Below are positions 1 through 33,260 of a stretch of 33,260 nt of DNA, piece after piece; position 1 is the first letter of the stretch; each line of letters opens with the position of its first letter. Source of the stretch: Thermoproteota archaeon (GTDB lineage: Archaea; Thermoproteota; Thermoprotei_A; EX4484-217-1); contig JAPDJU010000013.1 of the NCBI GenBank assembly GCA_029258915.1, positions 1 through 33,260 of the forward strand, given 5' to 3'. The position numbers and the translations under genes are program-made. The notes beneath the pieces are model-generated. The model saw nothing but the letters and a program-made list of their open reading frames with translations. It was not told where the DNA came from and did no database searches.

Positions 1-85
1 ACGATTTAAACTCTCTAATCTTATTAGCTTCCGCAGTATTTTCAAGCTTCTTAAAACCATAGGGTATTTCCAAGGTATCAACCAC
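1..85 (-). CDS. Partial CDS, N-terminus only, unknown product
   Basis: An open frame runs off the left edge. From a GTG at 85 it reads MVDTLEIPYGFKKLENTAEA and about eight more residues. A TATA-like stretch (TATATATTT on the minus strand, about 107-115) lies some 25-30 bases upstream, which fits a short-leader or leaderless archaeal start. A second frame from an ATG at about 97 is also open over this short span, so the frame is not certain. Only 28 residues are visible and I do not recognise the family. Confidence 0.35.
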   Translation of the reverse strand, partial: MVDTLEIPYGFKKLENTAEANKIREFKS

Positions 86-283
86 CTAAACTTCATACTC
101 GAATGGAAATATATAACCTTTAAAAGGGTTTTCGCCAACCAAACCAAAACCTAAGCCTCATAGTTCATGAGCGCATCAAATGAGCAATACTAAGTATATT
201 TTTGGTTTTTGTACCGAAAATTTAACATTAACCTTAGGAAAATATAGCTTAGTAATATAAATTGCAAATTATATGATTGTACT

Positions 284-295
284 CTTTAAAATATA
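284..295 (+). promoter_or_regulatory. TATA box of the FtsX-permease/ABC operon
   Basis: CTTTAAAATATA is centred about 28 bases before the TTG start at 317, the usual archaeal spacing for a transcript with little or no leader. The rest of 86-283 is AT-rich and I see no gene in it. Confidence 0.5.
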
Positions 296-316
296 AGTAA
301 CGAAGGGTTATAGATT

Positions 317-1327
317 TTGAAATCAACGTACAAGTATTACATGCTAACTAAAGCCCTTATAAAAACACTGCTTCTAAGTATAATTCTATGTTTAGCCATA
401 GTTTTTGCGATAGTAACATCAATCAATATTGTGACTTGCGGTTACCAACACACTATAAACGAAATTGTTTCACATTATTTAAGCAAGCCAGCAGAATACA
501 TTACACATAACATTAAGAGGGAATATGGTGAAAACGCCTTATGCTTAGCTTTTAAGCAAGCATTCATAGTTATTAACAACTATAAGACATCTATAAGGAT
601 AATATACACGAACTATACTCTCCTATCCACGTTCTTTAACTTAAAAATAGATAAAAACACTACGTATGTTGGACATGTTTTAGTTAGAACACTTGGTTTA
701 AAAAGAAACACTGCTTTTGCACTAGAAGTTAATGACAAAACATATGTAGTTTCAAATTGGAGCGCATTACCCATTACAGATACGGACCTTGATCTTTCAA
801 TAATTCTTCCAACCCATAATGCTAGTTTAGAAAAATATGATTACTGCCTAGTTAAAAACAACATTAGCTCTTTAAAGCTAATGGGAATAGGTGATACAGG
901 CTTATTTATGAAAAAGATTATGTTGAACATATTTAACATAGTGGTTATTTGGAAATACCTCTTAATATCGGTAGCTGCTATTGTAAGCTCTATAGCTATG
1001 ATAAAAACCTCACTAAGCAGGATAAGTACATTACGTATTTTTAGAAGCTTAGGTGTCTCACTTAAAGAAATCTTAGTATCATATATTGTTTTTTCAGTAT
1101 TAGCTATTCTCCTATCTATGGCTGTAGGATTTTCACTAGGCACAATAGTATCATACATTGTTATTAAAACGCTTTCATTAACATTAGAAATGATACCGTT
1201 CGCTATACATTTTAACTGGCCTGTTTTGGTGAAAGACTACTTATTAGCGCTAGCTGTCTCATTTTTAGCGTTAACATTATCTTCAATCTATATTACTAAG
1301 TTAAGGGTTGCTTATGAGTATTCTTAA
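317..1327 (+). CDS. FtsX-family ABC transporter permease (first subunit)
   Basis: Integral membrane subunit of a MacB/LolCDE-type ABC system. One hydrophobic segment lies near the N-terminus (about residues 15-36), then an outside domain of about 170 residues, then three C-terminal membrane segments. Around residues 232-255, TLRIFRSLGVSLKEI is the typical FtsX-like cytoplasmic loop preceding a membrane helix. The TTG at 317 is favoured by the promoter position; an in-frame ATG at 341 is the alternative. The gene overlaps the next permease by about 14 bases and is first in a four-gene operon. These systems usually move lipids, lipoproteins or peptides or work mechanically; the substrate here is unknown. 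Confidence 0.75.
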   Translation: MKSTYKYYMLTKALIKTLLLSIILCLAIVFAIVTSINIVTCGYQHTINEIVSHYLSKPAEYITHNIKREYGENALCLAFKQAFIVINNYKTSIRIIYTNYTLLSTFFNLKIDKNTTYVGHVLVRTLGLKRNTAFALEVNDKTYVVSNWSALPITDTDLDLSIILPTHNASLEKYDYCLVKNNISSLKLMGIGDTGLFMKKIMLNIFNIVVIWKYLLISVAAIVSSIAMIKTSLSRISTLRIFRSLGVSLKEILVSYIVFSVLAILLSMAVGFSLGTIVSYIVIKTLSLTLEMIPFAIHFNWPVLVKDYLLALAVSFLALTLSSIYITKLRVAYEYS

Positions 1328-2774
1328 AACACTTCGGAAAGCCTATGTAGTGATTAAGGTTTTTAGGGGAAAACACATTGTACTTTATTCCTTAACATTA
1401 CTGGCTTTAACATCTATAACTCTATTTTCTTCTATAACTATTGAATCCGCTTTTAAGACAATATCCTCTATTCTCGTAGAGAGCAGCAATATTTACGTTA
1501 TTTACTCTGGCGAAGCTAAATTACCTATAACAGGTTTTCTACCTGCATATTTAGCAGAAATTATTTCAACAAATAGCAATGTTGTTTCCGTAAGCCCCGA
1601 AGTAACGGTTTTATGTAGGCTTAATGGTTCAGAAATAGTTATGGTTAGAGGAATAGATCCTAAACATTTCACTAAAACATTTAATTTAAAGATTATTAAA
1701 GGCTCATTGTTTAACTTCACCGAAATATTTGCTTCAACAGTAGGCGTAGACTTGGCTAAGAAAATGAATATAACCATAGGTTCTAAGATAGTCCTAATAA
1801 GTGATCTTTGGAGCAGATATGTTACAGTTACAGTTAAAGGAATCCATAAAACCAACACACCCATAGATAGTGAAATACTGGTTCCACTCATTACAGCACA
1901 GTACTTAAGAAGCATGGATGTAAACTACGTGTCAATAATTCATGTTAAAACATTAAATGAAACCATGAGGCTTCATAGGCTTTCAAGTAGAATGTTAAAG
2001 GTAAATATTTCAATAAAGTGGAGCAATGGTTCATTGATAAGTAGCGGTGTTCTATGGGTTCTCGATGAGTATGAGAAGGTAATCACTAAAAAAGAGTTCA
2101 GCCATGGAAATTTAATATTAGAACTTTACCCGGGATCATACATATTTTACGTCGAAGTAAACGGTAAATTCAGCAGCAAGCCATTAAAATTGATCTTAAA
2201 AGAAAATACAGCAGTAGATTTTAACGTAGTAAAACTCATTGGAGAGAAACCTATTACTGAAAAACATAGGCCTCCTGAAACGATTTTCGAAGTAGCTAAG
2301 CAAGTAAGCCATGTTGAACGCGAAAACCCTGTAATAAGTAGTAAAGCAATGGAGGAAACCTTTGAAAAATATGGTTTATCAAAACTTCTTCTCTTAACAA
2401 TACTATTAATCTCACTATTAATTCCTCTAATAGGTGTTTCTTCAGCAACCTCCATGATAATATATGGTTCGAGGAAAAACATTTACATACTTCACGCTAA
2501 TGGTTTATCATTCTTAGAGATAAAAGTGTTCATAGCATTGTTTTTCACAGCAATAACTTTAATGGCATCTATAATATCATACTATATGACATTACATGTT
2601 TTCAACTTCGTATTAGAATTGTTTAAGCCCTTTATTTTCGCGCATAAACTTGAAATTACACATGAAATATCATTAATAATAGTTTTAACGCTTACAGCAA
2701 TAACTGTTGTTTTAACAACACTATTCACACATAGATCTATTGTTGAAGTAGAGGATTTAAGCTATGAAACCTAA
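1314..2774 (+). CDS. FtsX-family ABC transporter permease (second subunit, large outer domain)
   Basis: Second permease of the pair, about 486 residues. An N-terminal membrane segment (about 18-40) is followed by a MacB-type periplasmic-core-like domain; FNLKIIKG and GVDLAKKMNITIGSKI resemble its conserved turns. A beta-rich insert follows (about residues 220-310, LDEYEKVITKKEF...LYPGSYIFYVEVNGK) that resembles a carboxypeptidase-regulatory or Ig-like fold. Three or four C-terminal membrane helices complete the FtsX module. ATG at 1314 is chosen over TTG at 1308 because AAGGG lies about 7 bases upstream. It overlaps both neighbours, so translation is probably coupled. The insert may bind substrate or surface polymer; that is inference. 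Confidence 0.75.
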   Translation: MSILKTLRKAYVVIKVFRGKHIVLYSLTLLALTSITLFSSITIESAFKTISSILVESSNIYVIYSGEAKLPITGFLPAYLAEIISTNSNVVSVSPEVTVLCRLNGSEIVMVRGIDPKHFTKTFNLKIIKGSLFNFTEIFASTVGVDLAKKMNITIGSKIVLISDLWSRYVTVTVKGIHKTNTPIDSEILVPLITAQYLRSMDVNYVSIIHVKTLNETMRLHRLSSRMLKVNISIKWSNGSLISSGVLWVLDEYEKVITKKEFSHGNLILELYPGSYIFYVEVNGKFSSKPLKLILKENTAVDFNVVKLIGEKPITEKHRPPETIFEVAKQVSHVERENPVISSKAMEETFEKYGLSKLLLLTILLISLLIPLIGVSSATSMIIYGSRKNIYILHANGLSFLEIKVFIALFFTAITLMASIISYYMTLHVFNFVLELFKPFIFAHKLEITHEISLIIVLTLTAITVVLTTLFTHRSIVEVEDLSYET

Positions 2775-4296
2775 GCATTTAGCATTGTTTCTACTAATAG
2801 TGTACATTATTGTTATAAGGCTTCTTCCCATATTGTATTGGAATGAAGTTTTCTCAACGGATAGCTGGCCTATTTTAGGTATTGCTGCTAAAGTGGCTAA
2901 GTACACTCCGTCAGATATTTTTTCGGAACCAATTTCAGACGAATATAATGTCTTCTGGCCTTTACTAATAATGTTTAATACTGTTTACAATATAGTTTTA
3001 GATTTAAACTTTAAATTCACAAGCCATTTAATGACTGCAATTATTTCATCTATAACATTTCTAGCAGCATATGTTTTCACTAAAAATATTCTAAGAGACG
3101 TAAAGTTAGCTTTAATTTTTTCATTCCTATGCACTTCACTTAGCTCTAACCTGTTAATGACAGCTTCTATTACTAAAGAAGCTCATGCTTTACCCTTCCT
3201 TTTCCTAATACTCGGTGTTTATGCTAAAAACACATGGAAGTTTAAAGACTTCTGCTTGCTAACTCTTTTAACGATAGCATTAACCATAACGCACCATTTA
3301 ACATCTTTAATATGGCTTTTAATAGTAACCTTTACCTCCATAATACTGGTATTTAAGGGAGCAACGTTTTTAAGACCTAGGTTAACATATTTAGCGCTAA
3401 CCTATGCCATTATGGGTTCTCATTTTTACTTTTTTGGAATACATGGGTTAAAGAACGTAATTGATTTAAACAGTGTAGTATCACTTATAGCTTTTGAAAC
3501 CTTTCCCATAATAGTTTACATACTTGGTTTAGTATTTTATCATGGAAGAAACGTATTATGGAGGTTTTGGATAATAGCTTTAATTCTATGCTCCATAATT
3601 TTAACCTTAAACCCTCTGCCGGCTAATGTGCTTTTACAAATACAACTATATTGTATACCTTTAATACTAATTTCAATCGGGGGAATTCTGGGATATCTAA
3701 GGTTCCCTGAGGGTATAGGTAAAATATTGATTACATCATGGATTCTATCTAACACATTCTTATCAGCATATTTCTACTTTACCTTACCGCCAGGGTTTGA
3801 GCTCGTATTTACAGCTAGAAGTTTAAACTTCTTACTAATACCAATACTTCTACTATTCACTGTTAAACTTTTAACGTTAAAAAACAATTACTTGTTGTCA
3901 GTATTAGCAATTTTAATAGCTACAATACTTATAGCACCCTACCTATTATCAGTCTTCAAGAATGTTGAAGGATTTAGTGAGTATTTCACATATAAGCAGC
4001 ATGAAACAGAGTGTTATACGTGGTTTTTTAAAAACATATCTCATAATGAAAGTGTTTTAAGCGATATAAAAGCAGAATACGTTCTTAAGGGCTTTTACGG
4101 GTTACATGTGAACACAGCTAAACTCATAGAATGCCTGCAAAACAGCGGATGCTCACTATATGCTATACTTCATTGGGAGAATATAGCATACAATAGATTT
4201 TATTTTAACCCTATAGCAGTAAATTATGAGGTTAGATGTTTAAACATACCTGGTAAAATATATGATTCAGGTAAGTGTGTTGTCTGTAAAACATAA
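2764..4296 (+). CDS. Polytopic membrane protein, GT-C glycosyltransferase-like
   Basis: A 510-residue protein with about 11-12 membrane helices and a soluble C-terminal domain of about 100 residues. Features recalling archaeal GT-C enzymes (STT3/dolichyl-phosphate-mannose transferase type) are acidic residues in the first outer loop (STDSWPI, about residue 33, and SDEYNVFW near 59), KEAHALPFLF and THHLTSL between later helices, and the overall layout. GT-C enzymes move sugars from lipid carriers. The gene overlaps the permease before it and the ATPase after it, so it is wired into the ABC operon. No enzyme activity can be assigned from sequence alone. Confidence 0.5.
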   Translation: MKPKHLALFLLIVYIIVIRLLPILYWNEVFSTDSWPILGIAAKVAKYTPSDIFSEPISDEYNVFWPLLIMFNTVYNIVLDLNFKFTSHLMTAIISSITFLAAYVFTKNILRDVKLALIFSFLCTSLSSNLLMTASITKEAHALPFLFLILGVYAKNTWKFKDFCLLTLLTIALTITHHLTSLIWLLIVTFTSIILVFKGATFLRPRLTYLALTYAIMGSHFYFFGIHGLKNVIDLNSVVSLIAFETFPIIVYILGLVFYHGRNVLWRFWIIALILCSIILTLNPLPANVLLQIQLYCIPLILISIGGILGYLRFPEGIGKILITSWILSNTFLSAYFYFTLPPGFELVFTARSLNFLLIPILLLFTVKLLTLKNNYLLSVLAILIATILIAPYLLSVFKNVEGFSEYFTYKQHETECYTWFFKNISHNESVLSDIKAEYVLKGFYGLHVNTAKLIECLQNSGCSLYAILHWENIAYNRFYFNPIAVNYEVRCLNIPGKIYDSGKCVVCKT

Positions 4297-4963
4297 TCCC
4301 GTAATTAAACTAGTAAATGTTTGGAAATCCTACGGTAAAACCTGTGTACTTAAAGAAATTTCTTTAAATGTTTATGAAAAAGATTTCGTAGTCATTAGGG
4401 GTAAAAGCGGTGTTGGAAAAACAACGCTTCTCAAAATAATAGGGTTACTTTTAAAACCATGTAAAGGTGAAGTTTGGATAAACGGTGTAAACACTTTAAA
4501 TCTAAGTGATAAAGAACTAAGTATGTTAAGACTTAAAACAATAGGTTTCATATTTCAAAGCTTCAACCTAATTCCAACATTAAACACTCTTGAAAACATA
4601 GCATTACCTCTTATACTGCAAGGTCTCTCTAAGAGAGAGGCTTTTGAAAAATCATATAGTTTGCTGAGAGAATTCAACATGACTAATTTACCTCGTAAGT
4701 ATCCCTACCAGCTAAGTGTAGGGGAACAGCAAAGAGTAGCAATATTGAGAGCTATAGTTAAAAACCCTAAAATAATTTTAGCTGACGAACCTACAGCAAA
4801 CCTTGATGATGAAAATACTGAAATTGTTTTAGAAGCCCTAGTAAGCCATATTAAATACTCCAAGTCGCTAGTAATTATGACAACAACTTCAGCTAAAGAA
4901 AAGCCGAAAAACTATCCTACAGTAGAATATGTTCTTAGAAACTGTATGTTAATTAAAAAATAG
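4262..4963 (+). CDS. ABC transporter ATPase, LolD/MacB type, with altered signature and H-loop
   Basis: The 233-residue ATPase partner of the two FtsX permeases. Walker A GKSGVGKTT is at 47-55, the Q-loop Gln near 99 (FIFQSFNLIPTLNTLENI, a LolD-like stretch), and Walker B IILADEPT at 171-178. The signature is LSVGEQQR (151-158) instead of LSGGEQQR. At the H-loop, where this family has VTHD/VTHE, it reads VIMTTTSAK (about 205-213), so the switch histidine is missing. The start at 4262 overlaps the upstream gene by 35 bases; a later in-frame start is possible. It is convergent with the phosphodiesterase gene, with only 7 bases between stops. The motif changes suggest slow or atypical ATP hydrolysis. 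Confidence 0.85.
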   Translation: MIQVSVLSVKHNPVIKLVNVWKSYGKTCVLKEISLNVYEKDFVVIRGKSGVGKTTLLKIIGLLLKPCKGEVWINGVNTLNLSDKELSMLRLKTIGFIFQSFNLIPTLNTLENIALPLILQGLSKREAFEKSYSLLREFNMTNLPRKYPYQLSVGEQQRVAILRAIVKNPKIILADEPTANLDDENTEIVLEALVSHIKYSKSLVIMTTTSAKEKPKNYPTVEYVLRNCMLIKK

Positions 4964-4970
4964 AGCATCA

Positions 4971-6314
4971 TTAACTCTGCATAAGCTTCATTAATAAATC
5001 AAAAACCCGCTCTATCCTTATCTCTCCCTTAAACCCTTTTCCAACAGTACCTTCCGGATCATAAACAGCAAATACGCCATGCCAGTCATGTACAGCGTCA
5101 TCAGGTCCCCTATCGTTTTCAGGTAAATATATGGTATCCCATCCAACAGTTCCAGCGGATCTCCACGATAAATTGTCAAAGTAAACTATTAAGTCAGGGG
5201 CATCACCGTTAACTTCAGGGTATAGTTCGTATGGTGTATACACTTTGCTATTCCATGGTTCACCTTTAGGGCCTTTTATTTTCCTTATATCTTTCTTAAG
5301 CTGGTTAATGAGATCCTCGTATTCTTCTTTCTTAACAATACCTTTAGGCTCTCTTCCTTCAAGATTTATAAACATTCTAGCATAATATCCTCCCCAACCC
5401 CACACCATGGTGTGCTCCCAGTCGATTATTTCACGGTCAATATCTTCTCCAGGTCTCCTAGGCTTCTCCTTGAATTTAAGGTAGCCTTGTTCTTCAAGCC
5501 ACTGATTAACAACAAAAGCTCCTTTCATGGCTTTTGCTCCATGGTCTGAAGTAATAACTACGATAGTATCTTTAGGTAGTTTTTCTTTAATACTCTTAAA
5601 TCCTTCATCTATTAGCTTATAGTATTCTGGAATAGTTTTACTATAAACAGGGTGTTCTACATGTCTAGGGTGTTCTCTATCAAAGTATTTCCAGAAAGCA
5701 TGATGTACCCTATCAACACCTATTTCAACATATATGAAAACATCCCATCTCTTTTTCCCCAAAAGATACTGAACAATACTTAAATGTTGCTTGGTCATGG
5801 CGAAAAGTTCCTTTACAATCTTATCTTTCTCATGACTACGGTAAATAACATCGAAAATATATGGTCCGAAAAACCTCTCTAACTCAACTTTAAGCAGTGG
5901 CGGGAATGTATATGGTTTTTCAGGACCTGGCGTTATAAAGTCAGAAATCATAAATCCATGAACGGGTTTTGGAGGATATGTTGGAGGAACACCTATAACA
6001 CCAACCCTATACCCTCTCCTACCTAAAACATCCCATAAGGTAGGTGCTTTAATAAACCTTGAGTTCACAATGTAGCTCTCCCTAACATCCCCAGGTTTTC
6101 TATGTCTAAAACCGTAGATACCCAGTTCTCCAGGCGTTTTACCTGTAAACATAACAATCCATGCTGGTATTGTTATTGGTGGATGACAGCTTTTAAGATT
6201 AAATCTTGTGCCCTCCTCGACGATTTCTTTTAAATACTCAAGCTCAACATTGTATTCCTCATAAAGTATTTTCGGTGGAGTACAGTCCAGTCCTAAAATG
6301 AACATCTTTCTCAA
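4971..6314 (-). CDS. Alkaline phosphatase-superfamily hydrolase (type I phosphodiesterase/nucleotide pyrophosphatase)
   Basis: A 447-residue metal-dependent hydrolase with the superfamily pattern: first metal ligand Asp10 (ILGLDCTPP), nucleophile Thr48 in PPITIPAW, Asp201 and His205 (VDRVHHAFWKYFD), Asp257-His258 (ITSDHGAK), and a late histidine motif near the C-terminus (HDWHGVF). There is no signal peptide, so it is cytoplasmic. Last gene of the sulfate-activation operon, 2 bases after the DHH gene. Members cleave phosphodiester or pyrophosphate bonds in nucleotides; the context suggests a role on APS/PAPS, pyrophosphate-like or sulfated metabolites. Substrate is inferred, the fold is well supported. 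Confidence 0.8.
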   Translation of the reverse strand: MRKMFILGLDCTPPKILYEEYNVELEYLKEIVEEGTRFNLKSCHPPITIPAWIVMFTGKTPGELGIYGFRHRKPGDVRESYIVNSRFIKAPTLWDVLGRRGYRVGVIGVPPTYPPKPVHGFMISDFITPGPEKPYTFPPLLKVELERFFGPYIFDVIYRSHEKDKIVKELFAMTKQHLSIVQYLLGKKRWDVFIYVEIGVDRVHHAFWKYFDREHPRHVEHPVYSKTIPEYYKLIDEGFKSIKEKLPKDTIVVITSDHGAKAMKGAFVVNQWLEEQGYLKFKEKPRRPGEDIDREIIDWEHTMVWGWGGYYARMFINLEGREPKGIVKKEEYEDLINQLKKDIRKIKGPKGEPWNSKVYTPYELYPEVNGDAPDLIVYFDNLSWRSAGTVGWDTIYLPENDRGPDDAVHDWHGVFAVYDPEGTVGKGFKGEIRIERVFDLLMKLMQS

Positions 6315-6316
6315 AT

Positions 6317-7354
6317 TTAAACACCTACATGCCTCAGTAAAGTATTTAGAACAGTGTTTATTTCTTTACCGCATTTCCCCTTACATGTTATAACAAATAC
6401 ATAGTCTTTGCCGCCAACATTAAAACCTTTGCTTTTAAGCTTGCTAAGTATATTTCTTAAATTAAAACTGTAGCTTCTAACATAAATATACTCTAAACCT
6501 AACTTCTTAACAGCATTATCAAAAACAATTACTGAGCCTCTAAATCTATATGCTAACTCCCTACCAATAATAGAGGTTAAGTAATTATCACATTCAAGTT
6601 TAAACAGCTTAACCTTACCGTAATCTCTAATAAGTTCTGTTTTTTCTAAGGCCTTACCTATATTCTCTCTTACAATATCTTTGTTTTTAGAAAGTAGGGT
6701 ATCGTTTAAAACCCCTTTAACGCGAGATTCTGTGAGAACTTTTCTTGCATGGTTTATGCAATTGTAGTCTACAAGTCTATAACATGAATCAATAGCTTCA
6801 ACAGCTTTAAACAGGTCTTTAAGAAGCAAGCCATGTTCCTGACATTTTTTAATTACCCAGTTTTTAAACTTATGATTTTCAATAGCCTTACCTAAATCTC
6901 CAACAATACCTAAGGCCACATATAAATCTAAATTTTTAACATTAAAAAGATCCCTAATAACCCATGTTGTTGAAGGATAATTTTCCTCACTAAATCCCAT
7001 AGCTACGGGGTTGCAGAAACAATTGCTCAGAGGTTTGTTTAAATGGTGGTCGATAACAGCTACTTTAACGTTTAAGGTTTTTTCCAGCTTTAAAACATCT
7101 TCTACGGGTAGGCCGTAATCTAGTATGAGAACTAAGCTTAACGGTAAAGACCTTAGCCACTCCATGTTTATAGCTTCTAAACCATAGCACCCTATTTTAG
7201 GCACGTAGAAGAATGTTTGGGCGTTTAATATTTTAGAAAGTATTGCAGCAGAAGCTATACCATCAGCATCCCAGTGGTGTAAAATAGCTACACTACTTGC
7301 CGTTCTCAGAATTTCAACTATTTTCCTGCAGTTACTCAACAAATGGTCTTTCAA
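6317..7354 (-). CDS. DHH-family phosphoesterase, atypical C-terminal domain
   Basis: A 345-residue DHH protein. The N-terminal domain is complete: AILHHWDADGIAS (Asp29, Asp31), LDYG (Asp79), IDHH (102-104) and GDLGKA. The C-terminal DHHA1-like half lacks the usual GGGHxxAAG substrate motif; near its place it reads GFNVGGKDYVFV, so the histidine is a lysine. DHH enzymes include NrnA/pAp phosphatases, which remove the 3'-phosphate of the pAp left after PAPS is used. Its start overlaps the ATP sulfurylase end by 23 bases, so pAp recycling is a natural guess. The missing motif means another substrate remains possible. Confidence 0.75.
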   Translation of the reverse strand: MKDHLLSNCRKIVEILRTASSVAILHHWDADGIASAAILSKILNAQTFFYVPKIGCYGLEAINMEWLRSLPLSLVLILDYGLPVEDVLKLEKTLNVKVAVIDHHLNKPLSNCFCNPVAMGFSEENYPSTTWVIRDLFNVKNLDLYVALGIVGDLGKAIENHKFKNWVIKKCQEHGLLLKDLFKAVEAIDSCYRLVDYNCINHARKVLTESRVKGVLNDTLLSKNKDIVRENIGKALEKTELIRDYGKVKLFKLECDNYLTSIIGRELAYRFRGSVIVFDNAVKKLGLEYIYVRSYSFNLRNILSKLKSKGFNVGGKDYVFVITCKGKCGKEINTVLNTLLRHVGV

Positions 7355-8480
7355 AATTCAAAATTACCTCTACAACTTCAGGTCTCATCATATATTCAGG
7401 AGGTTTTTCCTTACTTAAAATCATTTTCCTAAGCTTGGTACCGCTAACTTTAACCCTATATTCTTCTTCATGAGGACATATTTTCTCGTTAACAAATCCA
7501 CCGCATTTCATGCAGTAAAATGCTTCCCTAATAAACATAGGTATTATTCCTAAATCGGGGAACTCGTTGAAAATATCCCATGCTTCGTAGGGTCCATAGA
7601 AGTCACCAACGCCAGCATGGTCTCTACCAACAATAAAGTGTGTGCATCCGAAATTCTTTCTAACAATAGCATGTAGTATTGCCTCTCTTGGACCAGCATA
7701 TCTCATTTCCATTCTTAAAACTGAAAAAACAACGCTATCTTTAGGATAGTAGTTTTCTATTAGAGCCTCATATGCTCTAACAATAACTTCATCTTTGTAG
7801 TCTCGAGTCTTCTTCCATCCAACAAGAGGATTAACAAATAGTCCATCTACGAAAGTTAACGCAGCCTTCTGAACATATTCATGGCCTCTATGTGGAACAT
7901 TTCTCGTTTGAAAACCTGCAATAGTTCTCCATCTTTTAGCTTCAAAAAGAACACGGGTTTCAACAGGCCAAAGCCTATATCTTTCAAAAGGCTCAGGAAC
8001 ATCATTAAGGAGATAGATGCTTCCACCTATTAGAAGGTCTTTTCTATGCATTGTTTTGGAAACACCAGGATGTCTTACATCTACTGTTTTGAAAACCTTT
8101 TTACAAAACTCTCTCTTATCCCATTTGTAGATGTCTTCAATTTCCATAATAGCCAACATAGTGTTTTTAAATGAAATAGCGATATCGTCTCCTTCTTTTA
8201 AACCTAAAATTTCTTCTCGGCTAACATCTAAAACTATAGGTATTGTCCATGGAACATCGTTAGCTAATCTCATATCGTAAAGTACATGGTAATAATCATT
8301 GTAAACCATGAAGCCTTCAAGAGGGCTATAAACTCCATGAGCAATGTTAGATACATCAGCAGCTAAACTTTCACTAACACTTACCTTGCGAAGCTCCTTA
8401 GCCTCCTCAAGTAAATATTCTCTCCTACGGCCAGTAACAACACGGTTAACAAGCTTGCCTCCATGAGGTTTCGAAACCAT
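7332..8480 (-). CDS. sat: Sulfate adenylyltransferase (ATP sulfurylase)
   Basis: Makes APS and pyrophosphate from sulfate and ATP in the cytoplasm. The 382-residue length is normal for the archaeal/bacterial Sat type. QTRNVPHRGH at 191-200 is the sulfate/ATP-binding motif with the HxxH-like pair, and GRDHAG at 285-290 is the second conserved loop. Cys323, Cys326, Cys335 and His337 (CMKC...CPH) form the zinc site seen in thermophilic homologues. Middle gene of a minus-strand operon with APS kinase upstream and the DHH gene overlapping downstream. No APS or PAPS reductase is nearby, so activated sulfate may serve sulfation. Confidence 0.95.
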   Translation of the reverse strand: MVSKPHGGKLVNRVVTGRRREYLLEEAKELRKVSVSESLAADVSNIAHGVYSPLEGFMVYNDYYHVLYDMRLANDVPWTIPIVLDVSREEILGLKEGDDIAISFKNTMLAIMEIEDIYKWDKREFCKKVFKTVDVRHPGVSKTMHRKDLLIGGSIYLLNDVPEPFERYRLWPVETRVLFEAKRWRTIAGFQTRNVPHRGHEYVQKAALTFVDGLFVNPLVGWKKTRDYKDEVIVRAYEALIENYYPKDSVVFSVLRMEMRYAGPREAILHAIVRKNFGCTHFIVGRDHAGVGDFYGPYEAWDIFNEFPDLGIIPMFIREAFYCMKCGGFVNEKICPHEEEYRVKVSGTKLRKMILSKEKPPEYMMRPEVVEVILNFERPFVE

Positions 8481-8531
8481 AGACTACCCTCACTAAACAC
8501 TATTACTACTACTTTATTTCGGCTGTATAGG

Positions 8532-8747
8532 TTAAATGTAGCCTAAAGCTCTAAGTCTTTCCTTAATCTTTTCCTCTTCCTCTTTCGTAAAGACTTTTTC
8601 TTCAACTTCTTCAGATAAAACTTCTTTTAAAACGAATTCTACAAGCTCGTCAACGCTTTTGAACTCTCCTTCGCTTTCTTCAACATATTTTCTAGCTTTC
8701 TCGTAAAGCTCCTTAGAAATATGGACTGCAACTTTTTCTTCTCCCAT
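8532..8747 (-). CDS. Small ribbon-helix-helix-like protein in the sulfate-activation operon
   Basis: A 71-residue charged protein. The N-terminus (EEKVAVHISKELYEKARKY) has the beta-strand/helix pattern of ribbon-helix-helix proteins, then SVDELVEFVLKEVL and an acidic-basic tail ending ERLRALGYI. ATG at 8747 is chosen because GGGG lies about 9 bases upstream; ATG at 8762 would add five residues but has no visible RBS. It lies 7 bases after apsK and about 50 bases before sat, so it is co-transcribed. It could be a local regulator or a helper of APS kinase/Sat; neither is shown by the sequence. Confidence 0.7.
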   Translation of the reverse strand: MGEEKVAVHISKELYEKARKYVEESEGEFKSVDELVEFVLKEVLSEEVEEKVFTKEEEEKIKERLRALGYI

Positions 8748-8769
8748 AATCTTAAACCCCATATGTAAT

Positions 8770-9321
8770 TTACTTAACTAGCTTAAGCTCCTTTAATTTA
8801 TTTAGAACTTTAAAAACATTTACCTCAACACTATCATGCTCAGTATCAACAGTAACTTCAGGTTTCTCAGGGGGTTCGTAGGGGTCATCTATTCCGGTCA
8901 TGTGCTTTATTTCTCCACGTAAAGCTTTCTTATAAAGTCCCTTAACATCTCTTCTAATGCATTCTTTAAGACTACATTTAACATAAACTTCAACAAATGG
9001 AATATTTTCTTCCTCAATAATTTTCTTAATTTCAGCCCTAACATCCCTATATGGTGAAACAAAACTACATAAAACAACAACACCGTTTCTAGCAAGTAAT
9101 CGTGCGATCCAAGCAACCCTTAAGAGATGAATTCTACGTTGCTCTCTAGTAAAACCCGCATCAGGGTTAATAGTTTTCCTAACCCAGTCACCGTCAAGAA
9201 CTTCTACACGATAACCCATAGACCTAAGTTTTTCAGCAACACCATTAGCAACAGTAGACTTACCGCTGCTAGGCAGACCAGTAAACCAAACAACAAATCC
9301 CTTATCTAGACGTCTCAACAA
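8770..9321 (-). CDS. cysC: Adenylylsulfate (APS) kinase
   Basis: Phosphorylates APS to PAPS with ATP. The 183-residue length is typical. Walker A GLPSSGKST is at 15-23, LDGD at 42-45, GFTREQRRIHLLRVAWIA at 56-73 is the conserved APS-binding helix, CSFVSPYRDVR at 85-95 holds the serine that precedes PYR, and the DDPYEPPEKPEVTVDT region closes the lid. First gene of the operon. GGTGAT just upstream supports a TTG start at 9321 or 9318. With sat next door this gives a complete sulfate-to-PAPS pathway. Confidence 0.93.
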   Translation of the reverse strand: MLRRLDKGFVVWFTGLPSSGKSTVANGVAEKLRSMGYRVEVLDGDWVRKTINPDAGFTREQRRIHLLRVAWIARLLARNGVVVLCSFVSPYRDVRAEIKKIIEEENIPFVEVYVKCSLKECIRRDVKGLYKKALRGEIKHMTGIDDPYEPPEKPEVTVDTEHDSVEVNVFKVLNKLKELKLVK

Positions 9322-9370
9322 CTATCACCAAACACAGCAGCATCGTTTCACAGCAAATAGGTAGTCCTAG

Positions 9371-9382
9371 TAAATATTTAAG
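9371..9382 (-). promoter_or_regulatory. Probable TATA box of the sulfate-activation operon
   Basis: On the minus strand CTTAAATATTTA lies about 50-60 bases upstream of the apsK start, which leaves a short leader that carries the GGTGAT ribosome-binding site. No other gene sits between it and the methyltransferase remnant at 9514. Confidence 0.4.
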
Positions 9383-9513
9383 CTAATTGTTTAAACTTTC
9401 TTCTCCACACATAGTTAACTATTATGCTATTGAATAGATAATATTATGTTGTCTAAACGTATCACTATAGTGAGTGTACTAGCATAATAGACATAGATTT
9501 TCTAAAATAAAGT

Positions 9514-10066
9514 AAGAGACCGTTCTATATCAGTAGGTATTCCTAGTATTAATGAGGAAGAAGGTTTTCTCATATACTCATTAACATACATGTATTCAAC
9601 TATGAGGAAAGAAAAAACTATACATTATTGATGCTGGTGCTGGCATCGGATATTCAACCTTATGGATAGCTAAAGCGCTTGAAGATTCCAACTGTAAACA
9701 ATGCTTAGTGAAAGCTATAGAAATATTTCCATACTATGCCAGTGAAATCTTAGACACAATTAACGGATATGGTTTTAGAAAAGTTAGAACCAAAGCTTTA
9801 AACATAGACGCTATAGAATACATTTCAAAGTAGATGATGAATGCGTAGATGTAGCATTTATAGATATAGATAAACAAAGATACCCATTAATGCTTAATAT
9901 CTTACCTAGTAAAATTAAAGACCATGGTATGATAATATTTCATAATGCAATACGTCCCCCACCGCCAAAAGAATTTTTAGACCAAGCCACCAAGTCTCCG
10001 TGGAAATCGACAATAATCCCAACCTCTTTAGGGATACTGTTAGGCTTTAAAATTGGTAGGCATTAA
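9514..10066 (+). pseudogene. Broken SAM-dependent O-methyltransferase
   Basis: Three frames each carry part of one catechol-O-methyltransferase-like protein. Frame one gives SINEEEGFLIYSLTYMYSTM, frame two (from about 9606) gives KLYIIDAGAGIGYSTLWIAK with the SAM-binding glycine loop and ends at TAG 9832, and frame three gives DECVDVAFIDIDKQRYPLML, then GMIIFHNA with the motif near the metal site. At least two frameshifts separate them, so no full enzyme can be made. The ends of the reading frames agree with a protein of about 180 residues. It lies between the sulfate operon and the export protein and has no obvious operon partner. Confidence 0.8.
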
Positions 10067-10152
10067 AGAAAACATGTGATTAATTTCTACCTTTGCTACA
10101 TCTTTAATTTATAGAAACAATTTAATAGCAGTTTTCTAAACTATGCTTAAGA

Positions 10153-10656
10153 ATGATAGAAATGATAGAACATGAACTAGTAAAGCTAATAGCTTTTTCA
10201 GTAATGCCCGCTTTTGAAGCTAGAGCAGCAATAGCCTATGCTATAATATTCCTGGACAAGAACAATATACCATTATTCATAATACTTACAGCGTTATCGG
10301 CAATTATAGGGGTAACAGTATACTATTTTCTCACTAGTTTTGAAAAATGGATTAGAAAGAACGGCAGCTACGCTAAGAAAATTATCTGCATAATTTACGA
10401 GAAGTACATTGACCATTTAAGGTTAAGAACTAGGAAGTATGTTGAAAAATACGGTTTCATAGGGTTAACATTGTTCATAGCAATACCTCTCCCAGGAAGC
10501 GGCGTTTGGACAGGGGCATTGGTAGCGAATATTTTCAATATAGAGTATAGGAAAGCAATACCTGCAATATTTATTGGAGCATATTTAGCTTCAACCATAG
10601 CATGGGCTTTAACACATTTCGGCATAGTAACTTACGAGTTCTTAATTGCACCTTAA
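10153..10656 (+). CDS. Small multidrug export family membrane protein
   Basis: A 167-residue membrane protein of the small multidrug export family (DUF with a conserved P.xEaR...PyA start). It shows MPAFEARAAIAYAI near 17-31, three or four hydrophobic segments, a basic loop (KWIRKNGSYAKK) and the conserved IPLPGSGVWTGALVA at about 114-128, followed by a last helix. Transport activity in this family is poorly tested. ATG at 10153 fits the length. It stands alone; the insertion-related region begins right after it. Confidence 0.75.
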   Translation: MIEMIEHELVKLIAFSVMPAFEARAAIAYAIIFLDKNNIPLFIILTALSAIIGVTVYYFLTSFEKWIRKNGSYAKKIICIIYEKYIDHLRLRTRKYVEKYGFIGLTLFIAIPLPGSGVWTGALVANIFNIEYRKAIPAIFIGAYLASTIAWALTHFGIVTYEFLIAP

Positions 10657-10659
10657 ATT

Positions 10660-10863
10660 TTAAAGTAGAGCATTATAGGAAACATGTTTAAATAAACCTT
10701 TATAACCGTTCACCTCTTCCGTAGCTTTGTGTATCAAATTATATCTTTCTATACATGCTACGGAAGGTTCATCACGGTTTATTATCCTCCAAGCCCACCC
10801 TGCGGCTCCAGAGAGGTTTCTGTAATCCCCAGAGCCATCGGCGAACTTGGATTCATCAAAGAC
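10660..10863 (-). pseudogene. Relic of a TnpB C-terminus (GC-rich, no start)
   Basis: An open minus-strand stretch of 67 codons without a start codon, much richer in G+C than its surroundings. It contains ADGSGDYRNLSGAAGWAW. The DGS...(A)AG pattern and the matching DNA (GGCGATGG ... GCCGCAGG) resemble the tail of the IS607 TnpB in this window (GDGSHAPNSAG; GGTGATGG ... TCCGCAGG). It runs into the stem-loop at 10705-10773 as the IS607 tnpB runs into its own. I read it as the 3' end of a lost minus-strand tnpB; an unrelated structured RNA gene is the alternative. Confidence 0.45.
10705..10773 (-). ncRNA. Solo TnpB guide-RNA-like stem-loop (copy A)
   Basis: Minus strand 5' to 3': GATGAAC, left arm CTTCCGTAGC (10757-10766), an inner pair ATGTAT/ATACAC-like, right arm GCTACGGAAG (10716-10725), then GGTGAACGGT (10705-10714). 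The 10-base arms are perfectly complementary. The same layout with different arms is found at 23906-23964 and 24199-24264. No complete tnpB lies on this strand here. Possible guide-like sequence would start at 10704 going left. RNA expression is not shown. Confidence 0.5.
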
Positions 10864-10921
10864 TCATAGCCCTCATTATCTCATCAGGCTCAGTATACAC
10901 CAGATGTCTTATATACGAGAT

Positions 10922-10930
10922 GTTATATAA
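10922..10930 (+). promoter_or_regulatory. TATA box for the RHH/TnpB-like pair
   Basis: GTTATATAA is centred about 23 bases before the ATG at 10949, and GAGGGTTATC directly before that ATG gives a ribosome-binding site. The pair therefore has its own promoter. Confidence 0.5.
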
Positions 10931-10948
10931 GTATTTCTGAGGGTTATC

Positions 10949-11104
10949 ATGGTTAAGAAGACTATTGATATACCTGATGAGCTTTGGGAGGAGTTCATGC
11001 TTAGAGCGGTAAAGAAGTTTGGATACTATGGTGCTATTAAGAAAGCTGTAAGAGAGGCAATTGAGTTATGGCTAGAAAGAGAGAGAAAATTAAGCCCACA
11101 ATAA
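10949..11104 (+). CDS. Short ribbon-helix-helix-like protein upstream of a TnpB-like gene
   Basis: A 51-residue protein. MVKKTIDIPDELWEEFMLRA is a typical ribbon-helix-helix opening (strand then helix), followed by GYYGAIKKAVREAIELWLER, a second amphipathic helix. GAGG lies 7 bases before the ATG. Its last 37 bases overlap the TnpB-like gene in another frame, so the two are translated from one message. It may repress the element or act as a partner of the nuclease-like protein; this is inference. Confidence 0.7.
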   Translation: MVKKTIDIPDELWEEFMLRAVKKFGYYGAIKKAVREAIELWLERERKLSPQ

Positions 11105-12114
11105 TCGGGAGGTTAACCATTAGTAGACCTGAAGATAGAGCTTGGCTTTTACTCCTTATGAGGAAGTTTAGAGAAGCAATAGAAATGGCACATCACCTAC
11201 TAAGAAAAGGATTAAAAGAAAGTGAAGTTAAGAGGAGAATAACAAAATACCTATCAAATGCTTGGTACTCAACTTCAGCTATTAAGAGAGCTAAGCTATA
11301 TCTTAATCAACCATATTTGAAGTTAAGGAAACCACAACTATTCTCAGTTGGAAGTAGAGATGAGAAAGGTAATAGAAATATTAAGCTAGTTAGTACAAGT
11401 GAAGTTCTAATTAAAATACCTCATGCAACTGGGGAACATAGTTGGCTTAAAGCTAGAGTTAAATTCGGAGAAAAACACATACCTATAATCAGAGAATTAG
11501 CTACAGGAAACTACAGTTATGGAGCTAGTATAGTATTAAAGGAGAAGAATAAAGAATTCCCTTTCTACCTTCACCTCCACGTCCCACTCGAACTCTACAT
11601 TAAATACATGAGAAAGGAGTCTGAAGCTAAGATAATGGGGCATATTGCTGGTTTTGATTTTAACCCTGATAGAATATGCATGGTAATAATAGACCAGAAC
11701 GGTATAATTAGAGATGTAAGGAATGAGCATTTCCCAGAGGTTACATCACATGGATTTTCAAGAGATAAAGCTAGAACTGTTAGGAGAGAAGCGGTCGCTA
11801 AGCTAGTTAAGTATGCTAGAGAGCATGGAGTAAAATACTACGTTATTGAAGACCTATCCAAACCAAAACCCAAAGGTACAAGGACTGCAAAGAGGAAGAT
11901 ATCTAGAATGGCTTTAAGAGAGTTTATACAGCAAATGGAAGTACTAGTGCCTAAAGTGGATGGAGTATTAATTAAAGTCAACCCAGCATACTCATCAGTA
12001 AGTGCTAGGATAATAGCAGAAGACCTAGGTTTAGACATTCACACAGCATCAGCATACATAATAGCACTAAGAAGCATAAAAAGATACGCAACGACACAGA
12101 AAGTTATAACCTAA
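11068..12114 (+). CDS. TnpB-related RuvC-fold protein without zinc finger
   Basis: A 348-residue OrfB/TnpB relative. RuvC-like acidic residues are all visible: Asp197 (IAGFDFNPDRICMVIID), Glu261 (YYVIEDLSKPK) and Asp323 (LGLDIHTASAYIIALR). The CxxC...CxxC zinc finger that TnpB has between the NP..S motif (VNPAYSSVSA, about 304-313) and the last Asp is absent, with only about 10 residues in between. There is no tnpA transposase beside it. It is preceded by an overlapping RHH gene and followed 20 bases later by the tail of a thi4 gene. Known TnpB proteins are RNA-guided nucleases; this zinc-finger-less branch is less studied. Confidence 0.8.
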   Translation: MARKREKIKPTIIGRLTISRPEDRAWLLLLMRKFREAIEMAHHLLRKGLKESEVKRRITKYLSNAWYSTSAIKRAKLYLNQPYLKLRKPQLFSVGSRDEKGNRNIKLVSTSEVLIKIPHATGEHSWLKARVKFGEKHIPIIRELATGNYSYGASIVLKEKNKEFPFYLHLHVPLELYIKYMRKESEAKIMGHIAGFDFNPDRICMVIIDQNGIIRDVRNEHFPEVTSHGFSRDKARTVRREAVAKLVKYAREHGVKYYVIEDLSKPKPKGTRTAKRKISRMALREFIQQMEVLVPKVDGVLIKVNPAYSSVSARIIAEDLGLDIHTASAYIIALRSIKRYATTQKVIT

Positions 12115-12135
12115 AGTTTCTGCCCCTTACTTGTA

Positions 12136-12426
12136 ATGTGCAAAGCTGTAGTAGATGCGACAGGACATGATGCTGAAGTGTTAAGTGTTGCTTCCAGGAA
12201 AATACCTGAATTTAACCTGCAACTTATCGGAGAAAAATCAGCATATTCAAGTATTGGCGAAAAACTTGTCGTAGAAAATTCAGGTAGAGTTGTTCCGGGA
12301 CTTTACGTTGCAGGTATGGCAGTTGCAGCTCTCCATGGAACACCTAGAATGGGACCAATATTTGGAGGTATGCTTCTTTCAGGGAAAAAAGTAGCGGAAG
12401 CTATACTATCAGATGTTAAAGGTTAA
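12136..12426 (+). pseudogene. C-terminal fragment of thiazole synthase (Thi4) / ribose-1,5-bisphosphate isomerase-like protein
   Basis: The last 96 residues of a Thi4-family protein of about 260: [20 protein letters not shown], then [20 protein letters not shown] and [18 protein letters not shown], which are the family's conserved C-terminal motifs. The FAD/NAD-binding N-terminal half is not present anywhere in the window. The match starts about 20 bases after the TnpB-like stop codon, so the gene looks cut off by the mobile pair, with loss of its first two thirds. A short in-frame ATG exists but the fragment should not be active. Confidence 0.85.
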
Positions 12427-12429
12427 AGC

Positions 12430-12543
12430 ATGACAAATAAGTGTAGCATATGCCATGTAAGAATAGCTACTTTAACATGTAGGAGATGTAAACGTAAAAT
12501 ATGTGTAAAATGCATGACACATCATGGCCTCTGTAAAGAGTAG
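12430..12543 (+). CDS. Zinc-binding microprotein (37 residues)
   Basis: Reads MTNKCSICHVRIATLTCRRC then KRKICVKCMTHHGLCKE. It has three CxxC pairs plus a late HH and Cys, enough to bind two zinc ions in a treble-clef or HIT/B-box-like finger. It starts 3 bases after the thi4 fragment stop and so sits in that transcription unit. Function unknown; RNA or protein binding is usual for such fingers. Confidence 0.6.
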   Translation: MTNKCSICHVRIATLTCRRCKRKICVKCMTHHGLCKE

Positions 12544-12569
12544 AGAAAAACTTCCTAGGTTAGAGGAAC

Positions 12570-12698
12570 ATGCCATTCCAAGTTAAAGGATATAGTGGAA
12601 GTTTAAGATGCAGTGTATGCGGTAAAATAGTAGTAAAACCATTTGCACAGCTTAAAACATGCTGCGTAAATAAACCAGTAAAAGACAGGAGCAAATAA
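12570..12698 (+). CDS. Zinc-ribbon microprotein (42 residues)
   Basis: MPFQVKGYSGSLRCSVCGKI is followed by a stretch ending LKTCCVNKPVKDRSK. One CxxCGK knuckle and a later CC can form a small zinc ribbon. AGAGGA lies 3-4 bases before the ATG. It follows the first zinc microprotein by 26 bases, and the two may be one functional unit or remains of one longer gene. Confidence 0.5.
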   Translation: MPFQVKGYSGSLRCSVCGKIVVKPFAQLKTCCVNKPVKDRSK

Positions 12699-12960
12699 AA
12701 ACAAGACGTAAAAATTCGCTTACTAGAAGATTTATTCTCTAAAACGTTTAAAGACCTCGTTTATTCATCGAAAATACCATAGTCTAGCATTGCTATGTAC
12801 AGGGGCAACGCAATATAATTACTTGGGAATAGAAATTAAATTCTCTAAACAAAAACTGCTCCTTACAAGCTTAGCCAAGCTTTGCAAATAAGAGATATTT
12901 CTTAAGCTTATTTTTAAACCTGGTTTAGTGTTATGTGAATTAAACTTTAACTACTTATAT
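12699..12960 (+). other. Intergenic stretch without recognisable gene
   Basis: AT-rich, stops in all frames, no repeats that I can see. Its right end leads into the promoter of the tryptophanase-family gene. Confidence 0.5.
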
Positions 12961-12993
12961 GTAATTAATATATTTTTTAATTGGGGATTCTGC

Positions 12994-14439
12994 ATGATCG
13001 TTGTGAAGTCTTCTAAAGGCGGTGAATTACGTGTAGATGGATATAGAGTTAGAGTTGTAGAAAAACTTCGACTACCTTCTCTAGATGAAAGGTTTAAAGC
13101 TATAAAGGAAGCAGGCTGGAATACTTTCCTACTTAGAAACGAACATGTATTTCTCGATATGCTCACCGATAGCGGGGTAAATGCTATGAGCGATAAGCAG
13201 CTTGCAGCTATGATTGCTGCTCAAGACTCTTATGCTGGAAGCATGACCTTCTATGAATTCGTTAAAACTGTAAAAGAAGTTTTAGGTTTTGAATACGTAC
13301 TACCAACCCATCAAGGAAGAGGGGCGGAACATATACTAGCTAAAACATTCGTTAAACCTGGTTCCGTAATTCCTATGAACTACCATTTTACAACAACAAA
13401 AGTACATTTCGAACTGGCAGGTGCACAAGTCTTAGAATTATATATTGATGAAGCATTAAAAACTAAAAGCACCCATCCTTTCAAAGGTAATATGGACCCT
13501 GAAAAACTAAGGGAAGCTATTAGAAAATATGGTAAAGAAAACATCCCATTTGTTAGAATGGAAGCAACAACAAACCTTATAGGCGGTCAGCCGTTCTCAA
13601 TGGAGAACTTGAAAACAATTAAGCAGATTTGTGAAGAACACAACATCCCCTTAGTATTAGACGGTAGCATGATTGACTGGAATGCTTACCTAATAAATCA
13701 AAGAGAAGAAGGCTACAAAAACATGTCTATCGCGGAAATAATTAAGGAAATGTGTAGTTTAGCAGACATATTCTATGCAAGCGCAAGAAAAGCAATGTGC
13801 GTTAGAGGAGGATTCATAGCAACAAACAATAAGAAGTTTATAGAGAAAATGAAAGAATGGCTACCAGTATATGAAGGATTTTTCACGTATGGTGGAATGT
13901 CTATAAAAGAACTGGGAGCTATGGCTGTTGGACTAAGAGAAATGGTTAACGAATCACTCATAGGTACAGAAGTAGAGCAGATAAAATATTTTGCCGAAAA
14001 ACTCACTAAAGAAGGTGTTCCAGTAGTCCTTCCTCCAGGAGGCTTAGGTCTCCATTTAGATGCAATGGAATTTCTACCTCACATTCCTCAAAACCAATAT
14101 CCTGCAGGAGCTTTAGCAGCAGCACTCTACATAGTGTCTGGAATAAGGGCTATGGAAAGAGGGACAATGTCTATGGAAAGAGATAAGGAGGGAAGAGAAA
14201 TATTTTCAGACCTAGAATTAGTAAGAATAGCTTTTCCAAGAAGAGTGTATTTAAGATCACATATAGACTACGCAGTAGATAGAATAGTTTGGCTATATGA
14301 ACACAGAAACTTAATAAAAGGACTAAAATGGGTTTACGAACCCCCAGTGCTAAGATTCTTCCTAGGAAGATTAAAGGATATAGAGAATTGGGGAAAAGAA
14401 CTATACGAAACATATAAGAAAGAACTAGGAAACTATTAA
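12994..14439 (+). CDS. tnaA: Beta-eliminating lyase, tryptophanase/tyrosine phenol-lyase family
   Basis: A PLP enzyme of about 481 residues that splits tryptophan (or tyrosine) to indole (or phenol), pyruvate and ammonia. THQGRGAEHIL near 105-115 is the PLP-phosphate loop, LVLDGSMI has the Asp (about 223) that contacts the pyridine nitrogen, and YASARKAMCVRGGFIA holds the Schiff-base lysine (about 266). ATG 12994 is preferred over earlier starts: GGGGA lies 7-10 bases upstream and AATATATTT (12967-12975) is about 23 bases upstream. Tryptophanase and tyrosine phenol-lyase cannot be separated by eye. In hyperthermophilic archaea it would serve peptide or amino-acid catabolism. Confidence 0.88.
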   Translation: MIVVKSSKGGELRVDGYRVRVVEKLRLPSLDERFKAIKEAGWNTFLLRNEHVFLDMLTDSGVNAMSDKQLAAMIAAQDSYAGSMTFYEFVKTVKEVLGFEYVLPTHQGRGAEHILAKTFVKPGSVIPMNYHFTTTKVHFELAGAQVLELYIDEALKTKSTHPFKGNMDPEKLREAIRKYGKENIPFVRMEATTNLIGGQPFSMENLKTIKQICEEHNIPLVLDGSMIDWNAYLINQREEGYKNMSIAEIIKEMCSLADIFYASARKAMCVRGGFIATNNKKFIEKMKEWLPVYEGFFTYGGMSIKELGAMAVGLREMVNESLIGTEVEQIKYFAEKLTKEGVPVVLPPGGLGLHLDAMEFLPHIPQNQYPAGALAAALYIVSGIRAMERGTMSMERDKEGREIFSDLELVRIAFPRRVYLRSHIDYAVDRIVWLYEHRNLIKGLKWVYEPPVLRFFLGRLKDIENWGKELYETYKKELGNY

Positions 14440-14538
14440 ACACAACACCTTAAACATCACCATATAATCGATGAAAGCAAAACTTTTTCCTCACATAAAC
14501 CATGTTTAAACTTCACTTAGCATGTGTGGTGTTTAGTT

Positions 14539-15516
14539 TTGAAAATTACCCTGCTAGTCCATGGAGACAGCGATGGCGTTGTTTCAGGAGCTTTAGCTTA
14601 CAAGTTCTTCATGACCAAATATAAACTACATTCTATAGATGTTTTCTTCAGTCACCCAGCAGGTTTACATGCTGATTTAAAAGATTTCGCTAAACCAGGG
14701 GACATAGTTTTTATTGCAGATATAGCCCTTAGCGAGCTTCATTTAGAAGAATTGATAAAGCTTTTTGAAATTTACAGTAACAAAGGCGAACTAATATATG
14801 TCGACCACCATCCAGAACCTATCAATATTAAGGTTAAAGAACTTCCAGGAACAATAGTTTACGATAAATGCTGCTCTACTTCAGAACTTACATACAGGTT
14901 TTTCGAAAACCAGTTAGGCTTCGAATATAGCCGTATAGCATTGTATGGTGCTATAGGAGACTACCTTGACGAAACTGTTTGGGTTAAAGAAGCCATGGAG
15001 AAATGGGATAAGAGAAGCATATATTTTGAAGCAGGAGTTCTATCACAAGGTCTAGAAGCTAGTAGGAAAATGTATGATTTCAAAAGACATATTGTTAAAC
15101 ATTTAAGCGAAAACAGGTTGCCAAGCAGTCTTAGCGAACTACTTGTCAGAGCACTTATAGAATCCATTAACGAAGAGGAATTGAGAATATGGGTTAAACA
15201 AAATAAGCAATCAATGGAAAACATAGGCTACGTTATAGAACCCCCTGGAAGCCTTGGAAGAGCAGCAAACTATGCAAAAACATATACAGGAAAACCCGTA
15301 GGCTTAGCAGCAAGTAAACATAGAAACAACTATGTAATGAGTCTAAGAGCTAAAAGGAACATAGACTTAAACAAAATACTAAGAATAATAACGCCAAAAT
15401 ACCATGGAACAGGAGGAGGCCACCCCTTCGCAGCAGGAGCCCGAATACCAATAAGCTACTTTAGAGAATTCTTGCAAACACTCAACACAACAATAGGCAA
15501 GTACATGGAAACTTAG
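14539..15516 (+). CDS. DHH/DHHA1 phosphoesterase
   Basis: About 325 residues. It shows LLVHGDSDGVVSGAL (motif I), FIADIAL (motif II), VDHHPEP (the DHH motif), GAIGDYLDETV (motif IV) and the intact DHHA1 motif GTGGGHPFAAGARI near the C-terminus. This is the complete oligoribonuclease/pAp-phosphatase-like arrangement, unlike the DHH gene at 6317-7354. TTG at 14539 is chosen because GTGGTG ends 7 bases before it; GTG at 14524 would add five residues. It follows the tryptophanase-family gene by about 100 bases. Substrate is not evident. Confidence 0.8.
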   Translation: MKITLLVHGDSDGVVSGALAYKFFMTKYKLHSIDVFFSHPAGLHADLKDFAKPGDIVFIADIALSELHLEELIKLFEIYSNKGELIYVDHHPEPINIKVKELPGTIVYDKCCSTSELTYRFFENQLGFEYSRIALYGAIGDYLDETVWVKEAMEKWDKRSIYFEAGVLSQGLEASRKMYDFKRHIVKHLSENRLPSSLSELLVRALIESINEEELRIWVKQNKQSMENIGYVIEPPGSLGRAANYAKTYTGKPVGLAASKHRNNYVMSLRAKRNIDLNKILRIITPKYHGTGGGHPFAAGARIPISYFREFLQTLNTTIGKYMET

Positions 15517-15528
15517 TTCTTACCTTAC

Positions 15529-15540
15529 TCTTTTTCTTTT
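15529..15540 (+). terminator. T-rich stretch after the DHH gene
   Basis: TCTTTTTCTTTT begins 13 bases after the DHH stop and lies between convergent genes, as expected for an archaeal U-tract terminator. No stem is needed. Confidence 0.4.
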
Positions 15541-15578
15541 ACTGTATTTCATGATGTTTTCTTCATTACTTCTGAAAC

Positions 15579-16049
15579 CTACTGTTTATATTTCAGCGCT
15601 TCTCCAAGTTTTTCTAAAAATTCACCTACCTTAACGCCTTTCACTTTTAACAGCAATTTATTGTTTCTTTTAAACTCAACATCCCCAATATCTAATAGAT
15701 AACCTATTCCAGGTCCTCTACCGGTAACTATCAATACTCCCCATTCGACAGCTCCAGCCCATTTCCTAGGTTTACCACCTTTAACTATAATCTTAGATTC
15801 TCTAAGCTCATCTAAAGGCACTTTACTTACAACCACTCCTCTACGCAGTACTTTCACACCTTCACTATCAATAACATATATGAAACTTAGCTTACTCCAA
15901 AGCCAAAGCACCACCAAAAATGAAAGCAACAAGCTAATAGTGTAAACTCTAACTAAAAGTAAAGCTAAAGACAGGCTAAATAGTAAAAGTAAAACAGTAG
16001 AAACCGTAGGATCCCATAAACTTCTCCTACTCTTAAAAAATATAACCAC
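15579..16049 (-). CDS. Membrane protein with PH-like domain
   Basis: A 156-residue protein with two N-terminal hydrophobic segments (about 17-34 and 36-55). A beta-rich domain follows (FIYVIDSEGVKVLRRGVVV, VPLDELRESKIIVKGG...GVLIVTGRGPGIGYLLDIG) like the bacterial-PH/YdbT-type domains that follow a hairpin of two helices. It ends with an amphipathic helix (GEFLEKLGEAL). GTG start at 16049 with GGTG upstream. It is monocistronic and divergent from the metzincin gene. Function unknown. Confidence 0.55.
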   Translation of the reverse strand: MVIFFKSRRSLWDPTVSTVLLLLFSLSLALLLVRVYTISLLLSFLVVLWLWSKLSFIYVIDSEGVKVLRRGVVVSKVPLDELRESKIIVKGGKPRKWAGAVEWGVLIVTGRGPGIGYLLDIGDVEFKRNNKLLLKVKGVKVGEFLEKLGEALKYKQ

Positions 16050-16240
16050 TAAAGTAACACCAACCTATACTTTCTAAAAACGTATCTACAAAACCACTAT
16101 TTAAAATAACACTTGCCTTCGTAAAAATAAAGTTAGGATATGCCCTTCTAAATTATTAAAAACTGTTTAAAATAAAGTATAGTATAATGTAGGACGTAGT
16201 AGAGTTTATTAAGCATACTAGGTATAGCTTTAACCGCGAA

Positions 16241-18460
16241 GTGGCCATATTGGGCAAGGTATTTACAATATTTCTACTTCTTCTCGTCACATTTGCAGCT
16301 ATAATTCACATTACATACTATCATGTTTTAACTGTTGAAGGATACTATACAGTAACAATTACTGCTGAAAAACCTTTAGAAAACGTAGTATTAGAACTGC
16401 CTGTTACAGAAGACAATAAGCCTATCTATAAAATTAAGGAAATGACATGCATAGTGAGGTCTAATGGTTATGTAAGAGAGGTAAAGCCTGAAGTAATGGA
16501 CACTATTGATGGATACCCTAAAACAATATCCATACCTATTAGCGGAGAAGGTAAGTTTAATATTGTAGGGAAATATGTTTTAGAAGAAGAAAAACTCATA
16601 GACTACAGCAAGCATCCATGGACCCTTACAATAGATTCAGAAAAATATGAAGTACCCGTTTACATAGAAAGAGACATTACCGCACAAGTAATTTACGTTG
16701 TAAAAGAAAACTCACCAGTACTCATACCTTCACTAGGCATACTAACAGGACTATTCGGAGGGCTTTCACTATTAAGTCTGCTTAAAGGAGTATTGTTCCA
16801 GCCAAAACCACCAATCCTTGCCGAGAAACCTAAGAAAAAATGTCCTAAATGGTGTAATGTTTGTGTAAACTTCTTCAAAATAGAGCAAGGTTCTCAAACA
16901 GGTAAACAACTACCTAAACCTTACATCGATAAGCTAATGAAATTACTGCTTAACGTTAACGAGACCTGGAAAAAATGCTGTATAAAATTTATCCCATGCA
17001 TAGACAGCAAAGGTAATATTGTAGCTAAATATGTTAACCCAGACAGCGACATAACATATGCAACTGCAGGAGGAAAAATCATTATTGGAAGATATAAGAT
17101 AGATTTTAAGATTGTTAGAAAACTTAAGCTTAAAGACCTCTTCAAAGACCCTAACTCTACCAGGTTAGAGGTAAGTGAAAGCAAGGTAAATGCTCCATAT
17201 AAGGAGAAACTAGAAGCAACATGGAAAGAAGATACTGAGTATAAAAGAGTTAAATATAAGGCTGGAGATAAAATTCCAAACGAAATAGTTGATGAAATAG
17301 TTAAAAAAGGATTAGAAATTATAGATAAAAAGTTAAAGAAAAAAGGACTATCTGAAAGTGAGAAGCAAAGACTTCTTAAACTAAAGAAACTATACGAGTA
17401 CCTATCTAAAATAATTAAAGAAGAAAACATTGTTAAGAGAGGAAAAGTCCCAGTTATAGATGCTCTTAAAGGTATTGAAAAATTAAAAAACACTCATCTT
17501 AGCAAATGTATTAACGTATTCATAGTTAAAGAATACGAAGACGTAGCAAAAAAAGGAGAAGAAGGAGGATGCGGCGAATTCCCTGGAAGAATAACAATAA
17601 TTGAGGAAAAAGTTGTTAAAGAAAACATACCTAACCTGTTAGCCCATGAGTTCGGACATAACCTAAATTTAGGCCATGTCCCACCAGACCCCCAAAAACC
17701 TAACTTAATGGAAACACCCATCAAAGGCAATAATTTAACCAAAAAGCAATGTAAAAAAGCATTTGAAAACTGTATGAAAGACAAACGTAAACATTTTAGT
17801 GAAAAAACATGCCATGAAGGACTCAAGTACTTAAGAAAACTAGAACTTTTCAGAGAAATAGAGAAACTAAAGAAGGAAAATAAAGAAATCGATAAACAAG
17901 TTAAGAAACTTAGAAAAAGCAAAGAGGAAGTAGACAAACAGATAGAAGATCTTAAAGAACAAATAAAATCTGAAGAGGAAATGTTAAAGAAAGAAAAAGC
18001 ACTGCTTAAAAAAGTATCTTCTACAGCAAAGAGAGCAAAAAGATACAAAGACATTATAAGAACCAAGAAAGGAAGAAGGAAAAGATATGCTGAGAAAAGC
18101 CTAGACAGAATGGAATCCAGGCTTGAAAAAGATATTGAAAGACTAAAGGGCAAATTGGAAAAAGCAATTAAAAGAAATAGGGAGAAAGAAGTTAAAGAAC
18201 TTGAAAAGAAAATAGGAGAAAAAGAAGCTCTCCTAGAAGCTGTAAGAGACCCTGAAGCCACGCTTAAAAAATACTCTGAAAAAGTTAAAGCACTTGAAGA
18301 AGAAATTGGAAAGCTAAAAGAGAAGTTAAAAGAGTATGAAAGTAAAGCCCCGGAACTTAAAAATAAAATAGACAATAAAATAAAAGAGCTAAGGAATAAG
18401 CTAAACAATAATAAAAACAGAATAAACAAGCTTGAAAAAGAAATAAAAGAACTTAGATAA
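16241..18460 (+). CDS. Membrane-anchored metzincin-like zinc metalloprotease with C-terminal coiled coil
   Basis: 739 residues. A membrane helix at 8-28, a beta-rich domain to about 155, a second helix at 158-186, then a basic Cys-rich linker (KPKKKCPKWCNVC, 197-208). HEFGHNLNLGH at 469-479 is a metzincin zinc motif (HExxHxxGxxH) with Asn in place of the central Gly, and NLMETP at 488-493 supplies the Met-turn. From about 536 to the end it is an almost unbroken Lys/Glu coiled coil of 200 residues. Positive-inside rule places the protease domain and coiled coil in the cytoplasm. GTG at 16241 is the first start after a stop. Substrate unknown; neighbours give no hint. Confidence 0.75.
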   Translation: MAILGKVFTIFLLLLVTFAAIIHITYYHVLTVEGYYTVTITAEKPLENVVLELPVTEDNKPIYKIKEMTCIVRSNGYVREVKPEVMDTIDGYPKTISIPISGEGKFNIVGKYVLEEEKLIDYSKHPWTLTIDSEKYEVPVYIERDITAQVIYVVKENSPVLIPSLGILTGLFGGLSLLSLLKGVLFQPKPPILAEKPKKKCPKWCNVCVNFFKIEQGSQTGKQLPKPYIDKLMKLLLNVNETWKKCCIKFIPCIDSKGNIVAKYVNPDSDITYATAGGKIIIGRYKIDFKIVRKLKLKDLFKDPNSTRLEVSESKVNAPYKEKLEATWKEDTEYKRVKYKAGDKIPNEIVDEIVKKGLEIIDKKLKKKGLSESEKQRLLKLKKLYEYLSKIIKEENIVKRGKVPVIDALKGIEKLKNTHLSKCINVFIVKEYEDVAKKGEEGGCGEFPGRITIIEEKVVKENIPNLLAHEFGHNLNLGHVPPDPQKPNLMETPIKGNNLTKKQCKKAFENCMKDKRKHFSEKTCHEGLKYLRKLELFREIEKLKKENKEIDKQVKKLRKSKEEVDKQIEDLKEQIKSEEEMLKKEKALLKKVSSTAKRAKRYKDIIRTKKGRRKRYAEKSLDRMESRLEKDIERLKGKLEKAIKRNREKEVKELEKKIGEKEALLEAVRDPEATLKKYSEKVKALEEEIGKLKEKLKEYESKAPELKNKIDNKIKELRNKLNNNKNRINKLEKEIKELR

Positions 18461-18606
18461 AGAAAAAGTTAATTCAAAAAGTAGGAAAGAATAACAGTTT
18501 ATTTTCTACACAGAAACCATTAGCCAGACTTCGTTATTTAAAATGAACTCTATCACGAAATGTTAAAATTAATGCTTCCCATAGTAGAGAAATGGAGAAA
18601 TAAGGA

Positions 18607-19011
18607 ATGAGCATTCATAAGTCTGAAGTTGAAGTTCTTAAGAGAAGATCTTTAGAATTCCTAGAAGAATCCAGAGTCGCGTTAAGAAGAGGCTCATATG
18701 ATGTAGCATGTTTTTTAGCTGAACAATCTCTTCAACTATATCTAAAACATTCTTTACTTAAAATTGTAGGTGATTATCCTAGAACACATAGTATAAGGAG
18801 ATTGCTAGGTGAACTCAACAGAGTTTTAAAATTTAAGGAACTTGAAGAATTTATTAGAGCTAATAGAGCAAGACTTTCAGCACTTGAAGATGCATATTTA
18901 ATGGCTAGGTATTTTATAAAAGAATACAGCAAAGAAGACGCTAAGGACATGGTGGAGCTAGTTGAAGAAACATTAAAGATGATCGATAAGGCAATAGGTG
19001 AAGAGAAATGA
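18607..19011 (+). CDS. HEPN-domain protein (toxin of a HEPN-MNT pair)
   Basis: A 134-residue all-alpha HEPN protein: SLEFLEESRVALRRGSYDVA then CFLAEQSLQLYLKHSLL and RTHSIRRLLGEL, with DAYLMARYF near the end, as in the Pfam HEPN family. The stop overlaps the nucleotidyltransferase start by four bases (ATGA). Known HEPN-MNT systems use HEPN as a ribonuclease toxin that the MNT partner inactivates, in some cases by adding AMP. A clear RX4-6H catalytic motif is not obvious, so activity is uncertain. Confidence 0.8.
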   Translation: MSIHKSEVEVLKRRSLEFLEESRVALRRGSYDVACFLAEQSLQLYLKHSLLKIVGDYPRTHSIRRLLGELNRVLKFKELEEFIRANRARLSALEDAYLMARYFIKEYSKEDAKDMVELVEETLKMIDKAIGEEK

Positions 19012-19355
19012 GCAATTACATTGATACTTCACTGCTTAGAGTAAAAATGCTTAAAGAATGGAAAACATGGGTTCAAAAAATAGCTGAAACCGTGAAAGAA
19101 TTAGTACCTAATGTTCAAGTCTACGTTATAGGAAGTGTTGTTAGAGGAGATTACGTAGCCGGAAGCGACGTAGACGTTTTAGTAATATCTCCAAACATTC
19201 CTGAAAAAATGATTAAAAGAGGAGAAATAAAGGCAGAAATTGAGGAAAAACTTAACCTACCATACTACCATCCTTTCGAAATACATATACTAAGACCTGA
19301 AGAAGCAAAGCCCTACCTTAAGAAAATAGGAAAATACGTATTCAAAGTATTGTAG
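19008..19355 (+). CDS. MNT-type nucleotidyltransferase (antitoxin of HEPN-MNT pair)
   Basis: A 115-residue minimal nucleotidyltransferase. VIGSVVRGDYVAGSDVDVLV is a complete GSX10DXD motif with the two metal-binding aspartates, and HPFEIHILRPEEAKPYLKKI supplies the third-acid region. The overlap with the HEPN gene shows co-translation. It most likely neutralises the HEPN protein. Confidence 0.85.
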   Translation: MSNYIDTSLLRVKMLKEWKTWVQKIAETVKELVPNVQVYVIGSVVRGDYVAGSDVDVLVISPNIPEKMIKRGEIKAEIEEKLNLPYYHPFEIHILRPEEAKPYLKKIGKYVFKVL

Positions 19356-19408
19356 TAAACATATTTAAATCTGTGTTATTTTGACTATATATATGAAAGG
19401 TGTATTAT

Positions 19409-19636
19409 GTGAGTAGTGTTACTATTAGTGTTAGAATATCTAAGAAGCTTAAGGAGAAGATAGATAAGTACGGGATAAAGATAAGTGAAGTTGTTAGAAA
19501 AGTTCTTGAAGAAGAAGTTAGGAAAAAAGAGTTAGAAGAAGTTACTTTAGCTGCTAAGGAGCTTAAAGAGTTCTTTTCAAAAATACCTGATGAGGAAATA
19601 GTAGAAACTATTAGAGAATATAGGAGGCACAGATAA
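19409..19636 (+). CDS. vapB: VapB-type antitoxin, ribbon-helix-helix
   Basis: About 75 residues. SSVTISVRISKKLKEKIDKY is a ribbon-helix-helix DNA-binding start, followed by ISEVVRKVLEEEVRKKELEE and an Arg-rich tail (REYRRHR) that should bind the toxin. GTG at 19409 is chosen because AGGTG lies 6-7 bases upstream; GTG at 19400 overlaps that RBS. The stop touches the VapC start. DTATAT-like AT-rich sequence at 19385-19394 probably holds the promoter. Confidence 0.8.
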   Translation: MSSVTISVRISKKLKEKIDKYGIKISEVVRKVLEEEVRKKELEEVTLAAKELKEFFSKIPDEEIVETIREYRRHR

Positions 19637-20056
19637 GTGTATGTATTTGACTCTAGTGCTATAGCAATACTCCTAAAAAGAACAGGTGAAAAAGCGGTAA
19701 AAATTCTTAAAAACCAGCAAACACTTGACCTAGCCCGTTATGAGTTAGGAAACATTATATGGAAAGAAAGTGTTTTAAGAAAAACAATTAGCACAGAAGA
19801 AGCCATAAGTAAGGCGAAACACTTAGCTAAACTATTTAAAATAATGGAAATCTTTAAAATAGAAACAGATATGGACTTTGCAGAAACAATGAAAATAGCA
19901 TCAAAACTTAAACTAACATTCTATGATGCAGCATACTTATACGTAGCTAGAAAAAATAAACTCAAACTAGTAACAGAAGATAAGGAGCTTAAAGAAAAAG
20001 CAGAAAAAATAAACATTAAAACTCTATCAGTAATGGAAATCATAAAGGAAAGCTAA
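19637..20056 (+). CDS. vapC: VapC-type PIN-domain toxin
   Basis: A 139-residue PIN ribonuclease. Acid residues in order: Asp5 (YVFDSSAIA), Glu near 37 (ARYELGNIIWKES), Asp in TFYDAAYLYVARK and Asp in LVTEDKELKEKA. GTG start follows directly on the antitoxin stop. Complete and probably functional with the vapB before it. Confidence 0.85.
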   Translation: MYVFDSSAIAILLKRTGEKAVKILKNQQTLDLARYELGNIIWKESVLRKTISTEEAISKAKHLAKLFKIMEIFKIETDMDFAETMKIASKLKLTFYDAAYLYVARKNKLKLVTEDKELKEKAEKINIKTLSVMEIIKES

Positions 20057-20144
20057 TTAAGAACTAAACATTTAGTCAATGCTAAAAAGCACTTAAAAAC
20101 AATATAGAAAAAGAAACATACATAGGAGTGTAGGTGTAGTTTAA

Positions 20145-20891
20145 TTGGTTAGCGATGTTATTTCTTTTCTTTCTAGAAAACCATTTTCGATTATTGGACA
20201 TAGGGGAGCTAAGGGTTTAGGTTCAGCTTATGAGAACACCTTGAAAGGCATAGGTTATGCTTTAAACTTAGGTGTAGACCTTGTAGAAGTTGATGTTAGA
20301 CTTACAAAAGACAAAATCCCGATAATTTTACATGATGAAAGCTTCAGCAGAGTTGCAAATGTTCTACTTAAACCTAGAGAAATAAGTTACGAAGAAATAA
20401 AAGCTAAGATAAGAATTGGAGGTACAGAGCCTGTTCCATCCCTTAGCGAAATAATAGACTATGTTAATGGAAAATGCGGGCTATTCATAGAGATTAAGGA
20501 AGCTGAAGCAGTAAATCCCGTACTGAAAGTTTTAGAAAAACATGGATATCCTACATGGGCTGCTATTGTAAGCTTCCATGAGAAAGTTTTAGAGAAAATA
20601 GCCTATATAAACCCTGAAATAGTAACAGGGCTAATATATGCTAAACCTCCAGGTAAAATTATTGAAGCTAAGAAGCTTAAAGCAAAAATAGTACTACCAC
20701 ACTTCAGACTAGCAACAGTAAAAGCAGTAGCTTTCGCACACAAGCTAAAATTGAAAGTTGTAGCATGGACTGTAAATAAGCCCGATCAAATAGTTAAACT
20801 CGTAGCAAATAAAGTGGATGCTATAGCAACAGACTATCCGAAAACAGCATTAGAAGTTAGAAAGAAAATAATAACAGGTTTTTCTAGCTAA
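20145..20891 (+). CDS. Glycerophosphodiester phosphodiesterase
   Basis: Hydrolyses glycerophosphodiesters to glycerol phosphate and alcohol. 248 residues. IIGHRGAKG (His19, Arg20), YENTLKG (Glu30), EVDVRLTKD (Glu48, Asp50), ILHDESF (His63) and FIEIKEAE make up the full GDPD active site in a TIM barrel, and VVAWTVN near 203 is the usual late motif. No signal peptide, so it is cytoplasmic. TTG at 20145 is chosen for GGTG about 9 bases upstream. In archaea it may recycle polar-lipid head groups. Confidence 0.9.
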   Translation: MVSDVISFLSRKPFSIIGHRGAKGLGSAYENTLKGIGYALNLGVDLVEVDVRLTKDKIPIILHDESFSRVANVLLKPREISYEEIKAKIRIGGTEPVPSLSEIIDYVNGKCGLFIEIKEAEAVNPVLKVLEKHGYPTWAAIVSFHEKVLEKIAYINPEIVTGLIYAKPPGKIIEAKKLKAKIVLPHFRLATVKAVAFAHKLKLKVVAWTVNKPDQIVKLVANKVDAIATDYPKTALEVRKKIITGFSS

Positions 20892-20949
20892 ATAAAACAA
20901 GTTTTCTTCTGATATTGGCTCTCTTTATCTTATATATGTGTTTTTAGGA

Positions 20950-20994
20950 AAAATTATTTATATGGTGCACTTTCTATTAAGAATAGGTGCACCA
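20950..20994 (+). promoter_or_regulatory. Promoter and paired GGTGCAC operator of the metal ABC operon
   Basis: A TATA-like TTATTTATATGG (about 20954-20965) is followed by TGGTGCAC (20963-20970) and GTGCACCA (20987-20994). The two form a perfect 8-base inverted repeat with a 16-base spacer, and each half contains the palindrome GTGCAC; the centres are 22 bases apart, two helix turns. The second site also covers the GGTG ribosome-binding site of the ATG at 20998. This is the layout of a metalloregulator operator (DtxR/MntR-like), though the regulator is not in the window. Confidence 0.55.
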
Positions 20995-20997
20995 TCA

Positions 20998-21948
20998 ATG
21001 AGGCACGTAAAAACCACTTTATTCATCATAATCTTACTGGCAGCATGCATGTTCTCTACAGCATTACATGTTCATGCATCGTCTACAGATAAACCCATAG
21101 TAGTTACTACAACAACAGTTCTTGAAAGCATAGTAAAAGACCTTGCAGGCGACAAAGTATCTGTAATAGTTATCGCATCACCGGCAATATGCCCTGCACA
21201 CTACGATGTACGTCCAAGCGATGTAGAAGCATTTAGAATAGCTGATCTAATTTTAGCTCATGGATTTGAACCTTGGATTGAAGATTTAAAGAAAGCGTCA
21301 GGTTCGGAAGCTCCAATAGTTTATATTAAAGGCCCATGGAACATGCCCGGTCCTTTAAAGCAGAGATATAGTGAAGTTGCTGACGCTATTGAGGAACATT
21401 TAGGTATAAGCGTGTCAGATAAGCTTAGCAAGTCTTTAAGCAAAATAGATGAGGTTAAACAGTGGCTTCAAAGATTCGCTGAAGAACACGGTTTCAAAGA
21501 CACCCCTGTAGTTTCTATGCTATGGCAGAAAAGTTTCATTTCATTCCTCGGGTTCAAAATCGTTGCCGTATATAGGTCTCCTGAAATGGTTTCAGCTAAA
21601 GAATACAGTGAAGTAGTAGAGAATGCAACAAAGTATGGTGCGGTCTTAGTAATAGATAATTTGCAAAGCGGTGTAGAGTTAGGGGAGAAAATAGCTAGCG
21701 AAGTAGGTGCAGTAGAAGTTGCTTTAACAAACTTCCCTAGAACAGCTCCTGGACTAAACAATGTAACTGAGGTTATGAAGTATAATGCTAAGCTACTAGC
21801 TAAAGCACTTGAAGAAGCAACAGCCATGAAGGAGAAAACCATACTTGAAAGGGAAATGAGTTTCTGGAGAAACACAACATACATTCTCACGGTACTGGTT
21901 ATTGCGTTGGGATTAACTCTAACCTACATAGTATTGAGGAAAAGGTGA
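20998..21948 (+). CDS. ABC transporter metal-type substrate-binding protein (ZnuA/TroA-like), membrane anchored
   Basis: 316 residues: a signal-anchor/signal peptide (residues 5-27), a TroA-like two-lobe domain, and a C-terminal membrane helix (about 291-313, TYILTVLVIALGLTLTYIVL) that holds it on the outer face. Ligand-type motifs CPAHYDVRPSDVE (His68) and LAHGFEPW (His88) match the first two metal histidines of the family. The third, normally a His in an HDAF-like motif, is Trp176 in MLWQKSF. ATG 20998 has GGTG upstream and removes a poor N-terminal extension. First gene of the operon behind the paired operator. Metal identity is open. Confidence 0.8.
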   Translation: MRHVKTTLFIIILLAACMFSTALHVHASSTDKPIVVTTTTVLESIVKDLAGDKVSVIVIASPAICPAHYDVRPSDVEAFRIADLILAHGFEPWIEDLKKASGSEAPIVYIKGPWNMPGPLKQRYSEVADAIEEHLGISVSDKLSKSLSKIDEVKQWLQRFAEEHGFKDTPVVSMLWQKSFISFLGFKIVAVYRSPEMVSAKEYSEVVENATKYGAVLVIDNLQSGVELGEKIASEVGAVEVALTNFPRTAPGLNNVTEVMKYNAKLLAKALEEATAMKEKTILEREMSFWRNTTYILTVLVIALGLTLTYIVLRKR

Positions 21949-21956
21949 AGTGACTA

Positions 21957-22382
21957 GTGGTTTTCGGCCTAAGCCTTGAAGAAACGGCTAAACTTCATGG
22001 ACACAAAGGACCATGGCTAGTACTAGGCTATAGAGCAGGTAAACGGGCTAGGAAAATACTTAACCCCTTAAGCGAACATGATCTCTACTGCGTAGTTTAC
22101 GTACCATTGAAAACACCATACACGTGCATTATAGATGGAGTACAGGGGTCAACAAGCTGCACGTTAGGTAAGCAAAACATCGAAATTAAGGAGTCGAGCG
22201 CAGATAATATAAGAATAGTTTTCGTTAAACGTAAAACTTCAAGAAAATTGGAAATGAAACTTAAAGAAAACGTAGAAGAGGAAATAAACAAGCTATACGA
22301 GAAATACGGACTGAGTAAAGCAGCTAAATGGGTTGAAGGAGAAAAACTATGCAACCTATTCGAGGAGAAGCTGTACGATTAG
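21957..22382 (+). CDS. FmdE-domain metal-binding protein
   Basis: A 141-residue FmdE-like protein. KLHGHKGPWLVLGYRAGKRA matches the family's (F)HGHxCPGLxLGYRA motif, but Gly replaces the Cys. IDGVQGSTSCTLGKQNIEIK is the second conserved part with Cys66. FmdE proteins bind zinc or other metals and sit beside molybdenum/tungsten enzymes. Here the gene is between the binding protein and ATPase of an ABC operon, GTG start with GGTG, its end overlapping the ATPase gene. A metal store or chaperone for this importer is a fair guess. Confidence 0.75.
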   Translation: MVFGLSLEETAKLHGHKGPWLVLGYRAGKRARKILNPLSEHDLYCVVYVPLKTPYTCIIDGVQGSTSCTLGKQNIEIKESSADNIRIVFVKRKTSRKLEMKLKENVEEEINKLYEKYGLSKAAKWVEGEKLCNLFEEKLYD

Positions 22383-23056
22383 AAAATGTTTGGATTACAT
22401 ATTCTGGTGCTGGAAAACCAGCTATAAGGAACATTAATCTATCGATACCTTTCGGAGTACTTACCCTAATCAGAGGACCTAATGGTGCAGGGAAAACAAC
22501 ACTTATTGAGACATGTCTAGGACTACTTAAACCCATTAAAGGTAACGCATACCTATTAGGCGTTAATACTAAAGATGAGCGCATATTTGAAGTAAGGAGG
22601 AAATGTAGTTATGTACCACAGGACTTCATGAAACCCCCTTATGAGCATTATACAGCTAAGAAAGTAATAGAAATGGGCCTATCAAGTAATAGAGTAATAA
22701 CAGACCCTTTACCCGACTATTTCCAATACGAACTAGAATTTTATGCTAAAGAATTAGATGTACTTAGTTTACTTGAAAAACCAATAGGCATATTGAGTGG
22801 TGGTCAACAGCAGAAAGTATTCATAGTAAGAGCGCTGATTAGGAGACCTAAACTACTTTTCCTAGATGAACCATTTTCAAGTCTCGATAAGGAGTCAAGA
22901 GAGAAAGTTACGGAAATAGTTGTAAATTACATTAAGAAACATAGGGGTTCTTCAGCAATTATAGTTAGCCACTCCTTTAGCAAAATTGAAGAATATGCGG
23001 ACATTATCGTGACCATAAATGATGGAGTAATAACTGATATTAGGTTTCAAAGGTAG
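22349..23056 (+). CDS. ABC transporter ATPase, ZnuC-like
   Basis: A 235-residue ATPase with all motifs intact: Walker A RGPNGAGKTTLIE (about 42-54), Q-loop YVPQDF, signature LSGGQQQKVFIVRAL, Walker B KLLFLDEPFSSLD and H-loop IIVSHSFSK. It resembles the ATPases of metal (zinc/manganese) ABC-3 importers and lies between FmdE and the permease, 6 bases before the latter. Overlap with FmdE is 34 bases. Confidence 0.88.
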   Translation: MQPIRGEAVRLENVWITYSGAGKPAIRNINLSIPFGVLTLIRGPNGAGKTTLIETCLGLLKPIKGNAYLLGVNTKDERIFEVRRKCSYVPQDFMKPPYEHYTAKKVIEMGLSSNRVITDPLPDYFQYELEFYAKELDVLSLLEKPIGILSGGQQQKVFIVRALIRRPKLLFLDEPFSSLDKESREKVTEIVVNYIKKHRGSSAIIVSHSFSKIEEYADIIVTINDGVITDIRFQR

Positions 23057-23062
23057 ATAACT

Positions 23063-24046
23063 ATGCTGTTAATGATTCCCTTGCTAGGCGCTTTGCTTAG
23101 TGGTTTTATCTGTGGTATGCTTGGATACTATGTTCAAAGGTATGGTGTTACAACATTAAGTTTCACAATAGCGCACTCCGCATTAGCTGGCGCTGCAATA
23201 TCTCTTGTTCTAGGATTTAATACTACGCTGTTCACACTATTCTTTGCTGTAGCATCAGCTTTACTCATAGGCTATTTAACAAGTAAATCACCTATAAGGC
23301 GTGAGCTAATTTGCATGGGCCTATTCTCCTTATTAAACGCAGTAGCTATTCTAATGCTCTACATGTCAAGCACCAACGTACTATCCACAGTACAGTTATC
23401 AACCATACTATGGGGTAGTGTACTAGCAATAACTTGCGAGAAAATAATTGCCATAGTGACTATAGCAGCGACTTTTCTAGTATATGCTGTAATTTTTAAG
23501 CCGCAAATAGATGCAATACTTTTTGATCAGAAATTAGCTGAAGCAGAAGGAGTTAATGTAAAATTGCACAGTACAATACTTCTACTCTTTGTAGGCTCAG
23601 CAATAGCCATAATCCTTAGAATAACAGGCGGTTTCCTTGTTTTCTCTCTACTGTATAACCCTGTTGCATCGGCTTTACTATTGTCAAAGAGAGCAAATAT
23701 TCAGCAACTAATTTCACCTATACTAGGAAGCAGCGTTGCAATTGCAGGTCTTTTCGCTAGTTTCATGTATAACTTACCTGTTGGAGCATCAATAGCTCTA
23801 CTATCATCAGTTACTCTTCTACTATCTTACGTTTCAAGAGTTACGATAAATTACATGCTAGCACAGCGAAGCGTACGGAGCAAAGAAGGTATTGGGGAAG
23901 CTTTTACCGTTCACCTAAACCGTGTCCTCATCTATCAAAATGTATCAGACACTGTTAGGTTCATTACAGTCCCCGCTGAGCTACCTACGGGAACAGGGCT
24001 CCCCTCAGAAACCCAGCGGTCACCAATAAATTTATTAGATTCATAA
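23063..24046 (+). CDS. ABC-3 type metal permease, ZnuB-like, with foreign C-terminal tail
   Basis: 327 residues with about eight membrane helices and the family's central pattern (LSFTIAHSALAGAAISLVLG, LWGSVLAIT, AEAEGVNVKLHS, TGGFLVFSLLYNPVASALLL). Membrane helices end near residue 263 (VTLLLSYVSRVTINYM). The last 47 residues, from about 281, are read antisense through the relic transposon end described at 23906-24047, so this tail is not of permease origin. The core should still be able to transport. Last gene of the operon. Confidence 0.85.
   Translation: MLLMIPLLGALLSGFICGMLGYYVQRYGVTTLSFTIAHSALAGAAISLVLGFNTTLFTLFFAVASALLIGYLTSKSPIRRELICMGLFSLLNAVAILMLYMSSTNVLSTVQLSTILWGSVLAITCEKIIAIVTIAATFLVYAVIFKPQIDAILFDQKLAEAEGVNVKLHSTILLLFVGSAIAIILRITGGFLVFSLLYNPVASALLLSKRANIQQLISPILGSSVAIAGLFASFMYNLPVGASIALLSSVTLLLSYVSRVTINYMLAQRSVRSKEGIGEAFTVHLNRVLIYQNVSDTVRFITVPAELPTGTGLPSETQRSPINLLDS
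23906..23964 (-). ncRNA. Solo TnpB guide-RNA-like stem-loop (copy B)
   Basis: Minus strand: ATGAAC (23959-23964), left arm ACCTAACAGTGTC (23948-23960), loop with TTTGATA, right arm GACACGGTTTAGGT (23913-23926), then GGTGAACGGT (23906-23915). The arms pair with one bulge/mismatch region. From TTTGATA to GGTGAACGGT the spacing (17 bases) and the final ten bases equal copy A. It lies inside the 3' end of the ABC permease gene, on the other strand. Confidence 0.5.
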
Positions 24047-24047
24047 C
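23935..24047 (-). pseudogene. Relic of a TnpB C-terminus behind copy B
   Basis: A short minus-strand reading frame without start, ending at TGA 23935-23937. It reads KFIGDRWVSEGSPVPVGSSA and GTVMNLTVSDTF. EGSPVPVGSSAG resembles GDGSHAPNSAGS of the IS607 TnpB, and a GGGAGCC stretch is shared in the DNA. Nothing of the nuclease core is left. This and the stem-loop make a solo right end. The alternative is chance similarity in a short frame. Confidence 0.4.
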
Positions 24048-24198
24048 TTTACAAGTTTTAAAGGCATACAGCTTCAGCACATATCTTAGCATTAAGATAT
24101 CTAGGACTCAAAACCAAAACAAGTAATTAAAAGTATTGTAGAAATAATTAAAAGTCACGCAACTAGCCCTCCATTTTCAGAGCTAATTAGCCCTACTA

Positions 24199-24390
24199 AC
24201 CGTTCCTCCCTAGGTGGTCATTTCAATTATTTTATATAAGTTCATGATCACACCTAGGGGTTCCACCTCGCCCATAGGGATTTAGGTATCCCTATGGGGT
24301 CATGGGTGGCATTCGTCTCCAACGGCATGGGAGACACATCTACGTTACTTCCTGCGGAGTTCGGAGCATGGCTCCCATCACCCCGCAGGG
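24199..24390 (-). ncRNA. Candidate omega/re RNA scaffold at the 3' end of tnpB (contains copy C)
   Basis: Known TnpB guide RNAs start in the last part of tnpB and end in the right end of the element. Here, on the minus strand, I see GGAGC/GCTCC and TCTCC/GGAGA hairpins near 24310-24375, a perfect 10-base stem TCCCTATGGG/CCCATAGGGA pattern (24271-24280 with 24289-24298, loop 8), then copy C: GGAACC (24259-24264), arm CCTAGGTG (24251-24258), loop, arm CACCTAGG (24209-24216), GGAACGGT (24199-24206). The guide would read onward from 24198 to lower numbers. Transcription is not shown. Confidence 0.55.
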
Positions 24391-25507
24391 CTTTGAAAAG
24401 CAAGTTCCAGCAAGCAACAGCATCTCGATGCCAAAATTCTCCTCCCTTACTACACTTACCAATCCTAGAACCATTACTGTAGGTTATTGGAGCATTGTGA
24501 ATTGGGCATAGTTTTGATGTATTCCTTGGATTAACATATATTACTGGTACGCCATACTCTCTAGCCTTTTCCTCTATTGCCCTCTGAATACCTCTGAAAC
24601 TCGCTTGAAATATCCTATGACGTAGCTGTTTATCCTTTATCCTCTTTATCATGTTATTAGCTACATGTTTACCCAACTTCTCAAGAACTATGGCATATTG
24701 TTTCTCATAGGCAGTCTTAACGATTATGTTAGCTATCTTCCATTTAATATCAAGTTTCTTTTTCCTCTCCTTTAGTTTCCTCACAGCCTTCCTCTTAATC
24801 CTAGATTTCTTACCATATAATTTATCGTATTTTTCCTGAATCCTTTTCCTACGGTAATAGTATCCGAGTACGAGCTTCTCAGTATTGGTTTCAAAGAGGA
24901 AGGTTAAGTTATCAACTAGTACGGTAACATTGTTTTCGTTAACGTCAACTGGTATGTAGCCCCTAGGCTTATACTCTTCAACCTCTTTAATGAAAGATAG
25001 GTAGATAACTAACTGTCTACTCCTCTTATCAAGCTTTACCTTAGTTTCACTAGCTAGCTTCCAACCACAATTAATGTATTTCCAATACTGTTTATGAGGT
25101 TCAAAGTCCACTGTTATCCATCCCTTGTGGGTAACCACCTTGATCGATGTTAGCCCATTAGGCTTCCATAGGTGGTTGTCAAGCCAGATACTGACCTTCC
25201 TAACCTCTGGGTAATCACTCTCAGCTAGTCCTAGTTTCTTTAACCGTAAGAAGCTCCTAACCCTAGTACTAGCGTCTTGACATGCCGTGTAGACGTAGTG
25301 TGAAGGTAGTTGAGGGTAGAGACCCCTCATTTCACGGTACTTTAATGCTTTGAGCCTAGTGAAGCTCCTAATACTATTTCTAACAGCGTATATTACAAGT
25401 TGTTTGACCATATTACGATACATACCTTCAAGCTCAACGAAGACTCCGAATATCCTTCTAGTTAACTTAATGCTCCTAACTATGACTATTCTAACTACTC
25501 TAGTCAT
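24254..25507 (-). CDS. tnpB: TnpB of the IS607 element (RNA-guided nuclease family)
   Basis: 417 residues. RuvC residues are Asp188 (YIPVDVNENNVTV), Glu276 (YAIVLEKLGKHVA) and Asp362 (FWHRDAVACWNLL). The zinc-finger region is the crenarchaeal variant SKLCPIHNAP ... GKCSKGGEFWHRD, with C334, H337 and C352 and no fourth cysteine. After the RuvC domain a 45-residue tail (RGDGSHAPNSAGS and on) is encoded by the structured DNA that should also give the guide RNA. Its ATG overlaps the end of tnpA. Relatives cut DNA at guide-matched sites and help the element persist. Confidence 0.88.
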   Translation of the reverse strand: MTRVVRIVIVRSIKLTRRIFGVFVELEGMYRNMVKQLVIYAVRNSIRSFTRLKALKYREMRGLYPQLPSHYVYTACQDASTRVRSFLRLKKLGLAESDYPEVRKVSIWLDNHLWKPNGLTSIKVVTHKGWITVDFEPHKQYWKYINCGWKLASETKVKLDKRSRQLVIYLSFIKEVEEYKPRGYIPVDVNENNVTVLVDNLTFLFETNTEKLVLGYYYRRKRIQEKYDKLYGKKSRIKRKAVRKLKERKKKLDIKWKIANIIVKTAYEKQYAIVLEKLGKHVANNMIKRIKDKQLRHRIFQASFRGIQRAIEEKAREYGVPVIYVNPRNTSKLCPIHNAPITYSNGSRIGKCSKGGEFWHRDAVACWNLLFKALRGDGSHAPNSAGSNVDVSPMPLETNATHDPIGIPKSLWARWNP

Positions 25508-26135
25508 TCTTCTTTACCTCTTGCAGTAACTGCTTAAAACCTTGAATGAGCTTCTTTTTCTTATGACTCCTCATACCGTAGAGCTTGCTAGCAAATGAAG
25601 TAACTATTGCTAGTAAGTCCTCTACTAGTTCTTGGTAAGCGTCTTTAGGCTCCTCGCCATAGACAACTTCGATTTTGGCACCGCACTGCTTAAAGAAGTA
25701 CTCTAGGTACTCAAAGCCAAACCTTGTCAATCTATCCTTATAGGTAATGACAACTACATCTACTTGTTTGTTTACTACATAGTTGAAGAGTTTCATTAAG
25801 CCTCTACGATTAGTTTTCAATCCACTAGCTACATCACTTAGGACATCTACTACTTTATAGCCTTTAGCCATGCAGTATTGAGTTAAGTACTCTATCTGTC
25901 TTTCTAGGTCTTTTCTCTGGTCTGAGGAGCTAACACGAGCATATATGATTGCTCTAATTTCCCTTGTCACTACTCCGCTTAATAGTCTCTTTACTTCGCT
26001 TTCTGGTATACGGTATTTTCCTCCAAGTGTCCGTACTGCTCTTATCCTCCCCTCCTCAATCCATCTACGAAGAGTAACATAACTAACACCAAGAAGCCTA
26101 CAAGCCTCCTTAGGTCTCAGCAAACGTTCGCTCAT
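25500..26135 (-). CDS. tnpA: TnpA of the IS607 element (MerR-HTH serine recombinase)
   Basis: 211 residues. A MerR-like helix-turn-helix (LRPKEACRLLGVSYVTLRRW, residues 6-25) is followed by a serine-resolvase domain with the catalytic YARVSSSDQRKDLERQ (Ser near 69-71) and VVITYKDRLTRFGFEYLE, the standard IS607 arrangement. TTTATATAGG at about 26167-26176 (minus strand) is the likely TATA box. It looks complete. Confidence 0.9.
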   Translation of the reverse strand: MSERLLRPKEACRLLGVSYVTLRRWIEEGRIRAVRTLGGKYRIPESEVKRLLSGVVTREIRAIIYARVSSSDQRKDLERQIEYLTQYCMAKGYKVVDVLSDVASGLKTNRRGLMKLFNYVVNKQVDVVVITYKDRLTRFGFEYLEYFFKQCGAKIEVVYGEEPKDAYQELVEDLLAIVTSFASKLYGMRSHKKKKLIQGFKQLLQEVKKND

Positions 26136-26157
26136 TCTTATCCTTAAACGTACTTGA

Positions 26158-26480
26158 ATATCAACCTATATAAACTTTCCCTCTGAACATCAAAATGTAT
26201 TCTGCCTTTACTTCCCCTTCAACTATTCTTGCAGCCTCTATATAATTGAACGGTTTAAGAATACCTTTACCCTTTAACCTGAGAACCCGGAAAAACACCA
26301 CCATAAACAGCTGCTTCTAATATTTTCCTAACATTTATGATTTTTCATGCTTCCAAAACACCGCCTTTTATGATCGTTTCCCGTAAACAGCTATTTCACT
26401 GTTTTTCTTTAAAATATCAATTCTTACATTAGCATTTAAAACCTTTTTAGCTGCACCTTTCACTGAGACCACGGCTCAAA
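26158..26480 (-). pseudogene. Degenerate gene of unknown family
   Basis: Minus-strand pieces in three frames are open and look coding: KGAAKKVLNANVRIDILKKN with SEIAVYG, then IIKGGVLEA and NVRKILEAAVYGGVFPGS, then LKPFNYIEAARIVEGEVKAE and YILMFRGKVYIG, broken by at least three stops or shifts. I do not recognise the protein. It ends against the IS607 tnpA promoter, so the element may have inserted in or next to it. Confidence 0.45.
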
Positions 26481-26771
26481 ACCTTAGATAAGCATAAACA
26501 AAACCCCTATAAAATCTTAAACGTAAATAAAAACATTTGTAAACTAATAAGGTGGGAGCAAAATAATTTAAGAGAAGTTAAGTTTTCTATTAACTAATTT
26601 TTAATATTATCGTATACAAATGTGTTCACTGATAATACTCAAAGCATTTTATCTCTAAAGCTTCTTAACAATTCCCCATCACAATAGCATGTTATTTATT
26701 CAAATTATTTTACAGCGCTTTATTCCGCAACACTTAACTTACGCCTTTACATAATTTAACGTAACCCTGTA

Positions 26772-27188
26772 CTACTCCACCCAATATTTTTCTTCAACAC
26801 TTTTCCTTACCTTTAATTCTCCTACAAACCTCCAAAGACCTGTTCGCGGTTTCAAAATTTCAACACCTAATTGTTCAGTAATAGCGTCACTTAAAATTAC
26901 TTCGTATTCTCCAGGAACAGAAACCGCTTTCGCTTTAACCCATTCTGAAACTTTATCTTCAGCCCTTACTCTTACTTCTACTTCGCCAAGAATAAATGTT
27001 GTAACTTCGGCTCCTACAACCTTGTAACGTTCACCTTTAAGCCCTTCAAGCTTAAACCCTAAGACCCTAGCTAAAGCCAAGGGGACATGTAATTCAGGTT
27101 CATCAGCCTCATAACCGCTATTAACTAATGCAGCACTACTTACAACCCTATTATTACGTTTAAGCTCGACGAGAACTCTTACACCCAT
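26772..27188 (-). CDS. Retropepsin-like (clan AA) protein with Asn in place of the catalytic Asp
   Basis: A 138-residue all-beta protein of the archaeal single-domain aspartic-protease-like family. AALVNSGYEADEPELHVPLA corresponds to the ALVDTG/ALVDSG active-site turn, but Asn23 stands where Asp is expected (codon AAT). VVGAEVTTFILGEVEVRV, GEYEVILSDAITEQLGVEIL and KPRTGLWRFVGE match the rest of the family. It would work as a dimer if active. The change suggests loss of protease activity or a binding role. ATG at 27188 is followed by a normal start. Confidence 0.65.
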   Translation of the reverse strand: MGVRVLVELKRNNRVVSSAALVNSGYEADEPELHVPLALARVLGFKLEGLKGERYKVVGAEVTTFILGEVEVRVRAEDKVSEWVKAKAVSVPGEYEVILSDAITEQLGVEILKPRTGLWRFVGELKVRKSVEEKYWVE

Positions 27189-27430
27189 TTAAACACCTCA
27201 CAATTCCCTATGGACTTTATGAAACTTACCAAATCTTTTCGAAACAAACCTAGACCTCCAAGTCTTCAGTGAAACAAACCTGCCAAACTTACTCAACTAC
27301 ACCACCCAAGCGAATTCTTAGCATAAACTTGTATAAAACATTACACATTAGCTTAAAACAACATAATAACAAATACATACCTTGGCACAAATGAATTAAC
27401 GTTTAAGTTTAACCTAAACATAACATTCCA
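27189..27430. other. Intergenic, no gene seen
   Basis: AT-rich with stops in all frames. Nothing recognisable up to the inverted repeat at 27431. Confidence 0.5.
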
Positions 27431-27456
27431 AAAGTGCTTGAAATCTTGAGCACTTT
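27431..27456. repeat. Perfect 8-base inverted repeat
   Basis: AAAGTGCT and AGCACTTT enclose a 10-base loop, with AATTTATTTATT following on the plus strand. It could be a stem-type terminator or an operator for the now broken gene after it. Confidence 0.35.
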
Positions 27457-27463
27457 AATTTAT

Positions 27464-27753
27464 TTATTACTGTCTCTAGTAGCCTCCGTAAGTATAACAT
27501 TTCCCCACTTGCCCCGATAGTAGGTCATGGAAGCATAGACTCTGAAGCATTAAATTCTATCTTATGTAGGTGGAATGGCAGGTGTACTGCTTTCACCAAT
27601 GCATCTATGTTTAATGCTTTCAATAGATTATTTTTAGAGCAAAATTCTCCAAAACATATAACTTCATATTATTTTGCTGTTTTAGCCTCAGTTATTTCAG
27701 CCTTTACAATATGTTTAATTGAAATCACGTCTAATTATACTATTAAGCATTAA
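27464..27753 (+). pseudogene. DUF401-family membrane protein, C-terminal remnant
   Basis: Pieces of the C-terminal part of a DUF401 (gluconate-permease-like) protein in changing frames: SLVASVSITFPHLP, VGHGSIDSEALNSIL, YVGGMAGVLLSPMHLCLMLS and SYYFAVLASVISAFTICLIE. GGxxGVLLSPxHLCL is the hallmark of the family. At least three frameshifts break it, and the N-terminal two thirds are missing. It lies immediately before the MATE gene. Confidence 0.75.
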
Positions 27754-27834
27754 GTTTTATAGCGTAATAGTAAATGATATATTTAAAATTCAATGCAAAC
27801 CTTCGGCAAAGCAAATTCCATTAGGTAAAAGCTG

Positions 27835-29154
27835 ATGAACGATAGGAGCTTAGTTAGAGAGGTTATAAGGATTTCATGGCCTATGATCATTAGTGAACTT
27901 AGTGATAGCTTATATTCTATAGCCGATACGTACTTTGTTTCAAAACTAGGTACAGCTGCTTTAGCAGGTGTTGCTGTAGGCTCATACCTATCATGGCTTT
28001 TCTTTGTAACCATAGTCCCATTCACAATGGGCTTACTTGTCTATGTTGCTCAAAGCTATGGTGCGAAAGAAATTCTTAAGGCAAGAAAAGCTATAGGTGA
28101 AACAATAGTTTACAGCTTACTTGTAGCTCTCGCAGTTTCCCAAATAGTTTACCATAACTCCGCATTCTTCATAAGCTTGATAGCCGGACCTAACCCCGGA
28201 GTTGTTGAGAAAGGTGTCGCATATTTTTCCATAAGAATTCTCGGACTACCCCTATTAGCAACAGCTTTCCTCATGGACTCTTCGCTTAGAGGTATTGGTG
28301 CAACAAAATACTCCATGATAGCAATAATGTCTAGTGCAGGGTTAAACGTAGTTCTCGACCCAATACTCATATTCGGCCTATTTGGAGCACCAGCTTTAGG
28401 TGTTAAAGGAGCAGCACTAGCCACAGTACTGTCAATAGGGTACATTATACCTTTAGAATTTTTCTTCCTAAAAATAACAGGTATTTCTCCAAAACTTAGT
28501 TTCAAAGAAAAATACGTTACCAAAATTGTCAAGCTTGGGACACCAACAGCAGTTGAAAGAGCAATACACTCTATAGGGGGTAACGCTTACATAGCATTTA
28601 TTGCACGATGCGGTGAAATAGCATTAGCCGCCCACCAAATAGGTATTAGAATTGAAAGCTTCATCTACATGCCAGGATTCGCATTCATGGTTGCAGCATC
28701 ATCCCTAGTAGGTCAAAGAATAGGATCAGGAAACGTAGGTGAAGCAAAGAAAATAGGTTGGGAAACAGCAAAAGTAGCTATAGCAGTAATGACCCTCCTA
28801 GGCTTAATAGCTGTACTCGCATCATACTACATTGTTAAACCTTTCTCACCATCAGAAGAAGTTGCTGGACTAGCCGCCATATACCTGATATTAGCCGGGC
28901 TAAGCGAACCAGGCTTAGCCTTAGCCATGACACTAAGCGGGGGAATAAGGGGAGGAGGAAACACCACAGTCCCGATGATAATTAACGCTCTAGGCCTCTA
29001 CATGTTCCGAGTAATACCAGCAGCAATATTAACAACATTCCTAGGAGTTATAGGTGCATGGACAGCAATGTTCATAGATGTATATTTAAGAGGAATAATC
29101 TTCACCATAGTCTTCAGGAAATTCTTCACCAAACTAGCTAGAAAAATAGTTTAA
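27835..29154 (+). CDS. MATE-family efflux transporter
   Basis: 439 residues with 12 membrane helices in two halves. PMIISELSDSLYSIADTYFV is the MATE opening, GLPLLATAFLMDSSLRGIGATK and GFAFMVAASSLVGQRIGSGN are the matching motifs of halves one and two, and GGGNTTVPMIINALGLYMFR lies in the second half. It would export organic cations or drugs using Na+ or H+. ATATATTTAAAA at about 27777-27787 is the probable TATA box and AGGT precedes the ATG. Complete. Confidence 0.92.
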   Translation: MNDRSLVREVIRISWPMIISELSDSLYSIADTYFVSKLGTAALAGVAVGSYLSWLFFVTIVPFTMGLLVYVAQSYGAKEILKARKAIGETIVYSLLVALAVSQIVYHNSAFFISLIAGPNPGVVEKGVAYFSIRILGLPLLATAFLMDSSLRGIGATKYSMIAIMSSAGLNVVLDPILIFGLFGAPALGVKGAALATVLSIGYIIPLEFFFLKITGISPKLSFKEKYVTKIVKLGTPTAVERAIHSIGGNAYIAFIARCGEIALAAHQIGIRIESFIYMPGFAFMVAASSLVGQRIGSGNVGEAKKIGWETAKVAIAVMTLLGLIAVLASYYIVKPFSPSEEVAGLAAIYLILAGLSEPGLALAMTLSGGIRGGGNTTVPMIINALGLYMFRVIPAAILTTFLGVIGAWTAMFIDVYLRGIIFTIVFRKFFTKLARKIV

Positions 29155-29326
29155 CACAAACCTTATCTATAAATAAAAAGCAAAACATTAAACCAACCCT
29201 AATATTCCCAAAAACATGCTATCCATTAACAGCTAACATGAAGCTTCAAAGTTCTACAGTGTTTTAGAACCATGGTTAAACAAGGTATAAGGTAAAAAAT
29301 AAATTAAGCCTAAGCAATGATAGTTT

Positions 29327-29585
29327 ATGATGGAAATGCCAATATTCGCTAAGTTTGCTAAGAAGTATTTTGAAGAAAGCGAAAAATATTTAGAAAGGAC
29401 TTTAAGAGCACTTAATGTAAACGACTATTCTCAAGCAGTTTTCTATGCTTAGCAATCCGTAGAAAAAGGAGTTAAAGCGATGTTAGAGTTGAAAAAGAAG
29501 GTAGTATATAATCAAAGGAATAGAACTAGCAAAGAAAGTTGCTGAGGTGGTTAAAGATTTTCTCAAAAGAAACAATATTATCTAA
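29327..29585 (+). pseudogene. HEPN-domain gene with nonsense mutation and frameshift
   Basis: MPIFAKFAKKYFEESEKYLE, TLRALNVNDYSQAVFYA, then TAG (29450-29452), then QSVEKGVKAMLELKKK. FYA-E-QSVEK is what a HEPN protein should show, so TAG likely came from GAG. Further on, IELAKKVAEVVKDFLKRNNI is in another frame. It cannot give a full protein. It pairs with the broken MNT gene after it, a dead copy of a pair like 18607-19355. Confidence 0.75.
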
Positions 29586-30001
29586 AATAAATGAAGTAGC
29601 TGAAAATAAGGGAAAGAAAGTTTTAGCTACAATACTTTTCGGAAGCTATGTGTACAGTCCACGTAAAGCCAGAGACATAGACATGATTGTAATTGTCGAC
29701 GATCTCAAAAACATAAACGACAAAGTCACATTAGAAGTCGAAATTTCTAGAAAAACTAAGAAAACTATTTAGAAAAAACATTGACATCCAAGTTTTCGAC
29801 ATCGAAAGTTTCGAGGAAAATCTAATTGCAGATACGTTTCTAACAGGGCTTGTACTAGGATACAAAATAATATATGACACCATAGGTGTAGAAGAAAAAA
29901 TACGGGAGTTCATAAAGGAGATAGGTAAAGAAGACAAATACGTTTTCATAAAGAAGAGAAAATGGAACCTAGCAGCAATAGCCAAAACAAAGAGTAAATA
30001 G
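29539..30001 (+). pseudogene. MNT nucleotidyltransferase gene, single frameshift
   Basis: The first frame from TTG 29539 carries LATILFGSYVYSPRKARDID with a GS...DxD motif and ends at 29772. A +1 frame open from 29735 continues EKLRKLFRKNIDIQVFDIES to a TAG at 29999-30001. Together they give a MNT protein of about 150 residues, so one base has been gained or lost near 29735-29771 in an A-rich run. A programmed shift is not excluded, but the broken HEPN partner argues for decay. Confidence 0.75.
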
Positions 30002-30040
30002 CTATTCCACCTAATACCTACATTCACATATAGTTAAGCT

Positions 30041-30050
30041 TATATTTATA
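30041..30050 (+). promoter_or_regulatory. TATA box of the AbrB-type vapBC pair
   Basis: TATATTTATA lies about 33 bases before the ATG at 30079, and GGTGG lies 5 bases before that ATG. Confidence 0.45.
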
Positions 30051-30078
30051 GTGTTTAACTTAGTTAATTGGTGGTTTA

Positions 30079-30321
30079 ATGTCTAAGTATATAGTTAAAA
30101 TCCACCATAAAGGGTTAATGGTTATACCTGCCGAACTTAGGAAAAAATACGGTATTAAAGAAGGATCTGAAGCAGTCTTAATAGATGAAAACACATACAT
30201 AGCCTTAGTACCAAGAAGTAGACTTATAGACCTTTACGGATTTGCCAAAGAATACAGTAAGGTAATTGATAAAATGATTAGGGAAGTACACGAGGAAAGA
30301 AAAGTTGAAGCTCGTTCTTGA
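30079..30321 (+). CDS. AbrB/SpoVT-type antitoxin
   Basis: 80 residues. IVKIHHKGLMVIPAELRKKY is a swapped-hairpin AbrB DNA-binding domain (KGxxxIPxxLRKKYGI), followed by GIKEGSEAVLIDE and a helical tail that should grip the toxin. It overlaps the PIN gene by 17 bases. It differs in DNA-binding fold from the ribbon-helix-helix antitoxin at 19409. Confidence 0.88.
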   Translation: MSKYIVKIHHKGLMVIPAELRKKYGIKEGSEAVLIDENTYIALVPRSRLIDLYGFAKEYSKVIDKMIREVHEERKVEARS

Positions 30322-30706
30322 CACGGGAATACTAATGCTAATATTGAAAGGCGATCCAAGAGTATCGGACGTAGTTAAGGAAGTAGCTCAAGGAGCTAAA
30401 GCATACACAACCACAGCAAACCTAATAGAAATCTACTATAAAACTGAAGAAAAACTAGGTAAACAAACAGCAATAACATGGTTTAATAGAATAGCATACT
30501 CCAAAGACCTAACAATATCACCCATAGACTTAGAATTATCCTTAAGAGCAGGAAAAGTGAAGGCAAAATATAAAAAACTAATATCTATAGTAGACGCAGT
30601 AATAATAGCTCTTGCAGAAAAAGAAAACGCCACGCTAACAACAACAGATAAAAGACTAAAGGAAATAAAAGAAGTAAAAGTAAAAATCTACGAACCACCA
30701 GACTAA
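30305..30706 (+). CDS. vapC: VapC-type PIN-domain toxin
   Basis: 133 residues. KLVLDTGILMLILKGD (Asp5), TTANLIEIYYKTEE (Glu near 41), SIVDAVIIALAE and TLTTTDKRLKEI give the four-acid PIN site. TTG start at 30305 inside the antitoxin gene. Complete. Confidence 0.85.
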   Translation: MKLVLDTGILMLILKGDPRVSDVVKEVAQGAKAYTTTANLIEIYYKTEEKLGKQTAITWFNRIAYSKDLTISPIDLELSLRAGKVKAKYKKLISIVDAVIIALAEKENATLTTTDKRLKEIKEVKVKIYEPPD

Positions 30707-30987
30707 AAATAATGACAGAAAACACAGCCCACATAGAGAAAAACCTATCCTCCACAAAACTATTAATAAACATTTCTCCTCGAGGCTATTAAGAAATAAT
30801 TAAGACAAGAAAATATCGATATTAAAGTTCTCAATAGCGAAAAACAACAAGTAAAAATAAAAATTAGAAATATCATAACTTAAATTCACATAGTTAAACT
30901 TTAATAATTAAAGCTTATGAAATGTTTACTAATAGGTTAAATATTCTGTCTTATAAACAATATAATGTTAAAAAAGGGGACCACATT
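30707..30987. other. Intergenic, short coding-like remnant only
   Basis: AT-rich. In one plus frame near 30800-30880 I read LRQENIDIKVLNSEKQQVKI, without a start and too short to name. No RNA gene recognised. Confidence 0.35.
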
Positions 30988-31107
30988 TTGACGGAGAAAG
31001 AACTATTAAGCTTCTTAAAAAACATTGAGAAAGCCGAGAAAGAAGCTAGGAAAAAACGTAACATAGTTATTCGCTGGAAGAGAATAAAAGTTAAGGTGCA
31101 GTTTTAA
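30988..31107 (+). CDS. Small highly charged protein, unknown
   Basis: 39 residues from TTG: MTEKELLSFLKNIEKAEKEA and then RKKRNIVIRWKRIKVKVQF. A helix rich in Lys/Glu followed by a basic strand. GGGGACC lies 5-6 bases upstream, a good ribosome-binding site. No family recognised. It may be a real microprotein or the tail of a lost gene. Confidence 0.4.
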   Translation: MTEKELLSFLKNIEKAEKEARKKRNIVIRWKRIKVKVQF

Positions 31108-31338
31108 TGGCTTTAAAAATAAAGAGTTAAAATATATAAAAGCAGTCATAAGTAACGAAGTAGCTTCCAAATATAAACCTTAAAGCCCCTCAAACATCAT
31201 AGCATATTAACACTCTTCTAAACTATATGTTTGATGCGTCGCTTCTTTGAAAATATTATTAGATTTAAAATAAAAGAAAATGCAGAGCAAATGCGGGAGA
31301 AGTTTAGGATTGTTAAGTTTAGAGTTTCATTCAAGCAC

Positions 31339-32089
31339 TTACATAATCTTCATGATTTTGAGAACCGATATTACAGCTAAGGTAAGAATTAGTACTGCTA
31401 AAAGTACCTGTAACCATTTAGGTTTGGTTTTTAGAGACACTTTTCCACCTATTCTCGCACCTAGCATTGAGCCCATTATTGTTAAAATCGCCAGTATCCA
31501 AGGAATGTTTCCACGATACCAGTAAACGAATATTGCAACTGTAGCTGTGAATATTGTTGAGAAAAGCGAAGTAGCAATAGCCCTACGAATATCTAGCTTC
31601 ATTATCCTCAGAAATGGTGGGAAAGTGAACCGCCACTTCCACCCCTCATCCCCGTGATTAGGTTTAGAATAAAAGCTCCAAACATAATGGATCGTGAGGT
31701 TGGATTTATTTTCCCATAAATCTTAGGGGCAATTTTGTAAAGATACATTCCAAACACAGTTATCACAGAGCTTACTAGGAAGAGAAATGCCAAAACCACT
31801 CTAGGAACTAAACCTACAAGTAATGCACCAGCAAATGAGTCCAAACTCCCCCCTACGACAACATAAACGCCTGTTCTCGCATCAACATTCACTCTGTGAG
31901 TTAACGCACCAACAGAGAAGAAAACGGTATAACAACCAGGTTTATTGCAAAAGCACTTAACGGGGACACACTCGAAAGTATCAACAACGGAGTCCTAATA
32001 GAACCCCCTCCAATCCCAAACATCCCACTCATAAACCCCGCAACCAAACCTATAACAAAACATGAAACTAGAAGATAATCCATATTCAT
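31339..32089 (-). pseudogene. TauE/SafE-family anion exporter gene with two frameshifts
   Basis: Three consecutive minus frames make one protein of about 250 residues. The first (from ATG 32089) has LVAGFMSGMFGIGGGSIRTP, the family opening. The second has VNVDARTGVYVVVGGSLDSF and ends GGSGGSLSHHF, where the second GGxGG motif should run into VPFLRI. The third restarts as PFLRIMKLDIRRAIATSLFS and ends at 31339. Single-base shifts near 31900 and 31610 explain both breaks. Sulfite/organosulfonate export is the family role. Confidence 0.85.
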
Positions 32090-32294
32090 TACCGCCTAAA
32101 ATTTTGTGCAACAGCACACAAATATGAATTTCTCACATAACATAATTGAGAGAGTAGCAGCCTCATAAGTAAAATTTTTAACGAAGTATTCTTGTGCAAA
32201 AACATATATGCAGTATAGCTTTCGAAGAAACTAGATAGAACTAGGATAGCAGCTAAGATGATGGATGATATTAAAGGAAGAATACTTAGAAAAC

Positions 32295-32774
32295 ATGGTC
32301 CCTGCAACTATAATTGATACTAACATGGCTGTGAAATGGTATGTTTCAGAGAAACAATATGAGAAAGTCCTTAAATTCACAATAACTACATAAAGAACGC
32401 TATTAAACTATTAGCATTCAACCTAGTACTTTACAAAGTAGCTAGCACCCCAAGATTCCACAGAACATGTAGGCTAGACAATAACATCATAGCCTCAGCC
32501 GCTAAAAGCTTAGAAGACTTCGGAATCGTACGTGAACTATCAGAAGAAGAATGGAAAATAGCAATAAGCCTATCTCCTGAGAAAACATAGGCTTATACAA
32601 TGCAGTATACGTAGAAGAAGCAGGGAAATCGATAAAGCAACTTTATTGGCAAGCAATAAGATATTCTACAAAATACTAAAACATGGTAAACGCTTTACTA
32701 TTAGAAAACCGCTAACCCAATTGATAATACGTAAAACGCTACTAATCCCTTACATGTATAAACGCCTATCGTGA
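32295..32774 (+). pseudogene. PIN-domain (VapC-like) gene in pieces
   Basis: PATIIDTNMAVKWYVSEKQY (PIN start with Asp), then TCRLDNNIIASAAKSLEDFG and VRELSEEEWKIAIS, then NIGLYNAVYVEEAGKSIKQ where YDAxYV is expected, then LLASNKIFYKILKHGKRF. Each piece is in a different frame, with at least three shifts. No antitoxin partner is visible upstream. The final end is uncertain. Confidence 0.7.
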
Positions 32775-32787
32775 TGTAATTAGTAGG

Positions 32788-33186
32788 TTAAGGTAAAACC
32801 TCTACTCCTAACTCCTTAGCCACCTTTCTTTGCTTCTCGTCAAGCGTTAGCAATGGTTTATTCTCCATTACTGCCTGCGCTACATATAGTGAATCATATA
32901 TTGTTATTGAATATTTTAGTGAAATATCAATTGCTTTGCTTAAGTATTTTAGCTCAGGATATAGGATTACGTTCTTTCCAACAATCATTAACAGTATTTT
33001 AAAGGCTTTTAAAGCTTCATCAACTGTTAACATTTTCCTTACACATGACGCTTTCCAAATAGTATTAGCTACCTCCTTAACAACATGATCAACAGACATA
33101 GACCTAACAAAATACATAGCTAGATCTCTCCATCCCTCTTCACGAAGTATAAATGCTGAAAGAGCCGAAGCATCAACTACTATCAC
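32788..33186 (-). CDS. vapC: VapC-type PIN-domain toxin
   Basis: 132 residues. IVVDASALSAFILREE (Asp5), DHVVKEVANTIWKASCV (Glu near 38), TIYDSLYVAQAVME and LLTLDEKQRKVAKE complete the PIN acids. GTG start at 33186 overlaps the end of the antitoxin fragment by 14 bases. Confidence 0.85.
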   Translation of the reverse strand: MIVVDASALSAFILREEGWRDLAMYFVRSMSVDHVVKEVANTIWKASCVRKMLTVDEALKAFKILLMIVGKNVILYPELKYLSKAIDISLKYSITIYDSLYVAQAVMENKPLLTLDEKQRKVAKELGVEVLP

Positions 33187-33260
33187 GATCCTCCCTCACA
33201 GACCTACATGAAAACCCTTTAGGAACACTCCATGTAGCCTTCTCCAGCTCCTTCAGTGCC
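33173..33260 (-). CDS. vapB: VapB-type antitoxin, C-terminal part (runs off the window)
   Basis: 28 residues up to a TGA at 33173-33175: ALKELEKATWSVPKGFSCRS and VREDRDSS. W..PKGFS...VREDRDS is the usual toxin-binding tail of archaeal VapB proteins. The DNA-binding half lies beyond the right edge. Confidence 0.75.
   Translation of the reverse strand, partial: ALKELEKATWSVPKGFSCRSVREDRDSS

Follow-up and report, generated by a model that had tools for sequence, protein, structure and literature searches.

The 33,260-nt stretch of Thermoproteota DNA analysed here (contig JAPDJU010000013.1; hereafter, the window) carries a mobile element in which a small ribbon-helix-helix (RHH)-like ORF and a zinc-finger-less TnpB-like gene are preceded, on the other strand, by a divergent structured RNA (Table 1). 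We propose, at a probability of roughly 70%, that this RNA is a guide of the OMEGA type which has become separate from the nuclease ORF and sits at the other end of the element.

Table 1. Positions in the window of the element, its parts and the related loci.
Feature	Position	Strand	Basis
Whole mobile element, 1,421 bp	10706..12126	.	Boundaries by comparison with other copies
Flank immediately 3′ of RNA scaffold, putative guide position	10686..10705	-	Identity step 0.98 to 0.29 in multi-copy genome
Structured guide-like RNA, ~196 nt	10706..10901	-	Fold z −5.0; covariance-model core 10706-10854, 69.8 bits, E 8e-17
Kink-turn-like motif, 3′ strand GGU-GA-ACGG, also element end	10706..10714	-	Sequence read directly; boundary comparison
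Terminal hairpin, 31-nt loop (hairpin of the initial annotation)	10719..10763	-	Compensatory changes at 13/13 pairs of helix 4 across homologues
Kink-turn-like motif, 5′ strand CCGU-GAU-GA-ACC	10766..10777	-	Sequence read directly; helix 3
Archaeal promoter motif of the RNA, AAATACTTATA	10926..10936	-	Motif in 28/32 homologous RNAs, 1.6 expected
Small ORF, 51 aa, ribbon-helix-helix-like	10949..11104	+	tblastn conservation
Zinc-finger-less TnpB-like nuclease, 348 aa, D197/E261/D323 kept	11068..12114	+	Homologue alignment, predicted fold
Element far end (GGGGCAGAAACTTTAGGTTATAACTTTCTG)	12091..12126	-	Aligned with G030 and L139 ends
Flank, C-terminal half of thi4	12127..12426	+	N-terminal half not found in genome
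Second RNA copy, solo	23907..24021	-	77.6 bits, E 6e-19
TnpB-like C-terminus remnant beside second RNA copy	24062..24124	+	tblastn 71% identity, E 7e-7
Predicted RNA domain, end of IS607 tnpB, for comparison	24201..24400	-	Fold z −6.9; weak model match, 10.6 bits

A conserved structured RNA at the element end

The initial annotation had singled out a perfect-armed hairpin within a guide-RNA-like locus; the hairpin was confirmed and the guide-RNA-like reading supported. No second pair like the 7-nt arms (CCGTAGC/GCTACGG) exists in the window, 100 shuffles giving an expectation of 0.00, and the hairpin is the 3′ domain of a longer structured RNA that folds on the minus strand at −66.5 kcal/mol (z = −5.0). 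Because MAFFT alignments shift one window base in the outer helix, a covariance model was made from five other loci with the window left out; it recovered this RNA and one further copy in the window. In the homologues, a spacer separates the middle hairpin (UUCGCCGA.GG...CCGUAGG.GGG) from a terminal helix, CCGU-GAU-GA-ACC[stem-loop]GGU-GA-ACGG, which has the sequence pattern of a kink-turn; read from that pattern, the RNA core is predicted to hold a kink-turn-like motif. The 31-nt loop (10726-10756) contains a GATAYA-like unit every ~10 bases, also present in loci L040 and L016.

Covariation confirmed the structure. In a structure-fitted alignment of 41 RNA sequences, 92.0% of paired cells were compatible with pairing (64.1% shuffled, at most 51.4% slid), both-sided changes occurred at 28 of 31 pairs, double changes in the helices numbered 274 against 79 in shuffles, and the covariation score reached 0.573 (0.168 shuffled, at most 0.12 slid). 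An unfitted MAFFT alignment still gave double changes at 12 of 19 pairs. A BRE/TATA-like motif was detected 21-41 nt upstream of the chosen RNA 5′ ends at 28 of 32 loci, where 1.6 were expected, whilst a sigma-type promoter and terminator scan of the locus, a type of scan unsuited to archaea, returned no match. Searching the window against Rfam gave no family at gathering score, RAGATH-18 included. Sulfolobales elements nevertheless have Rfam RF02814, Sso133, as the middle domain of their RNA; the window copy falls below the threshold of this family, and the entry as retrieved names no partner or function. Sso133 was reportedly first found experimentally in Sulfolobus solfataricus.

The hairpins might instead act as DNA, marking the transposon ends for recognition by a transposase, and their position exactly at the element end and the retention of both ends by deletion derivatives would suit such a role. 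We regard this as improbable, as G-U pairs are tolerated in the helices and are the commonest pair at three paired positions of the alignment, a preference that indicates an RNA rather than a DNA hairpin. Against it also stand the archaeal promoter motif ~35 nt upstream of the RNA, the status of the Sulfolobales version as a named sRNA in Rfam, and IS607-type recombination itself, under which single-strand hairpins have no reason to exist.

A 67-codon relic had also been read into the locus, as the decayed coding part of a vanished TnpB element of which only the solo right end remained. The minus strand does hold an open frame of ~66 codons (frame 1), yet the homologous RNAs (196, 193, 179, 210, 180 and 196 nt) carry stops in almost every frame, with the single stop-free frame confined to L003. 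Base pairs rather than codons are kept, and a coding relic was rejected since no frame is conserved among homologues. The reported likeness to the tail of the IS607 tnpB stands at the DNA level. The two stretches form similar hairpins, which is better accommodated by a shared guide-RNA-like architecture than by shared protein sequence. The open frame and this resemblance are what speak for an orphan right-end RNA attached to the decayed remains of a canonical tnpB tail; with an intact, divergent TnpB-like gene in the same element, matching element ends and no conserved frame, we consider that origin highly implausible. The IS607 tnpB end itself displays a kink-turn-like pattern, CCACC-CAU-GA-CCCC..GGGC-GA-GGUGG.

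Element boundaries and insertion sites

The left boundary of the element was set by homology to ..GGTGAACGG ends, and the right boundary, GGGGCAGAAAC..AACTTTCTG on the minus strand, is common to the far ends of the elements in a complete genome (G030) and to a solo copy (L139). Since the window copy ends in GGGGCAGAAAC...CTTTCTG at 12126, the element spans 10706-12126. In all RNA-bearing copies examined, the RNA was divergent from and 5′ of the operon, rather than on the same strand after the tnpB-like gene, and the divergent three-part unit was present at nearly all full-length homologues examined, across dozens of genomes of archaea from hot environments. Eleven of the 12 Sulfolobales loci compared were discrete ~1.5 kb units that share their ends but occupy different sites; the remaining locus (L075) is without the RNA end.

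Among the Sulfolobales and G030 copies compared, the 3′ end of the RNA coincides with the element boundary; across the G030 copies, mean pairwise identity falls from 0.98 over the last ten scaffold bases to 0.29 over the next ten. Empty sites in relatives of genomes carrying homologous elements, as distinct from the window copy, revealed clean insertion with no target duplication, as for IS607, which follows a rule of insertion at GG without duplication (PMC6188088). A G-run directly preceded the guide-side flank at four of five G030 empty sites, in keeping with IS607-type insertion at GG, and was absent from the fifth, whilst the Sulfolobales insertion core on the RNA strand is CC, not GG, so that a G-rich motif is not universal. 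The geometry comprises a boundary, a flank and a candidate opposite-end motif (a G-run in one subfamily, a different one in Sulfolobales). That the flank would serve as guide is suggested by analogy with TnpB, whose reRNA takes its last bases from flanking DNA and whose target is the donor joint left by excision (PMC8612924).

On a further reading, the RNA is regulatory (antisense) and governs transposition instead of guiding a nuclease. Screens in Sulfolobus recovered L7Ae-bound RNAs as well as RNAs lying opposite transposase genes (PMC3432209), and the latter were proposed as transposon regulators, as far as the work of Tang 2005 is relayed in PMC3432209. The RNA described here, however, is divergent and does not overlap the genes of its own element, always has its 3′ end at the boundary, and persists in copies that have lost the genes, all of which make an antisense role unlikely.

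No serine-recombinase TnpA ORF lies within 10706-12126, TnpA being present elsewhere in the same genome, and no match to IS607 TnpA was obtained in G030, which holds eleven element copies (L141-L151). Relatives of the TnpB-like protein were not found among viral contigs, phages or plasmids, giving no sign of a viral vehicle.

A zinc-finger-less TnpB-like nuclease co-occurring with the RNA

The D/E/D triad of the TnpB-like protein (D197, E261 and D323) was invariant in 27 of 27 homologues, and none of the 27 contained a CxxC motif of the zinc finger in the RuvC insertion. Pfam gave nothing significant for this protein and NCBIfam only sub-threshold TnpB matches. Its AlphaFold2 model (pLDDT 85.5) matched Cas12f1 best, with residues 7-348 aligned (Z 21.1), and most of its length also aligned with Cas12k, ISDra2 TnpB (Z 15.1) and ISFba1 TnpB (Z 13.3). 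The 51-aa ORF itself had no significant match in a family search; ORFs at the matching place in homologous loci are of RHH or MazE/AbrB type, one matching RHH_6 (9e-5) and another MazE_antitoxin (7e-9).

Of 229 genomes of the class, 73 carry homologues of the nuclease, and further homologues come from other classes of the phylum. The RNA and the TnpB-like protein occur together in 40 of the 51 RNA-bearing genomes, against 16.3 expected; kinship among genomes renders the corresponding P of 4e-15 too small, and the co-occurrence counts as support rather than proof. Together with residence in the same element, it strengthens the link to the zinc-finger-less neighbour that had been raised as a possibility, and it points to this TnpB-like family as partner, whilst the IS607 TnpB suggested alongside it found no support.

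The window copy and its relatives

On its far side the window element interrupts thi4, whilst on the guide side it adjoins unrelated sequence. Since the sequence adjoining the guide side does not supply the missing half of thi4, this copy has undergone deletion or rearrangement, and its present guide is consequently not the original and cannot match the original site. No empty site was found for it, no near relative carrying the interrupted thi4 locus. The window copy may be a decayed selfish element, no longer working even if the family RNA is a guide, which would be compatible with our preferred explanation for the family. The halved thi4, its other half gone, and the presence in the same genome of a TnpB-like copy disrupted by a stop and a frame change would agree with such decay; the window copy itself, however, has intact ORFs, an intact RNA fold and promoter motif and both of its ends, and we judge loss of function to be a minority prospect.

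Searching the same genome with the RNA stretch yielded two further copies. In one (L002) the RNA is again divergent from an RHH-like ORF and a TnpB-like gene, the latter broken; the other copy (L003) is solo. The second RNA copy in the window lies at the end of ORF 23063-24046, next to the IS607 element. Solo RNA copies comprise this one, two more loci in the genome and nine of the eleven copies in G030, where two copies have the gene (1.31 kb) and nine are miniatures of ~0.3 kb that keep both ends, the promoter motif and the RNA.

Proposed mechanism

Taken as an OMEGA-like guide system, the ~1.4 kb element would comprise two divergent transcription units. One would produce the structured RNA ending at the element's own end, so that the transcript runs into flanking DNA; the other would encode the small DNA-binding protein and the zinc-finger-less TnpB-like RuvC nuclease. 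The nuclease most likely binds the RNA scaffold and, by analogy with TnpB, the flank-derived 3′ tail most likely acts as the guide, with which the enzyme would most likely cut the empty insertion site beside a short motif. Cleavage of empty sites would favour retention of the element. An IS607-type serine recombinase acting in trans probably provides transposition, and the divergent promoter region that both units share may be under the control of the RHH/MazE-like protein.

Because guide and nuclease transcription are separated in this family, dispersed guides could be used in trans. The earlier suggestion of guides acting in trans is reasonable for true solo copies. Somewhat more speculatively, the scattered guide-only miniatures could be dispersed guides used in trans by a few TnpB-like proteins, one nuclease policing many insertion sites; we hold this as a tentative idea, a little short of even odds.

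Relation to known systems

The layout looks like a mirror-image version of RNA-guided TnpB systems. Like IS607 TnpB with its RAGATH-18-derived reRNA (PMC11061315), this element family has an end-of-element RNA with a flank in guide position and a predicted kink-turn, a TnpB fold, a candidate G/AG-rich target motif in one subfamily and, among homologous copies, insertion at GG without duplication (PMC6188088). The IS607 RNA lies downstream of tnpB, however, whereas here it is upstream on the other strand with its own promoter motif, in an element that has no TnpA and no zinc finger but an additional small DNA-binding ORF. ISDra2 TnpB (PMC8612924) likewise shares the guide-position flank at the RNA 3′ end and a near full-length fold match, but its reRNA overlaps the tnpB 3′ end, its motif is TTGAT and it transposes by the IS200/IS605 route. 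Of the features that define OMEGA/TnpB systems, the RuvC catalytic triad, the fold and an RNA 3′ end at the boundary are present, whereas the zinc finger and a same-strand RNA overlapping or following the tnpB 3′ end are absent. Cas12f is the best fold match, but the element bears a single RNA and no CRISPR array occurs among the repeats listed for the window. At another locus (L081 4498-5989), a CRISPR array lies ~1 kb from an element copy.

Repeats of ~260 nt in Staphylothermus marinus, which resemble the sequence found ahead of single-ORF IS607-type transposase genes, were called MITEs in 2009 (PMC2678158). Going by the published description, these probably belong to the same family as the window element, although they were described as MITEs only and an RNA or guide role was not recognised. 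No paper tying such RNAs to a TnpB-like protein was found in the open-access literature and, judged on that literature, the divergent-RNA layout may be new within the OMEGA/TnpB kind; an earlier description elsewhere is possible.

If the proposal is true, a compact family of zinc-finger-less nucleases, widespread in one archaeal phylum, would have its guide RNA as a separate gene, and the orphan Rfam RNA Sso133 would be assigned a partner. Some archaeal MITEs would be explained as mobile guide genes, and the family would offer a source of thermostable small RNA-guided enzymes.

Follow-up and report, generated by a model that had tools for sequence, protein, structure and literature searches.

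A predicted membrane-anchored archaeal zinc protease with a metzincin-type active site and a putatively cytosolic catalytic side

We analysed a 33,260-nt stretch of DNA from a Thermoproteota archaeon of a hot environment (hereafter, the window) and found that its 739-aa open reading frame (ORF) with a GTG start, at 16241..18460 (+), is a real gene, present in one copy in its own genome. The product is probably a zinc endopeptidase anchored in the membrane, from an archaeal family that appears to be undescribed; its catalytic side is predicted from the sequence to face the cytosol. The gene is kept at full length in its relatives, and all full-length members read in the same order: transmembrane segment (TM), outer domain, TM, Cys-rich segment, variable insert, HExxH domain and helical tail. 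In the window, these features lie as follows.

16241..18460, + strand: whole gene, 739 aa, GTG start; ORF with full-length homologues L003/L005, L053, L007 and L008.
16259..16315, + strand: TM1, residues 7-25, with a positive N-terminal flank and the N terminus predicted inside; hydropathy 2.54, likewise in four homologues.
16331..16708, + strand: inter-TM domain, approximately residues 31-156, predicted outside; from the alignment, with invariant Y122, P126 and W127 and no conserved Cys.
16718..16774, + strand: TM2, residues 160-178, followed by a Lys-rich stretch, the chain predicted to be back inside; hydropathy 1.95, and 1.8-2.5 in four homologues.
16841..17026, + strand: conserved Cys-rich segment, residues 201-262, with invariant C201, W204, C208, F211, F212, W243, C246, C247 and C253.
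17027..17497, + strand: basic insert, residues 263-419, of variable length and poor conservation in the alignment.
17507..17740, + strand: catalytic core, residues 423-500, with C423, the edge-strand region GRITIIEE, HEFGHNLNLGH (469-479) and NLME (488-491); invariant residues and metzincin matches.
17750..17812, + strand: helical segment after the Met-turn, with C504, C511 and C524; C504 is invariant in all members, and L007 and L008 also have three Cys nearby.
17843..18457, + strand: basic helical C-terminal tail, residues 535-739; heptads strong at 535-604 and 661-730, with a weaker basic linker between.

Homologues were sought by a protein search of 398 genomes of the phylum, then by a profile search of the same 398-genome sample, and by profile searches of the gene's own class (229 genomes), the class of genome G236 (40 genomes) and the class of genome G128 (256 genomes). 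These yielded four further full-length homologues and one frameshifted copy, spread over three archaeal classes of one phylum. The closest is a 739-aa ORF (L003/L005; 85% identity) in Desulfurococcales archaeon ex4484_217_1, of the same genus, followed by L053 in G646 (36%) and by L007 in G128 and L008 in G236 (25% each). The frameshifted copy, L009 in G276 (L046 8764-10524, on the 1-Mb contig G276:C1), is split over three frames and represents either a pseudogene or sequencing errors. Carrier genomes number 3/229 in the gene's own class, 2/40 in the class of G236 and 1/256 in the class of G128; the gene is therefore rare and patchy. Locus L043 was left out because its reverse strand bears what reads as an archaemetzincin-type HEIGHNLGLKHC motif. 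We rejected a viral or plasmid origin, as searches of viral contigs, plasmids, phages and PHROGs gave no match.

Residues invariant in the five full-length sequences include, besides those listed above for the Cys-rich segment, C423, H469, E470, G472, H473, H479, N488, M490 and C504 in the catalytic part. The invariance of H469, E470, H473, H479, M490 and seven Cys holds at identities down to 22-25%, a level of conservation that, judged from the alignment, exceeds chance. As all these His, Glu, Met and Cys residues are invariant, the protease assignment rests on more than one motif. The Cys noted originally in the linker and near the active site are present in the window protein (201, 205, 208, 246, 247, 253, 423, 444, 504, 511 and 524, with one more, 70, in the outer domain), and the seven invariant ones are among them. 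The insert and the tail vary in length among members, the tails of L007 and L008 being shorter (112-120 aa from a comparable start). The outer domain spans ~125 residues, is strand-rich by inspection and keeps Y122, P126 and W127 in the five-sequence alignment. It has no Pfam match and a sole PDB match at E 0.93, and was not found outside its own family among 247 relatives. The claim that no described family has this domain order agrees with our searches: none of the curated models in Pfam, NCBIfam, PHROGs or PADLOC covers this arrangement, and open-licence papers yielded no comparable family of intracellular, cytosolic or cytoplasmic metzincins.

The zinc motif is HEFGHNLNLGH in the window protein and HEFGHNLGLDH in L003, the other four copies reading HELGHNLGLDH, HEVGHNLSLGH, HEVGHVLGLGH and HEVGHILSLGH. 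Downstream, N[LV]M is found in all six copies; M490 lies 11 residues past H479 in the window protein, the turn itself being read from sequence. The metzincin motif has been written HExxHxxG/NxxH/D, with Asn placed in lower pappalysins (PMC12237041). This motif, with N or G, is present in the window protein, L003, L053 and L008, while in L007 and L009 the G/N position is Ser, with all three His kept. The original prediction had pointed to Asn at the central Gly as unusual. The Asn is indeed present but is no hallmark: across the six copies the position reads Asn/Gly/Gly/Ser/Gly/Ser, and even the sister species L003 carries Gly. As Ser occurs in two members, the position is simply tolerant in this family, and we rejected Asn, private to one of six copies, as a family-defining feature.

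A homologue search with the protease domain alone partly bore out the proposed kinship. Against PDB sequences, the catalytic-domain profile matched the archaemetzincin 2x7m best (E 0.0017), followed by snake venom metalloproteinase, MMP-12, fragilysin and karilysin; among the 60 PDB matches listed, nearly all were metzincins, with IrrE (8slm) as the one clear exception. Pfam M10, M43, M12B and M66 models matched all five members with weak scores, and Matrixin was the best peptidase model for the L007 and L008 domains. The window catalytic domain scored 17.3 bits against Pappalysin M43, under its gathering score of 23 bits. DUF2268 (PF10026) was the only curated family reached, over residues 424-492 (23.6 bits, gathering cut-off 23.6); depending on the construct, the window protein scored 23.6-27 bits, at or just over this cut-off, which only it and its sister reached. 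The score was 17.8 bits for L053, and only two of the first four members matched at all.

In profile-profile comparison with other archaeal metzincins, scores were strong but confined to approximately residues 450-495, a stretch running from the active-site helix as far as the Met-turn; this helix and the edge-strand region align with metzincin profiles. The description as metzincin-like thus holds for an active site with a long zinc motif and Met-turn, which appears from these matches to be of metzincin type, but the similarity spans this short region only. A putative N-terminal (upper) subdomain, which in metzincins has a five-stranded sheet and a backing helix, was not detected by profile, the Cys-rich segment scoring 12.7 against a column-shuffled median of 10.7 and top values of 14-17. 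Deleting the insert, or fusing the Cys-rich segment with the core, left most Pfam matches no longer than before, and attempts to extend the metzincin match by insert deletion or profile-profile alignment gave nothing convincing. By eye, 'VCVNFFKIE...PKPYIDKLMKLLLNVNETWKKCCIKFIPC' in the Cys-rich segment resembles a backing helix flanked by two strands, and residues 201-262 may possibly supply strands one and two of a metzincin upper subdomain, with the backing helix between them.

Metzincins are mostly exported or secreted enzymes, as the original prediction had stressed; in Archaea there is precedent against this generalization in the archaemetzincins, which are soluble, cytosolic and not exported, and the genome studied here encodes a separate true archaemetzincin. 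Both predicted membrane segments recur, with two hydrophobic segments in each of the five full-length members. We set TM1 as N-in because the N termini are short and positive. Summed over four members, the 15-residue TM flanks predicted to be inside have a charge of +8, and those predicted to be outside one of -2; the flanks of the fifth, L053, look alike by inspection, and those of L007 TM2 are ambiguous taken alone. This consistent bias supports the predicted placement of the N terminus inside, the small domain outside, and the catalytic part and coil inside. A protein disulfide oxidoreductase (PDO) is encoded in the same genome (206.7 bits, over the family cut-off), making cytosolic disulfides plausible; Crenarchaea are rich in these, with PDO as the presumed catalyst (PMC3177088). 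The conserved interior Cys could form either disulfides or a structural metal site.

Within the tail, residues 535-604 and 661-730 have a strong heptad bias of ~0.6-0.85, compared with 0.38 for the 95% level of the shuffles; in the basic middle, around 591-660, the bias drops to about this level or lower. Given this strong-weak-strong pattern, two segments, perhaps a hairpin, fit better than a 200-residue rod. The coiled coil predicted earlier is therefore retained as two strong segments, not as one uniform coil over 535-739. Matches to SMC, PspA and similar proteins were rejected as due to coiled-coil composition; the ATPase-family matches in NCBIfam were of SMC/Rad50 type only, all on the coiled coil. 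A defence role was also rejected, since PADLOC matches of the window protein fall solely on the tail.

Among known membrane-anchored zinc proteases facing the cytosol are FtsH (M41) and HtpX (M48), FtsH having two TMs around a small outer domain. The window protein differs in lacking an AAA ATPase and in its zinc motif; the analogy is one of layout, with no homology found and no FtsH, M41 or AAA-protease match in Pfam or NCBIfam. Archaemetzincins (MEROPS M54, AfAmzA; 2x7m, 3zvs) are likewise archaeal and share a long zinc motif with Met-turn and Cys near the active site, whereas the window protein adds TMs, outer domain, insert and coil. Their fingerprint is HC-x4-C-x-M-x17-C-x2-C (PMC3427221). 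We rejected M54 membership, as HExxHxxGxxHCx4CxMx17CxxC is absent and no member has Cys right after the third His. Pappalysins (M43), described as secreted zymogens (PMC6949598), resemble the window protein in the Asn at the Gly position of their lower members, and each of the five catalytic domains gives a weak M43 match. Matrixin-like (M10) proteins from other Thermoproteota genomes (L058, L061, L063, L066 and L067) share a membrane segment, a metzincin motif with Met-turn and a C-terminal helical segment. They differ in having one TM, a protease predicted outside and no outer beta domain, and they do not share the same set of conserved Cys; the profile match of the window family to them is limited to the active site. 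Three further loci in other Thermoproteota (L065, L070 and L072) have a metzincin motif in the reverse order, with an N-terminal coiled-coil-like stretch, a TM and a protease predicted outside.

In the arrangement we favour, TM1 and TM2 would hold the small domain on the outer face, and the chain would return to the cytosol, where it would form a Cys-stabilised, metzincin-type catalytic domain carrying a large basic insert and a helical coiled-coil tail. Three His would bind zinc, with Glu470 as general base and the Met-turn beneath the zinc; zinc binding and activity are predictions. As a guess, substrates would be cytosolic or membrane-proximal proteins, brought in by the coiled coil or held in an oligomer, and the outer domain would be an anchor or a sensor; target, sensing and oligomer are guesses alike. 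A speculative and rather improbable extension is that, in a family of transmembrane metzincins, the outer domain reads a state of the envelope and thereby switches a protease that is cytosolic, stabilised by disulfides and equipped with a coiled-coil arm for substrates or oligomerisation; this would give Archaea an ATP-independent proteolytic signal running from outside to inside. Since metzincins are familiar chiefly as exported enzymes, a family anchored in the membrane with its active site inside would widen the working range of the fold. Some Thermoproteota would gain an additional kind of membrane-bound, cytosol-facing zinc protease, and the invariant Cys set would be a clean test case for cytosolic disulfides or structural metal in such an enzyme.

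The catalytic domain could instead lie outside, if TM2 does not cross the membrane or the topology is inverted, which would make the protein one more archaeal metzincin anchored in the envelope, its disulfides being extracellular. In favour of this, most other metzincins are exported, the profile search also picked out the predicted exported, single-TM metzincins with a C-terminal helical tail, and the seven invariant Cys, all in the catalytic part and none in the outer domain, would suit an outside location. However, each of the five sequences has a strongly hydrophobic TM2 followed by Lys/Arg, the short positive N termini place TM1 N-in, and with PDO present cytosolic Cys pairs need no export; we regard an outside location as unlikely. 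It is also rather doubtful that the protein is a zincin but not a metzincin, that is, an HExxH protease broadly akin to DUF2268 and IrrE, with a third His and a Met that only mimic those of metzincins. In favour of it, the highest-ranking Pfam peptidase model for the window protein is the general Zn-protease model DUF2268, the PDB matches listed include IrrE 8slm, and the upper subdomain escapes profile detection. Against it, every copy retains the canonically spaced third His and the Met, L053 stays under the DUF2268 cut-off, and Matrixin is best for L007 and L008. Least probable is a catalytically dead or structural membrane coiled-coil protein keeping a zinc site for stability: the invariant general-base Glu and three His would not be required for purely structural use, even if the variable Gly position (N/G/S), the K/E-rich tail, the rarity of the gene and the frameshifts in the G276 copy would fit it.

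Neighbouring genes differ in every lineage examined: DHH and HEPN/MNT genes in the window, UDG and an HTH-like protein at L044, a CBS domain and an ABC transporter at L046, and genes read as 2-oxoacid oxidoreductase subunits at L053. There is hence no conserved operon, and we rejected a function derived from one. Directly downstream in the window (18607-19355) lies a HEPN (PF05168) and nucleotidyltransferase (MNT) pair, a toxin-antitoxin-like module, whose copies are shorter in L003 (105 and 97 aa versus 134 and 115 in the window). Identity between the window and L003 is a mosaic: ~63-76% at the gene's 5' end, 98-100% over 16901-17200, 83-95% over 17200-17800, and 95-100% over 17750-19527, which takes in the end of the gene and the HEPN/MNT pair; a syntenic block elsewhere has 78%. 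This reflects either recombination between species or a chimeric metagenome contig. Also in the window, near the zinc protease gene, 20938-24046 encodes a ZnuA-like binding protein, an FmdE-like protein, an ABC ATPase and an ABC-3 permease, a probable zinc or metal uptake operon. At 24254-26135, a resolvase with a MerR-type HTH lies beside a TnpB/Cas12f-like gene, forming an IS607-like element.

Follow-up and report, generated by a model that had tools for sequence, protein, structure and literature searches.

Stem-loops at IS607-type transposon ends of a Thermoproteota archaeon: a probable TnpB guide-RNA scaffold and its probable counterparts beside a divergent TnpB-like gene

Introduction

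Three stem-loops lie on the minus strand of the stretch of DNA analysed here (33,260 nucleotides, hereafter the window), which is contig 10 of the 1.6-Mb genome of a heat-loving archaeon. An earlier note on this DNA located them correctly, and their exact 3' ends are 10706 (copy A), 23907 (copy B) and 24200 (copy C); the note took all three for one family tied to the 3' ends of tnpB genes, and proposed copy C as the guide-RNA scaffold of an IS607 TnpB. An archaeal TnpB with an RNA from its 3' end has been found to cut DNA (PMC10640517), and IS607 TnpBs use AGGAG or GAGGG as target-adjacent motifs (TAMs) (PMC11061315). The locus raises the question of whether these stem-loops are scaffolds of RNA-guided nucleases and, if so, to which nuclease genes they belong.

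Results

Copy C covers the 3' end of an IS607 tnpB

Copy C forms the right end of an IS607 element, the parts of which are as follows.

24200-26206, minus strand: IS607 element of C, with tnpA, tnpB and the RNA between its ends
25500-26135, minus strand: tnpA, IS607 serine transposase (NF033518, 240 bits, cut-off 110)
24254-25507, minus strand: tnpB, 417 aa, RuvC triad D188/E276/D362 (PF07282, TIGR01766)
24200-24395, minus strand: copy C, guide-RNA scaffold over the tnpB 3' end (six covarying helices in alignment A4, pair counts)
24271-24298, minus strand: 10-bp hairpin, helix 5 of the C scaffold (pair counts)
24204-24200, minus strand: right-end AACGG, the last letters of the C scaffold
24180-24199, minus strand: expected guide of C, ~20 nt of host DNA immediately beyond the right end (this flank differs between copies; the length is that of known TnpBs)
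26200-26206, minus strand: left end of the element, GGCAGAA on the minus strand (by comparison with the left ends of relatives)

The tnpA product has Resolvase and HTH_17 domains, as an IS607-family serine transposase with an N-terminal HTH does, and the tnpB product carries the TnpB signature, with 74 bits for TIGR01766 (cut-off 32) and 48.6 bits for PF07282 (cut-off 26.3); the guided_TnpB model gave 90.9 bits, under its cut-off of 100, and this was counted against the best explanation. The nearest named relatives of this tnpB are in metagenome-assembled genomes of Acidilobaceae and Desulfurococcales. Judged from the occupied site, the ends of the element are of the IS607 type, with AACGG on the right and GG before CAGAA on the left, where the relatives have GGGGCAGAAA.

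Three tnpB copies in genome G003, and the tnpB genes of eight named relatives, carry C-type RNA at their 3' ends, and 12 sequences of it make up alignment A4. In this alignment C has 43 pairs in six helices, and 95.0% of the cells are paired. Changes on both sides of a pair were counted in 20 pairs and 82 cells, compared to 14.4 pairs and 26.0+-4.1 cells in shuffled alignments (0/500 for both measures), and slid controls of 1-3 columns left 28.9-49.1% of cells paired with at most 19 double-changed cells. The 10-base hairpin that had been pointed out at 24271-24298 is real, and 5 of its 10 pairs have double changes; the terminal stem of C likewise has five compensated pairs. The earlier note had the copy start at the tnpB stop. 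The RNA is indeed the 3' end of the IS607 tnpB, but its conserved structure starts ~140 nt before the stop, within the coding region that holds most of the 196-nt RNA, and the stop codon itself (TAG, 24254-24256) sits within the terminal stem.

The bases past the RNA were compared between copies, as had been proposed as a check. The base after AACGG is variable across 33 copies (14 tnpB-type, 7 C-type miniature and 12 B-type), and the bases beyond carry almost no information, with a mild preference for T at +1 in the B-type copies. Because this base varies, the T at 24199 lies outside the border; conservation ends at AACGG, and the scaffold/guide border that had been put at AACGGT was therefore right within one base. 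Copy C is structured, overlaps the tnpB 3' end and stops at the right end of the element with variable DNA beyond it. The selected structure and the variable DNA past the end are as expected for a TnpB guide-RNA scaffold and support the role that the earlier note had suggested for C. A scan of the window with Rfam 15 gave no family at the gathering threshold, the RNA of C included.

The genome of the window has ten more TnpB genes or remnants (L003-L012). Two of them (L003 and L004) have a terminal stem followed by an AACGG end, and a different type of hairpin, GCCCG..CGGGCAACCAC, ends L006, L007, L010 and L011. In G003, the 3' end of one tnpB (L039, G003:C9:11765-11810) has a partial C-type scaffold followed by a different terminal stem that ends in GGGAAACGG, which looks like a swapped guide-RNA end.

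Copies A and B belong to a separate RNA family

10706-10857, minus strand: copy A, guide-RNA-like RNA of the divergent family, ending in AACGG at 10710-10706 (model R1 built without A, E 5.3e-13)
10949-11104, plus strand: small ORF of 51 aa between RNA A and the nuclease gene (translation)
11068-12114, plus strand: TnpB-like RuvC protein of 348 aa with no visible zinc finger, in divergent orientation to RNA A (protein alignment and profile matches)
12117-12126, minus strand: left end of element A, GGGGCAGAAA (the sole match in the window; a chance match is not rare, yet it is placed as in relatives)
10706-12126: element A, from RNA A to the left end
23907-24024, minus strand: copy B, guide-RNA-like RNA of the divergent family, ending in AACGG at 23911-23907 (DNA searches, folds, model R1)
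24062-24124, plus strand: remnant of a TnpB-like C-terminus (RHTASAHILALRYLG..), in divergent orientation to RNA B (tblastn match of 71% over 21 residues, E 3e-4)

Model R1 was built from alignment A6 of 10 relatives, with B in and A out. It matched B, which is in the model, at E 2.4e-29 and A at the E-value listed above; C was matched at just E 0.69, and a single family of A, B and C was rejected on this result. Alignment A6 has 30 pairs with 23 double-changed cells, compared to 6.3+-2.0 in shuffled alignments, and the covariation counts and model matches place all three stem-loops above chance. The argument from compensating arms to selection on RNA structure, made in the earlier note, is upheld by the counts for C. 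A/B and C have in common the terminal stem with its end motif, as well as the transposon ends, but not the whole fold. The supposedly shared GAAC-type motif does not hold, because in A and B it is part of a conserved GATGAAC internal loop to which the GGAAC of C does not correspond. Nor are all three copies tied to tnpB 3' ends, given that RNAs of the A/B kind stand upstream of and opposite to their gene, or alone.

Consensus folding (RNAalifold) of a wide divergent set returned the closing stem only, and was replaced by folds of single sequences and the narrower alignment A6. In the 22 close loci, the RNAs lie before the start codon on the other strand, start with GGTGAC or similar and end in AACGG or a variant, and a TATA-like box is present 28-32 nt before the RNA in 17 of these loci. 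Single folds have a first hairpin followed by ACCGU-GAUGAA-[stem-loop]-GA-ACGG. The closing pairs reach the edge of the element, although other pairs replace them in some minimum-energy folds, and the first closing pair changes from CG to GC in five sequences.

The divergent RNA accompanies a TnpB-like protein

DNA searches revealed that the B-like RNA is repeated in G003, where two copies adjoin an ORF read in the opposite direction. Of 398 genomes in the phylum, 49 encode the protein of this ORF (~371 aa), and searches of it against Pfam, NCBIfam and PADLOC gave no matches. Across alignment A1 (16 members, including the one in the window), D209, E273 and D346 are invariant in the RuvC-like contexts GGVDVN, FLENP and LDRHTASAY, and the A protein (11068-12114) has these three acidic residues of a RuvC D-E-D triad. 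A profile of the family matched TnpBs with a probability of 96.8% and E 2e-10. The A protein reached 31.7 bits with TIGR01766 (cut-off 32) and 30.3 bits with guided_TnpB (cut-off 100, E 3e-7), with profile matches to these two at E 2e-7 to 3e-7 and to TIGR01765 at E 7e-7; the low guided_TnpB score was again counted against the best explanation. In the zinc-finger (TNB) region between RuvC II and III, the alignment has no CxxC pairs and neither the family nor the A protein matched PF07282; the zinc finger is present in many, not all, known TnpBs (PMC10711439). A profile search of the PDB with the divergent protein gave nothing significant (Cas12f at E 0.29), and the AF2 model of the single A protein was useless (pLDDT 38), which was counted against the best explanation.

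The A protein gene has no guide RNA on its own strand at its 3' end; its RNA is upstream and divergent. The same arrangement was found throughout: R1 RNA is present at 28 of 28 protein loci (L095-L121 and L124; L103 weakly, E 0.19), always upstream and on the opposite strand, and phylum-wide 29 of 30 R1 matches beside a listed gene match are upstream and opposite. At the sole exception, G373:C102:564-1549, the TnpB-like gene is truncated and is followed by the RNA on the same strand. In 25 genomes the RNA and the protein are both present, compared to 3.7 expected (Fisher p 2e-21, uncorrected for relatedness). Related genomes, which the earlier note had suggested searching, show covariation and a link of C to tnpB ends, but link A and B to the divergent gene instead.

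In the distant members (L117-L121 and A of the window), a small gene lies between the RNA and the nuclease gene, and its product may autoregulate the divergent promoter. The small genes of L117-L121 are DUF2080/MazE-like by weak matches; the 51-aa ORF of the window had no significant Pfam match and looks like a ribbon-helix-helix DNA-binding protein. In L095-L107, a palindrome (GGGGAATCCCC or similar) immediately precedes the TnpB-like gene's start codon, beside the TATA box of the RNA, and could be an operator. No viral, phage or plasmid homologues of the divergent system were found: ten viral matches to the RNA motif were chance matches, and weak plasmid matches were bacterial TnpB-related proteins, one of them encoded immediately after an IS607 transposase gene, which is the usual gene order.

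Shared transposon ends and solo copies

Left ends of GGGGCAGAAA or close variants were found in the IS607 relatives, in many divergent elements and in miniature elements, together with AACGG right ends. Since all three kinds have these IS607-type ends (GGGGCAGAAA...AACGG), IS607 TnpA probably moves them all; some divergent subgroups have different left ends, e.g. GGGCTGTTT, and may use other transposases. One divergent element splits a gene that we take to be mutY-like, and joining the flanks restores LPGVG-PYTAGALLSFAYGKP within 1 nt. In the window, an ABC-3 permease ORF (23063-24046) runs into element B, and the insertion at ~23906 probably replaced the original C-terminal end of this ORF.

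Solo copies were studied in the closed 1.67-Mb chromosome of G116, because copies in G003 lie at contig ends and their solo status is uncertain. G116 contains seven near-identical copies of ~300 bp that consist of a left end, the promoter region, the RNA and a right end; they have no protein gene and are followed by different DNA in each case, and two protein-coding copies are present elsewhere in the genome. These ~300-bp copies appear to be guide-RNA-only mobile elements. Solo copies of the C-type RNA were found as well (L014 and L015 in the genome of the window, L024-L026 and L034). Nearly all miniature copies have three or more Gs before the CAG of the left end, and the occupied right junction is AACGG.

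Discussion

These data add C to the guide RNAs already known for IS607 TnpBs. The explanation that best fits the whole, and that we regard as quite likely, is that the 3' end of the IS607 tnpB yields C as a guide-RNA (omega/reRNA) scaffold, and that A and B serve as such scaffolds for a distant branch of TnpB-like nucleases that has no zinc finger. The IS607 TnpB and reRNA of ISFba1 and relatives, with RAGATH-18-derived RNAs, similarly combine a serine transposase with TnpB, an RNA at the tnpB 3' end that reaches the right end, and G-rich insertion sites (PMC11061315); however, the RNA of C is below Rfam thresholds and differs in sequence, and its activity is a prediction.

Because the hairpins stand exactly at transposon ends, and are kept by the miniature copies, they could be DNA transposition signals, i.e., end structures bound by the transposase, rather than RNA scaffolds. 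This is highly improbable for a structure that in C spans 196 nt and six helices mostly inside the tnpB coding region, that is present at one end only and that tolerates G-U pairs; moreover, a TATA-like box stands upstream of the A/B RNAs, and IS607 transposases bind double-stranded DNA at short direct motifs (PMC6188088). A and B, which lie where the divergent protein gene has its promoter region, could also be leader or antisense RNAs that regulate this gene, and not guides. Antisense RNAs of archaeal transposons are on record. We consider such a role unlikely, however, because the A/B RNAs are directed away from the gene without overlapping its coding part, stop exactly at the transposon edge, and have the same terminal architecture and the same end as RNA C, which is linked to tnpB.

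The solo copies call for a separate judgement, as B and the G116 miniature elements may be internally deleted debris in which the RNA is a functionless passenger. The copies within a genome are nearly identical, and their conservation could for this reason be explained by recent amplification alone; in addition, L015 has a damaged end (AACAG), and the protein at B is a remnant. On the other side, separate solo families in several genomes keep not only the ends but the promoter region and the whole scaffold, and the same genomes hold intact nuclease genes. Debris is a serious possibility, though one that we lean against.

From the guide-RNA explanation we infer a mechanism that includes transcription, binding, cleavage, a target-adjacent motif and transposase sharing for the A, B and C systems. 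TnpB would bind the C scaffold and use the ~20 nt after AACGG, the host DNA beside the insertion, as its guide, and the guided TnpB would cleave site copies in which the element is missing; the element would thereby be kept or recopied. The RNA of the A/B kind, which lies upstream of the protein gene, is directed away from it and ends at the same AACGG right end, would be a gene in its own right with a promoter to itself. Internal deletion would produce mobile elements of promoter and guide RNA only, which would probably borrow the nuclease in trans, a plausible though unproven step. IS607 of H. pylori inserts at (G)GG and has GG at its ends (PMC6188088). If the TAM were of the GGG kind, near the published GAGGG, empty sites would be cut and occupied sites spared; C fits poorly here because only two Gs precede its left end. 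We see about an even chance that A and B represent a widespread archaeal branch of TnpB-like proteins without a zinc finger, with an independent guide-RNA gene transcribed divergently from a shared promoter region, with IS607-type ends, and with guide-RNA-only mobile elements that use the nuclease in trans to secure their insertion sites.

Other RNA-guided systems resemble parts of this arrangement. In IscB/HEARO elements, the omega RNA gene lies upstream of the nuclease gene and not at its 3' end, as in A/B, but on the same strand and with another nuclease family, whereas A and B are divergent. MITE/PATE-type miniature elements of IS families are short, internally deleted, keep both ends and are moved in trans; the solo elements are likewise short and internally deleted with both ends, but have IS607-type ends and retain the promoter region and a complete guide-RNA-like scaffold of the divergent TnpB-like nuclease. 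SisTnpB1 of the Sulfolobus islandicus IS200/IS605 family is archaeal and has a RuvC D-E-D triad, as here, and a putative RNA gene at the tnpB 3' end with variable sequence beyond it; however, its transposase family is another one, its TAM is AT-rich (TTTAA), and its RNA is on the tnpB strand, whereas the A/B RNAs are on the opposite strand (PMC10640517). The A/B kind, in which a guide RNA with its own promoter is directed away from the nuclease gene, is apparently undescribed: no account of the divergent architecture or of IS607-ended guide-only elements was found in searches of an open full-text library, and its novelty is provisional.

Well-studied TnpB systems take their guide RNA from the 3' end of the nuclease gene, which ties RNA and protein together. 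Separate, divergently read genes for the RNA and the protein, as there appear to be here, are a plausible intermediate towards systems in which many guides serve one nuclease, such as CRISPR. Guide-only mobile elements, if this reading is true, would be natural multi-guide sets that supply a single nuclease in trans, an idea that can be put to a direct test in closed archaeal genomes. The divergent proteins (~350-375 aa, from thermophiles, zinc-finger-less and mostly outside curated families) are candidate compact RNA-guided nucleases.
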